From: Peptostreptococcus russellii
GTDB lineage: Bacteria; Bacillota; Clostridia; Peptostreptococcales; Peptostreptococcaceae
Length of the DNA: 64,000 nt
Assembly: GCF_900110295.1 (NCBI RefSeq)
Contig: NZ_FODF01000001.1
Location: forward strand, 124,001 to 188,000
Direction: 5' to 3'
The number at the start of each line of letters is the position of its first letter. Within the stretch, counting starts at the first letter, position 1. The translations under genes and the position numbers were made by a program. Below the pieces are notes generated by a model. It was not told the DNA's origin. It did not search any database and was given only the letters and a program-made list of their open reading frames with translations. This document shows, in pieces, positions 1-64,000 of the stretch.

Positions 1-1194
1 TCTAACTTAGAGCTTCTTTTAGAAAAAAAACTTAAATTAAAGGGTGAGTATGAAGAAGCAGTTAGAACTTATAATGATAAAAATCTTGAACTTACAAGAT
101 TAAAGGCTTCTTTTGAAAATGAACTTACAGAGCTAGAAAGAATATCTTCAGAAATAAAGGATGGAAATAAAAAGATAGAAGATATTTCCAAAACAATAGA
201 AGAAAAGAAAAAAGAGCTAGAAATACTTGCTGAATTAGAAGAAAAGTATAAGTTAGAAATAGAAGAAAATAGCAAAAAATATTCTCTTCTAGAAGAAAAG
301 ATGAAAGAAAAGAAAGAAAGTAAAGAAGTTATAAAAGAAAAGTTTGAAGAAAAGAAGTCTATTTTAAGGAATAAGGATAGAAAACTTTTAGAAAGCAATG
401 AAGAAAAGTTTAAATTGGATTCAAAATTAGAAAGAAATAAAAATTCCAGGGATAACTTGCTTTCTAATCTTTTTGAAAAGTACGAATTAACATATGTTCA
501 AGCTTTGGAGTTTAAAGACACTACTATAAGTATAGATCGAAAAAGAATAGAAAAACTGAAAAGAGCTATAAAGGAGTTAGGAAATGTCAATATAGATTCC
601 ATAGATGAATATGGAGAAGTGAAGGAAAGACATGATTACTACAAGGAACAAAAAGAAGATCTTGAGCAGTCAATAATCTCATTAAATGAATTAATAGACG
701 ATCTTGTAAGTAATATGGAGAAGGAATTTGTTGAAAAGTTTAAAGTTATTAATCAGAACTTTAAGAAAGTATACCAAAAACTATTTGGTGGTGGTAATGC
801 AGAACTTAGACTAACAGATATGAAGAATGTTCTTGCATGTGATATTGATATTACAGCACAACCACCTGGAAAGAAGATGAAAAACTTGTCATTGCTTTCA
901 GGTGGAGAAAAGGCATTAACAGCAATTTGTATACTGTTTGCTATACTTATATCAAAACCTACTCCATTTTGTATCCTAGACGAGATTGAAGCACCTCTGG
1001 ATGATGTAAATGTATATAGATTTGGTGAGTATTTAAGAGAATTAAGCAAAGATACTCAATTTATAGCAGTTACTCATAGAAGAGGAACTATGGAAGTCGC
1101 TGATTATATATACGGAGTAACAATGCAGGAAAAAGGTGTATCATCAGTTATTAGCTTGAAGCTAAAGGAAGCTACTGAAATAATTGAAAAGTAG
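1..1194 (+). CDS. smc: Chromosome segregation ATPase SMC, C-terminal part (5' end outside window)
   Basis: The frame is open from base 1, so the start lies upstream; 397 residues are visible. The first ~230 residues are Lys/Glu-rich heptads of the returning coiled-coil arm. The head half follows: the ABC signature LLSGGEKALTA (about 300), the Walker B PFCILDEIEAPLDD with its D-loop, and the switch His in AVTHRRGTME. This half pairs with the N-terminal Walker A half to form the ATPase head of the condensin complex. ScpA and ScpB, its kleisin and winged-helix partners, are encoded at 36-37.5 kb. smc followed by ftsY is the usual Firmicutes order. Confidence 0.97.
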   Translation, partial: SNLELLLEKKLKLKGEYEEAVRTYNDKNLELTRLKASFENELTELERISSEIKDGNKKIEDISKTIEEKKKELEILAELEEKYKLEIEENSKKYSLLEEKMKEKKESKEVIKEKFEEKKSILRNKDRKLLESNEEKFKLDSKLERNKNSRDNLLSNLFEKYELTYVQALEFKDTTISIDRKRIEKLKRAIKELGNVNIDSIDEYGEVKERHDYYKEQKEDLEQSIISLNELIDDLVSNMEKEFVEKFKVINQNFKKVYQKLFGGGNAELRLTDMKNVLACDIDITAQPPGKKMKNLSLLSGGEKALTAICILFAILISKPTPFCILDEIEAPLDDVNVYRFGEYLRELSKDTQFIAVTHRRGTMEVADYIYGVTMQEKGVSSVISLKLKEATEIIEK

Positions 1195-1234
1195 CGAATA
1201 AACTACTATTCTAAGTAATGAGACAGGAGGAAGT

Positions 1235-2443
1235 ATGTTTAAATTTTGGAAGAAAGACAAAAAAGAAGAGGAAAAGTTAACAAAAGAAGTTGACCAAACC
1301 ATAGAGAAAGTTGAAGAAAAGGAAGATGCTGATAAAGTAGTAGAAGAATTTCTAGAAGATATTGAATCAAAGGAAAAAGCAAAAGAAGAGAATATTTTAA
1401 ATGAAGAGATAGAAGAAATAAAAAAAGAAACTTCTGAAATAGAAAGAGAAGCAGAAGAAATGTTCGAAAAAGATTTAGATCTAGAAGAGCTAGAAAATAG
1501 AGGGAATGATAAGCCACAAATGGAGAAAAAAGGTTTATTTTCTAGGCTTTTGGAAGGTCTTTCAAAAACAAAAGATAATATTACAGGAAGAATAGACAGC
1601 ATACTTAATTCCTACACTAAGATAGATGAGGATCTTCTTGAAGAACTTGAAGAAATTCTTATTACTGCAGATGTTGGTGTAAATACTACTATGGTAATAA
1701 TAGATAAATTAAGAGAACTTATAAAAGAAAGAGGGATAAAAGATCCTTCAGAAGTTAGAGGACTTTTAAAGGAGATAGTAGAAGAAATTTTAAGTGAAGG
1801 AAATAGTAAGCTAGATATAGAGCCTGCACCAGCTGTAATAGTAATGGTAGGAGTTAATGGCGTTGGTAAGACTACAACTATAGGGAAATTAGCTCTAAGA
1901 TACAAAGCTGAAGGTAAGAAAGTAATGTTAGCTGCAGCAGATACATTTAGAGCGGCGGCATCAGAACAGCTAGATATTTGGGCTAAAAGAGTAGGTGTAG
2001 ATATCATTAAACATGGAGAGGGAGCTGACCCTGGAGCAGTAGTATTTGATGCTATTAAGGCATCTCAAGCAAGAGGAGTAGATCTTCTTATATGCGATAC
2101 AGCAGGTAGACTTCATAATAAGGCTAATCTTATGAATGAGCTTGGAAAGATATTTAAAATTCTTGATAGAGAATACCCAGAAGCTAAAAGAGAAGTTCTT
2201 CTTGTAGTAGATGCCACAACAGGTCAAAATGCGGTATCACAGGCAAAAACTTTCAAAGAGGTTGCCAATATTACAGGTATAGCGCTTACGAAACTTGATG
2301 GAACTGCAAAGGGTGGAGTAGTATTAGCTGTGAAATCTGAAGTAGATGTACCAGTAAAGTTGATAGGTGTTGGAGAAAGAGCTGAAGATCTTCAAGATTT
2401 TGATCCAATTGCTTTTACAGAAGCTCTATTTGGAGAAGAATAA
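1235..2443 (+). CDS. ftsY: Signal recognition particle receptor FtsY
   Basis: SRP-receptor GTPase that docks Ffh-ribosome complexes at the membrane. The start is preceded by AGGAGG seven bases upstream. Residues 1-100 are a highly charged Glu/Lys A-domain starting MFKFWKKDKKEEEK, expected to bind lipid. The NG domain carries GVNGVGKTTTIGK (about 206), DTFRAAASEQL, DTAGRL and TKLDGTAKGG. The 402-residue length is normal for forms with an acidic extension. It starts 40 bp after smc with no terminator between, so the two are probably cotranscribed; a hairpin follows the stop. Confidence 0.97.
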   Translation: MFKFWKKDKKEEEKLTKEVDQTIEKVEEKEDADKVVEEFLEDIESKEKAKEENILNEEIEEIKKETSEIEREAEEMFEKDLDLEELENRGNDKPQMEKKGLFSRLLEGLSKTKDNITGRIDSILNSYTKIDEDLLEELEEILITADVGVNTTMVIIDKLRELIKERGIKDPSEVRGLLKEIVEEILSEGNSKLDIEPAPAVIVMVGVNGVGKTTTIGKLALRYKAEGKKVMLAAADTFRAAASEQLDIWAKRVGVDIIKHGEGADPGAVVFDAIKASQARGVDLLICDTAGRLHNKANLMNELGKIFKILDREYPEAKREVLLVVDATTGQNAVSQAKTFKEVANITGIALTKLDGTAKGGVVLAVKSEVDVPVKLIGVGERAEDLQDFDPIAFTEALFGEE

Positions 2444-2463
2444 TAGTAAATAGATCAAATAGT

Positions 2464-2503
2464 TTGCGCCGTAGAATGTATTATGTAGCTTTCTACGGTG
2501 CAA
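2464..2503 (+). terminator. Hairpin after ftsY
   Basis: Arms TTGCGCCGTAGAA (2464-2476) and TTCTACGGTGCAA (2491-2503) pair over 13 positions with one G-U pair and a 14-nt loop. The downstream stretch is A/T-rich but has no immediate U-run, so termination is probable rather than certain. Confidence 0.55.
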
Positions 2504-2580
2504 TTTAAAAGCTTTAAAAAATATTTTTATAAAGATATTTACTGTAAGGTAAAAAAACCTTACAGATGTGAAAAAAACTG

Positions 2581-2609
2581 TTGACTTTTTACTGTTGATG
2601 TTATATTAT
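2581..2609 (+). promoter_or_regulatory. Promoter of ylxM-ffh
   Basis: TTGACT (2581-2586), a 17-bp spacer and TATTAT (2604-2609), a good sigma-A promoter. It is bracketed by two related hairpins: CTGTAAGGT/ACCTTACAG (2542-2550/2557-2565) upstream, and TGTAAAGG/CCTTTACA (2618-2625/2632-2639) just downstream of the expected start and directly before the AGGAGG site. Confidence 0.75.
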
Positions 2610-2652
2610 ATTATTTGTGTAAAGGACAAAGCCTTTACAGGGAGGAGGAACT

Positions 2653-3012
2653 ATGAATATTGATAAGATGGTAGAAATTGAAATTTTATATTCACAGTAT
2701 GCTTCTCTGTTGACAAAAAAGCAAAGAGAAATAGTTTCCATGTATTATGAAGAAGATTATTCTTTGGGTGAAATTAGTCAGATCTTAGATATTTCAAGGC
2801 AAAGTGTTTATGATAGCTTGAAAAGATCTGAAAAAGCACTTAATGATTATGAAAAGAAATTAGGAATGGTAGAAAAGCTTCACAAAGTAGAAGATTTGCT
2901 AAATAAACTAGAGGACAAAATTCATGGTTTTTCAAAGGATTTTGACAAGTGTAATGCTGAAGATTCAACTCAGCTTGAGTATTTAATAGAAGAAATTAGG
3001 GAGTTGTTATAA
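2653..3012 (+). CDS. ylxM: YlxM family SRP-associated HTH protein
   Basis: Small 119-residue helix-turn-helix protein resembling sigma-70 region 4, with YYEEDYSLGEISQILDISRQ followed by SVYDSLKRSEKAL. Family members are encoded next to ffh and bind the SRP complex (in streptococci they influence SRP GTPase activity); they were earlier thought to be DNA-binding regulators. A strong GGGAGGAGG site lies before the ATG. Its stop codon overlaps the ffh start by one base, indicating translational coupling. Confidence 0.9.
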   Translation: MNIDKMVEIEILYSQYASLLTKKQREIVSMYYEEDYSLGEISQILDISRQSVYDSLKRSEKALNDYEKKLGMVEKLHKVEDLLNKLEDKIHGFSKDFDKCNAEDSTQLEYLIEEIRELL

Positions 3013-4370
3013 TGATATTTGAAGGATTATCAGATAAATTACAAAATGCCTTTGGAAAGTTAAAATCTAAAGGAAAGTTGACTGAAGCAGATGTTAAAAG
3101 TGCAATGAGAGAAGTTAAAATGGCACTTCTTGAAGCTGACGTTAACTATAAAGTTGTAAAAGACTTTGTTAAAAAGGTACAAGAGAGATGTGTTGGTGAA
3201 GATGTAATGAAGAGTCTGACACCAGGACAAATGGTTATAAAAATAGTAAACGAAGAATTGACTTCACTAATGGGAGATGTTCAAAGTAAGATTACAATAG
3301 CACCGAATCCACCAACTATAGTTATGATGGTAGGTCTTCAGGGTGCAGGTAAGACTACAACATCAGGTAAATTGGGAGGATATCTTAAAAAGCAGGGGAA
3401 ATCACCTTTATTGGTTGCCTGTGACGTTTATAGACCAGCTGCAATCAAGCAGCTTCAAGTAGTTGGAGAAAAGCTTGATTTACCAGTATTTGCAATGGGA
3501 GATAAGGAATCACCTGTAAATATTGCAAAAGCTGCTGTAGAACATGCAAAGAAGAATTCTAATGATATAGTAATAATAGATACAGCAGGTAGACTTCATG
3601 TTGATGAAGTTTTGATGCAGGAACTTAAGGATATTAAGACTGAAGTAAATCCTCAAGAGATACTTTTAGTAGTAGACTCAATGACTGGACAGGATGCTGT
3701 AAATGTTTCAGAAAGTTTTAATGAAACATTAGGAATTGATGGTATAGTTCTTACAAAGCTTGATGGTGATACTCGTGGTGGTGCAGCCCTATCTATTAGA
3801 GCCGTAACTCAAAAGCCTATAAAGTTTATAGGTATGGGAGAAAAACTTGATAATCTTGAACCATTCCACCCAGATAGAATGGCATCTAGAATATTAGGTA
3901 TGGGTGATGTTCTTAGTTTAATTGAAAAGGCACAAGATGCACTTGATGAAGAAAAAACTAGAGCATTAGAAGAAAAGCTTCGTAAAAGCGAAATGGATTT
4001 TGAAGATTTCTTGACTCAATTAGAGCAAGTACAGAATCTAGGACCTTTAGATAAACTGTTAGAGTTAGTTCCTGGAATGGGAAGCATTAAGGGACAACTT
4101 GGAAATATAGATACCAATGGTAAAGAAATAAAGAGAACTAAGGCTATAATACAGTCTATGACAATTGAAGAGAGAAGAAATCCTCAGATAATCAATGGTT
4201 CTAGAAAAAAGAGAATTGCAAAGGGGAGTGGTACTTCTGTACAGGATATAAACAGACTTATAAAGCAATTCAATGAAATGAAAAAGATGATGAAGATGTT
4301 CCAATCTGGAGGAATGATGAATAAGATGAAGAAGGGTGGTTTCCCTAAACTTCCTAATTTACCTTTCTAA
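3012..4370 (+). CDS. ffh: Signal recognition particle protein Ffh (SRP54)
   Basis: GTPase that binds 4.5S/scRNA and signal sequences emerging from ribosomes. N domain 1-90; G domain with LQGAGKTTTSGKL (about 105), DVYRPAAIKQL, DTAGRLH and TKLDGDTRGG; M domain from about 300 with a Met-rich end (FNEMKKMMKMFQSGGMMNKM) and the RNA-binding stretch INGSRKKRIAKGSGT. 452 residues is standard. The start ATG overlaps the ylxM stop. No terminator is evident before rpsP, so readthrough into the rpsP unit is possible. Confidence 0.98.
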   Translation: MIFEGLSDKLQNAFGKLKSKGKLTEADVKSAMREVKMALLEADVNYKVVKDFVKKVQERCVGEDVMKSLTPGQMVIKIVNEELTSLMGDVQSKITIAPNPPTIVMMVGLQGAGKTTTSGKLGGYLKKQGKSPLLVACDVYRPAAIKQLQVVGEKLDLPVFAMGDKESPVNIAKAAVEHAKKNSNDIVIIDTAGRLHVDEVLMQELKDIKTEVNPQEILLVVDSMTGQDAVNVSESFNETLGIDGIVLTKLDGDTRGGAALSIRAVTQKPIKFIGMGEKLDNLEPFHPDRMASRILGMGDVLSLIEKAQDALDEEKTRALEEKLRKSEMDFEDFLTQLEQVQNLGPLDKLLELVPGMGSIKGQLGNIDTNGKEIKRTKAIIQSMTIEERRNPQIINGSRKKRIAKGSGTSVQDINRLIKQFNEMKKMMKMFQSGGMMNKMKKGGFPKLPNLPF

Positions 4371-4410
4371 AGAGAATGTTGAATTTGTCTTTAATAGAGT
4401 AAATATATTA

Positions 4411-4439
4411 TTTACAAAATAAAAAAGTTATGATATAAT
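4411..4439 (+). promoter_or_regulatory. Promoter of the rpsP operon
   Basis: TTTACA (4411-4416), 17-bp spacer, TATAAT (4434-4439) with an extended TG one base upstream. The untranslated leader is about 90 nt. Confidence 0.75.
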
Positions 4440-4536
4440 TTCTGAGTGTTTTGTTTAGATATTCTAGAAAAGTTCTTAGGAATTATCTAATAAATAAATT
4501 AAAATGAAAACTAATTAAATTTTGGAGGTATTAGAA

Positions 4537-4809
4537 ATGGCAGTTAAAATAAGATTAAAGAGAATGGGTACTCATAAGAGACCTTTTTACAGAGTAGTAG
4601 TAGCAGATGCTAGAGCACCAAGAAACGGTAGATTTATAGAAGAGATAGGATACTACAATCCACTAACTGAACCAAAGCAGGTTAAGATAGACGAAGAAAA
4701 GGCTGTTAAGTGGTTAGTAACTGGTGCTCAGCCAACAGAAGTTGTTAAGAAGTTATTCGCATCAAATGGTATAACAGAAAAGTTCGAAGCTGCAAAGATG
4801 TCTAAGTAA
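4537..4809 (+). CDS. rpsP: 30S ribosomal protein S16
   Basis: Small ribosomal subunit protein of 90 residues, beginning [20 protein letters not shown], the family hallmark. The ATG at 4537 is preferred over an upstream in-frame TTG at 4522 because GGAGG lies at 4524-4528, i.e. inside the longer version. First gene of the classical rpsP-khpA-rimM-trmD cluster, 21 bp before khpA. Confidence 0.97.
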
Positions 4810-4830
4810 TCCTTTTTGGAGATGATTAAT

Positions 4831-5064
4831 ATGAAGGAGCTAATTGAAGGCATAGCTAAAGCTCTTGTTGACAACCCAGATGAAGTGGTTGTAGAGGAAA
4901 TTGTAGACGGGAAGGATATTTTACTAAAGCTGAAGGTTGCAGATTCAGAAATGGGTAAAGTAATTGGCAAAAAAGGTAGAATAGCCAAGTCTATGAGAAC
5001 TGTTTTAAAGTCAGTTTCCAACAAGAAGAAAGTAAATGTAACTTTAGAAATAGTAGAGGATTAG
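4831..5064 (+). CDS. khpA: KH-domain RNA-binding protein KhpA (YlqC)
   Basis: 77-residue single KH-domain protein starting MKELIEGIAKALVDNPDEV with the KH loop GKVIGKKGRIAKSMR. KhpA forms an RNA-chaperone complex with KhpB/Jag in Firmicutes and affects envelope and division gene expression. The start at 4831 is chosen because GGAGA lies 9 bases upstream and family members begin MKELxxxIAKALVD; the upstream in-frame TTG (4816) and ATG (4822) lie before or within that site. Its stop codon is embedded in a terminator stem. Confidence 0.93.
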   Translation: MKELIEGIAKALVDNPDEVVVEEIVDGKDILLKLKVADSEMGKVIGKKGRIAKSMRTVLKSVSNKKKVNVTLEIVED

Positions 5065-5083
5065 GCATTGCCTAGTCCTTTTT
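5058..5083 (+). terminator. Terminator or attenuator overlapping the khpA stop codon
   Basis: GGATTAGGC (5058-5066) pairs with GCCTAGTCC (5070-5078) around a 3-nt loop, followed by five T. The khpA TAG stop lies in the 5' arm, so a ribosome terminating there would disturb the hairpin. It splits the rpsP-khpA half of the cluster from rimM-trmD. Confidence 0.8.
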
Positions 5084-5164
5084 GGTTTTTAAACAAAAAT
5101 GCTATTCTTTATAGAACATTAGCAGTTGTATAAAAAGGATATTGTAGTTTTAGAGGAGAAAATA

Positions 5165-5683
5165 ATGGAAAAGAAATTAGAATATTTTAAAATAGGTAAA
5201 ATAGTAACTACAAGAGGTTTAAAGGGAGACTTAAAGATATATTCTCACACAGATGAAATTGAGAGATTTCTTGAGCTAGACTATTTTTACATTGGAAAAG
5301 ACAGAGAAACAAAATACTATATTGAAAAAGCATCTGTAATAGCTGCTAATATGGCAGTTATTAAGATAAAAGGTTTTGATACAGTAGAGTCAGTACAAAA
5401 GTTTATATCAAAATTTATGTTTGTAGATAGAGATAATAGCTATGAACTATATGATGATGAAATGTTTATAGTAGATATGATAGGTATGGAAGTAAGAAAA
5501 GATACAGGAGAAATAATAGGAGAGTTAATAGATGTGTTGCAATATACTGCCAACGATGTATATGTTGTAAAGTCTGAGGATGGAAAAGAATATCTTATTC
5601 CAGCTACATATGAAATAGTTCCAGAAATTAATCAAGAAGAAAATTATATGATAGTAAAGCCTATTGTAGGACTTTTGGATTAG
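5165..5683 (+). CDS. rimM: Ribosome maturation factor RimM
   Basis: 16S rRNA processing factor that binds S19 and helps assemble the 30S head. N-terminal beta-barrel with FKIGKIVTTRGLKGDLKI, C-terminal PRC-barrel with MEVRKDTGEIIGELIDVL and YLIPATYEIV. The ATG at 5165 follows AGAGGAG with 6-base spacing; an upstream in-frame start (5126) would add 13 unconserved residues. 172 residues is typical. Eight bases separate its stop from trmD. Confidence 0.95.
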   Translation: MEKKLEYFKIGKIVTTRGLKGDLKIYSHTDEIERFLELDYFYIGKDRETKYYIEKASVIAANMAVIKIKGFDTVESVQKFISKFMFVDRDNSYELYDDEMFIVDMIGMEVRKDTGEIIGELIDVLQYTANDVYVVKSEDGKEYLIPATYEIVPEINQEENYMIVKPIVGLLD

Positions 5684-5691
5684 GTGAAGAA

Positions 5692-6435
5692 ATGAAGATA
5701 AGTGTAATGACACTTTTCCCTGAAATATTTGAATCATATTTAGGGGAAAGCATGATGAAAAGAGCGATAGATAAGGATATATTAGATGTTGATCTTTACA
5801 ATATAAGGGATTTCTCTGAAAACAAGCATAAGAAGGTTGATGATTATCCATTTGGTGGAGGAGCAGGTATGGTAATGACTCCACAGCCAATTTACTCTAC
5901 ATATAAGAAAATACTGGAAGATAATAACATTGAAAAAGCTAGAGTAATATACCTTTCGCCTAAGGGAAAAACCTTTGATCAAAAAATGGCAAAATCTTTG
6001 GCAAAAGAAGATAATATAGTATTTTTGTGTGGTCATTATGAGGGTATAGATCAAAGAATAATTGATATGATAGTTACAGATGAAGTATCAATAGGAGACT
6101 ATGTTCTTACTGGAGGTGAACTTCCAGCTCTTGTAATGATAGATTCTATTTCGAGGTTAATACCCGGAGTTTTAAACAGAACTGAGAGCTTTGAAGATGA
6201 AAGTTTTGAAAATAATCTTTTGGAATATCCACAGTATACAAGACCTAGAGAATTCGAAGGTCTAGAGGTGCCAGAGGTTATACTTTCCGGTAATCATGGT
6301 AAAATAGATGAATGGAGACTAAAAGAAGCAGAAGTTTTAACTGAGAAAAGAAGACCTGACTTGTGGAAGTTATATAAAAGCAAAAAAATGGAAGAAGAAA
6401 GGCTTAAAAAAAGGAAAAAGAGAAGAAGACGTTAA
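5692..6435 (+). CDS. trmD: tRNA (guanine-N1-)-methyltransferase TrmD
   Basis: Makes m1G37 in tRNAs using S-adenosylmethionine, preventing +1 frameshifting. Trefoil-knot SPOUT fold with FGGGAGMVM, LCGHYEGIDQRI and the AdoMet-binding GDYVLTGGELPALV. 247 residues with a very basic tail ending KKRKKRRRR. In most Firmicutes rplS follows directly; here a strong terminator and two minus-strand genes intervene. Confidence 0.97.
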   Translation: MKISVMTLFPEIFESYLGESMMKRAIDKDILDVDLYNIRDFSENKHKKVDDYPFGGGAGMVMTPQPIYSTYKKILEDNNIEKARVIYLSPKGKTFDQKMAKSLAKEDNIVFLCGHYEGIDQRIIDMIVTDEVSIGDYVLTGGELPALVMIDSISRLIPGVLNRTESFEDESFENNLLEYPQYTRPREFEGLEVPEVILSGNHGKIDEWRLKEAEVLTEKRRPDLWKLYKSKKMEEERLKKRKKRRRR

Positions 6436-6510
6436 AATAGAAAATTATATTATTTTAAGTTTTTAGGATATGGCATGATTTTCTAATACAAATTTATAGT
6501 TCAATATATC

Positions 6511-6545
6511 AAAGGCAGTTGCTATGGATATAGCAACTGCCTTTT
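6511..6545 (+). terminator. Terminator after trmD
   Basis: 15-bp perfect stem (6511-6525 with 6530-6544), GGAT loop, ending in TTTT. Confidence 0.85.
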
Positions 6546-6578
6546 AAGTATAAATATTATAGAAGGGGAGTTAATTAT

Positions 6579-6929
6579 TTATACTATTAAGCTTTTCCAT
6601 TCTTCCTCTTTAAATCCTACAAAAACCTTATTTTCACTAACAAGAATAGGTCTTTTTACAAGCATTCCATCACTTGCAAGTAGTTCTAGCTTTTCATCAA
6701 GACTCATATCATTTAATTTATCTTTTAGAGAAAGCTCCCTATAAAGTACACCACTTGTATTGAAAAATTTTTTTATGTCAAGTCCGCTCATTTCATACCA
6801 TTTCTTAAGTTCTTCTTTAGTAGGATTATTGAGTTTAATATCTCTATCCTCAAATTCAAACTTATTATCATTAAGCCACTTTTTAGCCTTTCTACAAGTT
6901 GAACATTTTGGATAATTAACAAATAACAT
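6579..6929 (-). CDS. ArsC/Spx-family protein
   Basis: 116-residue thioredoxin-fold protein of the ArsC/YffB/Spx group. It begins MLFVNYPKCSTCRKAKKWL, giving a CxxC redox pair at residues 9-12, and keeps the family region LVKRPILVSENKVFVGF. It could be a glutaredoxin-like reductase or an Spx/MgsR-type RNA polymerase-binding regulator; sequence alone does not decide. AGGAGG precedes the ATG on the minus strand. Stand-alone gene between trmD and tyrS, no arsenic genes nearby. Confidence 0.85.
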   Translation of the reverse strand: MLFVNYPKCSTCRKAKKWLNDNKFEFEDRDIKLNNPTKEELKKWYEMSGLDIKKFFNTSGVLYRELSLKDKLNDMSLDEKLELLASDGMLVKRPILVSENKVFVGFKEEEWKSLIV

Positions 6930-7256
6930 ATATTTCCTCCAATTAAATTATTCTATATTATTATGATACCACTTAAACAGTAGATTAATCAGTAATATAT
7001 AAAGAAAAAAATTAAAAAGCTTTTATAGTAAAATACAGTTTATTTAAATAGTGAAAAAGTAAATATACCTATATAATTAGACCAAATCAGTACTATAACT
7101 GTAGATAGTGTATTTTAAACTTAAAATAAATAGAAAAAAGAATAAACTTCAATTGGGAAAAAGAAATGGAAGAACTTATTAAAGATGGTGAAGGAAAATG
7201 ATTTATATATAAAAACCGACCTAGAAAATCCAGATCGGTTTGTTTTATAATTATTA
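6930..7256. other. Intergenic gap, ArsC-like gene to tyrS
   Basis: AT-rich, 327 bp. It holds the ArsC-like gene's leader, the tyrS terminator near 7211-7245 and a 23-codon plus-strand frame (7130-7201) ending EMEELIKDGEGK, which may be a gene remnant or chance. Confidence 0.4.
7211..7245 (-). terminator. Terminator of tyrS
   Basis: Minus-strand stem AAACCGATCTGG/CTAGGTCGGTTT (7230-7241 with 7213-7224) around ATTTT, followed by a T-rich tail on the minus strand. Confidence 0.75.
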
Positions 7257-8480
7257 TTATTTCATTATTGCCTTGTGATAAGTTTTTTTACCCTTACGTA
7301 TTATAACCTTGTCTTCAAGCATTTCCTTGCTTATTTGAAGTCCAAAATCATCAACGTTTTCGTCATTAATATATAGACCACCTTGCTTGATTAATCTTCT
7401 AACTTCACTCTTTGAAGGAGCTAGTTCACATTCAAGGATTAGATCCATAACATTTATAGCACCGTCTACAAGAACTTCTTCTGAGATTTCAGTAGTAGGC
7501 ATATGTGTATCATCACTTCCGCCTGCAAATAGAGCCTTAGAAGCTGTTTCTGCCTTCTTAGCCTCTTCTTCTCCATGAACAAGAGCAGTAAGTTCGTATG
7601 CAAGTATTTCTTTTGCAGTATTTAGCTGAGAACCTTCCCATGATTTCATTTTATCAATTTCATCTAATGGAAGGAATGTAAGCATCTTTATGCACTTAAG
7701 TACATCTGCATCAGCAACATTTCTCCAGTACTGATAGAATTCAAATGGAGAAGTTTTCTCAGGATCAAGCCAAACTGCACCATTTGCTGTTTTACCCATC
7801 TTCTTGCCTTCAGAGTTAAGCAAAAGAGTAATAGTCATAGCATAGGCATCTTCACCTAATTTTCTACGAATAAGCTCTGTACCACCAAGCATATTTGACC
7901 ACTGGTCATCTCCACCGAACTGCATATTACATCCGTACTCTTTATATAAATGATAGAAGTCATATGACTGCATCAACATGTAGTTAAATTCAAGGAAAGA
8001 TAGTCCCTTTTCAAGTCTCTGCTTGTAACATTCTGCTCTAAGCATATTGTTAACAGAGAAGTGTGGTCCTATTTCTCTTATCATTTCAATATAGTTAAGC
8101 TTTAATAGCCAATCTGCATTGTTAACCATTATAGCCTTTCCCTCACCGAACTCAATAAATCTCTCCATCTGTTTCTTGAAACAATCACAGTTGTGCTGAA
8201 TTGTTTCAGGAGTCATCATATTTCTCATATCTGTACGACCTGATGGATCACCGATATACCCAGTACCTCCACCTACAAGTACGACAGGTGTGTTACCAGC
8301 CATCTGAAGTCTCTTCATTAGGCATAATGCCATAAAGTGACCAACATGAAGTGAATCGGCAGTTGGATCAAAACCTATATAGAAAGTGGCTCTACCTGTA
8401 TTGACTAATTCTTTGATTTTTTCTTCGTCTGTAACCTGTGCGATTAATCCACGGGCTACTAATTCTTCGTAAATTCCCAT
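7257..8480 (-). CDS. tyrS: Tyrosyl-tRNA synthetase
   Basis: Class I synthetase charging tRNA-Tyr. It has the HIGH-type motif [12 protein letters not shown] (about 44), the Tyr-binding [14 protein letters not shown], the KMSKS-type loop [10 protein letters not shown] (about 228) and a C-terminal S4 RNA-binding domain ([19 protein letters not shown]). The start at 8480 (MGIYEEL) is chosen because GAGGTG lies 7 bases upstream; a longer in-frame start at 8522 adds 14 unconserved residues. 407 residues. No T-box was seen in its leader. Confidence 0.97.
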
Positions 8481-8723
8481 TTTCGACACCTCTTTCAATT
8501 TTTTTGGTAATATCGTTACCATATTTTATTATAATAAAAGGATTAGTTTGAATGCTTTCAATCTTATCCTTAGATATCGTTAAAATTTATATAAAACTAA
8601 CTACTATTATACACTATATAATTAAAAAATAAAAGTAAAAAAGCCCTTTTTTTAAGGCTGGAAATAGTGTATAATTTATGAATGCAATAATTGTTATATA
8701 TGTTAATTTTTTTGATAAAAATA

Positions 8724-8752
8724 TTGACAATACAGTAGATTAAGGGTATAAT
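8724..8752 (+). promoter_or_regulatory. Strong promoter of rplS
   Basis: Consensus TTGACA (8724-8729), 17-bp spacer, TATAAT (8747-8752). This gives rplS its own promoter, needed because it is separated from trmD. The rest of the 351-bp divergent gap (8481-8831) is AT-rich tyrS leader and the rplS leader. Confidence 0.9.
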
Positions 8753-8764
8753 TTAATAGTTATT

Positions 8765-8820
8765 GAAATACGGGCGTACCTCTGTTACAAAGGTCAAGTT
8801 TTAAGTACGTCTAGGACTAG
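8765..8820 (+). promoter_or_regulatory. Candidate L19 leader RNA before rplS
   Basis: The ~70-nt rplS leader folds with an outer stem GGCGTAC/GTACGTC and an inner stem ACCT/AGGT closing a loop that contains CTGTTACA. It ends just before the AGGAGG site. Position and architecture fit the L19_leader family of low-GC Gram-positives, thought to give autogenous control. Assignment to that family is from memory, not from a covariance search. Confidence 0.55.
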
Positions 8821-8831
8821 GAGGAAAAAAT

Positions 8832-9185
8832 ATGAACGAATTAATTAAGGCAATTGAAGCTGAACAGGTAAAGAATGATGTTCCTAACTTTGGACCAGGG
8901 GACACAGTAAAAGTACACGTTAAGATCATTGAAGGAAAGAGAGAAAGAATCCAGATATTCGAAGGTGTTGTTATAAAGAGACAGAATGGTGGAATCAGAG
9001 AAACTTTCACAGTTAGAAAGAACTCTTTCGGTGTAGGTGTTGAAAGAACTTTCCCAGTTCATTCACCAAAGGTAGAAAAGATCGAAGTTACTAGACACGG
9101 TAAGGTTAGAAGAGCTAAGATCAACTACATAAGAGGTAGAGTTGGTAAGGCTGCTAAGATCAAAGAAGCTAGAAACGTTAGATAA
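8832..9185 (+). CDS. rplS: 50S ribosomal protein L19
   Basis: 117-residue large-subunit protein at the 30S interface, with [36 protein letters not shown] and the C-terminal [19 protein letters not shown] lies before the ATG. Monocistronic or shared with rbgA: a strong terminator follows at 9206. Confidence 0.98.
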
Positions 9186-9205
9186 TCTAGTTGAATATCG
9201 TTTAG

Positions 9206-9237
9206 AAGGATGTCTCTTTGGACATCCTTTTTTTTTT
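9206..9237 (+). terminator. Terminator after rplS
   Basis: AAGGATGTC (9206-9214), TCTTTG loop, GACATCCTT (9221-9229), then eight T. Confidence 0.92.
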
Positions 9238-9274
9238 AAACATAGAGATATTAAAGTTCGAAAGGAGGACAAAT

Positions 9275-10165
9275 ATGAGTTATAACGAAGAATATTTAAG
9301 AGATGACAATTTGAATATCAACTGGTATCCAGGTCATATGAAAAAAACAAAGGAACTTGTACAAAAGAATCTGAAATTAGTAGACGTTGTAATAGAACTT
9401 TTGGATGCAAGAATTCCATTTAGTAGTAAAAATCCTGACATTGACAGGCTTGTAGGAGATAAACCTAGAATGGTTCTTTTAAATAAGGCTGACCTTTGTA
9501 AAAAGGAAGATTTAGATTTATGGATAGCCTATTATGCTAAAAAGGGGATTAAGGCTATAACTATAAATTCTATGACAGGTGCGGGAGTTAATAAAATAGC
9601 TGGCGAATGTAAGAATCTTACAAAGGATATGAGAGAAAAGTTTTCTGAGCAAGGAAGAAAAGCAAGAGGAATAAGATTGATGATAGTAGGTGTTCCAAAT
9701 GTTGGTAAGTCTTCTCTTATAAATAAGCTTTCAGGAAGAAGAAGTGCACAGACTGGTGATAGACCTGGTGTTACTAAGGGTAAACAGTGGGTTAAAATAA
9801 GAGGTAATATGGAGCTACTTGATACTCCAGGTATTTTATGGCCTAAATTTGAAGATCAGGATGTAGCATTAAACTTAGCCTTTACAAGAGCTATTAAAGA
9901 CGAAATTTTAGATATAGAAACACTAGGCTTAAAGTTAATAGAAAAACTAAGTGACATAGCAGCTGATGAGATGATGACTAGATATAAGTTAGATGAACTA
10001 GGTCCTATGGGAATTGATACAATGGAAGCAATCGGTAGAAAAAGAGGTTTCCTGATGGGAAATAGAGAGATTGATTATACAAGAGTTGCAACTACAGTAT
10101 TAAATGAATTCAGAGAAGGTAAAATAGGGAAAATAGCTCTTGAAAAGCCAGAAGATGTAAAATAA
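9275..10165 (+). CDS. rbgA: Ribosome biogenesis GTPase RbgA (YlqF)
   Basis: GTPase for late 50S assembly. Circularly permuted G motifs as in the family: G4 NKADLCK comes first, then G1 GVPNVGKSSLINKL, G2 RPGVTKG and G3 DTPGILWP. N-terminal INWYPGHMKKTKELV is diagnostic. The ATG at 9275 follows AAAGGAGG; an upstream in-frame start at 9218 lies in the rplS terminator and is rejected. 296 residues. Confidence 0.96.
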   Translation: MSYNEEYLRDDNLNINWYPGHMKKTKELVQKNLKLVDVVIELLDARIPFSSKNPDIDRLVGDKPRMVLLNKADLCKKEDLDLWIAYYAKKGIKAITINSMTGAGVNKIAGECKNLTKDMREKFSEQGRKARGIRLMIVGVPNVGKSSLINKLSGRRSAQTGDRPGVTKGKQWVKIRGNMELLDTPGILWPKFEDQDVALNLAFTRAIKDEILDIETLGLKLIEKLSDIAADEMMTRYKLDELGPMGIDTMEAIGRKRGFLMGNREIDYTRVATTVLNEFREGKIGKIALEKPEDVK

Positions 10166-10563
10166 ACTATAAATAATAACATAAGCATAACAAACTTTAA
10201 GTTTTTTTATAGAAAACCTTATATATTTCAAATTAATATTAAGTATAGATACTTATTAAGAAAATATTAAAAAAATCATAAGGTAATTATGTATGATATA
10301 AAAAGAGAAACATAAAAAAATATAAAAAAAGTAAAGAATTGATAATGCTTAATATAAAAATTTAATTTGTGATATAATATAATCTGTACGAAAAATATTT
10401 ACATATTCGTACAGATTTTTTATTTTAAAATTGAAATGTTAGTTAAGAAAGTATAAAAATTATTAAAGTTATTTATAAAATAGAATGATTAACCTACTAT
10501 AATAAAAACTTTAAAACATTTAATTGACTTTTTAATTTAAATTTGAGAATAATGGAGATAGTT
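10166..10563. other. Gap rbgA to rnhB with an isolated hairpin terminator
   Basis: 398 bp, very AT-rich, no gene seen. A 12-bp stem AATCTGTACGAA/TTCGTACAGATT (10381-10392/10406-10417) followed by TTTTTATTTT is a clear intrinsic terminator. An extended -10 (TGTGATATAAT, ending 10378) lies directly before it, so the start it would give falls inside the stem. Confidence 0.6.
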
Positions 10564-11361
10564 ATGTTAAAAGATTATGCAATAGAAGATGTGTCCAAGA
10601 TGAAAATAAAGGACATTAAAGAAATTTCAGATCAGATCACAGAAGATGAACATCTTGAGTTTTTAAGAATATTTCAATCCGATTCAAGAAAATCCGTTCA
10701 AAATATTTGTACAAGAGTAGAAAAGAAGATTCAAAAGTTAATTCTTGAAGATGAGAGATTAGAGAGAATTAATAGTTATGAAGAAAGTGCCTATAATGAA
10801 GGTTATATGTATATAGGTGGAGTGGATGAAGCAGGCAGAGGACCACTAGCAGGTCCAGTAGTTGCAGCAGTTGTTGTATTTGATAGGAATACAAAGATAA
10901 GATGGATAAACGATTCTAAGAAACTTTCAGAAGCAAAAAGAAATGAATTATATAAAATTATTATAGAAAATGCAAAAGATTATGGAATAGGTATAGCAGA
11001 CAATAAAGAAATTGATAATCTGAATATACTTAATGCTACTTACCTTGCAATGAAAAGAGCAGTAGCAAATTTAAAGCAAAGACCAGATTGTCTTTTAAAT
11101 GATGCAGTTACTATTCCAGGACTAGCTATGAAGCAAATTCCTATAGTAAAGGGAGATGCAAAGTCTATATCGATTGCAGCAGCTAGTATATTGGCAAAGG
11201 TTACCAGAGACACTATGATGTATGAGTATGATGAGAAATATCCTGGATATGGATTTGCATCTAATAAGGGCTATGGCACAAGTGAGCATTACAGTGGAAT
11301 AGAGGCAAATGGAATTACAGATATTCATAGACATAGTTTTCTTAAAAATATTAAATATTAA
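10564..11361 (+). CDS. rnhB: Ribonuclease HII
   Basis: Removes RNA from RNA-DNA hybrids and misincorporated ribonucleotides. Catalytic acidic motif GGVDEAGRGPLAGPVVAA (Asp and Glu), NDSKKLSE, and SIAAASILAKVTRD. 265 residues with a ~75-residue N-terminal helical extension common in clostridial RNase HII. The start ATG at 10564 is favoured by GGAG 6 bases upstream; in-frame 10543 (TTG) and 10552 (ATG) are alternatives without a good site. Confidence 0.95.
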   Translation: MLKDYAIEDVSKMKIKDIKEISDQITEDEHLEFLRIFQSDSRKSVQNICTRVEKKIQKLILEDERLERINSYEESAYNEGYMYIGGVDEAGRGPLAGPVVAAVVVFDRNTKIRWINDSKKLSEAKRNELYKIIIENAKDYGIGIADNKEIDNLNILNATYLAMKRAVANLKQRPDCLLNDAVTIPGLAMKQIPIVKGDAKSISIAAASILAKVTRDTMMYEYDEKYPGYGFASNKGYGTSEHYSGIEANGITDIHRHSFLKNIKY

Positions 11362-11383
11362 TCAGTAAAGCGAGGTTTTAAAA

Positions 11384-12403
11384 ATGAATTATGAAGATGT
11401 TTTAAAAAATGCTAGAGAAAAATTTAATGGATCATGTAGAGTTTGTAAGGTATGTGATGGAGTTGCATGTAGAGGCGAAGTTCCAGGAATGGGTGGTAAA
11501 GGAACAGGAAACGCATTTATGGAAAATGTTAGAGCTTTAGATAAGGTAAAGCTTAATATGAGAACTATTCATGATGTAACAGATCCAGATACATCTCTAG
11601 AACTATTTGGAGAAAAGCTATCTTTACCAGTAATGGCAGCACCTATAACAGGTACTACACTTAATATGGGGGGCTTAGTTACTGAAAGAGAATATATAGA
11701 ACCTGTAGTTTTAGGATGTAGAAACAAGGAAACTTTTGCTATGGTTGGAGATACTGCCATACCACAGTTTTTACTAGATAACTTGGATGTAATGAAAGAA
11801 AATAAGGCAAAGGGAATAGTCTTTATTAAGCCTTGGGAAAATAAAAATATAATAGCTAAGATTAAGGATGCAGAATCTGCAGGTGCAGTGGCTGTAGGTG
11901 TGGATATAGATGCTTGTGGATTAGTTACTTTAAATATACATGGAACTCCTGTGCAGGCAAAAAATGTAGAAGAAATAAAAGAACTTGTAAAGTCTACTAA
12001 GCTTCCATTTATATTAAAGGGGATAATGACTCCAGATGAAGCCGAAATGGCTGTTCAGGCAGGTGTATATGGTATAGTTGTATCAAATCATGGTGGTAGA
12101 GTTCAGGACTGGACACCAGGTACAGCAGACGTTTTAGAAGACATAGCAAAGACTGTAAACAAAAGAATAAAAGTATTTGTAGACGGTGGAATAAGAACGG
12201 GAGTAGATGTTTTAAAAATGCTTGCATTAGGTGCTGACGCTTGCTTAATTGGTAGACCTTTCGTAACAGCATCTTTTGGAGGAGAAACAGAAGGTGTAGA
12301 ACTTTATATAGAAAAGTTAAAATCAGAACTAAAAGGGGCAATGACACTTACAGGTTGTAAGGATCTAAACTCAATTAGTCAAAGAGTAATATATGGAAAA
12401 TAA
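11384..12403 (+). CDS. FMN-dependent alpha-hydroxy-acid oxidoreductase family protein
   Basis: 339-residue TIM-barrel flavoprotein of the lactate/glycolate oxidase family. Seen: PVMAAPITGTTLN, LKGIMTPDEAEMAVQAG with the FMN-contacting Lys, the signature SNHGGRVQDWTPG (catalytic His and Arg), and VFVDGGIRTGVDVLKMLALGADACLIGRP. An N-terminal cysteine cluster (CRVCKVCDGVACRG, about 18-31) is typical of the anaerobe subgroup and suggests a metal or Fe-S site, so a dehydrogenase rather than an O2-using oxidase is likely. Substrate unknown. Starts 22 bp after rnhB. Confidence 0.85.
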   Translation: MNYEDVLKNAREKFNGSCRVCKVCDGVACRGEVPGMGGKGTGNAFMENVRALDKVKLNMRTIHDVTDPDTSLELFGEKLSLPVMAAPITGTTLNMGGLVTEREYIEPVVLGCRNKETFAMVGDTAIPQFLLDNLDVMKENKAKGIVFIKPWENKNIIAKIKDAESAGAVAVGVDIDACGLVTLNIHGTPVQAKNVEEIKELVKSTKLPFILKGIMTPDEAEMAVQAGVYGIVVSNHGGRVQDWTPGTADVLEDIAKTVNKRIKVFVDGGIRTGVDVLKMLALGADACLIGRPFVTASFGGETEGVELYIEKLKSELKGAMTLTGCKDLNSISQRVIYGK

Positions 12404-12459
12404 AAGTAAATTATAGTCAGATAGCTAAATCTACTTAATAAATAAAATGTTTAAATATG

Positions 12460-12508
12460 TGCGATAGATGATATAAATATAATAAGACTTGTCTATCGCA
12501 TATTTTTT
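12460..12508 (+). terminator. Terminator after the FMN oxidoreductase gene
   Basis: TGCGATAGA (12460-12468) pairs with TCTATCGCA (12492-12500), followed by TATTTTTT. Confidence 0.7.
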
Positions 12509-12645
12509 ATAAATTTATACAGATTTTATACAATATAATATCTTTTTAGATGATATATTATTATAAATATACATACAAAATAAATATATTTTACTATATA
12601 AGACATATAGACATAGTTTAAAAGAGAAATATAGGAGGTAAAAAA

Positions 12646-13011
12646 ATGAGATTTGAACACTTTAATTTCAATGTTTTAGATTTGGAAAAAAGTCTTAAAT
12701 TCTATGATGAAGCGCTAGGGTTAAAGCCTGTTAGAGAAAAGAATGCAGAAGATGGCAGTTTCAAACTAGTCTATCTTGGAGATGGACAAACAGATTTTCA
12801 GCTAGAACTAACTTGGTTAAGAGATAGAGAAGAAGCATATAATCTAGGAGAGTGCGAGTATCATCTGGCTCTTAATACTGATAAATATGATGAGATGTTT
12901 AAGAAACATACAGATATGGGTATAGTTGCCTTTGTAAATGAAAAGATGGGAATATATTTTATAACAGATCCTGATGGATATTGGATAGAAATACTTCCAG
13001 AAAAAAGATAG
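12646..13011 (+). CDS. Glyoxalase/VOC-fold protein (lactoylglutathione lyase-like)
   Basis: 121-residue vicinal-oxygen-chelate protein. Starts FEHFNFNVLDLEKSLKFYDEALGL; a metal-ligand pattern of His5 with FQLELT, EYHLALNT and a C-terminal ITDPDGYWIEILP resembles GloA. Methylglyoxal detoxification is possible, but the thiol cofactor in such anaerobes is unclear. AGGAGG before ATG; own terminator, so monocistronic. Confidence 0.85.
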   Translation: MRFEHFNFNVLDLEKSLKFYDEALGLKPVREKNAEDGSFKLVYLGDGQTDFQLELTWLRDREEAYNLGECEYHLALNTDKYDEMFKKHTDMGIVAFVNEKMGIYFITDPDGYWIEILPEKR

Positions 13012-13021
13012 TAAATAATAA

Positions 13022-13048
13022 AAAGCGACCTTATGGGGTCGCTTTTTT
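13022..13048 (+). terminator. Terminator after the VOC gene
   Basis: AAAGCGACC (13022-13030) and GGTCGCTTT (13037-13045) with a T-run. Confidence 0.9.
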
Positions 13049-13194
13049 ATTGTGAAAATTAAAGTGAATTTTAGAGTAGGTATTTGAAATGTTGAACTAA
13101 AAGTTAATTTTAAAAGATTTGTTTAAAGTATCTATTTAAAATCTAAAATGTCTATATTAGATTAAAAGAATAATTTAATATAGAGGAGTTTTTT

Positions 13195-13548
13195 ATGAAT
13201 AATAAGGAGATAGGGAAAATAGGAGAAGATTCGGTAGCCTATTATATTGATAAAATAGGTTGCAATATATTAGAGAGAAATTACAGAATTGAAAGCGGCG
13301 AAATAGATATTATTTTTCTAGAGGAAAATTGTCTAGTTTTTGGAGAGGTAAAAACTAGACAAACAAGAGCATATGGAAGACCTTGTGAGGCTGTAAATGA
13401 AAGAAAAAGAAATAAAATAATATCGGTGGCAAAACATTATGTCATAAGTGAAAATAAATTCAATATGGATATAAGATTCGATGTTTTTGAGGTATATTTT
13501 AAAGAAAGAAAAATACACCATATTAGAAATGCATATTATGCTACTTAG
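13195..13548 (+). CDS. YraN family (UPF0102) endonuclease-fold protein
   Basis: 117-residue restriction-endonuclease-like fold: GKIGEDSVAYYI, then ESGEIDIIFLEENCLVFGEVKTR, giving the E-x-D...E-x-K metal-site pattern. Conserved neighbour of rnhB and comM in Firmicutes; function not established, DNA recombination or repair suspected from context. GAGGAG precedes the ATG. Confidence 0.9.
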   Translation: MNNKEIGKIGEDSVAYYIDKIGCNILERNYRIESGEIDIIFLEENCLVFGEVKTRQTRAYGRPCEAVNERKRNKIISVAKHYVISENKFNMDIRFDVFEVYFKERKIHHIRNAYYAT

Positions 13549-13675
13549 TTTTGAGACTGTATTTAGAAAGAATTTAAATAATTTTTGCTATTTTAAGTAA
13601 GATTATTTGTAAAAATGGTTATTAGTTAAGAATATACTTGAGGTGAAATTATTTGATGGACAAAAGGAGGATATT

Positions 13676-15256
13676 ATGATAAATAAAACAAAGTCAGGCA
13701 TTTTAAATGGAGTAACTGGATATCTAATTGATATAGAAGTTGATATTTCACAGGGAATGCCATATTTTAGTATAGTTGGTCTTGCAGGTACTGAGGTTAA
13801 GGAATCTAAAGAAAGGGTGAGATCTGCTATTACAAATAGTGGCTATTTATTCCCTATGAAAAGAATAGTAGTCAATCTATCTCCAGCGGACTTAAGAAAG
13901 GACGCATCTTATTTGGATCTTGGAATATGTATCGGTATGTTAAGATCCAAGTTAAATCAAGACAAGGATTATTTTAAAAAGACTGCTTTTTTAGGGGAGC
14001 TTTCCTTAGATGGAACAGTAAAAAAAATGAGTGGAATAATATCAATAGCTATATCACTTTCTAAAATGGGAATAGAAAACTTGTATATACCATATAATAA
14101 TTACATGGAATGTAGTCAACTGGAATCTATAAATATTATTCCAATAAAGTCTGTTAAAGATTGTATAAAAGTAGTTAATATGGATAAGATTTCTTTTGAA
14201 AAATATATGAAGAATATTAAGGAAGAAATAAATAATAATGTATATAAAAATAAAGAAAGTAAAAATAAAGAAAATATAGCAGAAGAAGATTTTATGTTTA
14301 TTAAGGGAAATAAAATTGCAAAAAGATGTGCAGAAATAGCTGTAGCAGGTGGTCATAATCTTCTTATGATAGGTCCTCCAGGCACTGGAAAAACTATGAT
14401 AGCAAGAGCTGTTAAAACCATACTTCCAGAGGTAGACAAGGAAGAGTCTTTGGAGATAACACAAATATATAGTTCAGCATCTATGTTAAGGGAAAATTCG
14501 ACTATGGTATCAAAAAGACCATTTAGAAGTCCTCACCATTCTTCAACGATGATTTCAATTATTGGCGGAGGAGCAAGTGCAAGTTTAGGAGAGATTACTT
14601 TAGCTCATAAGGGTGTACTATTTATGGATGAACTTCCAGAATTTCCTAAAAAAACAATAGAGGCTCTTAGACAACCACTAGAAGATAGAGAAATAAATAT
14701 TTCCAGAATTAATAGGAATGTAATTTATCCTGCAGATTTTATTTTTTTAGCAACAATGAATCCATGTAAATGTGGATACTATAATAGTAAAAAAACTTGT
14801 ACATGTTCACCATCTGAAGTTGATAGATATAGAAATAAAATATCTGGTCCTATTTTAGATAGAATAGATCTATTTTGTGAAGTTGGAGAAATAGATTTTG
14901 ATGAATATAGCAAGATGAACAGTTTTGAAGAAAGTTCCAATGAAATAAAGAAAAGAGTAGACTGGGCTAGAAAAATACAAAAAAATAGATTTTCGAATTT
15001 AGATATTAGTACAAATGCTCAAATGTCATCAAAAGAAATTGAAAGTTTTTGCAAGCTTTCTAGCTCTGGAGAAGAAATAGCTGGTATATTTTTTAATAAG
15101 TTTCATTTAAGCAATAGAAGCTATATAAGGATTTTAAAACTAGCTAGAACAATAGCTGATTTATCTGGAAAAGAAAATATAGATGACAAGGATATAGTAG
15201 AAGCTTTTGCATATAGAAAAACTTATTATAAATATTTTTCTAGGGAGGGATATTAA
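13676..15256 (+). CDS. comM: YifB/ComM family Mg-chelatase-like AAA ATPase
   Basis: 526 residues. N-terminal Lon-like domain (GYLIDIEVDISQGMPYFSIV), AAA+ domain with GPPGTGKTMIARA, sensor region FRSPHHSST and GVLFMDELPEF, a cysteine cluster CKCGYYNSKKTCTC, and the chelatase-type C-terminus. ComM is a helicase promoting branch migration during natural transformation in Gram-negatives; the role here is inferred. The ATG at 13676 follows AAAGGAGG; an in-frame start at 13643 is less likely. One-base overlap with dprA supports a DNA-processing operon. Confidence 0.92.
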   Translation: MINKTKSGILNGVTGYLIDIEVDISQGMPYFSIVGLAGTEVKESKERVRSAITNSGYLFPMKRIVVNLSPADLRKDASYLDLGICIGMLRSKLNQDKDYFKKTAFLGELSLDGTVKKMSGIISIAISLSKMGIENLYIPYNNYMECSQLESINIIPIKSVKDCIKVVNMDKISFEKYMKNIKEEINNNVYKNKESKNKENIAEEDFMFIKGNKIAKRCAEIAVAGGHNLLMIGPPGTGKTMIARAVKTILPEVDKEESLEITQIYSSASMLRENSTMVSKRPFRSPHHSSTMISIIGGGASASLGEITLAHKGVLFMDELPEFPKKTIEALRQPLEDREINISRINRNVIYPADFIFLATMNPCKCGYYNSKKTCTCSPSEVDRYRNKISGPILDRIDLFCEVGEIDFDEYSKMNSFEESSNEIKKRVDWARKIQKNRFSNLDISTNAQMSSKEIESFCKLSSSGEEIAGIFFNKFHLSNRSYIRILKLARTIADLSGKENIDDKDIVEAFAYRKTYYKYFSREGY

Positions 15257-16431
15257 TGTATAGAGAGTTTTACCTTTGGGCAAATTCATCGCTTCATATG
15301 TCGGCAAAAGTGATGAAAAGAGTAAGAGAAAGATTAGCAGATAAAATAACAAATTTTAATGAAGTAGTCTATGAGGAGATATTAAGAGAATCTATAATGG
15401 ATAAACATGTAATGGAAAGGTTTAGAAAGTTTCCTTACAATAAAGAAGATATTTATGAAAAAGAATTACTAATGAAGAAAATGAATGTATCATACATTAC
15501 AATAGATGACAGTGATTATCCAGAAAAATTAAAAGAAATATATGATCCGCCATATATTCTATACTATATGGGCAACATTGAACTTCTGAAAGATATTTCT
15601 TTTGCCGTGGTCGGGTCAAGAAAAGCAACAGATTACGGTAAAAACGTTGCAAAAATAATAGTTAGTGATTTAGCAGAAAAAGGATTTGTTATAGTAAGTG
15701 GAATGGCTAGAGGAATTGATTCTTGTGCTCATAATTTCTGTATGAAAGCTCAAATGCCAACGATTGCAGTAATGGGGACTTCAATTGAAAAATCATACCC
15801 TAAAGGTTCTGTAAAGCTAAAAAAAGAAATAATAGAAAGTGGAGGTTTGGTTTTATCAGAGTATTTTATAGGGGCGAAAACAGAAGCGGTATACTTTGCA
15901 ATGAGAAATAGAATAATAAGTGCCTTATCAGAAGGAGTTTTAGTTGTTGAAGCTGCTGAAAAGAGTGGGGCTTTAATTACTGTAGATTGTGCTCTTCAGC
16001 AAAATAGAAACGTTTATGCAATTCCAGGAAGTATATTTTCTGAAAATAGTAGAGCTTGTAATAATATAATTTCAGAAGGGGCAAAATTAGTCCAAAAAAG
16101 CGAGGATATTTTGGAAGATTTTGAGTCAATTTTATATAATAAAATTCTACTAAATAAAAATAATAATAAAAAAATTTATAAAAATAGTGGAAAAACAACT
16201 AGCACTTGTGTTAATATAAGGTTTGATGATATAGATAGGGAGAATATTTCAAAAGAAGAAATATTTATCATTAAAATATTACAATCAAAAGGTGTGTTGG
16301 ATATAGATGAACTATCTGTTATAACACGGTATGAATTGACCGACCTGATATATTATGTTAACAAGCTTATTTTAAAGGGCTTCGTTGTTGAGGCGGGATT
16401 TAACAGATACGCACCGAATATAATAAGATAA
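15256..16431 (+). CDS. dprA: DNA processing protein DprA
   Basis: RecA-loading, single-strand DNA-binding protein of transformation. 391 residues. Rossmann fold core with FAVVGSRKATDYGK, VIVSGMARGIDSCAH, AVMGTSIEKSYP, VLSEYFIGAK and RNRIISALSEGVLVVEA, followed by an Asn/Lys-rich linker and a C-terminal winged helix (about 325-391). Its start overlaps the comM stop; topA follows within 16 bp. Confidence 0.96.
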   Translation: MYREFYLWANSSLHMSAKVMKRVRERLADKITNFNEVVYEEILRESIMDKHVMERFRKFPYNKEDIYEKELLMKKMNVSYITIDDSDYPEKLKEIYDPPYILYYMGNIELLKDISFAVVGSRKATDYGKNVAKIIVSDLAEKGFVIVSGMARGIDSCAHNFCMKAQMPTIAVMGTSIEKSYPKGSVKLKKEIIESGGLVLSEYFIGAKTEAVYFAMRNRIISALSEGVLVVEAAEKSGALITVDCALQQNRNVYAIPGSIFSENSRACNNIISEGAKLVQKSEDILEDFESILYNKILLNKNNNKKIYKNSGKTTSTCVNIRFDDIDRENISKEEIFIIKILQSKGVLDIDELSVITRYELTDLIYYVNKLILKGFVVEAGFNRYAPNIIR

Positions 16432-16446
16432 CTGGAGGTGTTGCCT

Positions 16447-18507
16447 GTGCCAAAGGCATTAGTAATAGTTGAGTCTCCTGCAAAAGCAAAAACAATAGAA
16501 AAATTTCTTGGTAAAAGCCATTATGTGGTAAAAGCATCAGTTGGCCATATCAGAGATTTACCGAAAAGCAGATTAGGTGTCGATATAGATAATAACTTTG
16601 AACCTGAATATATCAATATCAGAGGTAAAGGCGACGTAATAAAAGAACTCAGAAAAGAAGCAAAAAAATCTAAAAGAGTATATCTTGCAACTGACCCCGA
16701 TAGAGAAGGTGAGGCTATTTCATGGCATTTAACTTATATATTGGGTATGGATGTAGATTCAGAGTGTAGAATAGAGTTTAATGAGATTACAAAAGATACT
16801 ATAAAAAAATCGATTAAAAACCCTAGAAAGATTAACAAGGATCTTGTTGATGCACAGCAGGCTAGAAGAGTTCTGGATAGATTACTTGGTTATCAGATAA
16901 GTCCTATATTATGGCAAAAGGTCAGAAGGGGACTTAGTGCAGGTAGAGTACAGTCTGTAACAACAAAAATTATTTGTGACAGAGAAAAAGAAATTGAAGA
17001 TTTTATTCCTGTAGAGTATTGGACTCTAGATTTAATTTCAAGTAAAGATGGAGAGAACATTACTTTTTCTTTTTATGGAAAAAATGGAGAAAAAATAGAT
17101 CTTTCTACTGAAGAACAGGTAAATGAAATATTAGAAGCTATAAAAGACAAGAAAATGGATATTGTCGACATAGATACGAAGAAGAGAAAGCGTTCAGCTG
17201 TTAAACCTTTCACTACTTCTGTTTTGCAACAGGAAGCAGTAAATAAATTAGGATTTACTACAAAAAAGACAATGAAGATAGCTCAGGAATTATATGAAGG
17301 TGTGGATGTATCTGGAGAAGGGACTGTAGGTCTTATCTCATATATAAGAACAGATTCACAGAGAATTTCCGATGAAGCAAAAGCTGCTGTTGATGGATTT
17401 ATAGAAGAAGTATATGGAGATAATTACCTATTCAAAGGAAAGAAAAAGGCATCTAAATCAAAGAAAAATACACAAGATGCTCATGAAGCAATCAGACCTA
17501 CGTCTGTAATGAGACAGCCAGACAGTATAAGAGATTCGCTTTCAAATGATCAATATAAATTGTATAATCTGATATGGAGAAGATTTGTAGCAAGTCAAAT
17601 GTCAGATGCAGTTTATGAAACACTAACAATAAAAGCAAATATAGAAGAGTATATATTTACAGCAACTGGATCAAAGCAAATATTTGATGGTTACACAAAA
17701 GTATACAATTTCTCAGATAGGGAAGATAGATTACTTCCTGACATAAAGGTAGCAGACAAATTAGATATAGAGAAAACTGAACCTATACAGCACTTTACAC
17801 AACCACCTGCTAGATATACAGAAGCAAGTTTGGTAAAGACATTAGAAGAGCTTGGAATAGGTAGACCTTCAACATATGCACCTACTATTGCAACTATATT
17901 TAATAGAGGTTATGTTGAAAAAGAAGGTGCTGCAATAAAACCGACAGAATTGGGTACTATTGTAACAGAAATTTTAGAGGATAACTTTGAAATGCTTACA
18001 GATGTAGATTTTACTGCTAAGTTGGAAGATAGACTAGACGAAATAGCAGAGGGAGATCTAGAATGGAAGAAGGTTGTTGAAGAATCATACAGACCATTAG
18101 AATCATCTATAAAAGAAGCAATAGATAAAATTGAAAAAATCAACATGGATATCGAAACAGATGAAATTTGTGATGTTTGTGGAGCAAACATGGTAATAAA
18201 ACATGGTAGATTTGGGAAATTTATGGCATGTAAAAATTATCCTGAATGTAAGAATACTAAGCCTATAGTAGAAAAAATAGGTGTAAAGTGTCCAAAATGC
18301 AAAGATGGAGATGTAATTATACGTAAAACTAAAAAAGGAAGACAGTTTTATGGTTGCAGTAATTATCCTGAATGTGATTTCGTTGAATGGAAGAGACCAA
18401 CTGGGGAAAATTGTAAAGAATGTGGATCCTATATGGTAGAGAAGGTTACTAAAAAGGAAAAGAAAGATATATGCTCGAACAGTGAGTGCCCAACGAATAA
18501 AAAGTAA
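16447..18507 (+). CDS. topA: DNA topoisomerase I
   Basis: Type IA topoisomerase relaxing negative supercoils. TOPRIM begins LVIVESPAKAKTIEKFLG; DPDREGEAISWHL holds the acidic triad; active-site Tyr in GLISYIRTDSQRIS (about 297). C-terminus has three Cys4 zinc ribbons (CDVCG...C..YPEC, CPKC...C..YPEC, CKECG...CSNSEC). 686 residues. GTG at 16447 is chosen since GGAGG (16434-16438) lies 8 bases before; GTG 16438 and TTG 16441 are in or too near the site. Confidence 0.97.
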   Translation: MPKALVIVESPAKAKTIEKFLGKSHYVVKASVGHIRDLPKSRLGVDIDNNFEPEYINIRGKGDVIKELRKEAKKSKRVYLATDPDREGEAISWHLTYILGMDVDSECRIEFNEITKDTIKKSIKNPRKINKDLVDAQQARRVLDRLLGYQISPILWQKVRRGLSAGRVQSVTTKIICDREKEIEDFIPVEYWTLDLISSKDGENITFSFYGKNGEKIDLSTEEQVNEILEAIKDKKMDIVDIDTKKRKRSAVKPFTTSVLQQEAVNKLGFTTKKTMKIAQELYEGVDVSGEGTVGLISYIRTDSQRISDEAKAAVDGFIEEVYGDNYLFKGKKKASKSKKNTQDAHEAIRPTSVMRQPDSIRDSLSNDQYKLYNLIWRRFVASQMSDAVYETLTIKANIEEYIFTATGSKQIFDGYTKVYNFSDREDRLLPDIKVADKLDIEKTEPIQHFTQPPARYTEASLVKTLEELGIGRPSTYAPTIATIFNRGYVEKEGAAIKPTELGTIVTEILEDNFEMLTDVDFTAKLEDRLDEIAEGDLEWKKVVEESYRPLESSIKEAIDKIEKINMDIETDEICDVCGANMVIKHGRFGKFMACKNYPECKNTKPIVEKIGVKCPKCKDGDVIIRKTKKGRQFYGCSNYPECDFVEWKRPTGENCKECGSYMVEKVTKKEKKDICSNSECPTNKK

Positions 18508-18533
18508 AAAAACGGGTTTTTACCCGTTTTTTT
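18506..18533 (+). terminator. Terminator after topA
   Basis: AAAAAACGGGT/ACCCGTTTTTT type hairpin with TTTT loop; its A-tract begins within the topA TAA stop. Confidence 0.92.
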
Positions 18534-18612
18534 AAGTGTGAAATAAGAATTTAAATAAGTCATACTATAATAAAAATTATGCAAATAAGTAAAATTATTT
18601 AAAAACTTTCTA

Positions 18613-18627
18613 ACTTTATAGAAAATT
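18613..18627 (+). promoter_or_regulatory. Weak CodY-box-like sequence upstream of codY
   Basis: ACTTTATAGAAAATT matches the CodY box AATTTTCNGAAAATT at 11 of 14 defined positions. The 290-bp gap before codY is otherwise AT-rich; autoregulation would fit the known family but the match is poor. Confidence 0.25.
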
Positions 18628-18797
18628 AGTATTTTATTTCAAAATTACGAAAATTACAAAGATTATAAAAAATATATTGAAATTATTTAGAAAGTGTGTT
18701 AATCTTTGTATGTAGAATATTGTTGGAAAGGTATGTTTATTGCAAATATTCGAGACTTTTATTATATATTATGAAAAAATTAATTAGGAGGTAAAAA

Positions 18798-19580
18798 ATG
18801 ACTAGCGAATTATTAAAAAATACAAGAAGAATCAATAGAACGCTTCAAACCAACGCTGGAACGGCTGTATCCTTTAATCAGCTTACAAGTGTTTTAGGTG
18901 AAGTTTTAGACTCAAATGTTTATGTGGTTAGAGTAAGAGGGAAGGTTTTAGGATGGCACTTAGTGAATCCTGAAGATAGTTCTGTTGTACGTGACGAAGA
19001 AAAGAATCAGGCAATGTTCCCAGAAGAATATGTTGAAAGTTTATTAACTATTACAGAAACAAGAGAAAACATAACAAACGATGAAACATTAAAGTTATTC
19101 CCATCAGAAAAGGACAGATTAGAAAAATATACAATTGTTGTTCCAATTTGGGGAAGTGGAGAAAGATTAGGAACACTTATTCTTTCAAGATATGACAGGC
19201 CATATACAGATAATGACATAGTTGTTGCTGAATACTCAGCTACAGTTATAGGTCTTGAAATATTAAGATCAATAAGCGAAGAAATGGAAGAAGAAATGAG
19301 AAAGAAGGCTGTAGTACAGATGGCTATCGGAACTTTATCATTCTCAGAATTAGAAGCTATTGAACATATTTTTAGAGAGCTTGATGGAACAGAAGGTTTA
19401 TTAGTAGCAAGTAAGATTGCTGACAAGGTTGGAATCACTCGTTCAGTAATAGTAAATGCATTAAGAAAATTTGAAAGTGCAGGAGTAATCGAGTCAAGAT
19501 CATTAGGTATGAAGGGGACTCATATTAGAATATTAAATGACAAGTTATTAGATGAACTAAACAAGAACAAAACAAACTAG
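18798..19580 (+). CDS. codY: Global regulator CodY
   Basis: Branched-chain amino acid- and GTP-sensing regulator of stationary-phase, nutrient and virulence genes. 260 residues: N-terminal GAF domain (1-155) and C-terminal winged helix with [19 protein letters not shown] and [20 protein letters not shown], nearly the family consensus. AGGAGG precedes the ATG. Following topA is the order known from Clostridioides difficile. Monocistronic: terminator on the 3' side. Confidence 0.98.
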
Positions 19581-19593
19581 TTGATATAAATCA

Positions 19594-19627
19594 AAGGACT
19601 GCATTTTTTGCAGTCCTTATTTTTTGG
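19594..19627 (+). terminator. Terminator after codY
   Basis: AAGGACTGCA (19594-19603) and TGCAGTCCTT (19609-19618), then ATTTTTT. Tail runs into the rarA ribosome binding site. Confidence 0.9.
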
Positions 19628-19638
19628 AGGAATAGATT

Positions 19639-20904
19639 ATGCCTTTAGCTGATAAATATAGACCAAAGTCAATAGAAGATGTTGTAGGTCAGAAACACAT
19701 AATTGGAAAAGATAAAGTTATTAATAATATGATAGAAAAAAAGTTTTTCCCAAATATGATATTTTTTGGTCCACCAGGTGTAGGTAAAACAACTGTGGCA
19801 GAGATAGTATCAAAAGTAGCAGATAAAAAATTCTTTAAGATAAATGCTACAAATTCATCTTTGGATGATATAAAAAAGATAATTGCAGAAATAGGTACTT
19901 TGGGTACAGATAACGGAATACTTTTGTATATAGATGAAATTCAAAGTTTTAATAAAAGACAACAGCAGTCTATTTTAGAATTTATAGAAAGTGGAAAAAT
20001 TACATTAATAGCAAGTACTACGGAAAACCCATATCATTATATTTATAAGGCTATATTAAGTAGAAGTATTGTTATGGAGTTTAAAACAATATCTAAAACA
20101 GACATAATAGATGGGCTAGTAAAATTAGTTGATAGATATAATGAAGATAGTATTGCAAAGTTGAAACTAGATGAAAAAGCAAGAGGAGCTATTGCAGATG
20201 TATCGGGTGGTGATATGCGTTCGGCTATAAATATACTTGAACTTGCTATCAATGAATCAAAACTTGATTCAGATGGAAATTTGTTGATAGATCAAACTGT
20301 AATCGACAAATTAAATATAGCAACAGTTTATAACTTTGATATGGATGGTGATGTTCACTACAATCTATTGAGCGCCTTTCAAAAATCTATAAGAGGAAGT
20401 GATCCTGATGCCGCTATTTATTACCTTGCAAGATTGATAAAAGGTGGGGATCTAATAAGTATATGTAGAAGGCTGCTTGTAATTGCATCTGAAGACATAG
20501 GTATGGCATATCCGAATGCAATTACTATAGTAAAGTCTTGTGTGGACTCTGCAATGCAATTGGGATTTCCTGAAGCTAGAATAGTATTGGCACAAGCTAC
20601 AATTGTTTTGGCAAGCTCACCAAAATCAAACTCTTCATACATGGCAATTAATTCTGCTCTTGATGATATAGATAGTATGGTTCAAGATGATATACCAGAT
20701 CATTTAAAGGATAGTCATTATTCAGGAGCTTCGAAAATGTCATATGGAGTAGATTATTTATATCCACATAACTATCCAAATAATTATGTAAAACAGGACT
20801 ATCTTCCTGAGAATATGAAAAGTAAAAAGTATTATAAAGCTCAAGATAACAAATTTGAAAATAGCATAAAAAAATATATGGAGGCTCTTAAAGGCTCAAG
20901 GTAA
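19639..20904 (+). CDS. rarA: Replication-associated recombination protein RarA (MgsA family)
   Basis: 421-residue clamp-loader-like AAA+ ATPase acting at stalled forks. Starts PLADKYRPKSIEDVVGQKHI; Walker A FGPPGVGKTTVAE, Walker B LLYIDEIQSFNKRQQ, sensor IASTTENP, arginine finger in LSRSIVMEF. The C-terminal tetramerisation region includes IRGSDPDAAIYYLARLI and ASEDIGMAYPNA. TTGGAGG before ATG. Confidence 0.95.
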   Translation: MPLADKYRPKSIEDVVGQKHIIGKDKVINNMIEKKFFPNMIFFGPPGVGKTTVAEIVSKVADKKFFKINATNSSLDDIKKIIAEIGTLGTDNGILLYIDEIQSFNKRQQQSILEFIESGKITLIASTTENPYHYIYKAILSRSIVMEFKTISKTDIIDGLVKLVDRYNEDSIAKLKLDEKARGAIADVSGGDMRSAINILELAINESKLDSDGNLLIDQTVIDKLNIATVYNFDMDGDVHYNLLSAFQKSIRGSDPDAAIYYLARLIKGGDLISICRRLLVIASEDIGMAYPNAITIVKSCVDSAMQLGFPEARIVLAQATIVLASSPKSNSSYMAINSALDDIDSMVQDDIPDHLKDSHYSGASKMSYGVDYLYPHNYPNNYVKQDYLPENMKSKKYYKAQDNKFENSIKKYMEALKGSR

Positions 20905-21027
20905 GTTTATTTTACATAATAAAGATAAAGAAAACATTTTTCAAAAGAAGTGAACAAATGATAAGAAAATAAGTGAATAAATTATAAGATTGTTTTTGAA
21001 ATATTTTGTTAATCTTATAAATTAATC

Positions 21028-21056
21028 TTGACATTTTTACTCGGATATAATAATAT
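21028..21056 (+). promoter_or_regulatory. iscR1 promoter with operator-like spacer
   Basis: TTGACA (21028-21033), 17-bp spacer, TAATAT (21051-21056). The spacer contains ACTCGGATATAAT (21039-21051), shared with the iscR2 promoter. A similar TTACTAGGAATTAAT lies at 21082-21096 in the leader. Likely IscR autoregulatory site. Confidence 0.7.
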
Positions 21057-21116
21057 TAACTTATAGTTAATTCATAGTTGTTTACTAGGAATTAATTTTA
21101 TAAAGGAGTGATGGAT

Positions 21117-21578
21117 TTGAAACTTTCCACTAAAGGAAAATACGGATTGAAGGCTATGTTTGAATTGGCTTTAAGCTCCAATGGTGAACCTGTTTCCTTA
21201 AAGTATATAGCTAAGAAACAGGGAATGTCAGACCAGTACCTTGAGCAGATATTTTCTATCTTGAAAAAAGCGGAACTTGTAAAAAGTGTTCGTGGGGCAC
21301 AGGGTGGATATTATATTTCTAAAGAAGCAAGCGAGATAACAGTAGCTGATATACTGAAAGTATTAGAGGGAGATATGGCATTTACAGAATGTTTACTAGA
21401 TAAAGATTTATGCGGGAACTTTGATTCTTGTGCGACGAAGTATGTGTGGGCAAAGATAAAAGAAAGCATAGAAGAGGTAACTAACTCTATATCACTTCAG
21501 GATATGATAGACGATTACAAATCAAATTTTAAATATAGAGATGACGACATTATTAAGGATATGAAGAAGAATAAATAG
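21117..21578 (+). CDS. iscR: Rrf2/IscR-family Fe-S regulator, copy 1
   Basis: 153 residues starting KLSTKGKYGLKAMFELAL, winged helix with recognition region MSDQYLEQIFSILKKAELVKSVRGAQGGY, then three cysteines in ECLLDKDLCGNFDSCATK that probably ligate an Fe-S cluster. TTG at 21117 is preferred: GGAG is 8 bases upstream and the paralogue at 23337 starts at the equivalent position; GTG 21108 and ATG 21111 are too close. Its terminator makes it monocistronic, separate from mnmA. Closely similar to copy 2, so a local duplication. Confidence 0.93.
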   Translation: MKLSTKGKYGLKAMFELALSSNGEPVSLKYIAKKQGMSDQYLEQIFSILKKAELVKSVRGAQGGYYISKEASEITVADILKVLEGDMAFTECLLDKDLCGNFDSCATKYVWAKIKESIEEVTNSISLQDMIDDYKSNFKYRDDDIIKDMKKNK

Positions 21579-21898
21579 ATTTCTTAAATCAGAAAATGAG
21601 TTTGACTCTAAGTTCGAATTTGTACACAATATATTTTATCGATCAAAAAAAGAGCTTGTAAGCTCTTTTTTTACTTTAAAGTTAATAAATAGAAATGTAA
21701 ATAATATTTTTAAACAGTAATTCGATATTAAAAATATTGCCAATTTTTATAGATTGCATTTTGAAGTGTGATAAATTAAACTAATTTTAAGAGGTGTTTG
21801 TTGCAAAATAAGTTTTAAATAATAACTTGAATAAAATGATAGATTTTAAAGATAGATGCTTTAATTAGTAAAATAATATATAAAGGAGAAGATGTAAC
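21579..21898. other. Gap iscR1 to mnmA
   Basis: 320 bp. Holds a terminator (AAAAAAAGAGCTT/AAGCTCTTTTTTT, 21645-21672) for iscR1. The rest is AT-rich mnmA leader without a convincing promoter. Confidence 0.75.
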
Positions 21899-22954
21899 TT
21901 GGAAAATAAGAGAGTGCTACTTGGAATGAGTGGCGGAGTAGATAGTACAGTAGCTGCTTACCTATTAAGGGAAGAAGGCTATGAAGTAGTAGGAGCAACA
22001 ATGAAGCTATGGGTTCCTGAAAATGTAGAAAATACAGCCATAGTAGATGCAAAGAAGATGGCGGATAAACTAGGTTTGGAACACCATGTAATAGACTTAG
22101 AAGATAAATTTAAAAGTACTGTTGTAAAACATTTTATAGATGGATATTATGAAGGTAGTACACCAAATCCATGTATATTTTGTAACAAACATATTAAGTT
22201 CGATTTAATGTTTGATGTTGCAGATGAACTGGGATGTCAGTATATAGCAACAGGTCACTATTGTAGAATTATTAAAAATGAAGAAACAAGTAAATATGAA
22301 CTTATAAAAGCAGTTACGGATAAAAAAGATCAGTCATATATGATGTATAACCTTAACCAAGAGAAACTTTCTAGGATACTATTTCCTATAGGAGAATATG
22401 ACAAGTCTGAAATAAGAGAGATAGCTGAAAAGGTGGGACTTGAAGTCTATAATAAACCAGACAGTCAAGATATATGTTTTATACCTGATGGAGATTATGA
22501 AAAATTTCTTGAAAAATATTCTGGTAGAAAAGATAAGAAGGGTAAGTTTGTAGATTCAAAAGGCAATGAAATAGGAAATCATCAAGGTATAACTAGATAT
22601 ACAATTGGTCAGAGAAAGGGCTTAGGCATAACTTTTGGAAAGCCAGTATATGTTATAGATATAAATGGAAAAGATAATACTGTCACATTAGGTGAAAATA
22701 ATGATCTTTTTAAAAATGAATTAATAGCAAGAGATGTAAATTTCCTAGACTTTTCAGTAAAAGAATTGGATAAGCCTTTGGAAGTCCAAGCAAAAATCAG
22801 ATATTCTTCAAGTCTATCAGATGCATTAGTTACAAAGATAGATAACAATAGAGTAAAAGTTGTATTTAAAGACTCTCAAAGAGCAATAACAAAGGGGCAA
22901 AGCGTCGTTTTCTATGAAGGAAATAAACTAATTGGTGGTGGCGTTATAGAATAG
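21899..22954 (+). CDS. mnmA: tRNA-specific 2-thiouridylase MnmA
   Basis: Thiolates U34 of tRNA-Lys, -Glu and -Gln using sulfur passed from cysteine desulfurase. PP-loop MSGGVDSTVAAYLL, first catalytic Cys in TPNPCIFCNKHIKF, ATGHYCRI, DKKDQSYMMYNL, second Cys in PDSQDICFIP. 351 residues. Starts at TTG 21899 with AAAGGAGA 9 bases upstream; no ATG is available in frame nearby. Placement between the two iscR genes and before iscS links it to sulfur supply. Confidence 0.96.
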   Translation: MENKRVLLGMSGGVDSTVAAYLLREEGYEVVGATMKLWVPENVENTAIVDAKKMADKLGLEHHVIDLEDKFKSTVVKHFIDGYYEGSTPNPCIFCNKHIKFDLMFDVADELGCQYIATGHYCRIIKNEETSKYELIKAVTDKKDQSYMMYNLNQEKLSRILFPIGEYDKSEIREIAEKVGLEVYNKPDSQDICFIPDGDYEKFLEKYSGRKDKKGKFVDSKGNEIGNHQGITRYTIGQRKGLGITFGKPVYVIDINGKDNTVTLGENNDLFKNELIARDVNFLDFSVKELDKPLEVQAKIRYSSSLSDALVTKIDNNRVKVVFKDSQRAITKGQSVVFYEGNKLIGGGVIE

Positions 22955-23336
22955 TATTTTAAATAACCTCAAAATTCCTCCAAGTTGAAGAATAAAGACT
23001 TGGAGGTGAATTATTTTAAATAAAATTTATATTATAGATATTACAATTAACAAGTATTTGAAATAAAGTACAAAGATGAAAAAATAAAGAATTTATAGAA
23101 AAAAATTAAACTTAACTTTACTGAAAAAACCATAGTTTTATAGGCATAAAAGTTATTTAAATAAAGAAAATAGAAAATTTAAAAAGGTTTAGCATAAAAA
23201 AACATCTCTCAGTATGATAAAAAAGAATAATATAAACTTGACAATTTTACTAGGGTATAATAAAATTATTTCAGAATGAAATCCGAGTTAAATGGTATGG
23301 ATTGATTTAACGGGATATTTAAGAGGTGATGTTAAT
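22955..23336. other. Gap mnmA to iscR2
   Basis: 382 bp. CCTCCAAGT/ACTTGGAGG hairpin (22977-22985/22998-23006) may end mnmA transcription although its U-tract is poor. The remainder is AT-rich up to the iscR2 promoter. Confidence 0.5.
23238..23266 (+). promoter_or_regulatory. iscR2 promoter with operator-like spacer
   Basis: TTGACA (23238-23243), 17-bp spacer, TAAAAT (23261-23266). Spacer element ACTAGGGTATAAT (23249-23261) corresponds to ACTCGGATATAAT in the iscR1 promoter, in the same register relative to -35. Confidence 0.72.
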
Positions 23337-23792
23337 ATGAAACTTTCCACCAAGGGTAAGTACGGTTTAAAGGCTATTTTTGAATTGGCGCTAAGTGATG
23401 GTTCCGAACCGGTACCCCTAAAACTTATAGCAAGTAAACAAAATATTTCTGATCAATATCTTGAGCAGATTTTTTCAGTTTTAAAAAAGGCTGGACTTGT
23501 TAAAAGTGTAAGAGGAGCTCGAGGTGGCTACTATTTAAATTCAAGTCCCTCGGATATTACAGTAGGTAATGTTTTGAGAGTTCTTGAAGGTGATATGAAA
23601 CTAACAGAATGTCAACTAGATGAAGATTTATGTGAAAACTCAGATTCATGTGCCACTAAGGTGGTATGGACAAAACTTCAAAAATCTTTAGAAGATGTTG
23701 TAGATTCTATTACGCTTCAGGATATGCTTGACGACTACAATTCAAAATCGAAAAAGCTGGAAAATGATATAACGGACAGGTTGTGTAAATAG
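23337..23792 (+). CDS. iscR: Rrf2/IscR-family Fe-S regulator, copy 2
   Basis: 151 residues, KLSTKGKYGLKAIFELAL, winged helix ISDQYLEQIFSVLKKAGLVKS, Cys triad in ECQLDEDLCENSDSCATK. The ATG at 23337 follows GAGGTGAT; the in-frame upstream start at 23292 is rejected. Directly precedes iscS, the canonical position, so this copy is the likely regulator of the iscSU operon. The C-terminal tail differs from copy 1. Confidence 0.94.
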   Translation: MKLSTKGKYGLKAIFELALSDGSEPVPLKLIASKQNISDQYLEQIFSVLKKAGLVKSVRGARGGYYLNSSPSDITVGNVLRVLEGDMKLTECQLDEDLCENSDSCATKVVWTKLQKSLEDVVDSITLQDMLDDYNSKSKKLENDITDRLCK

Positions 23793-23853
23793 CTTTTATT
23801 TAAATGATAGCAAATCATTATTTTAAAAAATATAAAAATGGAGATGAAAAGTT

Positions 23854-25047
23854 ATGGAAAACAGAAAAATATATATGGATTATTCAGCAACTACACCAGT
23901 GAAAAAGGAAGTATTAGATGAAATGCTTCCATACTTTACAGAGCATTTTGGAAATGCATCTAGTCACTATTCATTTGGTGAAGAAGCTAAGGCAGGTCTT
24001 GAAAAGGCAAGAGAGCAGGTTGCGAGTTTAATAAATGCGGAAGCTTCAGAAATATACTTTACTGCAGGTGGCTCTGAAAGTGATAACTGGGCAATAGAAG
24101 GAGCAGCTTTAAAGTTAAAGGAAAAGGGAAATCATATAATAACATCAAAAATCGAACATCATGCAGTTCTTCACACATGTGAATATCTTGAAAAGAGACA
24201 TGGATTTGAAGTTACATATCTTGATGTAGATGAAGACGGTAAGATAAGCCTTGATGAGCTTGAAAAGGCTATAAAAGATACAACAGTTTTGATAACTATA
24301 ATGTTTGCAAATAATGAAATAGGAACTGTAGAGCCAATTAAGGAAATTGCAGAAATAGCAAAGAAACACAAGGTGCTATTCCATACAGATGCAGTTCAAG
24401 CATTAGCAAATATAAACATAGATGTAAAAGACTTAGGAATAGACATGATGAGTATGTCAAGTCATAAGATATATGGTCCTAAGGGAATAGGTGCTTTATA
24501 CATTAGAAAGGGAGTAGTAATTGACAACCTTATTCATGGTGGAGCACAAGAAAGAAAGAAAAGAGCTGGTACAGAAAATATACCTGCAATTGTAGGTTTC
24601 GGTAAGGCTTGTGAGCTTGCAGAAAAGAACTTTGATAATCATGTTAAGCATCTTACAACTCTAAGAGATAAACTAATAAACGGAATTGAAGAAGCTATAC
24701 CATACATGAGAGTAAATGGTCATAGAACTGATAGACTTCCAGGAAATGCAAACTTTGCATTTAAGTATATAGAAGGAGAAGGTATGCTTTTACTTCTTGA
24801 TCATGTAGGAATAGCAGGTTCAAGTGGATCAGCATGTACATCAGGGTCTCTAGATCCATCACACGTTCTACTTGCAATAGGTCTACCTCATGAAATAGCA
24901 CATGGTTCACTAAGACTTACAGTAGGCGACTTTACAACAGAAGAAGATATAGATTATATAATAGAACAACTTCCTATGATTGTTGAAAGATTGAGAAGTA
25001 TGTCTCCACTTTATGATGAAGCAAAGGCAAATGGAGAAGTAAAATAA
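23854..25047 (+). CDS. iscS: Cysteine desulfurase IscS
   Basis: PLP enzyme that releases sulfur from cysteine for Fe-S clusters and tRNA thiolation. 397 residues: MDYSATTPVKKEVLDEM, SHYSFGEEAKAGLEKAREQVA, KIEHHAVLHTCEYLEK, PLP-Lys in MSSHKIYGPKGIGALY (about 205), and the mobile-loop catalytic Cys in SSGSACTSGSLDPSH (about 327). Class I IscS/NifS type. iscU follows 36 bp later. Confidence 0.97.
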   Translation: MENRKIYMDYSATTPVKKEVLDEMLPYFTEHFGNASSHYSFGEEAKAGLEKAREQVASLINAEASEIYFTAGGSESDNWAIEGAALKLKEKGNHIITSKIEHHAVLHTCEYLEKRHGFEVTYLDVDEDGKISLDELEKAIKDTTVLITIMFANNEIGTVEPIKEIAEIAKKHKVLFHTDAVQALANINIDVKDLGIDMMSMSSHKIYGPKGIGALYIRKGVVIDNLIHGGAQERKKRAGTENIPAIVGFGKACELAEKNFDNHVKHLTTLRDKLINGIEEAIPYMRVNGHRTDRLPGNANFAFKYIEGEGMLLLLDHVGIAGSSGSACTSGSLDPSHVLLAIGLPHEIAHGSLRLTVGDFTTEEDIDYIIEQLPMIVERLRSMSPLYDEAKANGEVK

Positions 25048-25083
25048 ATAGAAATTAATAAGAAGATTAATCGGAGGAAAACA

Positions 25084-25524
25084 ATGCAATATAGTAAAAA
25101 AGTAATGGATCATTTTATGAATCCTAGAAATATGGGAACAATAGAAGGTGCAAGTGGGGTAGGAGAAGTTGGAAACCCACAGTGCGGAGATATAATGAAG
25201 ATATATCTAGATATAGACGATGAAGGTATAATCAAAGATGTTAAGTTTAAGACTTTTGGATGTGGTTCAGCCATAGCAAGTTCTTCAATGGCTACAGAAA
25301 TGATAAAGGGAAAGACTATACACGAAGCATTAGAACTTACTAATAAGGCTGTTGCAGAAGCATTAGATGGTCTTCCACCAGTAAAGATGCACTGTTCGGT
25401 GTTAGCTGAGCAAGCAGTTAAGTCAGCACTTTTAGATTATGCAAAGAAGAATAATATAGTAATACCTGAACTAGAAAACTATGAATTTGATGATGCTCAC
25501 GAGCATGAACATGAGGAAGAATAA
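25084..25524 (+). CDS. iscU: Fe-S cluster scaffold IscU (NifU N-terminal type)
   Basis: 146 residues. Starts MQYSKKVMDHFMNPRNMGTI; cluster ligands in GNPQCGDIMKIYL, KFKTFGCGSAIASSS and VKMHCSVLAEQAVKSAL. The C-terminus ends in a His/Glu tail, DDAHEHEHEEE, which could bind metal. AGGAGG before ATG. Receives sulfur from IscS; a terminator ends the iscR2-iscS-iscU unit. Confidence 0.96.
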   Translation: MQYSKKVMDHFMNPRNMGTIEGASGVGEVGNPQCGDIMKIYLDIDDEGIIKDVKFKTFGCGSAIASSSMATEMIKGKTIHEALELTNKAVAEALDGLPPVKMHCSVLAEQAVKSALLDYAKKNNIVIPELENYEFDDAHEHEHEEE

Positions 25525-25540
25525 TAGATATTAGTTTATA

Positions 25541-25587
25541 AGAGAATCAAAGAAACTAAGTAACTTTGGTTCTCTTTTATTTTTTAA
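25541..25587 (+). terminator. Terminator after iscU
   Basis: AGAGAATCAAAG (25541-25552) pairs with CTTTGGTTCTCT (25564-25575), followed by a T-rich tail. Confidence 0.8.
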
Positions 25588-25694
25588 TAAGCAAAACTAT
25601 ATTACATAAAAATGAAAAGATATTTTTCTTATTTTTTTCTATAAAAAATATTTGCAAGTTTTTTCAAAAATAAAGAAAAAATTCTATTTTTTAT

Positions 25695-25723
25695 TTGCAA
25701 AATATCTTTTTATTTAGTAAAAT
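25695..25723 (+). promoter_or_regulatory. Promoter of T-box-alaS
   Basis: TTGCAA (25695-25700), 17-bp spacer, TAAAAT (25718-25723), about 8 bases before the T-box leader. Confidence 0.65.
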
Positions 25724-25730
25724 GATATGT

Positions 25731-25957
25731 AGATAAATAAATGCAATGAAGAGAAGTAGTAGCTGGAAATGTATTTTCAGAGAGTGAACGTTAGCTGTGA
25801 GTTCATATTGTCAGCCAGTGAAGCAGTCTTGGAGCAGGTACTTTGAAATTAAGTAGGAGTATTCGTTCGCTGCGTTAAAGCAAATGAGATGTCGTTTTTA
25901 CGATAATTAGGGTGGTACCGCGGAAATTCGCCCCTGTATTTATACAGGGGCTTTTTA
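25731..25957 (+). promoter_or_regulatory. T-box leader controlling alaS
   Basis: tRNA-sensing attenuator. Stem I region contains GAAGAGAAGTAGTAG and the CAGAGAG motif; the conserved T-box AGGGTGGTACCGCGG lies at 25909-25923, with TGGT able to pair with an uncharged ACCA end (discriminator A, as expected for tRNA-Ala). The terminator GCCCCTGTA/TACAGGGGC plus TTTTT (25930-25955) competes with the antiterminator. GCC (25814) and GCA (25823) are possible alanine specifier codons; which is used was not resolved. Confidence 0.93.
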
Positions 25958-25999
25958 TTGTTATTAAAAAGAATTTTATTTATATTGGAGGTAAAATAA

Positions 26000-28636
26000 A
26001 TGGAAAAACTAGGTTTAAATGAAATTAGAAGAAGATTCACAGAGTTCTTCAGAACAAAGGATCACTATATTGCAAAGTCACATTCACTAATACCAAGTAA
26101 TGACAAGTCATTACTTCTTATAAATTCAGGAATGGCTCCACTAAAAAATTATTTTTCAGGTGTTGAGACTCCTCCTAAAAAGAGAATGTCAACTGTTCAA
26201 AAATGTATAAGAACAGGAGATATAGATAATGTTGGTGTAACAGCAAGACATGCTACTTTCTTTGAAATGATGGGAAATTTCTCTTTTGGAGACTACTTCA
26301 AGAAAGAAGCTATTACTTGGGCTTGGGAATTCATTACAGAATGGCTTGAAATCCCAGAAGATAAAGTTTGGGTAACAGTATATGAAAGTGATGATGAAGC
26401 TTATGATTTATGGAAGAATATGATAGGCTTTCCAGAAGAAAGAATAGTTAGACTAGGTAAGGAAGATAACTTCTGGGAAATAGGTTTAGGACCTTGTGGA
26501 CCATGTTCAGAGATATATTTTGATAAAGGAGAAAAATATGGCTGTGGATGTGAAGATTGTAAGCCAGGTTGTGACTGTGATAGATTCTTAGAATTTTGGA
26601 ATCTTGTGTTTACACAGTTTGATAAGCAAGAAGATGGAAGCTATGGAGATCTTGAAAATAAGAATATAGATACAGGTATGGGACTTGAAAGAATGGCTTG
26701 TATAATGCAAGACGTAGATAATATATTCGAAGTAGATACTATACAAAGTGTTTTAAAGAAGGTTACTGAAATAGCAAATATAGAATACGGAAAAGATTCA
26801 GTTACTGATAAGTCTGTAAGAATAGTTACAGATCATATAAGATCAGTTGCATTTATGATTGGTGATGGAATACTTCCTTCAAATGAAGGTAGAGGATATG
26901 TTTTAAGAAGACTTCTTAGAAGAGCTGCAAGACATGGAAAACTTTTAGGAATAGAAGGACCATTCCTAAATCAACTTCTTGATATAGTTATTGAAACTTG
27001 TGGAGAAGCTTATCCAGAATTAGTAGAAAAAGAAAGCTACATAAGAAAAGTAATAGGTATAGAAGAAGAAAAGTTTGCTGAAACATTACAGCAAGGTTTA
27101 GATATACTTCATTCATATACAGAAGAAGTTAAAAAAGAGGGAAATAACATGATATCAGGAGAACAAGCATTTAAGCTTTATGATACATATGGATTCCCTC
27201 TAGATCTTACAAAGGAAATACTTATGGATGAAGGGCTAACTCTTGATGAAGAAGGATTTACAAAGGAAATGCAGATGCAGAAAGAAAGAGCAAGAGCTGC
27301 AAGAGGTAATAGAGAAGGAGACGCATGGAAGGAAGATCCACTAACTCTATTAGATGATGCTAAAAGTAAGTTTGACGGATATCATGATTTAGAAAAAAAT
27401 GCCAAGATAAAGGCAATAGTCTTAGATGATGAAGTAGTAGAAGAGATAAATGAAGGTGATGAAGCTATTTTAGTTCTTGATGAAACAACATTCTATCCAA
27501 ATGGCGGTGGTCAGGTAGGAGATAAGGGACAGATAGTTTCAGACATAGGAGTATTTGAAGTTAAAGACACTGTAAAGGGTGCAGGAAGCAGTATAAAGCA
27601 TATTGGTACAGTGGCAAGTGGAACATTCAAGAATAGCGATGCTGTTGAAACAAGAGTAAATAAGACTCTTAGAATGGATGCAGGAAGAAACCATACTGCT
27701 ACACACTTACTTCACAAGGCTTTAAAGCTTGTGCTAGGAGAACATGTAAATCAGGCAGGATCACTTGTTGAACCAGAAAGATTGAGATTTGATATAACTC
27801 ACTTTGAACCAATGACTAAGGAAGAAATTGCTAAGGTAGAAAGAATTGTCAACGAATTTATCTTAGATGCAAGTCCTATAACTGCAGAAGTTATGAATAT
27901 AAATGATGCAAAGAAAATGGGTGCAATGGCATTATTTGGAGAAAAGTATGGTGATGAAGTAAGAGTTGTAAAGATGGGTGACTGCTCAATTGAACTTTGT
28001 GGTGGTACACACCTTAATAATACTTCAGAAGTAGGTATGTTTAAAATTTTATCTGAAAGTGGAGTAGCTGCTGGTGTAAGAAGAATAGAGGCTATTACTG
28101 GAAGAGCAGTATATGAATATATACTTAAGAAAGACAATTTAATATCAGAAGTAGCAGAACTTCTTAAAGCAAGAGAAGATAATATACTAAATAAGGCTCA
28201 GACAATGGTAGAAGAAACTAAGAGTCTTGAAAAGGAATTACATGATATAAAATCCAAGTTAAGTATGCAAGATGCAGACTCAGTTCTTGATTCAAAAGTT
28301 AAAGTAAATGGTGTAAACCTTGTAACTAATAAGTATGAAGGTATGGATATGGATACATTAAGAGAAGCTGCAGATGCATTAAGGGATAAACTTGAAAATG
28401 GTGTAGTAGTTCTTGCAAATGTATGTGATGGAAAGATAAACTTCGTTGCAACAGCAAGTAAAGAAGCTATAAGCAAGGGTGCTCATGCAGGGAATCTTGT
28501 CAGAGAAGTCGCAAAGATTGCTGGCGGTAAAGGTGGCGGAAGACCTAATATGGCACAAGCAGGAGCAAGCGATGAATCTAAAATAGATGAAGCACTTGCA
28601 CATGCAAATGAAGTATTAAAATCTCAAGTAAAATAA
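26000..28636 (+). CDS. alaS: Alanyl-tRNA synthetase
   Basis: Class II synthetase, 878 residues. Starts EIRRRFTEFFRTKDHYIAKS; motif 2/3 elements FFEMMGNFSFGDYFKK and GMGLERMACIMQ; a cysteine-rich clostridial loop YGCGCEDCKPGCDCDRF; editing domain Zn ligands in HTATHLLHKAL (about 563) and CGGTHL (about 667); C-Ala domain with GGKGGGRPNMAQAG. Under T-box control; own terminator downstream. Confidence 0.98.
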   Translation: MEKLGLNEIRRRFTEFFRTKDHYIAKSHSLIPSNDKSLLLINSGMAPLKNYFSGVETPPKKRMSTVQKCIRTGDIDNVGVTARHATFFEMMGNFSFGDYFKKEAITWAWEFITEWLEIPEDKVWVTVYESDDEAYDLWKNMIGFPEERIVRLGKEDNFWEIGLGPCGPCSEIYFDKGEKYGCGCEDCKPGCDCDRFLEFWNLVFTQFDKQEDGSYGDLENKNIDTGMGLERMACIMQDVDNIFEVDTIQSVLKKVTEIANIEYGKDSVTDKSVRIVTDHIRSVAFMIGDGILPSNEGRGYVLRRLLRRAARHGKLLGIEGPFLNQLLDIVIETCGEAYPELVEKESYIRKVIGIEEEKFAETLQQGLDILHSYTEEVKKEGNNMISGEQAFKLYDTYGFPLDLTKEILMDEGLTLDEEGFTKEMQMQKERARAARGNREGDAWKEDPLTLLDDAKSKFDGYHDLEKNAKIKAIVLDDEVVEEINEGDEAILVLDETTFYPNGGGQVGDKGQIVSDIGVFEVKDTVKGAGSSIKHIGTVASGTFKNSDAVETRVNKTLRMDAGRNHTATHLLHKALKLVLGEHVNQAGSLVEPERLRFDITHFEPMTKEEIAKVERIVNEFILDASPITAEVMNINDAKKMGAMALFGEKYGDEVRVVKMGDCSIELCGGTHLNNTSEVGMFKILSESGVAAGVRRIEAITGRAVYEYILKKDNLISEVAELLKAREDNILNKAQTMVEETKSLEKELHDIKSKLSMQDADSVLDSKVKVNGVNLVTNKYEGMDMDTLREAADALRDKLENGVVVLANVCDGKINFVATASKEAISKGAHAGNLVREVAKIAGGKGGGRPNMAQAGASDESKIDEALAHANEVLKSQVK

Positions 28637-28651
28637 TAATATTGTTACAAA

Positions 28652-28692
28652 GGCTCTCTAAGGCTGACTATAAGCCATAGAGAGCTTTTTAT
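28652..28692 (+). terminator. Terminator after alaS
   Basis: GCTCTCTA and TAGAGAGC outer stem, GGCT/AGCC inner stem, then TTTTT. Confidence 0.88.
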
Positions 28693-28781
28693 TTATTAGA
28701 TTACTTGATAATTTCCATAAATTAATGTAAAATCTAATGTAAGCAATTTAAAATTGTTAAGTGGATAGGGAGGTAATTGTT

Positions 28782-29042
28782 ATGGAAAACAATATGGATT
28801 ACACTGTAAAGTTTGAAGGAATAAATGATGACAAAATGGATGTAGCAGAAACAATAAGCTATGTTTATGATGCGTTATTAGAAAAGGGATACAATCCGGT
28901 TAACCAGATAATAGGGTATTTATTATCAGGTGATTCTAGTTATATAACTAGCTATAAAAATGCAAGAACAGCAATAAAAAGATTCGAAAGAGATGAAATT
29001 CTTGAAGAAGTAATTTCAAAGTATCTAAATATCGAGGAGTAG
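28782..29042 (+). CDS. ireB: IreB family regulatory phosphoprotein (UPF0297/DUF965)
   Basis: 86 residues: MENNMDYTVKFEGINDDKMD, GYNPVNQIIGYLLSGDSSYI, NARTAIKRFERDEIL. IreB in Enterococcus is a Thr-phosphorylated substrate of the PASTA kinase IreK and influences cephalosporin resistance. The ATG at 28782 follows AGGGAGG; in-frame GTG 28761 lies before the site. Conserved alaS-ireB-ruvX neighbourhood. Its last codons contain GAGGAG, the binding site of the next gene, so the two are coupled. Confidence 0.93.
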   Translation: MENNMDYTVKFEGINDDKMDVAETISYVYDALLEKGYNPVNQIIGYLLSGDSSYITSYKNARTAIKRFERDEILEEVISKYLNIEE

Positions 29043-29046
29043 GAAA

Positions 29047-31320
29047 ATGTCAAAGAGAATTATAACTTTTATAATATCTCTCATGCTTGTTTTTTCATCG
29101 GGATTTTCAATATTCGCTAAAGACAAATCTGCTAACGATCTTATGTTCGCCACTGAAATGGAAATGTCAAAAGGAGAAAAAGATAAATTAGCAGATTCTG
29201 CTACGGCTAAAAACGGAGGCAAGGTAATAGTAATAGATATTAATAGAACCAGCCTTGAAAATTTTGAAAATATTAAATTTCTAAGAAACAAGATGGAAAA
29301 AGAGGGATATATAGGCCTTATGAATATCAGAGGTGATAAAGGCTATGATGATAGAAGAAATTATGCGACCTTTGGAGCTACAGGAAGAGCAGATATAAAT
29401 AGCGATATTCCAATAGACTTTAAAATGGCAAACAAAAAAAACATAGGAATTTATGAAGCGGCAACTGGACAAAAAGCAGAAGCTATAAATCTTATGAATA
29501 TTAACGACTTAGATCTTTTTAATCAAACAAAGGGTGATTATAAATCTAAATTAGGTTATCTTGGTGATACACTTGTTTCAGACGGAAAGAAGATATCAGT
29601 TCTTGGAAATAGTGATTATTATGATAATGAAGGCAATTATGTTAAAAATAGAGATTTTTGTTTGAGCGTAATGGATAGCAAGGGAAGAATTGGATCAGGT
29701 GAAATTGATAAAATAAATTATTCAAATGTTAATTTTCCATTTGGAATATCTTCTGACTACAATAAATTAAAAGAAAAGACAGATGAACTTTATAAAGACT
29801 CAGATCTTCTATTTGTCGATTTGGGTGATACATATAGACTGGATATGTATAAGACAAATCTTAATGAAAAGACATATAAAAAAATGAAGTTTGCTATATA
29901 TAATAAGGTAAGTGATTATATTGAACACGTTTTCGATATAGCAGGGCCAAATGATACTATATATGTTATGTCAAGTTTTCCAAGTAAATTAGATTACTCT
30001 AATAACAGAAGACTTGCACCAGTAGTAAGGTTTGATATGTCTCAAAAATCAAGAGGCTTGCTTCAGTCTTCAACAACGAGAAGAGATGGAGTAATAGCCA
30101 ATATGGATATAGGTGTTGATATCCTAAATAGATTTGGAATTAAGAACAAGGAAATGGTAGGGAAAGTTCTTACTGAAAAGAAAATGGATGGAAATTTAAA
30201 CTATATTTTTAAGGAATATAAAAAGATAGTAGCAGTTTCCTCTATAAGAATGAGCATAATAAATATTTATGTAACATTTATATCTGTTTCTTGGGTAGTT
30301 GCAGCACTTGCTTTATGGCAGAAGAATAGACTTCCAGCAAAATATAGAAATAAAATTTTGTTGATGCTTAAAGAATTAGTTAAATTTGGGCTAATAATGC
30401 CATTGGCATTTTTAACAGCTCCAATTTTACATCCATCATCAGAACTTCAAATAGCCTTGGTTATTATTGCGGTTTCAATAATATATTACTTGATAGCAAG
30501 CAAGCTATTTAAGGGCGATGATATAATGCAGATAGGATTCTATTCTCTGGTGATGATATTGTTAATAACAATAGATTCAGCAATTTCAACACCTTTGATG
30601 CAGAGCAATATAATGAGTTATGACCCTATGATAGGTGCAAGATACTATGGAGTAGGTAATGAATATGAAGGTGTAACAATAGGAAGTGCAATTCTTGGAT
30701 TTGCAGTTCTTCATGAGAAAAAGAATTTCCCTAAATGGCTTACAGCATTATTGCTTGCAGTAATATTATTTATTTCTGCATCTCCTGGTATGGGGGCAAA
30801 TGTAGGTGGAGCTATATCAGAGTGTATTGCGTATTTAGCTTTTGTTCTATTGATATTTGGCGTAAAGATAGACTTTAAGAGAATGATAGGAATACTTGTA
30901 GCTACAGTTCTTTTAGTCGCAGCTTTTGCTACTGCAGATATTTTACTTGGTATGCAGTCTCACCTAGGAAATTTTGTAGAGCAGATTAGGATAAATGGTC
31001 CAATGGAAGTAGTCTATGTATTTGCAAGAAAAATAGCTATGAATGTACAGCTTGCTCAGACAACTGTTTGGGTAAACATACTTTTAGTAGGTCTTGTGAT
31101 ACTTGCTATTACAATATTTAGACCAAATAGAAATTTCTCATTAATGAAGAAAAAATACCCTATTATATATGATGGATTTTTAGCTACAATAGTTGGATGC
31201 CTTGTAACACTGCTAGTAAATGATTCAGGTATCATAGCAGCTGCTACAGATTCGATTTACTTGCTAATACCTATCCTTATAATATTGATAAATAAAGGAG
31301 TAAAAAATAAAATATGCTAA
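29047..31320 (+). CDS. Uncharacterised membrane protein with alkaline-phosphatase-like extracytoplasmic domain
   Basis: 757 residues, function unknown. A signal peptide ([20 protein letters not shown]) is followed by a ~370-residue outside domain with [54 protein letters not shown] and [16 protein letters not shown], a pattern recalling the alkaline phosphatase superfamily. From about 400 on there are 10-11 hydrophobic helices with the conserved-looking [15 protein letters not shown] and [12 protein letters not shown]. Starts 4 bp after ireB and overlaps ruvX by 7 bp. A role in envelope glycan or lipid chemistry is only a guess. Confidence 0.8.
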
Positions 31321-31736
31321 GTGGCAGAATAATGGGTTTAGATGTAGGCGACAGAACAATAGGAGTTGCTGTTAGTGATCTAATGGGAATAACAGCACAA
31401 GGTGTTACTACAATTAGAAGAGAAAGTAAAAAGAAAGATATTGAAGAATTAAAGAAGCTAATAAAAGAGCACAATGTAAAGTATATTGTTTCTGGACTTC
31501 CTAAAAATATGAATGGTACAATAGGACCTCAGTCAGAAAAAGTAATAAAATTCTGTGATATTTTGAAAGAAGAAACAGGAATGGAAATAGATTACTGGGA
31601 TGAAAGACTTACAACAGTTTCAGCAGAAAAAATGCTTATTGATGGAGATGTAAGTAGAAAAAACAGAAAAAAAGTAATAGATAAATTAGCAGCTGTTTTG
31701 ATACTGCAAAATTATCTTGATTTTAAGAAGTTTTAG
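31314..31736 (+). CDS. ruvX: RuvX/YqgF family RNase H-fold nuclease
   Basis: 140 residues. [18 protein letters not shown] gives the first catalytic Asp; [29 protein letters not shown] and [15 protein letters not shown] complete the family pattern. Implicated in 16S pre-rRNA 5' processing or Holliday junction resolution. Start overlaps the preceding gene; AAAGGAG is 13 bases upstream, a long spacing. Confidence 0.94.
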
Positions 31737-31740
31737 TATG

Positions 31741-31771
31741 AAAAGAAGGTGTTTTTAACACCTTCTTTTTT
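31741..31771 (+). terminator. Terminator after ruvX
   Basis: AAAAGAAGGTGT with ACACCTTCTTTT and a T-run; ends the ireB-ruvX unit. Confidence 0.92.
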
Positions 31772-31807
31772 ATTTACAAAAACAAAAAAAGAATATAATT
31801 TACAGTA

Positions 31808-31836
31808 TTGACATAAAATAAAATATGGTCTATATT
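31808..31836 (+). promoter_or_regulatory. Promoter of the fur-family gene
   Basis: TTGACA (31808-31813), 17-bp spacer, TATATT (31831-31836). Confidence 0.75.
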
Positions 31837-31874
31837 TATATTATGTATTATCAATTGAAAAGGGTGATTTTATT

Positions 31875-32324
31875 ATGGAAAACACGATGTCAATTTTAAA
31901 AGAAAAGCTTAAAGCAACAGGATTCAAGATTACACCTCAGAGAAGAGCAATAATAGAGGTATTAATTGAGAATGAAAACTCACATTTAAGCAGTGAAGAA
32001 ATATACGACAAAGTAAGGGTTAACTGTCCTGAAATTGGTTTGGCTACGGTGTATAGAACAATGCAGCTTTTAGATGATATAAATGGAATATCAAAGCTTA
32101 ATTTAGATGATGGTTGCATAAGATACGAGTTAAATCTTGAAGGTGAAGATACACATCACCATCATCATTTAATATGTAAAGAATGTGGTTCTATAACAGA
32201 AGTTAAAGAGGACCTACTTGAAGAAATAGAAAGTAAGGTAGAAGACAGATATAATTTCAGAATAAAAGACCATGATTTGAAGTTTTATGGCTTATGTGAA
32301 TCATGTGCAAGCAAAGGGAAGTAG
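31875..32324 (+). CDS. fur: Fur-family transcriptional regulator
   Basis: 149 residues. Winged helix FKITPQRRAIIEVL and GLATVYRTMQLLDD, metal region GEDTHHHHHLICKEC (five His in a row) and structural Zn pair CKEC/CESC. Length and His-rich hinge fit Fur; PerR or Zur cannot be excluded without knowing ligands. Located after ruvX as in many clostridia. Own promoter and terminator. Confidence 0.88.
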   Translation: MENTMSILKEKLKATGFKITPQRRAIIEVLIENENSHLSSEEIYDKVRVNCPEIGLATVYRTMQLLDDINGISKLNLDDGCIRYELNLEGEDTHHHHHLICKECGSITEVKEDLLEEIESKVEDRYNFRIKDHDLKFYGLCESCASKGK

Positions 32325-32327
32325 TGT

Positions 32328-32363
32328 AAAAATATGGGAAACTGGAGTTTTCCATATTTTTTT
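32328..32363 (+). terminator. Terminator after fur
   Basis: AAAATATGGGAAAC pairs with GTTTTCCATATTTT (G-U tolerated), followed by T-run. Confidence 0.8.
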
Positions 32364-32451
32364 ATTCAAATTTTATAATTTAATTTATATAAGTAGAGCA
32401 TTTAATATTATCAAATATACTAAATAAATTAGTATGAAAGTTAATTCAACT

Positions 32452-32480
32452 AAAAAAGTCGACCACGTGGACGACTTTTT
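32452..32480 (-). terminator. Terminator of the YdjM-like gene
   Basis: AAAAAAGTCG-A-CCACGTGG-A-CGACTTTTT; symmetrical with A/T flanks, so it works for the minus-strand gene and possibly in both directions. Confidence 0.75.
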
Positions 32481-32507
32481 AGTATATGTGCTCTAAAAAA
32501 TTATGAA

Positions 32508-33251
32508 TTATATATTTAGCTTTTTTAAAAAACTTACTAATATTAAAATTGATAGTATAATAATAACAAGGTATTCTACTAAATTACATAAAAAACTACC
32601 AACTCTTAAATTAGCTAGACTAAAGTATTTTTTAGAGAAAGGATAAAAAATAGGTATTCCTCTTTTTGTTATAATATCGCACAAAAGATGTGAGATTAAA
32701 GCTGTGCTAGCTATAATTGCCAAATCCTTAATATGTAGGCTATATTCTATATACTTAAGTATACTAAAAATTAGTACAACAATAAGAGCAGAATGAGTAA
32801 GCGAACGATGATTTGTAATAGGAAATAGTGCAATTAAAAATGAAAGTACAACAATTCCAGCATTGACATTGTATATTAGTAGGGTCGTAGAGATAAGCAA
32901 CATCACAAGGGTTAGGATAATAGACCGAGTGTGATTCACGGTAATCTTTTTTTCAATAAATGAAATTGCTATAAGCGAGAGGACCACTCCTATATATACG
33001 CTTTTTTCTGTCTTTGTATATAAGTAAAAACAAGCAATAAGCATAGTAAATATCAATGTACTATGTATTTTTTTTGTTGTTTTCTTGCTAACTAATTTAT
33101 CTAAAACTTTGGAATTTGGTTCATCAATGTCTGGAGCTACAGATAGAAAGGCTGCTGTAGCTACTGTAATAGGATTAAGGCTCAAACCCATTAAAAGAGA
33201 TATCTCTACAGCTGATAAAGTTCCAATAATTAAATGTGCTTTACTTTTCAT
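32508..33251 (-). CDS. YdjM-like membrane-bound metal-dependent hydrolase (DUF457)
   Basis: 247 residues, about six hydrophobic helices. Family motifs: AAFLSVAPDIDEPNSK, NHRSLTHSALIVV and SHLLCDIITKRGIPIFYPFSKKYFSL. E. coli YdjM is SOS-induced, but no LexA-type GAAC-N4-GTTC site was seen in front of this gene. Substrate unknown. AGGAGGAGAG precedes the ATG. Divergent from rnjA. Confidence 0.85.
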   Translation of the reverse strand: MKSKAHLIIGTLSAVEISLLMGLSLNPITVATAAFLSVAPDIDEPNSKVLDKLVSKKTTKKIHSTLIFTMLIACFYLYTKTEKSVYIGVVLSLIAISFIEKKITVNHTRSIILTLVMLLISTTLLIYNVNAGIVVLSFLIALFPITNHRSLTHSALIVVLIFSILKYIEYSLHIKDLAIIASTALISHLLCDIITKRGIPIFYPFSKKYFSLANLRVGSFLCNLVEYLVIIILSILILVSFLKKLNI

Positions 33252-33603
33252 CTCTCCTCCTTTAAATGTATATTTTTTTCATAATATCATTAATTAATAT
33301 TATAAGTCAATCATGTCTTGCTTTTATAAAAAATAAAAATAATTTTTAATTGAATAAATAAGTGTAAAAATAAAAAATAATGGTATAAATATAAGCATAA
33401 AGAAAGATATAATGAAATAGAATAGTTATGAAAATAAAAACGTAAAAGAAAAACATTTTTATAAACAAATTATAAGTTTTTAGGTATAAAAATCATATTT
33501 AGTAAAAAAAATATTTATTTTTAGGAAATATGTGGTATTATAGTAATAACGGTATTTTGTGTTCGTGATTAAAAAATAAATGAAAGAAGAGGAGTAAGAA
33601 AGT
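33252..33603. other. Divergent gap between the YdjM-like gene and rnjA
   Basis: 352 bp, almost pure A/T. The clearest signal is an extended -10, TGGTATTAT (33533-33541), about 60 bp before rnjA, with a poor -35. No gene or RNA seen. Confidence 0.4.
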
Positions 33604-35274
33604 TTGGCAAAAAATAATAATGATAAAATAAAAGTTATACCACTAGGCGGGTTAAATGAAATCGGAAAAAATATGACCGTAATAGAGTATAGGGATGAGA
33701 TTATTGTAATTGATGCCGGTCTATGTTTTCCAGAAGACGAGTTGCTAGGGATAGACATAGTAATACCGGATATTACATATCTTGTAAAGAACGTAGATAA
33801 GGTTAAGGGTATCTTTATCACACATGGTCATGAGGATCATATTGGTGCGATACCATACTTATTAAAGAAGCTTAATGTTCCAGTATACGGATCAGCATTG
33901 AGCATTGAGCTTATAAGAGTAAAGTTGAAAGAACATAGGATAACAAATGCAAAATTAAACATTGTTAAACCTAAACAGCAAATTAAACTAAAGAACATGA
34001 GTGTTGAGTTCATCAGAGTAAACCACAGTATACCAGATGCTTATTCAATAGCAGTCCATACAAATCAGGGAGTAATTTATCATACAGGAGATTTTAAGAT
34101 AGATTTAACTCCTATAGATGGAGAACAGATGGACATACATAGAATCTGTGAGATTAGCGACAAAGAAGGTATATTGTTGATGATGGCGGATAGTACAAAT
34201 GCAGATAAGCCTGGAATGACTATGTCAGAGAAAAGCGTAGGAGCAGGTCTTGAAGATTTGTTTAAGAAGGCTCAAGATAGTAGAATTATAGTAGCTACAT
34301 TTGCATCTAATATACATAGACTTCAGCAAATAGCCGATGTTGCAAAGATGTATAATAGAAAAGTTGCTGTATCAGGAAGATCTATGGTTAATATTGTAGG
34401 TGTAGCAAAAGAACTTGGCTATTTAAACACAGATGAACATATAATTGATTTAAACGACATACACAAATACAAAGATAATGAATTGGTAATAATCACGACG
34501 GGATCACAGGGTGAACCGATGTCAGCCCTTGCAAGAATGGCTAATTCTGAACACAAAAAAGTTGAGATAAAAAAAGGTGATTTAGTAATAATCTCAGCTC
34601 ATCCTATTCCAGGAAATGAAAAAACTGTATCAAAGGTAATTAATTTCTTGTTAGAAAAGGGTGCCGATGTTGTATCAAGTGATATAGCAGATATACATGT
34701 TTCAGGACACGCTAGAAGAGATGAACTTAAGTTAATGCAAGCTTTTGCAAAACCTAGATTTTTCTTACCTATTCACGGTGAGTACAAAATGTTAAAGAGA
34801 CATTCAGAACTTGCTAATGAAGTTGGTATGAAGGAAGAAGATATTTTTATAATATCTAATGGTGAAATACTTGAGCTTGATAGAAAATCTGCCAGAAAGG
34901 CAGGCAGAGTTCCATCAGGAAGAATTTTGGTAGATGGACTAGGTGTAGGAGATGTAGGAAATATAGTTTTAAGAGATAGAAAGCATTTATCTGAAGATGG
35001 TCTAATGACAATAGTTGTTACTCTATCAAAGGAAGACGGAAGTATTTTAGCAGGACCAGATATTATATCGAGAGGTTTTGTATATGTAAGAGAATCAGAA
35101 GGTCTTATGGAAGGTGCAAAGGAAATTGTTCTTAAGATATTTGAAACATGTGATAGTAAGAAAATCAAAGAATGGGCATATATCAAGAATAATATAAAAG
35201 AAGAGTTAAAAGAGTACCTTTATATTAAGACTAAGAGAAATCCAATGATTCTACCAATACTTATGGAAGTTTAA
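33604..35274 (+). CDS. rnjA: Ribonuclease J
   Basis: 556-residue metallo-beta-lactamase/beta-CASP RNase with endo- and 5'-exonuclease activity, key for mRNA turnover in Firmicutes. IPLGGLNEIGKNMTVIEY, metal motif HGHEDHIGAIPYLL, HTGDFKID, GSQGEPMSALARM, SGHARRDEL and HGEYKMLKRH. Starts at TTG 33604 with AGAGGAG about 9 bases upstream. Only one RNase J is in the window; a J2 paralogue could be elsewhere. Confidence 0.96.
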   Translation: MAKNNNDKIKVIPLGGLNEIGKNMTVIEYRDEIIVIDAGLCFPEDELLGIDIVIPDITYLVKNVDKVKGIFITHGHEDHIGAIPYLLKKLNVPVYGSALSIELIRVKLKEHRITNAKLNIVKPKQQIKLKNMSVEFIRVNHSIPDAYSIAVHTNQGVIYHTGDFKIDLTPIDGEQMDIHRICEISDKEGILLMMADSTNADKPGMTMSEKSVGAGLEDLFKKAQDSRIIVATFASNIHRLQQIADVAKMYNRKVAVSGRSMVNIVGVAKELGYLNTDEHIIDLNDIHKYKDNELVIITTGSQGEPMSALARMANSEHKKVEIKKGDLVIISAHPIPGNEKTVSKVINFLLEKGADVVSSDIADIHVSGHARRDELKLMQAFAKPRFFLPIHGEYKMLKRHSELANEVGMKEEDIFIISNGEILELDRKSARKAGRVPSGRILVDGLGVGDVGNIVLRDRKHLSEDGLMTIVVTLSKEDGSILAGPDIISRGFVYVRESEGLMEGAKEIVLKIFETCDSKKIKEWAYIKNNIKEELKEYLYIKTKRNPMILPILMEV

Positions 35275-35275
35275 T

Positions 35276-35303
35276 AAAAAGGGAGGATTTTCCTCCCTTT
35301 TTA
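35276..35303 (+). terminator. Terminator after rnjA
   Basis: AAAAAGGGAGGA, TTT loop, TCCTCCCTTTTT, more T. Confidence 0.92.
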
Positions 35304-35374
35304 TTTTTAAGATTAAGTATAAATTAATGTAAAGAACATAATATATATGTAAATTAATTATAGGAGGTAAAAAA

Positions 35375-35980
35375 GTGAGTTTTGACTTTTTAAACAGCGT
35401 TTCCGATTTTTTAATATCCTTATTAGCGATATTATTTGCAATATCTATACATGAATTTGGTCATGCATTTGTTGCACATTTAAATGGAGACGACACAGCT
35501 AAAAATGCAGGAAGAATGACTATTAATCCTGTGAATCATATAGATCCTTTTGGTATGATTATGATGTTTTTAGTTCATTTTGGATGGGCTAAACCAGTTC
35601 CTGTAAATCCTTATAATTTCAAAAATGAAAAAATAGGAAATTTAACGGTATCTTTTGCGGGGATATTTTTCAATCTAATATCAGCGATTGTATTTGCATT
35701 GATAAACAAATATGTTCCAATGGTTTCAATAAAGGCAGTTACATATTCTCTAGTTATGTACAATATAGGTTTTGCTGCATTCAATATTTTGCCTATACCA
35801 CCTTTAGATGGTTGGAATATAATAGCTACATTTTTACCTAGAGAAACAGTAAATAAGATATATGAATACTCAAGATATACTACAATACTATTTATAGTAC
35901 TTATAATGACAAATGCCTTTAGTTTTATATTAAATCCTATATATGGATTTTTCTATAGAATAGTAATGCTGTTCTTATAA
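35375..35980 (+). CDS. Site-2 protease family (M50) membrane metalloprotease
   Basis: 201 residues, four or more hydrophobic segments. Zn-binding ISIHEFGHAFVAH and the second motif NILPIPPLDGWNI are intact, so it should be active. YwhC/Rv2869c-like short form without PDZ domain. Substrate unknown. Starts with GTG after GGAGGT. Followed 13 bp later by scpA, probably one operon. Confidence 0.92.
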   Translation: MSFDFLNSVSDFLISLLAILFAISIHEFGHAFVAHLNGDDTAKNAGRMTINPVNHIDPFGMIMMFLVHFGWAKPVPVNPYNFKNEKIGNLTVSFAGIFFNLISAIVFALINKYVPMVSIKAVTYSLVMYNIGFAAFNILPIPPLDGWNIIATFLPRETVNKIYEYSRYTTILFIVLIMTNAFSFILNPIYGFFYRIVMLFL

Positions 35981-35993
35981 GCAGGAGGGAAAT

Positions 35994-36830
35994 ATGGAGT
36001 ATAGTATTCAGACAAAGAAGTATGAAGGACCTATGGAACTACTTCTGGATCTTATTAAAAGAAATAAAATAGATATATCTGATATATCCATTGTTGAAAT
36101 AACTGAGCAATATGTAGACTACGTAGATAATATGGATGAAATGAACCTTGATTTTGCCAGTGATTTTATAGATATGGCAGCTAGACTTTTGGAAATAAAG
36201 TCAAGGTATATTCTTTATTTAAAGTATAACTCGGAAGACGAGGAAGATCCTAGAAAAGAACTTGTTCAAAAAATAGAAGAATATAAAAAGTTTAGGGAAA
36301 TAACTGATAGTCTAAGAGATAATATTAAAGAGTATGATAATAGATTTTATAGAGAAAAAGAAGAGTACTTAGATGAAGATGACGAACTTGATTTATCTGA
36401 TATAACAATAGATGAAATAGCAAAAATTGCTTTAAAGATATTTAGGACAATAGACGATAATGAAAAGTCAGAAGAATTTCTTGATAAAAATGAAAAATTA
36501 AAAAGTATTGTAAGGCAAAAAAATATAAGTGTAGAATCTAGAATCGACTCAATAAGAGAAAAAATAAAAATAGAGAGTAAGGTTAAGTTTTCAGATATAC
36601 TTGAATCAAAAGAAAAAAGAGAAGTTATAGCAAGTTTTTTAGCTGTTTTAGAATTAATAAAGATGAAAGAAATAGTTATAAGGCAAGAAGGTGTTTATCA
36701 GGATATAATAATAAGGAAAAAAGATGAAAATGAAGATATTATTATTAACGATAAAGCAGATAAAGAGTATGAGAAGCTAGAAAAAAAAGCTTCTAGAAGA
36801 ATGGAAAGAAAATTTAAAAGTCAGCAATAA
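35994..36830 (+). CDS. scpA: Segregation and condensation protein A (kleisin)
   Basis: 278 residues. N-terminal TKKYEGPMELLLDLIKRNKIDI and FIDMAARLLEIKSRYIL, an acidic helical middle, and C-terminal winged helix (VIASFLAVLELIKMKEI). Bridges SMC heads in the condensin complex. Ends in a basic tail. AGGAGGG before the ATG. Confidence 0.95.
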   Translation: MEYSIQTKKYEGPMELLLDLIKRNKIDISDISIVEITEQYVDYVDNMDEMNLDFASDFIDMAARLLEIKSRYILYLKYNSEDEEDPRKELVQKIEEYKKFREITDSLRDNIKEYDNRFYREKEEYLDEDDELDLSDITIDEIAKIALKIFRTIDDNEKSEEFLDKNEKLKSIVRQKNISVESRIDSIREKIKIESKVKFSDILESKEKREVIASFLAVLELIKMKEIVIRQEGVYQDIIIRKKDENEDIIINDKADKEYEKLEKKASRRMERKFKSQQ

Positions 36831-36992
36831 AGAAAAAGATATTTAAGTTATAAGTGGAAAAAATATATAAGAAAAAGACTAATAATAGGAATAAAAGATA
36901 AAAAAGTAAATATTTATATTAGACAAAAACAAACTAATACATTGGAAATCTTTTTACATTCAAAAAAAGAAAAATGTAAAGGTGGTGTAAAA

Positions 36993-37535
36993 ATGGAAAA
37001 TAACAATCTTAAAAGAAGTGATATAAAAAATATAATTGAAGCAATTATGTTTTCCTATGGAGAGCCAGTAAGTATAAGGGACTTAAACCTTGCAATCAAT
37101 GAAGAGTTGTCACCAAAAGAAATAGAAATTATGTTAAATATTCTAATTGGTGAATATAAAGAGGCAAATCGTGGTATACAAATAATAAGATTGGGCGATA
37201 AATACCAAATGTGTTCAAATCCGGAGTATGCAGACTTCATAAAAAAGATTATGGAGCCTTCTAAAAAGAAGTCATTGAGTCAAGCCACACTTGAAACATT
37301 GATTATAATAGCATATAAGCAACCTATTACAAGAACTGAAATAGAAACTATCAGAGGGGTAAAGTGTGATAGAGTTGTAAATACTTTACTAGAAAATAAC
37401 CTTGTATATGAAGCAGGAAGACTGGACAAAATTGGAAAACCCATAATATATAAAACGACCGATGAATTTTTAAAGCTTTTGGAAATAGAATCATTGGAAG
37501 ATTTGCCCGATAAAGAACAAATTTCTTTAAAATAA
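36993..37535 (+). CDS. scpB: Segregation and condensation protein B
   Basis: 180 residues, two winged helices: IIEAIMFSYGEPVSIRDLN and LSQATLETLIIIAYKQPITRTEIE, then GVKCDRVVNTLLENNLVYEAGR. Binds ScpA. The ATG at 36993 follows AAAGGTGGTG; in-frame 36942 is rejected. The 162-bp gap after scpA is longer than the usual overlap but has no terminator. A weak A/T hairpin (37565-37588) follows. Confidence 0.94.
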   Translation: MENNNLKRSDIKNIIEAIMFSYGEPVSIRDLNLAINEELSPKEIEIMLNILIGEYKEANRGIQIIRLGDKYQMCSNPEYADFIKKIMEPSKKKSLSQATLETLIIIAYKQPITRTEIETIRGVKCDRVVNTLLENNLVYEAGRLDKIGKPIIYKTTDEFLKLLEIESLEDLPDKEQISLK

Positions 37536-37768
37536 TTTTTTTGTATTTAAATAAAATGTTTCAAATGTATATATTAAAAAAAATACATATTTTTTATAAT
37601 TAAGTTGCCTATTAATAAAAAAAATATGATATAATATTATGTGTATGAAAAAATTTACTACATTTAATGCTATTGTGTAGGTCTTTAAATATTTTCTAAT
37701 CATATTTTTAATAAATAAAATATGGTAGATATATTTATCTGCTTGTTAAAAGGAGTAGGAGGATAATT

Positions 37769-38209
37769 ATGGAAGATAAGGAATTAGCATTACTTTTGCT
37801 TGAGAATTTTAACATATTCGACAACACGATAAAGAACGTAACAGGTTCAGGGATGAAGAAGATTCAGAAGTTTACAACTAAGCAATTTTTTACACTTGAA
37901 CAGATGAAGAAATATGATAAGATTGAGCTAAAGAACCTAAGTAAGGATTTATATGTATCGACATCAAGTCTATGCATATTATTAAACAAGTTAGTAGATT
38001 GTGAGTATGTTTTTAGAGAGGAAGATCCTAAGGACAGAAGAAATACTTTCTACGGTTTAACTGAAATGGGTAGAGAAGTACTTGCAGAGGAAGAAGATAG
38101 AATTGCTTCTGTATTAGTTAAGAACATGAATGGTTTTGATGAAAAATTTAAGAAAAACCTTGAAAAGAGTTTAATGGTGCTTATTAAAGCAGCTGAAAAA
38201 TTATCATAA
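37769..38209 (+). CDS. MarR-family transcriptional regulator
   Basis: 146 residues with winged helix: KIELKNLSKDLYVSTSSLCILLNKLVD (recognition) and wing FREEDPKDRRNTFYGLTEMG. Effector and targets unknown. The leader is about 130 nt long after an extended -10 TGATATAAT (37627-37635). AGGAGG precedes the ATG. Monocistronic. Confidence 0.85.
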   Translation: MEDKELALLLLENFNIFDNTIKNVTGSGMKKIQKFTTKQFFTLEQMKKYDKIELKNLSKDLYVSTSSLCILLNKLVDCEYVFREEDPKDRRNTFYGLTEMGREVLAEEEDRIASVLVKNMNGFDEKFKKNLEKSLMVLIKAAEKLS

Positions 38210-38220
38210 GGATCATGTTG

Positions 38221-38256
38221 AAAGGTCGGTATGTATTTTTACATACCGACCTTTTA
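38221..38256 (+). terminator. Terminator after the MarR gene
   Basis: AAAGGTCGGTATGT and ACATACCGACCTTTT, 14-bp stem, T-run. Confidence 0.93.
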
Positions 38257-38350
38257 TTATATAAAAATATGATTACATTTTAAAGATATAGCCATCTACA
38301 ACATTTTGATGGGGCTATAAAAGTAATAAGTATAAAATCTAATTTTTAAA

Positions 38351-39091
38351 TTATAAATCTACGACCTTACTAAGAACGGATGCAATAGAATCATTTATTA
38401 CTAAATCAGCCTTTTTGTCCATAGCAGTAGAAGTTTTATTGATCAATACTAAATGCTTACCATGGAAATAATCTAAAAAGCCCGCAGCTGGATAGACTAC
38501 AAGTGATGTTCCACCGACAATGAGCATATCAGCTTCTGAGATAGCCTTTATAGACTGAACTATAGTATCTTCGTCTAAAGACTCCTCATAAAGAACAACG
38601 TCTGGTTTAACGCGAGAGCCACAGATAGGACAAGTAGGAATATCGCCTTTAAGAGTTAGAAATTCCTTGAGATTAAACTTTTCTTTACAATTTTCACAAG
38701 TATTTGAGTGTATGCTACCATGTAGTTCATAAACATTCTTGCTTCCTGCAGCTTGATGAAGACCATCTATATTTTGAGTAACAATAGCTCTAAGTTTACC
38801 TTCTTTTTCAAGTTTTGCAAGAGCTAAATGAGCTTTGTTTGGTTTTGCATTTTCATAAACCATATTTTCCTTATAGAATTTAAAGAAATCTTTAGGGTGA
38901 TGAAGATAAAAACTATGAGAAACAAGTTGCTCAGGAGAAAAGTGTTTGTTCAAGTTTTTATTAAAAAGTCCATCTGAGCTTCTAAAATCAGGTATATTAG
39001 ATTCAGTTGAAACTCCAGCCCCACCAAAGAATACGATATTATCAGATTCATCGATATATTTTTTAAAAAGATCTATTTTTTCATTATTCAT
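38351..39091 (-). CDS. NAD-dependent protein deacetylase, Sir2 family
   Basis: 246 residues. VFFGGAGVSTESNIPDFRS (NAD site; the usual Gly of ESGIPDFR is Asn), TQNIDGLHQAAGS, catalytic His in YELHGSIHS, Zn cysteines CENC and CPIC, RVKPDVVLYEE and GGTSLVVYPAAG. Class U/III bacterial sirtuin. AGGAGG precedes the ATG on the minus strand. No acetyltransferase partner nearby. Confidence 0.94.
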   Translation of the reverse strand: MNNEKIDLFKKYIDESDNIVFFGGAGVSTESNIPDFRSSDGLFNKNLNKHFSPEQLVSHSFYLHHPKDFFKFYKENMVYENAKPNKAHLALAKLEKEGKLRAIVTQNIDGLHQAAGSKNVYELHGSIHSNTCENCKEKFNLKEFLTLKGDIPTCPICGSRVKPDVVLYEESLDEDTIVQSIKAISEADMLIVGGTSLVVYPAAGFLDYFHGKHLVLINKTSTAMDKKADLVINDSIASVLSKVVDL

Positions 39092-39206
39092 TTGAATACC
39101 TCCTTTTTAATAATTATAACACAGTATAAATTTTATTGAGACACTGGACTTATAAAGTCGTTACTTTTAGAATATGTAATGAAAGTAATAAATAAAAAAC
39201 AAAATA

Positions 39207-39236
39207 AAAATACCGCCATAAAGACGGTATAAAAAT
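39207..39236 (-). terminator. Terminator of queT
   Basis: ATACCGTC, short loop, GGCGGTAT on the minus strand, then TTTTTATTTT. Confidence 0.75.
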
Positions 39237-39251
39237 TTAATATATAAGTGT

Positions 39252-39731
39252 TTAGGAAACTGTTCCTATTTTACTAAATATTGAAGTTTTCTGATTAAGT
39301 TTTTGAAAAACAAGTACTCCTATAATTGTAACAACTACCTGACCTGCAAATACGCTTAGTCCAGTAATTAGAAGTGGTGCTTTAACTACAAAATAAAGCT
39401 CTCCACCTACAAATATTCCACAAAGCACAGAATATATAAGGGCATTAATATAAGCATTCTTTATAAAGTAGCTTATAGAGTATGAAATTACACAAATTCC
39501 AACTCCAACGAAAACGTCTACTAGTCCAAGCTGGCTAAATAAGTTTGCAATTAATACTCCGAAAGTTACACCAGGAATGTACTTTCTGTCAAAAAATGGC
39601 AACACAGCCATAACCTCACTAAATCTAAACTGTATGGCACCGTAGCTTAGTGGGTTTATTAAAGTTAAAACCACATAGATGGCACATACTAGAGCATTTG
39701 CCACCAAATCCTTTACATTTAATTGTTTCAT
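39252..39731 (-). CDS. queT: Queuosine precursor ECF transporter substrate-binding subunit QueT
   Basis: 159 residues, five to six hydrophobic helices, with LTLINPLSYGAIQFRFSEVM and ANLFSQLGLVDVFVG typical of QueT S-components. Brings in preQ0/preQ1-type queuosine precursors with a shared ECF energising module encoded elsewhere. A preQ1-I riboswitch directly covers its ribosome binding site, which strongly supports the substrate. Single-gene unit. Confidence 0.92.
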   Translation of the reverse strand: MKQLNVKDLVANALVCAIYVVLTLINPLSYGAIQFRFSEVMAVLPFFDRKYIPGVTFGVLIANLFSQLGLVDVFVGVGICVISYSISYFIKNAYINALIYSVLCGIFVGGELYFVVKAPLLITGLSVFAGQVVVTIIGVLVFQKLNQKTSIFSKIGTVS

Positions 39732-39738
39732 ATAAATT

Positions 39739-39780
39739 CCTCCTAGTTTTATTTATTGACAGGATGGTTTCGAACTGTCA
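39739..39780 (-). promoter_or_regulatory. preQ1-I riboswitch at the queT ribosome binding site
   Basis: On the minus strand TGACAG (39775-39780) pairs with CTGTCA (39757-39762) around the loop TTCGAAACCATC, and an A-rich tail AATAAATAAAAC runs into TAGGAGG. Size, C/U-rich loop, A-rich tail and overlap with the binding site match the compact preQ1-I class, here a translational OFF switch. Confidence 0.85.
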
Positions 39781-40084
39781 TATATTAACTATTAAAATAG
39801 ACAAATATCATTATACACAATTTTGAAAGAAAAAGAAAGCATATAAGAATTTTTATAAAAAGAAAAAAGATTCTAAAAATATTTTTATGGAAATAACTAA
39901 AGAATAAATAAAATATATAGGAAAAAGTTGTATAATGAATATTATCAATATAAATTTTAAAAAATAAAATTATTTATATAAGGATAAATAGTTACAGTAA
40001 AAAGGTAAAAGTTACAAGGAACAATTTTTATAATACTTGAAAGCAGATTAATCTTATTAAGATTGCCTATAAGCTAAAGAGGTG

Positions 40085-40101
40085 TGTAACTTTTTTGTAA
40101 C
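40085..40101 (+). promoter_or_regulatory. WalR-type operator TGTAAC-N5-TGTAAC
   Basis: TGTAAC (40085-40090), TTTTT, TGTAAC (40096-40101), an exact fit to the WalR (YycF) consensus TGTWAH-N5-TGTWAH, 15 bp upstream of the -35. Read on the other strand it also resembles a PhoP box (TTACAA-N5). The target, a peptidoglycan hydrolase, favours WalR. Confidence 0.6.
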
Positions 40102-40116
40102 TTTTAATAAAAAATA

Positions 40117-40145
40117 TTTACAAGGTTGTAATTATTTGTTATAAT
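40117..40145 (+). promoter_or_regulatory. Promoter of the SH3/glucosaminidase gene
   Basis: TTTACA (40117-40122), 17-bp spacer, TATAAT (40140-40145). Confidence 0.8.
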
Positions 40146-40178
40146 AAGTTTATTAAATTTGCATGAGGAGGGATAGAT

Positions 40179-41648
40179 TTGAAAACGAAATTAGCATTAT
40201 CGGCGTTAGCGATACTTCCTGTTTTAGGTGGAGTTGCTTCTGCAGATAGTTTTGGAATAATAAATTATGAATTTGTTAATATAAGAGTAAACCCAAGTAT
40301 GAATGATGGAGTAAAATTCGTTCTAAAAAAGGGAGAGAAGGTACAGATCCTATCTGAGAAAGATGGATGGGTAAATATCAAGTCAGGAAATAAGTCGGGA
40401 TGGGTACAAAGTGCGGCTGTTTCAAAGGAAGAAGAAAAGACAAGTAATATTAAGAAGTCATCAAAGTCAACTGTTATGTATGTAGACAATGATGCTCTTA
40501 ATTTAAGGACTTCACCAAGTACAAATAGTAAAATATTAACTGTTCTAAAAAGAGGAGATAAGGTAACTGTATTACAGGAAAGTGTAGGTTGGTCAAAAGT
40601 AAACTTTAACGGACAAGAAGGTTATGTTTCTACAAAGTTTTTAGCAGCTGGAAACGCATCGACTTCATCTGTAAAGATTGTAAAGTCAAACACACTTAAT
40701 GTTAGAAAAGAAGCAAATGTTACAAGTGAAAAAGTAGTATCACTTAAAAAGGGTGATAAGGTAAAGTTTCTTTCAGAAAACTCTGGATGGACAAAGGTAG
40801 ATTATAACGGAAAAGTAGGTTATGTTTCATCATACTATCTTGAAGATGGTGTGGATGATGTAGATGATAGCAATACAGATAGCGATATAGAAATAGAAGA
40901 CACTAATAACGATGATAAGACTTCTATAAAGGGAACTGTTGAATACAAGGATATGGGAATAAGTTTATCAGATTTTGCTGATATGCAGCTTTCTATGTCA
41001 CTAAATGTTAGTTCGCTTTCTGGATGGAGTAAGGTTCAAAAGAATGAGTTGATGAAATATATGGACCCTAATAATTTCACTGATGAGGATGGAATGATGC
41101 AGTTTGCATTAGTAGATAGATATACAGATGATATAACTCCAGCACAACTTAATAGCTATCTAAGTACAGTCTGCAAGCCAGGAAATGTATTTTACAATCA
41201 AGGAGCAGCGTTTATTAATGCAGCTAAGAAGAACAATATAAACGTTCTATATCTTGTTGCTCATTCAATGATTGAAACAGGAAATGGTACTTCAAAGCTT
41301 GCAAATGGTGTTAAGTATAATGGAAAGACTGTTTACAATTTCTTCGGAATTGGCGCAGTAGATGGGAATGCTCTTGCCGGTGGTGCAGCAACTGCATACA
41401 AGAATGGATGGACAAGCGTTGCATCTGGAATAGACGGGGCTGCAAAGTGGATTTCTGATAAGTATATACACAACAGTCAGTTTAAACAAAATACTTTATA
41501 TGGTATGAAATGGTCGAAGGATTATATATGGCATCAGTATGCAAGTGATATAACTTGGCCTAGTAAAATAGGAGCTAAGATGAACAGTATAGCTAGATTT
41601 TCAGACAAAACTGGATCTATTAGTTACTTAGTTCCAAAATATAGATAA
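40179..41648 (+). CDS. Secreted SH3-domain N-acetylglucosaminidase (autolysin)
   Basis: 489 residues. Signal peptide ending ASA at 21-23; three bacterial SH3 domains (about 25-80, 98-157, 163-222) each with VNIRVNPS/LNLRTSPS/LNVRKEAN and GWVQ/GYVS elements; an acidic Asp-rich linker (225-250); and a C-terminal GH73-type glucosaminidase (about 300-489) with catalytic Glu in AHSMIETGNGTSKLA and YNFFGIGAVDGN. Predicted to cut peptidoglycan glycan strands during growth or separation. Starts at TTG after GGAGGG. Preceded by a WalR-type box. Confidence 0.92.
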   Translation: MKTKLALSALAILPVLGGVASADSFGIINYEFVNIRVNPSMNDGVKFVLKKGEKVQILSEKDGWVNIKSGNKSGWVQSAAVSKEEEKTSNIKKSSKSTVMYVDNDALNLRTSPSTNSKILTVLKRGDKVTVLQESVGWSKVNFNGQEGYVSTKFLAAGNASTSSVKIVKSNTLNVRKEANVTSEKVVSLKKGDKVKFLSENSGWTKVDYNGKVGYVSSYYLEDGVDDVDDSNTDSDIEIEDTNNDDKTSIKGTVEYKDMGISLSDFADMQLSMSLNVSSLSGWSKVQKNELMKYMDPNNFTDEDGMMQFALVDRYTDDITPAQLNSYLSTVCKPGNVFYNQGAAFINAAKKNNINVLYLVAHSMIETGNGTSKLANGVKYNGKTVYNFFGIGAVDGNALAGGAATAYKNGWTSVASGIDGAAKWISDKYIHNSQFKQNTLYGMKWSKDYIWHQYASDITWPSKIGAKMNSIARFSDKTGSISYLVPKYR

Positions 41649-41700
41649 ATTTAAAGAAAGTAGATAATAAATTCTTTATATTAATATAAAATAAAGGAAA

Positions 41701-41737
41701 TAGTTAGCTATCAAATTAGTAGCTAGCTATTTTTTTA
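41701..41737 (+). terminator. Terminator after the glucosaminidase gene
   Basis: TAGTTAGCTA (41701-41710) and TAGCTAGCTA (41720-41729), then TTTTTTT. Confidence 0.85.
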
Positions 41738-41843
41738 TATGACTTAAAAAATAAAAAAATAAGTTATTTGACAAGTGTTATTTTAATCATTATAATTCTA
41801 TGTAAGTGCTTTTTTGTTAAAAAATCAATAAGAGGTGAAGTAA

Positions 41844-42359
41844 GTGGAAGATTTAGAAATTAATAAAGATAATAGTGTTGAGAAAGAAGAACAATTTAGT
41901 GATGCAAATTTTAATGAATCTAGAGAAGTAATTAATGAAATAGTTGTAGAGTTGTTCAATAATATAATGATGATTGAAGAAAAAGCTGTAAGAATGAGGG
42001 GAATATCTAATCTTACAATGAGTGAAATTCATGCCATTGACGCAATAGGAATAGGCGATGGAAAGATGATGTCTGAGGTAGCTGAGCAACTTCACATTAC
42101 AATGGGTACACTGACTTCAACTATGACAAAACTAGAGAAAAAAGGTTATGCAAAAAGAACTAAAGACCCTACTGACAGAAGAGTAGTTTTAGCGTCTTTG
42201 ACAAGGAAAGGTGAGTTAGCCTATAAGATTCATAAAAACTTTCATGATGAAATGGTAGACAGGGTGATTTTGGATCTTAATCTTCATGAAGATAAGGTTC
42301 TTATAAAATCACTTAGAAATATTAATGAATTTTTTTTAAAAGAATATTTAGAGGATTAA
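41844..42359 (+). CDS. MarR-family regulator, FabT-like
   Basis: 171 residues, acidic N-terminal extension of ~30, then winged helix MSEVAEQLHITMGTLTSTMTKLEKKGYAKR and wing TKDPTDRRVVLASLTRKG. Resembles FabT, the fatty-acid-synthesis repressor, but no fab genes adjoin, so the target is uncertain. Starts at GTG 41844 after AGAGGTG. Confidence 0.8.
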   Translation: MEDLEINKDNSVEKEEQFSDANFNESREVINEIVVELFNNIMMIEEKAVRMRGISNLTMSEIHAIDAIGIGDGKMMSEVAEQLHITMGTLTSTMTKLEKKGYAKRTKDPTDRRVVLASLTRKGELAYKIHKNFHDEMVDRVILDLNLHEDKVLIKSLRNINEFFLKEYLED

Positions 42360-42373
42360 TAGTTTTAGAGACT

Positions 42374-42402
42374 AAGGAGAATACAGAGTATTCTCCTTTT
42401 TA
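42374..42402 (+). terminator. Terminator after the FabT-like gene
   Basis: AAGGAGAATAC, AGA loop, GTATTCTCCTT, TTT. Confidence 0.92.
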
Positions 42403-42455
42403 TATGCAAAGATAACTATATATTAGAATGCTTTTAAATCATCTTCAACGGATGT

Positions 42456-42479
42456 ATATTACTTTTAATAAAGTAATAT
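42456..42479. other. Isolated perfect hairpin before gltX
   Basis: ATATTACTTT/AAAGTAATAT around TAAT, 10-bp stem, no U-run; it sits in the 319-bp gap 42360-42678. Role unknown. Confidence 0.4.
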
Positions 42480-42594
42480 TTAAAAATAAAGATTAGATTA
42501 ATAAAAATAAAGGGGTAAATTAACAAAATAATTTAAGATATATCTTTTATTGCTGTTTTAACCAATAAATAAAACTTTATGATAGTTAAAAATC

Positions 42595-42623
42595 TTTATA
42601 AAGTTATTATTGTATGGTATAAT
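42595..42623 (+). promoter_or_regulatory. Promoter of gltX
   Basis: Weak -35 TTTATA (42595-42600), 17-bp spacer, extended -10 TGGTATAAT (TATAAT 42618-42623). Confidence 0.6.
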
Positions 42624-42678
42624 TATGGGATGTATAGAAATATTATTTGAATAGGAGGTAGGGGTAACCCAAGAAATT

Positions 42679-44325
42679 ATGAGTAAAGAATTAGCTGAGT
42701 TATTATTCCCAGATATTGATAAAACAATAGAATATTATGAAGAACTATATCCAAAAAGAGAGCTGGAAAAAAAGGCAAAGGTTACTAGATTGGGACCAAG
42801 TCCAACTGGATTTATACATTTAGGAAACTTATATGGTGCTCTTGTAGATGAAAGAATGGCACATTTAAGTGGTGGACCAATGCTTCTTAGAATAGAAGAT
42901 ACAGACCACAAGAGAAAGGTAGAAGGATCAGAGGAGCTTATTATAAACTCACTGAAGTTCTTTGGTATAGAGTTTGATGAAGGTGTTACTCTTGACGGCG
43001 AAAAAGGAATTTACGGTCCTTATAGACAGAGTGACAGAAAAGAAATATATCAGACAGCTGCAAAATATCTTACAGAAAAAGGATTTGCATATCCTTCTTT
43101 CATAACTGAGGAAGAAATGGCAAAACTTAGAGAGCAGCAAGAAAAAGAAGGTGTGAACACTGGATATTACGGAAAGTGGGCTACAGACAGAAATCTTACT
43201 TTAGAACAGATAAAAGAAAAGATTGATGCTAATGAACCATGGACATTGAGACTTAAGTCAAGTGGAGATCCCGAAGTAGCAATGAAGTTTAAAGATGGTA
43301 TACGTGGTGAGATAACTGTTAGACAGAATAATCTTGATGTTGTAATTTTAAAGAACAATGGAATACCTACATATCATTTTGCTCACGTTGTTGATGATCA
43401 TTTTATGAGAATAACAGATGTTGTAAGAGGTGAAGAATGGCTTTCTACTTTACCAATACATTTAGAACTATTCTATGTAATGGGATGGAAGAGACCTAAC
43501 TACAATCATACTGCTCATCTTATGAAGATAGAAGATAGTGGAAAGAAGAGAAAGCTTTCAAAGAGAAAAGATCCAGAACTTTCTTTAGAATACTATATGA
43601 GAGATGGTTATTTCCCAGAAGCTGTAACTGAATATCTTATGACTTTAATGAATTCAAATTATGAAGAATGGAGAATGAAAAATCCAGATGCAGCATATAC
43701 TGATTTCAACTTTAAGACAAAGAATATGAGTTCTTCAGGGGCTTTATTTGATTTAAATAAGCTAAATGATATATCAAAGGATGTTCTAGTAAAGATGTCT
43801 GTAGAAAAAATAATGGACTTTATGCTTGACTGGTCATCTAAGTTTAATAAGGATGCTCATGAAAAGCTTACAAAGTATCATGACGATTTAATAAAGCTTC
43901 TTTCAATAGGAAGGGGTGGGAAGAAACCTAGAAAGGATCTTATGAATTGCACTCAGATAATGGATTTTATAGGATATTATTTTGATGAAGGTTTCGAACA
44001 CAGAGATTCACTTCCAGAAAGAGTTTCTAAAGAAGATGCTAAAAATATAGTTACAGAGTATCTTAAAATGTATAATCAGGAAGATACAAATGAAGAGTGG
44101 TTTGAAAAGATAAAAGAAATAACAGATAAAAATGGATTTACATCAAACAATAAAGAGTTTAAAAAGAATCCAGAAGCCTTCAAGGGAAATGTTACAGACG
44201 TATCAACAGCAGTTAGACTAGCAGTAGTTGGTAGAACTCAGTCACCTGACTTATGGAGCATACAGCAAATAATGGGTGAAGAAAGAGTTAAGGCAAGAAT
44301 TAGAAAGTTTCTTGAAACATTATAA
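42679..44325 (+). CDS. gltX: Glutamyl-tRNA synthetase
   Basis: Class I synthetase, 548 residues, with RLGPSPTGFIHLGNLYGALV (HIGH motif as HLGN), HFAHVVDDHFMRITDVVRGEEW and KLSKRKDPELSLEYY (KMSKS, about 291). A 30-residue N-terminal extension and extra C-terminal length are shared by clostridial forms. No GlnRS in the window; non-discriminating charging with GatCAB is usual in the group. The only binding site (GGAGG 42654-42658) is 20 bases from the ATG, with a GGG/CCC mini-hairpin between. Confidence 0.95.
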   Translation: MSKELAELLFPDIDKTIEYYEELYPKRELEKKAKVTRLGPSPTGFIHLGNLYGALVDERMAHLSGGPMLLRIEDTDHKRKVEGSEELIINSLKFFGIEFDEGVTLDGEKGIYGPYRQSDRKEIYQTAAKYLTEKGFAYPSFITEEEMAKLREQQEKEGVNTGYYGKWATDRNLTLEQIKEKIDANEPWTLRLKSSGDPEVAMKFKDGIRGEITVRQNNLDVVILKNNGIPTYHFAHVVDDHFMRITDVVRGEEWLSTLPIHLELFYVMGWKRPNYNHTAHLMKIEDSGKKRKLSKRKDPELSLEYYMRDGYFPEAVTEYLMTLMNSNYEEWRMKNPDAAYTDFNFKTKNMSSSGALFDLNKLNDISKDVLVKMSVEKIMDFMLDWSSKFNKDAHEKLTKYHDDLIKLLSIGRGGKKPRKDLMNCTQIMDFIGYYFDEGFEHRDSLPERVSKEDAKNIVTEYLKMYNQEDTNEEWFEKIKEITDKNGFTSNNKEFKKNPEAFKGNVTDVSTAVRLAVVGRTQSPDLWSIQQIMGEERVKARIRKFLETL

Positions 44326-44534
44326 TTTATAAATAGAAAAAATGACATAAATAAATATGTAGAAAAGAAGAGTTCATATTTTTGGCTCTTCTTTTTTATA
44401 TTTATTATATTATAGAGTTAACTATCGATCTATTTTTACATTGTAGATACTTTTAAAATAACTTTTAAAAAATTATGTAAGAAGTTTGCATTTTTTAATT
44501 TTATAATCATTAAATAATATCCATATATTAGAAA

Positions 44535-44742
44535 ATACGTACAAAAACTTTACAAATGAACAATAAAATTCAATAAACAAAAACAAAATACGAACAATAA
44601 ATAGGCAAAATAGGTTGTATAATTCGATAAAAAGGCTTTTTTAAGGGGTATTTATAAAAAAAATAAAAAAAAATACGAATTTACTATTGCAATATTTTAC
44701 AAATACGAATAAAATAGAGATGTAAGGTAAAAAACATACGAA
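44535..44742 (+). repeat. Array of ATACGAA boxes upstream of purC
   Basis: ATACGTA at 44535 and ATACGAA at 44588, 44673, 44703 and 44736; an inverted TTCGAT lies at 44623. Start-to-start spacings of 53, 85, 30 and 33 bp are close to 5, 8, 3 and 3 helical turns. One copy lies in the promoter spacer and one just after the expected start. Reminiscent of PurR PurBoxes (core CGAA). Confidence 0.7.
44687..44715 (+). promoter_or_regulatory. Promoter of purC-purF
   Basis: TTGCAA (44687-44692), 17-bp spacer holding an ATACGAA box, TAAAAT (44710-44715). Confidence 0.65.
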
Positions 44743-44783
44743 TTTTTTATTTTTAGAATATTATTATATAGGGAGCTGATATC

Positions 44784-45488
44784 ATGGAAAAATTAGAGCA
44801 ATTATATGAAGGAAAAGCAAAGAAGGTATTTAAAACAGATGACAAGGACTATTTAATAGTATCATATAAAGATGATGCAACTGCATTTAACGGTCTTAAG
44901 AAGGGTACAATAATGGGTAAGGGCGTTATAAACAATCTTATGTCTAATCAGTTATTCCAGTACCTAGCTGAAAATGGAATAGAAACTCACTACGTAAAGA
45001 CTTTAAATGACAGAGAAACTGTAGTGAAGGCTGTAGAAATAGTTCCACTAGAAGTAATAGTAAGAAACGTTGCAGCAGGAAGTTTTTCTAAGAGATTAGG
45101 TGTTGAAGAAGGTGTAGTATTCGAACAGCCTACAGTAGAGTTTTCTTATAAGAATGATGATTTAGGAGATCCACTAATTAATGATTCATTTGCGATCGCT
45201 CTAAAACTAGCAACTCAGGACGAAATAGATAAGATAAAATCAATGGCTTTAAAGGTAAATGAATTACTAAAAGCATATTTTTTAGAAAATAATATAAAAT
45301 TAATAGATTTTAAGTTGGAGTTTGGTAGATTCCATGGGGACATAATATTAGCTGATGAAATATCTCCAGATACTTGCCGTCTTTGGGATAAGGAAACAAA
45401 TACAAAGCTTGATAAGGACAGATTCAGAAGAGATATGGGCGATGTAGAGGGTGCATATCTTGAAGTAAGAAACCGTCTAGGATTTTAG
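44784..45488 (+). CDS. purC: SAICAR synthetase PurC
   Basis: Condenses CAIR with aspartate in IMP synthesis. 234 residues: [94 protein letters not shown] precedes the ATG. Eight bp before purF; no other pur gene is adjacent. Confidence 0.97.
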
Positions 45489-45496
45489 GAGAGCAT

Positions 45497-46930
45497 ATGA
45501 GAGACGATATAATGACTGGTTTAAAAGAAGAGTGCGGAGTATTTGGTGCATATGATTTTGACGGCGAAGATATAGCATCATATATATACTATGGTTTATT
45601 TGCATTACAACACAGAGGGCAGGAAAATGCTGGTATATCTGTAACTAAGACAGCTGAAGATTGTAGAAATGTAACTTTTCATAAGGGACAAGGTCTTGTT
45701 AACGAAGTATTTGATAAAAAGACACTAAATTCTTTAAAGGGGAATTTAGGAGTTGGACATGTTAGATACTCTACAGCAGGTGGTCTTGGTATAGAATGTG
45801 CTCAACCTTTTGTTATACATTATATAAAGGGTATTCTTTCAATGGCACATAATGGTAATTTAACAAATGGTGCAGAACTTAAGAATGAGCTTGCTATGAC
45901 AGGAGCGATATTTCAGACAACTACAGATTCTGAGGTAATAGCTTATCTTATAGCTAGAGAAAGATTACATACTTTATGTATAGAAGATGCTGTAAAGAGC
46001 GCAACTCAGAAGCTTCAGGGGGCATTTTCATTAGTAGTTTCTAGTCCAGCTAAGCTTATAGGTGCTAGAGATAGATTTGGATTTAGACCACTATGTATTG
46101 GTAAAAAAGATAATACTTATTTCCTAAGTTCTGAATCAGCAGCTTTAGACACAATAGGAGCTGAATTTATAAGAGATGTAGAGCCTGGAGAAATTGTTAC
46201 TATAAAGGATGGAAAAATAGAATCAGACTATTTTGCAGAATCAAAAGAAAAGGCTAGATGTATATTTGAATATATTTATTTTGCAAGAACAGACAGCTGT
46301 ATTGATGGTCAAAGCGTTTATTCTTCAAGAGTAAGAGCAGGGGAACTTTTAGCTGAAAACTATCCAGTAGATGCAGATCTTGTAGTAGGAGTACCTGAAT
46401 CAGGTCTTGCAGCGGCAGTAGGCTATTCTCAAAAATCAGGAATACCATATGGTATGGCATTTTATAAGAACAGTTATGTGGGAAGAACATTTATAAAACC
46501 TAAGCAAAATGAGAGAACAGCAGGGGTAAAGGTTAAGCTTAATGTTATTACAGAAGTAGTAAAAGGTAAGAGAGTAGTAATGGTAGACGACTCTATAGTA
46601 AGGGGTACAACTATAAGAAATATAGTAAAGATGCTTAAAGAAGCAGGTGCTTTAGAGGTTCATGTTAGAGTGAGTTCTCCACCTTTTAGACATCCTTGTT
46701 ATTATGGAACAGATGTACCAAGTAGAGATAATTTAGTTGCTGTAAATCATACAATTGAAGAAATAAGAGAAAGTATTGATGCAGATTCACTAGGATATCT
46801 TGATGAAAAAGATTTGCCAGAGCTATGTCCAGGATTAGAATTTTGTGACGCATGCTTTACAGGCAAATACAAGGGAGGAATTCCTTCAGACCCATCAAAG
46901 AGCGGTTGTTGTTCCTCAAAGTTAGTTTAA
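45497..46930 (+). CDS. purF: Amidophosphoribosyltransferase PurF
   Basis: First committed step of purine synthesis, PRPP + Gln to phosphoribosylamine. 477 residues. A 12-residue propeptide precedes the nucleophile Cys13 in KEECGVFGAYDF; glutaminase loop LQHRGQENAGI; PRPP motif VVMVDDSIVRGTTIRNIV. Cysteines in ARCIFEY, FRHPCYYG and CDACF match the [4Fe-4S] type of B. subtilis. Start 45497 has AGGAG 5 bases upstream; ATG 45512 is an alternative. Confidence 0.97.
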   Translation: MRDDIMTGLKEECGVFGAYDFDGEDIASYIYYGLFALQHRGQENAGISVTKTAEDCRNVTFHKGQGLVNEVFDKKTLNSLKGNLGVGHVRYSTAGGLGIECAQPFVIHYIKGILSMAHNGNLTNGAELKNELAMTGAIFQTTTDSEVIAYLIARERLHTLCIEDAVKSATQKLQGAFSLVVSSPAKLIGARDRFGFRPLCIGKKDNTYFLSSESAALDTIGAEFIRDVEPGEIVTIKDGKIESDYFAESKEKARCIFEYIYFARTDSCIDGQSVYSSRVRAGELLAENYPVDADLVVGVPESGLAAAVGYSQKSGIPYGMAFYKNSYVGRTFIKPKQNERTAGVKVKLNVITEVVKGKRVVMVDDSIVRGTTIRNIVKMLKEAGALEVHVRVSSPPFRHPCYYGTDVPSRDNLVAVNHTIEEIRESIDADSLGYLDEKDLPELCPGLEFCDACFTGKYKGGIPSDPSKSGCCSSKLV

Positions 46931-46957
46931 ATTACAAATAAAAATAAAATATATTTT

Positions 46958-46995
46958 AAACCACCTAATTATTAAGTTATTAGGTGGTTTTTTAT
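46958..46995 (+). terminator. Terminator after purF
   Basis: AAACCACCTAAT (46958-46969) and ATTAGGTGGTTT (46979-46990) plus TTTT. Ends a two-gene pur unit. Confidence 0.92.
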
Positions 46996-47123
46996 TATAG
47001 AAAAAAATATAGTAATTGTATAGTTAAGTCAAAAAAACTATAGCTAGATATATATTTTTAAAAAAATTTATTATATACATATTATATGATAATATATGGA
47101 TATAGATAAGTAGGAGGTAGACT

Positions 47124-48245
47124 ATGAAAAAGTTAATACTTGCTGGCGGAGGACATGGCCATATAAATATTTTAAAAGAGCTTATAAAAAATCCTTTGAA
47201 TGATTATGAAATAATTTTAATAACTGACTATAAAAGGCAATACTATTCAGGAATGCTTCCTGGATTTATAGAGGGGATCTATACAGAAGATGAGATATCT
47301 TTCGACGTTGAAGATCTATGTAAAAAAGCAGGCGTTAAATATATAAATGAAAAAATAGTGAAAATAAGTGCAGAGGAAAAGTCTGTAACAACAATTCCTT
47401 TAAATAATGAAAAACTAAGCGATATTTTAGAAGGTGAGAACAAGAGAATGTATAAATTTGATTTTATATCTATGAATCTTGGATCATATGCCAAAAATAC
47501 CTATCAAATAGCAAATAGTGCAAGTTATGTAAAGCCAATTTTTAGCGTGGTCGAATTTATGAAGAAAATTGATAGAGATATAGATAAGGAAAAAACAAAA
47601 AAGAAGAAAATGATTATTGTAGGTGGTGGTGCATCTGGAATTGAATTATCATATGCTTTTAGAGAAAGATATCCTAACTTTGAAATAGAAGTGTTTTCAA
47701 ATAGTGATATTTTGCATAGATTTAATAAAAATACAAGAAAAAAGGCTAAAAAAGAACTTGTGCAAAAGAAAGTACTACTGCATACATATGAGCCTATAAA
47801 ATCGGTTTCTAGCAAAGAAATCCTTACTAGTAGGGATAAGTATCAATATGATTATTTAATTGTTTCAAATGGTGTTACAGGGACTCCAATTGAATTTGAA
47901 GGTTATGAAGTAACAGATGAAAACTTTTTAAAGGTAGAAAATGATTTATGTGCAGATGAAAATAGTATAGCTATGGGGGATATGGTTTTTCTAAAAAAAT
48001 ACCCAAAAACTCCAAAAGCTGGGGTATTTGCTATTAGACAAGCACCTATTTTATATAAAAATCTTAGAAATATGTTGGATGGTATAAATGAAAGAGTGGA
48101 ATATACTCCACAAAAAAAGTACTTACAGTTACTTAATTGCGGTTCTAGAAATGCAATTTTAAATTATGGAAAAAGATATTCTTTTAAAGGGAAAATTCCT
48201 TGGAAGATAAAAGACTATATAGATAGAGAATACATGAAAATATAA
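47124..48245 (+). CDS. FAD/NAD-binding oxidoreductase, SelD-N-terminal-like (NDH-2 related)
   Basis: 373 residues. FAD motif LILAGGGHGHINILKEL and second nucleotide motif MIIVGGGASGIELSYAF; YYSGMLPGFIEG, GDMVFLKKYPKTPKAGVFAIRQAP. This looks like the pyridine nucleotide-disulfide oxidoreductase family that in some bacteria is fused to SelD (TIGR03169), here without a SelD part. Electron acceptor unknown. Monocistronic, AGGAGG before ATG. Confidence 0.82.
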   Translation: MKKLILAGGGHGHINILKELIKNPLNDYEIILITDYKRQYYSGMLPGFIEGIYTEDEISFDVEDLCKKAGVKYINEKIVKISAEEKSVTTIPLNNEKLSDILEGENKRMYKFDFISMNLGSYAKNTYQIANSASYVKPIFSVVEFMKKIDRDIDKEKTKKKKMIIVGGGASGIELSYAFRERYPNFEIEVFSNSDILHRFNKNTRKKAKKELVQKKVLLHTYEPIKSVSSKEILTSRDKYQYDYLIVSNGVTGTPIEFEGYEVTDENFLKVENDLCADENSIAMGDMVFLKKYPKTPKAGVFAIRQAPILYKNLRNMLDGINERVEYTPQKKYLQLLNCGSRNAILNYGKRYSFKGKIPWKIKDYIDREYMKI

Positions 48246-48250
48246 TTTAA

Positions 48251-48290
48251 TAAAAATCCCCTAACTTTAAAAAGAAAGGGGATTTTTTAT
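48251..48290. terminator. Bidirectional terminator between convergent genes
   Basis: AAAAATCCCCT and AGGGGATTTTTT flank an A-rich loop; serves the flavoprotein (+) and the surface protein (-). Confidence 0.75.
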
Positions 48291-48316
48291 ATATTTTTAT
48301 ATATTAGTTTTAAAAA

Positions 48317-51300
48317 TTACTTAATTACTGAGTTTATAAAATTTTTACTAATTGAATCGTTTCCACCAATGATATTTATATTTTTTATACTAGAATTTTG
48401 CAATAATTTGGATGTTGAAATATCATTTTCATTCACAAGAATTAGAGGCATATTAGTTTTTGGAATAATGGCACCTGATACAAGAGCATCAATACCTGTT
48501 ACACCATTAGCAATATGTATAGATTTTGCATTGGGATATGCTAAGTTAGCTATCATTCTTGAAGTTTCATATCTATTCTCTCCAGCAATTCTGTTTGTTT
48601 TGAATTTGTTTAATGAATTTTCTACATTCCTGCTTACTGAGTTTGTTCCACCTATTATATGAACTTTTTTGATACTTTTAGTATTCATAAAATCAATGGC
48701 AGATTTATCTATTTTTTCTGGACTTGTAAGTATTACAGGTGCATTTACTTTAGTTGAAAAGTTTGCAACAGAAAGCCCATCTGCAATATTTGTTCCATCA
48801 ACGACAAAGACTTCATCATATTTTGAGTCTTTGTACATCTGTTCGGCAAGTTTTATAGAAGTTTTATATCTATCTTCACCTGCAATTCTATTTACCTTTA
48901 TTCCATTATTTTCAAGTTCCTTAACAACGTTTTCTCCTATAGAATTTTCTCCACCAACTATATCTACAGAACTTGTATTTAGTCTCTTTAACTCATCGAG
49001 AACGGATTTATCCAGAAAATCTTTACCTGAAAGTAGAATAGGAGAATCCAATCTCTTTGCATGAACAGGAGAAATAAGTGAATCCGCTAGTTGTGTTGAT
49101 GAAACTAGAATCACTTTATCTGCATTTTTAAAATATTTTTTAGAAATTTCAGTAGCTGTATGAATTCTCGTTTTACCTTCAACACGAGAAATAGTTTTAT
49201 CTTTACTATTTACTGAATTTGAATTGCCTGATGAGCTATGAGAAGGCGTTTCTATAAAAATCTTTTGCATTTCGTTGCTTTCAAATAACTTAGCATGTTC
49301 AGGATTACGAGATATAAGCTTTACAGTTACAATATTTTTTTCAGTATCCATATTATCTTTAAATGCCGCTTCGTCAAGTTTAATTAATGAATTAGGTAAT
49401 TTAACCGCTTCTAAAAGACAACTTTTAAAAGCTCCATATTCTATTTCTTCTATGCCTTCTTCAAGTATAAGTTTTTTAGTATGTCTGAACTTTACATTTT
49501 CTTCAAATGCGAGTTTTCCAATCTTTTTTACACTTCCAGGGATTTTAATCTCTTTACATCTTTGTCCTGAAAATGCTTTATATTCAATAGTTTCAACACT
49601 AGATGGAATATGAAGTTCTGTAAGAGGAGCGCCAACGAATGCAGATTTTCCTATTCTCTTTACAGTATCAGGTATTTCAATATTCTTAAGATATATATTT
49701 CTTGAAAGAATACCATCAGGTATTTCGTCCATTCCTCTAGAGAACTTTATATTTTCTATAAGGTTAAGAGAGAAACATCCTGAACCCATCTTTGTTACTG
49801 AATCTGGAATTTTAAGATCCTTAAGTTGGTTTGCGTTGAAAGCTGAGTCTCCTATAGTTGTTAGAGACGAAGGAAGATCAACGTGGCTTAAATTATTTTG
49901 CCTAAAGGCACTATCCTCAATAACTTCTACTTTATCTGGTATTTTTACAGTTTTAAGTCCAAGTGGAGAAGATACGTCATCTGTTCTGTAAACAACACCT
50001 TCTGTAGTCATAAAGGCTTCTTTTCCTATAGCAGTAACAGGTTTTCCATCAGGAGTAGTGTCTGGTATTATAAGGAATTTATTAACCTTATACTTTTCAG
50101 CGCCTAATTTAGAATATCCTGTAATTTTAGAGCCTTCGTATGTGAAGTCATCTTTAGTCCATTTCATTTCTTCTTTTATTTCAAGACTTTTTATTGAATT
50201 TTTAAGTTCAGAAAGAGCATTATCTACATCAGTCTGTTCAGCATCGTCATTTTCAAATATCTTTTGAGCCTCAGCAAGAGCAGTCTTAAATTTGCTCCAG
50301 CTTTCTGCAGTATAAAGTTTTTCATTATAATCTCTGATATCCTTAATCTCATTTTCAAGACTTGTTTTTATAACATTAGCAGGCGAAAGATTCTTAATAG
50401 CATCATTAAGTTTCTTATTTGCATTGTCTATTTCTTTTTGATTAGAAGCTTCATTTTTAAATACTTTTTTTGCTTTATTAAGAACTTCATTCATTTTATT
50501 CCATGATTTTTCTTTGTATTCTTCAGGAATCAAGTTTAAAACAGATCTTATAGTAGAGAATAAAGGCTCTCTATTTATATTACTAGATACAAGGATAAAC
50601 TTCTGGTATTCACTTGAGTACATATATGTGTCAGAAGTAAGATGCTTAGGATTTCTTGTATATAAATATACTTGTCCCTTTCCATCTTTTCCAGGATTAT
50701 CCTTAAATACATAGTGTTTAATCTTAAACACACTATAAGGAATATGAACTTCCTCAAGCTTGTTATTCATAAAACTGTAGTTATCAATTTGAATTTTGGA
50801 AACATCATCGCTAATTTCAAGTTCAGAAATTTTATTGTTTTTAAAGGCTTCACTTCCTATTTTTAAAACAGATGCAGGAATATAAAGCTTTGTTATATCA
50901 TTGTTTGCGAAAGCAAAAGTATCAATGGCAAATACACCATCTGGAATATGAAGCTCTGTAAGTTTATTATCTGCAAAAGCACTTGAATCAATGATAAATT
51001 TACTGTATCCATCTTTCATTTCAGGTAGAGTAAGTTTTTCAATTCCGAGATTGTTGAATGACTCTTTTCCTATACCCCTTATTTTCTTAATAACAGTTTT
51101 ATCATTTTCTTTGATTTTAACTTCATAAGGTATTACAAGATGTTTTTCAGTCTTGATTTTTTCATGACCCTTCTTAGAAAGACCTGTTATAGCAAAGTAA
51201 GTAGGAGAATCTAATATTGTAGAAGGAATGTCTCCGTATGTGAAATCTTCAGAAGCCCATACTGATGATTCAGTATCAGATTTTGCAGCAATCTTGATTT

Positions 51301-53041
51301 TAACTGTAGTACTATTTGGATCAGAAGGGTTTATATTTGTTTCCAGCTCATTGGATTCATTAATATCAAATCTATCCAAGTTCCACTGAGGTTTTTCCTT
51401 AGAATCAACGATAGTATTTCCGTCTTTGTATGTTGTTGTTCCATAAGAGAATGGTATCTTCTTTAGCTTTTCTTCTAAATCTTTTTTAGAAATATTTTTA
51501 TCTACCTTTAAAATACCAAGATCAACTACACTATTTTCAATTAAAAAAGATGTCTTAGTTATGAAAACTTCTCTGCTAGTTGGAACATGAAGAGGGGAAT
51601 TGACTGAATTTATATTTCCCTCCATGATTTTAACTGGAGCACCTGCTTTAGAAATATTTAGCTTAACTTTTGGAGAATACTTAAGTGCTGAAGAACCAAG
51701 AAGTTCAAACTTTTCTCCAATATTCAATGTTCCTTCGAGGTTAGAACAGTTTTTAAAAGCGTCTCTATCTATTGAAAGAAGTGAATCTGGGAAGTTGAAT
51801 TCAGTTAGACTTTTACAATTAGTAAAAGAATTGAACCCGATTTTTTTAAGTCCTTCATTGGCAACTATTGTTTTTACAGTAGAAGCTACGAAAGCAAGGT
51901 TATCAACTTCTTCTAATTCTTTGTTGAAGGTTACAGAGTCAATTTTGCTTTTAGAAAATGCCTGTTTACCTATTTTTTCAACAGTTACACCATCGATTTT
52001 TTCAGGAATAACTACGTCTTTATCAGTACCATTATACTTAGTAATAGTTTTTGTATCTTTATTAAAAATAAAGTTTGAAGCATCGGTTTCTTTATTTGTA
52101 GATACTGGATTTAATTTTATATTTATTTTTATTCTATCCAGTCCGCAAGTATCGCATCCTTCAAAATGTCCTGAAATGGTATTAGATTTGGATAAATTAA
52201 AATCATCAAGTTCCCATACAAGTGTATATGGTAAAGTAGAAAAGTCGTTTGTAGTGGAACCTATTTTGAAAGGAATTTTTTCAAGTTCTTTTTTCAACTC
52301 TTCTTTATTGATACTTTCTTTAACATCAATAGTTCCTAAATCTACTGAATAATTATCTTGATTACTTCCCTTAAAAGCACCTGAAGAAAGAAAAACATCT
52401 CTTGTATTAGGTAGGGAAATAGGAAGGTTAATATCATACAAATTATTTTCGTAGATAGCAATAGGAATACCCTTGTTAGCTATAGTAATCTTCATATTAT
52501 TGCAACCTTTGAAAGCAGAGGTAAGGACTTTTTCAAGATTTTCCCCTAAAATTATTTCTCGTGAGATTTTAGTGCAATTTAAAAAAGCATATTTTCCTAT
52601 GGATACTAAAGAATTTGGAAAATTTATATTTTCCAGGTTGGAGCAGTTAGAAAAAGCCCCATCACCAATTTTTTCTAGACCTTCGTTAAGAGCTACTGTT
52701 TTTACAGTAGAAAGTCCAAAAGCCCCATCACCAATTTCTTTCAATTCTTTGTTGAAGGTTACAGAGTCAATTTGGCTTTTAGAAAATGCCTGTCTACCTA
52801 TTTTTTCAACAGCTACACCGTCAATTTTTTCAGGTATGACTACATCTTTGTCAGTACCTTTGTATTTTTTGATAGTTTTTATTCCTTTATCGAATTCAAA
52901 ACTATCTTCAGATGTTTCAGCTTGTTCTGAAACAAGTTCATCTGTTATTTGTGAAAGATTTTCTTCAGCAGCAAATGAACCGACTGGCATCATTGAAATT
53001 GTTAACAATAATGACAGCAACGTTGTTGTAATTTTTTTCAT
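48317..53041 (-). CDS. Large surface protein: BspA-type leucine-rich repeats with CWB2 cell-wall anchors
   Basis: 1574 residues, largest gene here. Signal peptide ending SFAAEE; LRR_5 (BspA-like) repeats at about 80-220, 350-500, 650-800 and 1000-1250 (pattern KIGxxAFxxxxLxxxxIPxSV); two helical FIVAR-like segments (about 838-885 and 893-954); Ser/Asn linker 1265-1285; three CWB2 repeats (1288-1574) with NRIAGEDRYKTSIKLAE and HIIGGTNSVS. CWB2 anchors proteins to a secondary cell-wall polymer in C. difficile. Residues 47-322 and 323-600 are a direct duplication. Adhesion is a plausible role, not shown. Confidence 0.92.
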   Translation of the reverse strand: MKKITTTLLSLLLTISMMPVGSFAAEENLSQITDELVSEQAETSEDSFEFDKGIKTIKKYKGTDKDVVIPEKIDGVAVEKIGRQAFSKSQIDSVTFNKELKEIGDGAFGLSTVKTVALNEGLEKIGDGAFSNCSNLENINFPNSLVSIGKYAFLNCTKISREIILGENLEKVLTSAFKGCNNMKITIANKGIPIAIYENNLYDINLPISLPNTRDVFLSSGAFKGSNQDNYSVDLGTIDVKESINKEELKKELEKIPFKIGSTTNDFSTLPYTLVWELDDFNLSKSNTISGHFEGCDTCGLDRIKINIKLNPVSTNKETDASNFIFNKDTKTITKYNGTDKDVVIPEKIDGVTVEKIGKQAFSKSKIDSVTFNKELEEVDNLAFVASTVKTIVANEGLKKIGFNSFTNCKSLTEFNFPDSLLSIDRDAFKNCSNLEGTLNIGEKFELLGSSALKYSPKVKLNISKAGAPVKIMEGNINSVNSPLHVPTSREVFITKTSFLIENSVVDLGILKVDKNISKKDLEEKLKKIPFSYGTTTYKDGNTIVDSKEKPQWNLDRFDINESNELETNINPSDPNSTTVKIKIAAKSDTESSVWASEDFTYGDIPSTILDSPTYFAITGLSKKGHEKIKTEKHLVIPYEVKIKENDKTVIKKIRGIGKESFNNLGIEKLTLPEMKDGYSKFIIDSSAFADNKLTELHIPDGVFAIDTFAFANNDITKLYIPASVLKIGSEAFKNNKISELEISDDVSKIQIDNYSFMNNKLEEVHIPYSVFKIKHYVFKDNPGKDGKGQVYLYTRNPKHLTSDTYMYSSEYQKFILVSSNINREPLFSTIRSVLNLIPEEYKEKSWNKMNEVLNKAKKVFKNEASNQKEIDNANKKLNDAIKNLSPANVIKTSLENEIKDIRDYNEKLYTAESWSKFKTALAEAQKIFENDDAEQTDVDNALSELKNSIKSLEIKEEMKWTKDDFTYEGSKITGYSKLGAEKYKVNKFLIIPDTTPDGKPVTAIGKEAFMTTEGVVYRTDDVSSPLGLKTVKIPDKVEVIEDSAFRQNNLSHVDLPSSLTTIGDSAFNANQLKDLKIPDSVTKMGSGCFSLNLIENIKFSRGMDEIPDGILSRNIYLKNIEIPDTVKRIGKSAFVGAPLTELHIPSSVETIEYKAFSGQRCKEIKIPGSVKKIGKLAFEENVKFRHTKKLILEEGIEEIEYGAFKSCLLEAVKLPNSLIKLDEAAFKDNMDTEKNIVTVKLISRNPEHAKLFESNEMQKIFIETPSHSSSGNSNSVNSKDKTISRVEGKTRIHTATEISKKYFKNADKVILVSSTQLADSLISPVHAKRLDSPILLSGKDFLDKSVLDELKRLNTSSVDIVGGENSIGENVVKELENNGIKVNRIAGEDRYKTSIKLAEQMYKDSKYDEVFVVDGTNIADGLSVANFSTKVNAPVILTSPEKIDKSAIDFMNTKSIKKVHIIGGTNSVSRNVENSLNKFKTNRIAGENRYETSRMIANLAYPNAKSIHIANGVTGIDALVSGAIIPKTNMPLILVNENDISTSKLLQNSSIKNINIIGGNDSISKNFINSVIK
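51908..52032 (-). repeat. Internal direct repeat, copy B
   Basis: Near-identical to copy A at an offset of exactly 828 bp (276 codons); encodes GTDKDVVIPEKIDGVTVEKI and DSVTFNKELEE. Confidence 0.85.
52736..52860 (-). repeat. Internal direct repeat, copy A
   Basis: Best conserved part of the duplicated unit; encodes GTDKDVVIPEKIDGVAVEKI and DSVTFNKELKE. Only scattered base changes versus copy B. Confidence 0.85.
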
Positions 53042-53364
53042 TTTAATCCCCCTAATAATAAATTTTTTGAAAAAGTTAGAAAATATATATGATCTTCATA
53101 AATATTATAGTATATCTAAAATATAATAGGTGTATTTACATATAAATATACTTATATATAGAATAATTAAATGACATAACACTATAAAATAGAGATATTC
53201 TATATAATGATTATTTAATATTAAAAAAATAATAATCTTATCTATATAATTTGACATTTTACTCTGCTATAAATAAAATGATAAAATTGACTATATATCT
53301 AAAAATAGGTTATAATAAAGTTTAGTGTAAAATTAGACTAGGTACAGTAAAGAGAGGTAAAGCA
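53042..53364. other. Divergent gap, surface protein to topB
   Basis: 323 bp. topB has two promoter candidates: TTGACA-N17-TAAAAT (53251-53279) and TTGACT-N18-TATAAT (53287-53316). A GTGTATTTA/TAAATATAC inverted repeat (53130-53151) lies nearer the surface-protein gene. No ORF. Confidence 0.6.
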
Positions 53365-55611
53365 ATGATTTTGATTTTAGCAGAGAAACCTTCTGTAGCT
53401 AAAACTATAGCCTCTTTTTTAGATGCAAAAGCTAGGAAAGATGGTTACTTTGAAGGCAATGGTTACATAGTTACTTATGCAATAGGTCATCTTATATCGC
53501 TATATGATATGAAAGACTATGACAAAGAAAAGTATTCTGGATCTTGGAAGATGGAAAATTATCCATTTATACCAGCAGATAGGTTTAGATTTAAAGTAGA
53601 TAAAAGTAAAAAGAAACAATTTAATATAGTAAAAAGTCTTATTAAGAGAAATGATATTGAGTATATTGTAAATGCTACGGATAATGATAGAGAGGGAGAA
53701 CTTATATCTTTCCTTATTCTTATGATGGCTAAAAATAAAAAGCCTGTTAAACGTATACTTGTGAATGAGTGGACTCCAGAAGATATTACAAGAGGGATGT
53801 CTTCCCTGAAGTCAAATGAAGAAATGCGCAATATGCAGGCAGCAGGGTATACTAGACTTCTTACAGACTGGCTTATAGGAATTAATTTTACATGCATTGC
53901 TACATTAAAGTATGGAAATGGGAAAATGCTTAATATAGGAAGAGTTATTCTTCCAACTGTAAAATTAGTTTATGATAGAGATATGGAAATAAAGAATTTT
54001 GTTCCCAAAATCTACTATGAAGTAGAGGGAAAGTTTATGTCAAAAAATGGAGAATATATAGGTAAGTATCAAAAAGGCAAGGAGAATAGATTTGATACAA
54101 TTGAAGATGCAAGAGCCTTAGTAGAAAGTATTAATTCTAAAAAGGCTATTATAAAATCTAAAAAAGTAACAAAATCAAAGGAGTTTTCTCCAAAACTTTT
54201 CTCACTTACATCACTGCAGGGATATATAACTTCTAAGTACGCTTCATTTACTTCAGATAAGGTTTTAAGTGTCTGTCAAAGTTTGTATGAAGGTAAGGGG
54301 AAAGGTGGTTTTATTACATATCCAAGAACGGATTCAATGTATTTGGAAGATAGTTTAGCAGGTAAAGTTGAGAAAACACTTAATATACTTAAAAATGGTC
54401 ATCCATGTTCTGAAGAAATAAAGTTCTCTAAAAGCAAGAGAGTATTTGACTCATCTAAGGTAGAAAGTCATAGTGCAATTATACCTACATATATAGTTCC
54501 GAATTCTTTATCAGGGGATGAAAAAATAGTATACGAAGCAATTAGAGATAGATTTCTTTCTAATTTTATGCCTCCAGCAGAGTATGAAAATACAGAGATA
54601 AAAACAGATGCAGCAGGCAATGAATTTATTTCAAAAGGGAAGGTTCTTGTAAAAAAAGGATATCTTGCACTTGAAAATAAGGAAAGCAAGAGCAATCTCT
54701 TACCTAAAGTTGAAAAAGGAGAGGAAGTAGATATTATTGAAATTAAACCTGTTGAAAAAACTACTTCCCCACCTAAGTCATATACAGAAGATACTCTTCT
54801 AAAGGCAATGAAAAATTGTGGTAAAAATGTTCCAGAAGATGATACGACAGTTCTTTCTGGTTATTCGATAGGAACTTCTGCTACTAGGGCAGATGTATTG
54901 AAAAAAATTAGACAGGTAGGCTATGTTAATAAAAAGGGAAAGAGTTATTATATTACAGATTTGGGTATTAATCTTGTTGAGATTTTTCCTGTAAAGACAC
55001 TTTTTGATGTTGATTTTACGGGTAAACTAGAAAAAAATCTTTTAGATATACAAAAGGGAACATTTAATAGAAAAGAATATTTAAATATGATTTGCAAGTT
55101 TGTATATGAAAATGTAAACAATATTAAGATGGGACCTGATGCAGCCATCAATACAGAAAAAATAGTATACAATCCAAAAACAAAGAAATTTGTGAAGGAA
55201 AGTGCTATGAAGATGAAGAGTAAATATTCAAACAAAATATCTACTGCATCAAGTGGTATAAAAAAAGAAACAGAAAATAATAAAAGTAGTAAGAGTAAAA
55301 AAAATATAGATGAAAAAACGGGACTTGAAATAATAGCAAGATGTCCTGAATGTGGTAAAAATATATTGGAGTCTAAGAAGGCATTTGCTTGTGAAAACTA
55401 CAAAGAATGTGGATTTACCGTATGGAAGAATGATAAATTCTTGGCTTCTATGAAGAAAAAACCTAACAAAACTTTTATTAGGGCTTTATCTAGCAAAAAA
55501 ATAGGAAAATTAAATGCTTTAACAGATTCAAGAGGGAATAAGTTTGATGCTAAATTTACCTATGTTATAGATGAGGGAAAAAGGCTAAGTCTTCGTATTT
55601 TGACCGACTAA
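53365..55611 (+). CDS. topB: DNA topoisomerase III
   Basis: Type IA decatenase, 748 residues. TOPRIM MILILAEKPSVAKTIASFL and ATDNDREGELISFL; active-site Tyr in GGFITYPRTDSMYLE (about 316); ends with a Cys4 zinc ribbon (CPECG...CENYKECG) and a topo C-terminal repeat. Chromosomal-type context, no conjugation genes beside it, so not obviously from an integrative element. AGAGAGGT precedes the ATG. Confidence 0.95.
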   Translation: MILILAEKPSVAKTIASFLDAKARKDGYFEGNGYIVTYAIGHLISLYDMKDYDKEKYSGSWKMENYPFIPADRFRFKVDKSKKKQFNIVKSLIKRNDIEYIVNATDNDREGELISFLILMMAKNKKPVKRILVNEWTPEDITRGMSSLKSNEEMRNMQAAGYTRLLTDWLIGINFTCIATLKYGNGKMLNIGRVILPTVKLVYDRDMEIKNFVPKIYYEVEGKFMSKNGEYIGKYQKGKENRFDTIEDARALVESINSKKAIIKSKKVTKSKEFSPKLFSLTSLQGYITSKYASFTSDKVLSVCQSLYEGKGKGGFITYPRTDSMYLEDSLAGKVEKTLNILKNGHPCSEEIKFSKSKRVFDSSKVESHSAIIPTYIVPNSLSGDEKIVYEAIRDRFLSNFMPPAEYENTEIKTDAAGNEFISKGKVLVKKGYLALENKESKSNLLPKVEKGEEVDIIEIKPVEKTTSPPKSYTEDTLLKAMKNCGKNVPEDDTTVLSGYSIGTSATRADVLKKIRQVGYVNKKGKSYYITDLGINLVEIFPVKTLFDVDFTGKLEKNLLDIQKGTFNRKEYLNMICKFVYENVNNIKMGPDAAINTEKIVYNPKTKKFVKESAMKMKSKYSNKISTASSGIKKETENNKSSKSKKNIDEKTGLEIIARCPECGKNILESKKAFACENYKECGFTVWKNDKFLASMKKKPNKTFIRALSSKKIGKLNALTDSRGNKFDAKFTYVIDEGKRLSLRILTD

Positions 55612-55628
55612 ATAAACTATGATATAAT
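55600..55628 (+). promoter_or_regulatory. Promoter of the TtcA-like gene inside the topB 3' end
   Basis: TTGACC (55600-55605), 17-bp spacer, TATAAT with extended TG (55623-55628). A loose CodY-like ATATTTCTGAAAAATT overlaps the start point. Confidence 0.75.
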
Positions 55629-55653
55629 ATTTCTGAAAAATTAAGGAGGAAGT

Positions 55654-56568
55654 ATGGCTGAAAATAAATTAGCAGGAACAGGTTGTCAAGCACCTATTCC
55701 TGATGGAGATAAAAAAACACTTAAAGAAATAGAAAAAAGTATTACTAAAAGATATAGAAAGAAAATATGGTCGAAATTTATTAAGGCTATAAAAACATAT
55801 AATCTTGTACAAGAAGGAGATAAAATAGCAGTTGCTATTTCTGGAGGTAAGGATAGTATTCTAATGGCAAAGATGTTCCAAGAGCTTCATAGACACTCTC
55901 CAGTTAACTTTGAAGTTGTTTATATAGCAATGGATCCAGGTTATCATGACAGTATTAGAAAGTTACTTGAAGAAAACTGTGAATATTTAGATATACCTAT
56001 AGTTACCTTTGAATCACAAATTTTTGAAGTTGCAGATAGAATAGCAAGTGATTATCCGTGTTATATGTGCGCAAGAATGAGAAGAGGAGCTCTTTATGGA
56101 AAGGCGGAAGAATTAGGTTGTAATAAGTTGGCTTTAGGACATCATTTCGATGACGTAATAGAGACCACAATGTTGAATCTACTGTGTTCAGGCAACTTTA
56201 AAACTATGCTTCCTAGACTTCAATCTACTAATTTTAGTAATATAGAGCTTATAAGACCACTTTATTATATTAGAGAAGAAGACATAATAAAATGGATCAA
56301 ATACACAGGTATATGGCCTTTAAATTGTGCTTGTATGGTCGCTGCAAAGAAAACAGGAAATAAAAGGTTTGAGATAAAAGATTTGATAAAAGATTTATCA
56401 AAGGACTTTGTTAATGTTGAAAAATCGATATTTAGAGCGGCTGAAAATGTGAATGTAGATTCTATATTAGGTTGGCAAATAGATGGAGAGAAACATAGTT
56501 TTATGGAAAGATTTACAGATGATATTAGCTTTGAAGAGGCAATGAGCAATAGAAAAGAAAATAAGTAA
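55654..56568 (+). CDS. TtcA-family tRNA 2-thiolation protein
   Basis: 304-residue PP-loop ATPase: VAISGGKDSILMAKM, CYMCARMRRGALYGKAEELG with the CxxC cluster ligands, LALGHHFDDVIETTMLNLL, and a further Cys in NCACMVAAKK. Matches the TtcA group that thiolates C32 of tRNA using an Fe-S cluster; some Firmicutes members may act on other tRNA positions. AAGGAGG before ATG. Confidence 0.88.
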   Translation: MAENKLAGTGCQAPIPDGDKKTLKEIEKSITKRYRKKIWSKFIKAIKTYNLVQEGDKIAVAISGGKDSILMAKMFQELHRHSPVNFEVVYIAMDPGYHDSIRKLLEENCEYLDIPIVTFESQIFEVADRIASDYPCYMCARMRRGALYGKAEELGCNKLALGHHFDDVIETTMLNLLCSGNFKTMLPRLQSTNFSNIELIRPLYYIREEDIIKWIKYTGIWPLNCACMVAAKKTGNKRFEIKDLIKDLSKDFVNVEKSIFRAAENVNVDSILGWQIDGEKHSFMERFTDDISFEEAMSNRKENK

Positions 56569-56639
56569 TAGATAAAAATGATTTGTGAAGTTCAGTTTTG
56601 CAAGTAAATCTTTGACAATCATTATAGATGGAGGAAAAA

Positions 56640-57158
56640 ATGAATTATTTTGAAGATGAATATGTAGTAGTTGATCTTGAAACAACAGGTTTAAGTCCAT
56701 ATAATGGCGATGAAATAATAGAAATTGGAGTAACAGAGATAAAAAAGGATAATATAAAACTTAATTACTCAAAGCTTATAAAACCTAGAGGTATAATTTC
56801 ATCTACAATTACAAATATAACAAACATTAGCAATGAAATGGTTGAGAATGCAGAATCAATAGAAAAAGTACTACCTAGATTTAGGGACTATATTGGAGAT
56901 AGAACAATGATTGCCCATAATGCAAAGTTTGATGTAGGTTTTTTAAATCATTATCTTGAAAAAATGAATCTTGAACCTATAAGAAATTACATATGCACAA
57001 TGGAAATGTTAAAGAAGAACAGAAGTTATGGTGGTAAAAATAAGAAACTTGCTACTGCATGTGATTATTACGGTATAGTCAATGAAAATGCACATAGAGC
57101 GGATTCTGATACACTAGCAACTGCTAAGTTATTTCTAATTATAAGAGAACAGATATAA
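56640..57158 (+). CDS. DnaQ-like 3'-5' exonuclease (DEDDh)
   Basis: 172 residues. ExoI YVVVDLETTGLSPY (D-x-E), ExoII IAHNAKFDVGFLNHYL, ExoIII-epsilon HRADSDTLATAKLF with His. Resembles the PolC/epsilon exonuclease domain but stand-alone, so a repair or RNA-trimming nuclease is possible. The ATG at 56640 follows GGAGG; an ATG at 56628 lies before the site. Confidence 0.9.
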   Translation: MNYFEDEYVVVDLETTGLSPYNGDEIIEIGVTEIKKDNIKLNYSKLIKPRGIISSTITNITNISNEMVENAESIEKVLPRFRDYIGDRTMIAHNAKFDVGFLNHYLEKMNLEPIRNYICTMEMLKKNRSYGGKNKKLATACDYYGIVNENAHRADSDTLATAKLFLIIREQI

Positions 57159-57232
57159 TAAATACTAGATTGATTCTGATGTATAGGATATAATGTTTTT
57201 AAGGAATAATTTAAAATTGTATGGGAGGTAGC

Positions 57233-58486
57233 ATGTCAGATAAGAATGATAATAATAAAATAAGACGAAGAACTATTTCCTCTACCGGTTCTAATCAAGC
57301 TGATAATAAAATTAATAATTCAAAAAGATATAGAGAAGATTCTTATGAAAGAGATATAAATAGACAAAGAGATTCTTATAGAAATTCAAATGATGGAGAA
57401 TATTCATCTAGAGATAATGAAGATATAAAAATGTATAATCCAAGAAGATCTACAAGAGAATCTAGAGTAAAAGTCATAAGAGAATCTTCCTATAGAAACG
57501 ATGATAAAGACTTGAAAATGTATAATCCTAAGAGAGCACAGAGAAAGTCTTCTGTATCAGATGAAAGATCAGAATCATCGCCTAAGAAAGGCAAGATAAG
57601 AATTAAAAAGCAGGCAAGTAGTGGCTCAGGTGGAAGATATAGTTCACAAAATGATGGTAAAAATAGATATAATGATAGAAATAAGGTCATTAGATTTAAT
57701 CCGTCAGATATAGATGATGATTATGATGATGAAGAATATTATTATGAAGAAGTCCCAATAAGAAAAAAAAGAAAAAGAGCAAATAAATTATTTAAGAGAA
57801 TAATAACTACTATTTTGATACTTTTTATTGTTGCAGGTTCAGCAGGGCTTCTTTATGTAAGAAGTATAATATCGGATATGCCTGTTCTTACTAAAAAGAT
57901 GGTTTATGAAAGTTATATAAATAAGGATCCAGTTCCTCTTTCAGAGATACCTAAGACCTTACAAAATGCTGTAGTGGCTGTTGAAGATCAGAGATTCTAT
58001 AAACATGGAGGAATTGATGGAAGATCTGTAATAAGATCTTTTGTAAACAATCTTACAAGTGATATGATTCAAGGCGGAAGTACTATAGATATGCAGCTTT
58101 CAAAGAATCTTTTGACTAGTAATGAAAGAACGATTAAGCGAAAAATACAAGATATGTATAATGCTATCATGCTTAATAAGATAATGACAAAAGATGAAAT
58201 TTTGGAAGCCTATCTTAACAATATATATATGGGAAAATCTGCCTATGGAGTTCAGGCAGGCGCTCATCTTTATTTTGGAAAAGATGTATCTAAGTTGAAT
58301 TTTGGACAGTGCACAATGCTTGCCGGTATAACTAATAATCCAAAGTTATATCAAGATTATGAACAAGCTAAAAAAAGACAGGCTGTAGTTCTATATAAGA
58401 TGTACAAGCTAGGTTACATAAAGGAATATGTATACAAGGCTCAGCTTTATAGGGATACACCATTTAAGTCTGAAATAGATAAGTAA
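57233..58486 (+). CDS. Stand-alone GT51 peptidoglycan glycosyltransferase with long basic cytoplasmic tail
   Basis: 417 residues. Residues 1-185 are Arg/Lys/Ser/Asp-rich and probably disordered, with two KMYNPRR/KMYNPKR repeats; one membrane helix (about 188-211, ITTILILFIVAGSAGLLYV); then the GT51 domain with catalytic Glu in VAVEDQRFYKHGG, MIQGGSTIDMQLSKNL, RKIQDMYNAIMLNKIMTKDEILEAYLN and YMGKSAYGVQAGAHLYFG. No transpeptidase domain follows, so it polymerises glycan strands only. ATG 57233 follows GGGAGG. Confidence 0.9.
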   Translation: MSDKNDNNKIRRRTISSTGSNQADNKINNSKRYREDSYERDINRQRDSYRNSNDGEYSSRDNEDIKMYNPRRSTRESRVKVIRESSYRNDDKDLKMYNPKRAQRKSSVSDERSESSPKKGKIRIKKQASSGSGGRYSSQNDGKNRYNDRNKVIRFNPSDIDDDYDDEEYYYEEVPIRKKRKRANKLFKRIITTILILFIVAGSAGLLYVRSIISDMPVLTKKMVYESYINKDPVPLSEIPKTLQNAVVAVEDQRFYKHGGIDGRSVIRSFVNNLTSDMIQGGSTIDMQLSKNLLTSNERTIKRKIQDMYNAIMLNKIMTKDEILEAYLNNIYMGKSAYGVQAGAHLYFGKDVSKLNFGQCTMLAGITNNPKLYQDYEQAKKRQAVVLYKMYKLGYIKEYVYKAQLYRDTPFKSEIDK

Positions 58487-58491
58487 TATTG

Positions 58492-58520
58492 AGAACCTAC
58501 ATATATGTAGGTTCTTTTTT
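58492..58520 (+). terminator. Terminator after the GT51 gene
   Basis: AGAACCTACAT, AT, ATGTAGGTTCT, then T5. Confidence 0.92.
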
Positions 58521-58521
58521 A

Positions 58522-58576
58522 ATATTATCCTAAAATAGGAGTGTAGAATTTCTACACTCCTATTTTAGGATAATAT
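58522..58576. repeat. Perfect 27-bp inverted repeat with one-base centre
   Basis: Arms 58522-58548 and 58550-58576 are exact reverse complements (ends ATATTATCC / GGATAATAT, centre GTAGAA-T-TTCTAC). It lies between the GT51 terminator and the convergent EIIC gene; neither strand has a U-run after it. Confidence 0.95.
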
Positions 58577-58598
58577 ATTGAGATTGCGTGAAATAACT

Positions 58599-59681
58599 TT
58601 ATAAATCTAATTTATAATCTTCATCTTTTATCCAAGATTTTTGCTTCATTATCTTGGCAACTAGAAGAGAAATTACTGCTGGAAGTATAAAGTGTAGAAG
58701 TATTATCTCTACAAATAAAATTGACTTATCCACACTTCCAGACATAGTTTGCCAAGTCATAAGCTGACCAACAAGACCAGAAGTACCCATACCAGCACCA
58801 GCGGGATTATTCTTCATTTTAAATATAACCGTAGATATAGGACCTAAAATAGCACTTGCAATAATTGGAGGAATCCAAATTATAGGCTTTTTCATTATGT
58901 TAGAAACTTGCAACATTGATGTTCCAATACTTTGTGCCAAAAGTCCATTCCAACCATTTACCTTGAAACTAATAACAGCAAAACCAATCATTTGAGCTGA
59001 ACAACCTACTGTAGATGCACCTGCTGCAATTCCAGATAAACCTAGAATAATAGATATAGCAGCAGAACTTATAGGAAGTGTCAAAATCATACCCATAACT
59101 ACTGATACAACTATTCCCATAAAGAAAGGTTGAAGTTCCGTAGAAACTTTTATAAAGTCTCCAAGAGACTGCATAGCATTAAATAAGTGAGGTCCAATTA
59201 GATATGCAATAATAGAACCAGAAATTATAGTCATAAATGGAGTTATTATTATATCTACTTTTGTTTTTCCAGATACAAGTCTGCCGATTTCAGAACCTAT
59301 AACAACAGCTATAAAAGCTCCTAGAGGATCTCCTGGTCCTGAGACTATAATTTGTCCACTTTGAGAAATCATATTGCCATTAAAAAAGGCAGAACCAAAT
59401 GCACCGATAAACCCTGTTACACCAGAGGCTAGTATTACTAATTTAGGTGAATTAAGTGCGTGTGAAACACCTATACCTATAACAGGTCCAGTAAGTGAAG
59501 TGGCGATAGTTGCAATTGTAATTAGAAAAATAGATATGTTTCCAGAAAGGCTCATACCTATTTGTTTTATTATTAGACCGATTATCAGGGTGCAAAAAAG
59601 CCCTAAAGCCATTCCATTTAGACCTACAATGAAATATCTATGGAATAGTTTCCACAGTATATTATTTTTTTCTTTTGACAT
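58599..59681 (-). CDS. PTS transporter subunit IIC-like membrane protein (PTS_EIIC_2)
   Basis: 360 residues, about nine to ten hydrophobic helices. GVTGFIGAFGSAFFNG, SGPGDPLGAFIAVVIGSEIGRL, FMGIVVSVVMGMILTLPISSAAI, GCSAQMIGFAVISFKVNGWNG, NNPAGAGMGTSGLVGQL are typical of the EIIC_2 family. No IIA/IIB gene is adjacent, so substrate and even phosphotransfer are unknown. AGGAGG precedes the ATG. Confidence 0.85.
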   Translation of the reverse strand: MSKEKNNILWKLFHRYFIVGLNGMALGLFCTLIIGLIIKQIGMSLSGNISIFLITIATIATSLTGPVIGIGVSHALNSPKLVILASGVTGFIGAFGSAFFNGNMISQSGQIIVSGPGDPLGAFIAVVIGSEIGRLVSGKTKVDIIITPFMTIISGSIIAYLIGPHLFNAMQSLGDFIKVSTELQPFFMGIVVSVVMGMILTLPISSAAISIILGLSGIAAGASTVGCSAQMIGFAVISFKVNGWNGLLAQSIGTSMLQVSNIMKKPIIWIPPIIASAILGPISTVIFKMKNNPAGAGMGTSGLVGQLMTWQTMSGSVDKSILFVEIILLHFILPAVISLLVAKIMKQKSWIKDEDYKLDL

Positions 59682-59868
59682 TTTGTCCTCCTTTTATTTT
59701 CAATGTGTAATGTCAATTATTTTGAACTTTGGAAATAATATATGTCTTGACATATGTATGTATAATATTATATATCAATATATCTTTTTATTCAATTTAA
59801 AATTTATTATTTTAGGATTCTATAAAAAATTATTTACTATTTATAAAAAAAATTATATTTCTATATGT

Positions 59869-59897
59869 TTGATTAAAGTAATACTTTGTTATATAAT
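59869..59897 (+). promoter_or_regulatory. Promoter of the M3 peptidase gene
   Basis: TTGATT (59869-59874), 17-bp spacer, TATAAT (59892-59897). Confidence 0.7.
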
Positions 59898-59926
59898 TTT
59901 TTATATATTCAAGGAGGTATAATAAG

Positions 59927-61552
59927 ATGGATTTTGAAGATATAAAATATGAAAGAATAGATTATAATGAAAGTAAAGAAAAAATAGAAGAGCTTACAAA
60001 ACTAATGGATAAAAGCAATTCTTTTAAAGAATTTGAGAAATACATGAATGAAGTAAATAAAATTAGAAAGCATATTTTGACAATGAATACTGTCTCCAGC
60101 ATAAGATTTTCTATAAATACAAAAGATAAGTTTTATAAAAATGAGAATGCTTACTGGGATGAAACTTCTCCTTTATTTTCAGATTTAGATATGCTTTTCT
60201 ATAGAAGTATACTAAACTCTAATTTTGAAAAAGAAATAGTAGAAAAGTATGGAAAGCAATTTTATAGATATATAGAAACTCTTGTAAATTCTTTTTCAAA
60301 AGACATAATTCCTATGCTTCAAAAGGAAAATAAATTGATGTCTGAGTATACTGAACTTTTGGCTTCAGCTTCAATAAACTTTGATGGAAAAATATGTAAT
60401 CTTTCTGATATGTATTCTTATATGGGAGTAGAGAATGAAGAAATAAGAAAAAACGCAATTAGATTACATACGAAGTTCTTTGAAGATAATGAGGAAGAGT
60501 TTGACAGTATATTTGATAAACTTGTGAAAATAAGAGATGAAATGGCAAAGAAAATGGGCTTTGAGAATTTTATAGAGTTAGGTTATCTTAGAATGAATAG
60601 AACAGACTATGATGAATCTATGGTGGAAATATTTAGGGAAAATATATACAATAAATATCTTCCAATAGTAGAAAATCTTTATCTGGAGCAGGCAAAGAGA
60701 ATAAATGCAGAAAAAATAGATTACTATAATGAGATGTTAGAATTTGTAGATGGAAATGCTAGGCTTCAAGGAGATGGAGATTATATTATGTCTCAGGGTA
60801 GAAAAATGTATAAAGAAATGTCCCAAGAAACAGGAGAATTTATAGATTTTCTTATGGAAAATAATTTATTTGACGTTCAGGCTAGAGAGGGTAAGGCTAT
60901 GGGAGGATATTGTACGATAATTCACGATTATAACGAGCCTTTTATATTTGGGAATTTTAATGGAACGGTAGATGATGTAGATGTTTTGACTCACGAAGCG
61001 GGACACGCCTTTCAAGTATATATGTCTAGAGAATTAGACATGCCGGAACTTATATTCCCGACTTTAGATAGTTGTGAAATATTTTCTATGAGTATGGAAT
61101 TTTTTACTTATCCATGGATGGAATTATTTTTTGGCGATGACGCTGAAAAATATAAAAAATATCATTATGACTCAGCTCTTAAATTTTTGCCATATGGAAT
61201 ACTAGTAGATCATTTCCAGCATGAAATATATAGGAATCCAAAAATGAGCCCAAAAGAAAGAAAAGAAGTTTGGAGGAAATTGGAGAAAAGATATTTACCT
61301 TACAGAGATTATTCTGATTTAGAATTTTTAGAAAGAGGTGGATATTGGTTTAGACAAGGACATATATTTAAGAATCCTTTTTATTATATTGATTACGTTC
61401 TTGCTCAAGAATGCGCTTTGCAATTTAAAAATTTAATGGAAATAAATAGACAGGACGCATGGAATAGATACATTAAAATAAGTAGTTTAGGTGGAAAGTA
61501 TTCATTTATAGAATTAGTTGAAAAGGCAGGACTTAAAAATCCATTTAAATAA
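59927..61552 (+). CDS. M3-family oligoendopeptidase (PepF-like)
   Basis: 541-residue cytosolic zinc peptidase. HExxH in VLTHEAGHAFQVYMS (about 355) and the third ligand Glu in LDSCEIFSMSMEFF; substrate-binding HYDSALKFLPYGILVDHF. Cleaves short peptides, consistent with amino-acid fermentation. CAAGGAGG before the ATG. Confidence 0.93.
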   Translation: MDFEDIKYERIDYNESKEKIEELTKLMDKSNSFKEFEKYMNEVNKIRKHILTMNTVSSIRFSINTKDKFYKNENAYWDETSPLFSDLDMLFYRSILNSNFEKEIVEKYGKQFYRYIETLVNSFSKDIIPMLQKENKLMSEYTELLASASINFDGKICNLSDMYSYMGVENEEIRKNAIRLHTKFFEDNEEEFDSIFDKLVKIRDEMAKKMGFENFIELGYLRMNRTDYDESMVEIFRENIYNKYLPIVENLYLEQAKRINAEKIDYYNEMLEFVDGNARLQGDGDYIMSQGRKMYKEMSQETGEFIDFLMENNLFDVQAREGKAMGGYCTIIHDYNEPFIFGNFNGTVDDVDVLTHEAGHAFQVYMSRELDMPELIFPTLDSCEIFSMSMEFFTYPWMELFFGDDAEKYKKYHYDSALKFLPYGILVDHFQHEIYRNPKMSPKERKEVWRKLEKRYLPYRDYSDLEFLERGGYWFRQGHIFKNPFYYIDYVLAQECALQFKNLMEINRQDAWNRYIKISSLGGKYSFIELVEKAGLKNPFK

Positions 61553-61558
61553 AGAAAT

Positions 61559-61596
61559 AAAAAAGCTTGGAGATTTTTTTCTCCAAGCCTTTAATT
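61559..61596. terminator. Bidirectional terminator between M3 peptidase gene and guaB
   Basis: AAAAGCTTGGAGA, T-rich loop, TCTCCAAGCCTTT; on the minus strand it is followed by TTTTTTATTT, suiting guaB. Confidence 0.85.
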
Positions 61597-61601
61597 ATTA
61601 A

Positions 61602-63101
61602 TTATAAGTTTTTGTTGTCTTTTAACAATACATCGTGTGCTCCACCTTCTACAATAGAAGTTGAAGAAACTAATGTTAACTTAGCCTTTTTCTGTAATTC
61701 TGGTATTGAAAGAGCTCCACAGTTACACATAGTAGATCTAACCTTTGATAAAGTAAGATTTACATTGTCCTTTAAAGAACCTGCATATGGAACATATGAG
61801 TCAACACCTTCTTCAAATGAAAGTTTCTTGTCTCCACCTAGGTCGTATCTCTGCCAGTTTCTAGCTCTTGCAGATCCTTCTCCCCAGTATTCCTTCATAT
61901 AAGCACCATTTATATTAACCTTATTAGTAGGAGATTCATCAAATCTTGAGAAGTATCTTCCTAACATTATAAAGTCAGAACCCATTGCTAATGCAAGAGT
62001 AATGTGATGATCATAAACGATACCTCCGTCAGAGCAAATTGGAACATAAACTCCAGTTTCTTCAAAGTATTCATCTCTAGCCTTAGCTACATCTATTACT
62101 GAAGTAGCCTGTCCACGACCAATACCCTTTTGTTCTCTTGTTATACAGATAGATCCTCCACCGATACCTACCTTAACGAAGTCAGCACCAGCTTCTGCAA
62201 GGAATCTAAATCCTTCCTTATCTACAACGTTACCAGCACCTATTTTTACAGTATCACCGTATTCTTTTCTTACCCAAGCTATTGTTCTAGCCTGCCATTC
62301 AGAGAAACCTTCTGAAGAGTCTATACAAAGAATATCAACACCAGCTTCTAATAGAGCAGGTATTCTTTCTTCATAATCTCTAGTATTGATACCAGCACCT
62401 ACAACGTATCTCTTCTTAGCATCATGTAATTCATAAGGATTTTCCTTGTGAGAGTCATAATCCTTTCTAAATACCATATAAAGAAGTTTTCCGTCATCAT
62501 CAAGCACTGGTAAAGAGTTTAATTTGTTGTCCCAGATTATATTGTTAGCTTCCTTTAGAGTAACATCCTTAGGAGCAAAAACAACTTTTTCTATTGGAGT
62601 CATAAATTCACGAACCTTAGTTTCACGGTCCATTCTACTTACTCTGTAATCACGACTTGCAACTATACCTAAAAGTTTACCATGACTAGTACCGTCATCA
62701 GTAATAGCTACAGTTGAGTGACCTGTTTTAGCCTTTAAGTCAAGTATATCCTGTAGGGTATTTTCAGGAGTAAGGTTTGAATCACTTACTACAAAACCTG
62801 CCTTGTGAGCCTTTACTCTAGCAATCATTGCTGCTTGGTTCTCAATTGTCTGTGAACCGTATATAAAAGATATACCACCTTCCTTAGCTAGTGCAACAGC
62901 CATTTTATCATCAGAAACAGCCTGCATAACGGCAGAAACCAATGGTATATTCATCTTAATTGAAGGTTCTTCACCTTTCTTAAATTTTACGACTGGAGTT
63001 TCCAAACTTACGTTAGCTGGTATACATTCAGCTGAAGAGTAGCCTGGAACTAATAAATACTCACTAAATGTTCTAGATGGAGTATCAAAATAAAAAGCCA
63101 T
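61602..63101 (-). CDS. guaB: IMP dehydrogenase
   Basis: NAD-dependent IMP to XMP, the branch to GMP. 499 residues: [19 protein letters not shown], two CBS domains (about 95-215, e.g. [13 protein letters not shown] and [14 protein letters not shown]), catalytic loop [12 protein letters not shown] (Cys about 319), [21 protein letters not shown], and the Arg/Tyr flap. Start 63101 ([12 protein letters not shown]) has AAAGGAGATG upstream; in-frame 63125 is rejected. Divergent from xpt. Confidence 0.96.
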
Positions 63102-63141
63102 AATTTCATCTCCTTTTTTAACCAAAATATGTATAATTTAC

Positions 63142-63150
63142 ATTATATCA
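63142..63150 (-). promoter_or_regulatory. Extended -10 of guaB
   Basis: Minus-strand TGATATAAT about 40 bp before the start; no good -35. Confidence 0.5.
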
Positions 63151-63246
63151 AATTTATTCAAAAAATTTAATATTATATAAACAGTTAAAGAAAATTTTAA
63201 CACCAAATCTGAAAAAAGTCTACAAAAATCTTAAAAAATTTAAAAA

Positions 63247-63264
63247 TTCGGGTGATATGTCGAA
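63247..63264. promoter_or_regulatory. Inverted CGAA pair between guaB and xpt
   Basis: TTCG (63247-63250), 10 bp, CGAA (63261-63264); arms extend to CCCGAATTTTTA on the minus and GTCGAACAAAAA on the plus strand, similar to the boxes before purC. Candidate purine-regulator site for both genes. Confidence 0.4.
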
Positions 63265-63292
63265 CAAAAATATAAATTTTAACTGTAAAATA

Positions 63293-63321
63293 TGGAAAAA
63301 GAGAAATATATGATATATAAT
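63293..63321 (+). promoter_or_regulatory. Candidate promoter of xpt
   Basis: TGGAAA (63293-63298), 17-bp spacer, TATAAT (63316-63321); a second TATAAT is at 63333. No purine-riboswitch sequence is present. Confidence 0.5.
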
Positions 63322-63383
63322 ATATGATGAAGTATAATATAAGAATTTTTAAGGTAATATTTGAATTAATGAAAGGAAATTTT

Positions 63384-63956
63384 ATGGAGTTACTAAAGAA
63401 TAAGATTTTAACTGATGGAATAGTTAATGATGAAGAGGTTTTGAAGGTGGATAACTTTCTTAATCATCAGATAGACGTTACTCTTTTAAATGAGATAGGA
63501 AAAGAGTTTAAAAGAAGATTTTCTGATGTGAAGGTAGATAAGATTCTTACAGTTGAGTCTTCAGGTATTGCTATAGCAGTTATAGCAGCACAGTATTTTG
63601 ACAATGTGCCTGTCGTATTTGCTAAAAAGCAGGAATCAAGAAATCTTGATCCAGAAATATATAAATCTAAAGTATATTCTTTTACAAAGAACAAAGAATA
63701 TGAGATTATGGTATCTAAGAGATATATATCAAAAGGTGAAAAGGTTCTTATAATGGATGATTTTCTTGCCAAAGGAGGAGCTGCACTAGGAATGATCGAT
63801 GTAATTGAACAGGCAGGTGCAGAGCTTGTGGGTGTAGGAATAGTAATAGAAAAATCATATCAAGATGGAAGTGCCATTTTAGAAGAAAAGGGTGTAAGAG
63901 TTGAATCTCTTGCACGTATTGAATCTTTAAAGGATAAAACAATAAGATTCAAATAA
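63384..63956 (+). CDS. xpt: Xanthine phosphoribosyltransferase
   Basis: Salvages xanthine to XMP with PRPP. 190 residues: [54 protein letters not shown], and PRPP motif [19 protein letters not shown]. The ATG at 63384 follows GAAAGGA; in-frame 63324 adds 20 unconserved residues. Divergent guaB consumes the same branch point. Confidence 0.95.
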
Positions 63957-64000
63957 AACTATTAAGTGTTTTAGACTATAATTTAAATTTAATTTGGGGG

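Follow-up and report, generated by a model that had tools for sequence, protein, structure and literature searches.

A PurBox-like inverted pair and phased single boxes at the purC promoter of Peptostreptococcus: a probable extended PurR operator

The purine repressor PurR of the Bacillus type is a winged-helix protein with a phosphoribosyltransferase fold, which binds the boxes of PurBox operators and is released by PRPP, with ppGpp opposing. The PurR of Lactococcus lactis is an activator that works from a single upstream PurBox. In Bacillus subtilis PurR is a repressor, and its PurBoxes, which are centered on CGAA or TTCG, occur as inverted pairs 16-17 bp apart (PMC8789054). The B. subtilis operator is described as two boxes, yet as many as six PurR dimers can assemble on the operator region (PMC8789054). 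The footprint extends from the boxes by about 60 bp on the upstream side and 20 bp on the downstream side, and wrapping of the DNA has been proposed (PMC8789054).

The window, a 64,000-nucleotide stretch of Peptostreptococcus russellii DNA, includes purC (44784..45488, + strand; TIGR00081, 257.9 bits, above cut-off) and, 3' of it, purF (45497..46930, + strand; TIGR01134, 510.7 bits, above cut-off). The gltX gene ends at 44325, and the 458-bp gap between it and purC holds five copies of ATACGWA, all on the + strand. The purC promoter consists of a -35 element, TTGCAA (44687..44692), and a -10 element, TAAAAT (44710..44715), both on the + strand and separated by a 17-bp spacer. Box A (ATACGTA, 44535..44541) and Box B (ATACGAA followed by C, 44588..44594) are the most distal copies. 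Box C (ATACGAA, 44673..44679) lies 7 bp 5' of the -35 hexamer, Box D (ATACGAA, 44703..44709) is within the -35/-10 spacer and abuts the -10, and Box E (ATACGAA, 44736..44742) is located at about +17 of the probable start site. The initial annotation had listed these five copies, with CG-to-CG spacings of 53, 85, 30 and 33 bp, and had placed one in the spacer and one past the start site; all of this was borne out, Box E being past the probable start. No credible Rfam match to a riboswitch or other RNA leader was found at purC, and no terminator or attenuator was found in its leader. Near the operon, on the - strand at 48317-53041, is a gene for a 1,574-amino acid secreted leucine-rich-repeat protein with apparent cell-wall-binding repeats.

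The five copies of ATACGWA are not the product of chance. The motif does not occur with equal density in unrelated gaps, with 0 copies in the remaining intergenic DNA of the window (7,987 bp), and dinucleotide shuffles of the gltX-purC gap (n = 20,000) gave a mean of 0.24 copies and never reached five. Across the whole 2.1-Mb genome, the pattern TACGWA-N15-45-TACGWA was found six times, two of them at the purC promoter. We considered the direct array as a genome-wide marker of a regulon and rejected it: the other pairs in this genome fall inside coding regions or in the gap that separates hemC from a formate-transporter gene, and the direct array therefore marks only purC in this genome. The pair in the latter gap (C31:151550-151588) consists of two TACGAA boxes 33 bp apart between hemC and a formate/nitrite-type transporter gene. 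Since formate feeds purine synthesis, it could be a further target of the same regulator.

The initial annotation had proposed a helically phased array on one face of the DNA. The phasing of the five copies at 10.5 bp gave R = 0.92 (p of about 0.006 for the fixed period and 0.017 over five periods), and the geometry is kept in nine species, as described below. That the boxes form a direct array instead of an inverted pair, as had also been proposed, did not hold. The CGAA of Box B (44591-44594) and a TTCG at 44623-44626, part of a TTCGA on the - strand that we call Box B' (44623..44627), form an inverted pair with an outer length of 36 bp, roughly 98-132 bp upstream of the probable start and far 5' of the -35. 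The direct boxes are thus added to a pair, and the purC promoter carries a real unit made up of an inverted pair and three single boxes that run in phase across the core promoter.

In order to compare this unit among relatives, the purC/purF promoters of nine Peptostreptococcus species were aligned, with species G004 represented by the MV1 record. Every species had the array 5' of purC or purF, in line with conservation among relatives, and the conserved operon and promoter were found in records of Peptostreptococcus russellii, faecalis, porci, sp. D1 and sp. MV1. The outer length of the inverted pair was 36 bp in every species, and its right arm always read TTCG. The distance from this arm to Box C was 51 bp in six species, 52 bp in one and 81-82 bp in two, the latter being a shift of 30-31 bp or about three helical turns. 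Box C had its CG at this place, 7 bp upstream of the -35, in all nine species (as TACGWA in eight and as an inverted TTCGA in one). Box D read ATACGAA and abutted the -10 in eight of the nine, always 30 bp from Box C, and Box E followed 32-33 bp past Box D as NTACGNN, also in eight. The -35 was TTGCAA or TTGCCA throughout and the -10 invariant; species G001 has lost Box D and kept TAAAAT. Box A (CG at 44538) had no counterpart at an equal distance in the other species of this comparison and is probably incidental or species-specific, so that of the five copies first reported four are conserved in the genus. In sp. MV1 (G004), purC is absent between gltX and purF and the whole array lies directly 5' of purF; the best purC match in that genome is only 38% identical.

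The boxes at purC have the features by which PurBoxes are recognised. B, B', C, D and E each fit an AT-rich, 14-bp box with a central CGAA or TTCG. The inverted pairs of the genus, 36 bp at purC and 35 bp at purE, agree with the published arrangement (a gap of 16-17 bp and an outer length of about 34-35 bp), the purC pair being about 1 bp longer, with 18 bp separating the two 14-bp boxes when CGAA is assigned to positions 6-9. Purine genes lie downstream, namely purC-purF and purE-M-N-H-D-L in the genus and guaA in two species only (G001 and G004), where an inverted CGAA..TTCG pair occurs just past the -10. PurR (PF09182) is encoded in all nine Peptostreptococcus genomes and in every genome of the family searched. 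The PurR of this genome scored 346.8 bits with TIGR01743 (cut-off 258.7) and 255 bits with B. subtilis PurR (1p4a), in a match over nearly the whole length that includes the AKS(S/T)ISEDL segment of the N-terminal DNA-binding domain. No boxes were seen upstream of purR itself in the two upstream regions inspected. The published B. subtilis layout of two boxes only, just upstream of the -35, belongs to the best-known example, is not a defining one and is not that of purC, where C, D and E are conserved as well; these extra boxes, like the downstream box at purE, make the arrangement a variant of the PurBox operator and not an outsider.

At the second purine operon of the genus, purE-M-N-H-D-L, four species show a CGAA..TTCG pair of 35 bp, and in seven of the eight Peptostreptococcus species located a TTCG follows the purE -10 by 14-15 bp. 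A scan of other pur promoters had been suggested at the outset; CGAA/TTCG boxes do recur at purE, but the ATACGAA direct array does not. The added boxes at purE are mostly TTCG in the genus, mostly opposite in orientation to the direct boxes of purC and not at the same places. Repetition in the same direction is a trait of purC and does not extend to the regulon. Pairs of 33-35 bp also lie upstream of purE in other families of the order. Across the family, purE promoters contained 67 CGAA/TTCG boxes compared with 34 expected (maximum of 43 in 60 shuffles); of the 48 purE loci of the family that were examined, 10 gave no match to our promoter pattern. In most genera of the Peptostreptococcaceae the TTCG lies 14-15 bp past the -10, and the distance to the upstream CGAA varies.

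This variation provided an independent test of phasing, in which all 18 genus-level distances between the upstream CGAA and the downstream TTCG were used. Fifteen of them fell within 0.5-2.0 modulo 10.5, and the best period in a scan from 6 to 40 bp was 10.6. The p values, 0.0002 with genera taken as independent and 0.01 with unique distances, are approximate because of relatedness and because the promoter was chosen by its downstream TTCG where there were several candidates. In two genera (g7 and g11) the boxes follow a 32-bp lattice, with CGAAC at -50, ACGTA at -18 and TTCG at +14 relative to the -10 end. The purE leaders of several genera also have TTCG-N10-CGAA soon past the start site, another inverted layout built from these boxes.

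A search of 84,980 genomes for the core-promoter direct pair found 21 places, five of them at Peptostreptococcus purC/purF, and among recognisable purine promoters the strict pair occurred only there. Three other places, in Bacillus, Lachnospiraceae and Oscillospiraceae, were inspected closely; none had a purine gene directly downstream, and two of the three adjoin XRE-type regulator genes. Within our own genome, an inverted pair near a pbuG-like permease gene was rejected as its operator, as its location, between two gene ends, is away from the permease start. At C36:59372-59409, a good inverted pair as long as that at purC lies between two convergent gene ends, with no evident target. The literature searched gave no description of such box arrays in the Peptostreptococcaceae.

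Taken together, these data suggest that the purC array is probably an extended PurR operator, in which an inverted PurBox pair is joined by phased single boxes over the core promoter. We base this reading on boxes well above chance, a geometry fixed in nine of nine species (with the caveat that the 30-bp C-D spacing is partly set by the -35/-10 spacing), PurR in all nine genomes, and the boxes and phasing at purE. Counting against it are the slightly long gap of the purC pair, the different places of the boxes at purE, the loss of Box D in G001, the upstream regions of purR that lack boxes and the purE loci that gave no match to the promoter pattern. PurR would first occupy the upstream inverted pair (44588-44627), like the PurBox pair of B. 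subtilis, and further dimers on one helical face would then fill the CGAA boxes C, D and E, which stand singly. When purines are plentiful, this occupancy would block RNA polymerase, and PRPP would release PurR from the operator. We infer PurR binding, cooperativity, and repression rather than activation, from the sequence comparisons.

PurR might instead activate purC from the upstream pair, as the L. lactis protein does, with the core boxes forming a separate repressing or modulating set. The position of the pair well 5' of the -35, and its shift of about three turns relative to the core boxes in two species, would suit such an activator. However, the overlap of Boxes D and E with the RNA polymerase footprint points to blocking, and B. 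subtilis PurR is a repressor (PMC8789054); we regard activation as unlikely. It seems still less likely that a regulator other than PurR reads ATACGAA in the genus, a choice that the initial annotation had left open. The concentration of direct ATACGAA boxes at purC, when purE in the genus has mostly TTCG, and the restriction of the strict pair to Peptostreptococcus purC/purF among recognisable purine promoters would fit a separate regulator. Nevertheless, the inverted pair, spaced nearly as in a PurBox operator, is built from the same CGAA core, the boxes reappear at purE across a family in which every genome searched encodes PurR, and the neighborhood of the purC-purF operon yielded no alternative candidate regulator, so that PurR is the most likely ligand as judged from sequence. 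Least probable of all is that the inverted pair alone is functional and the core boxes belong to the promoter itself rather than to an operator, for instance as a form of extended -10. Box D adjoins the -10 and the C-D spacing tracks promoter spacing, but C, D and E are all conserved in position with E beyond the start site, G001 keeps TAAAAT without Box D, and the direct pair is almost absent elsewhere.

If the array is an extended PurR operator, it is interesting to speculate, as a tentative generalization that we hold to be possible, that PurR of the Peptostreptococcaceae forms a one-faced chain with a period of about 32 bp, nucleated at an inverted pair and extended through single boxes across the -35, the -10 and the start. 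The boxes of such a chain would be a sequence code for a multimer, whereas the Bacillus multimer spreads without described extra boxes. Conserved phased boxes show where additional dimers could sit, and the purC operator allows designed tests of the multimer model.

Compared with known systems, the purC boxes share with the L. lactis PurR sites the CGAA core, a regulator of the PurR family and purine genes downstream, and differ from them in having a pair plus core-promoter boxes in place of a single upstream box that serves activation. The resemblance to B. subtilis purEKBCSQLFMNHD and other PurR operators extends to the central CGAA or TTCG with AT-rich flanks, the inverted pair with centers about three turns apart, the purine genes downstream, a PurR of the TIGR01743 family, and the known ability of B. 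subtilis PurR to spread beyond its two boxes (PMC8789054). Unlike in B. subtilis, the pair at Peptostreptococcus purC is far upstream of the -35 instead of just upstream, its gap is about 1 bp longer, and there are three further conserved boxes, before the -35, in the spacer and past the start. What is novel relative to the published layout is this set of conserved boxes, which occupy the core promoter and continue past it.
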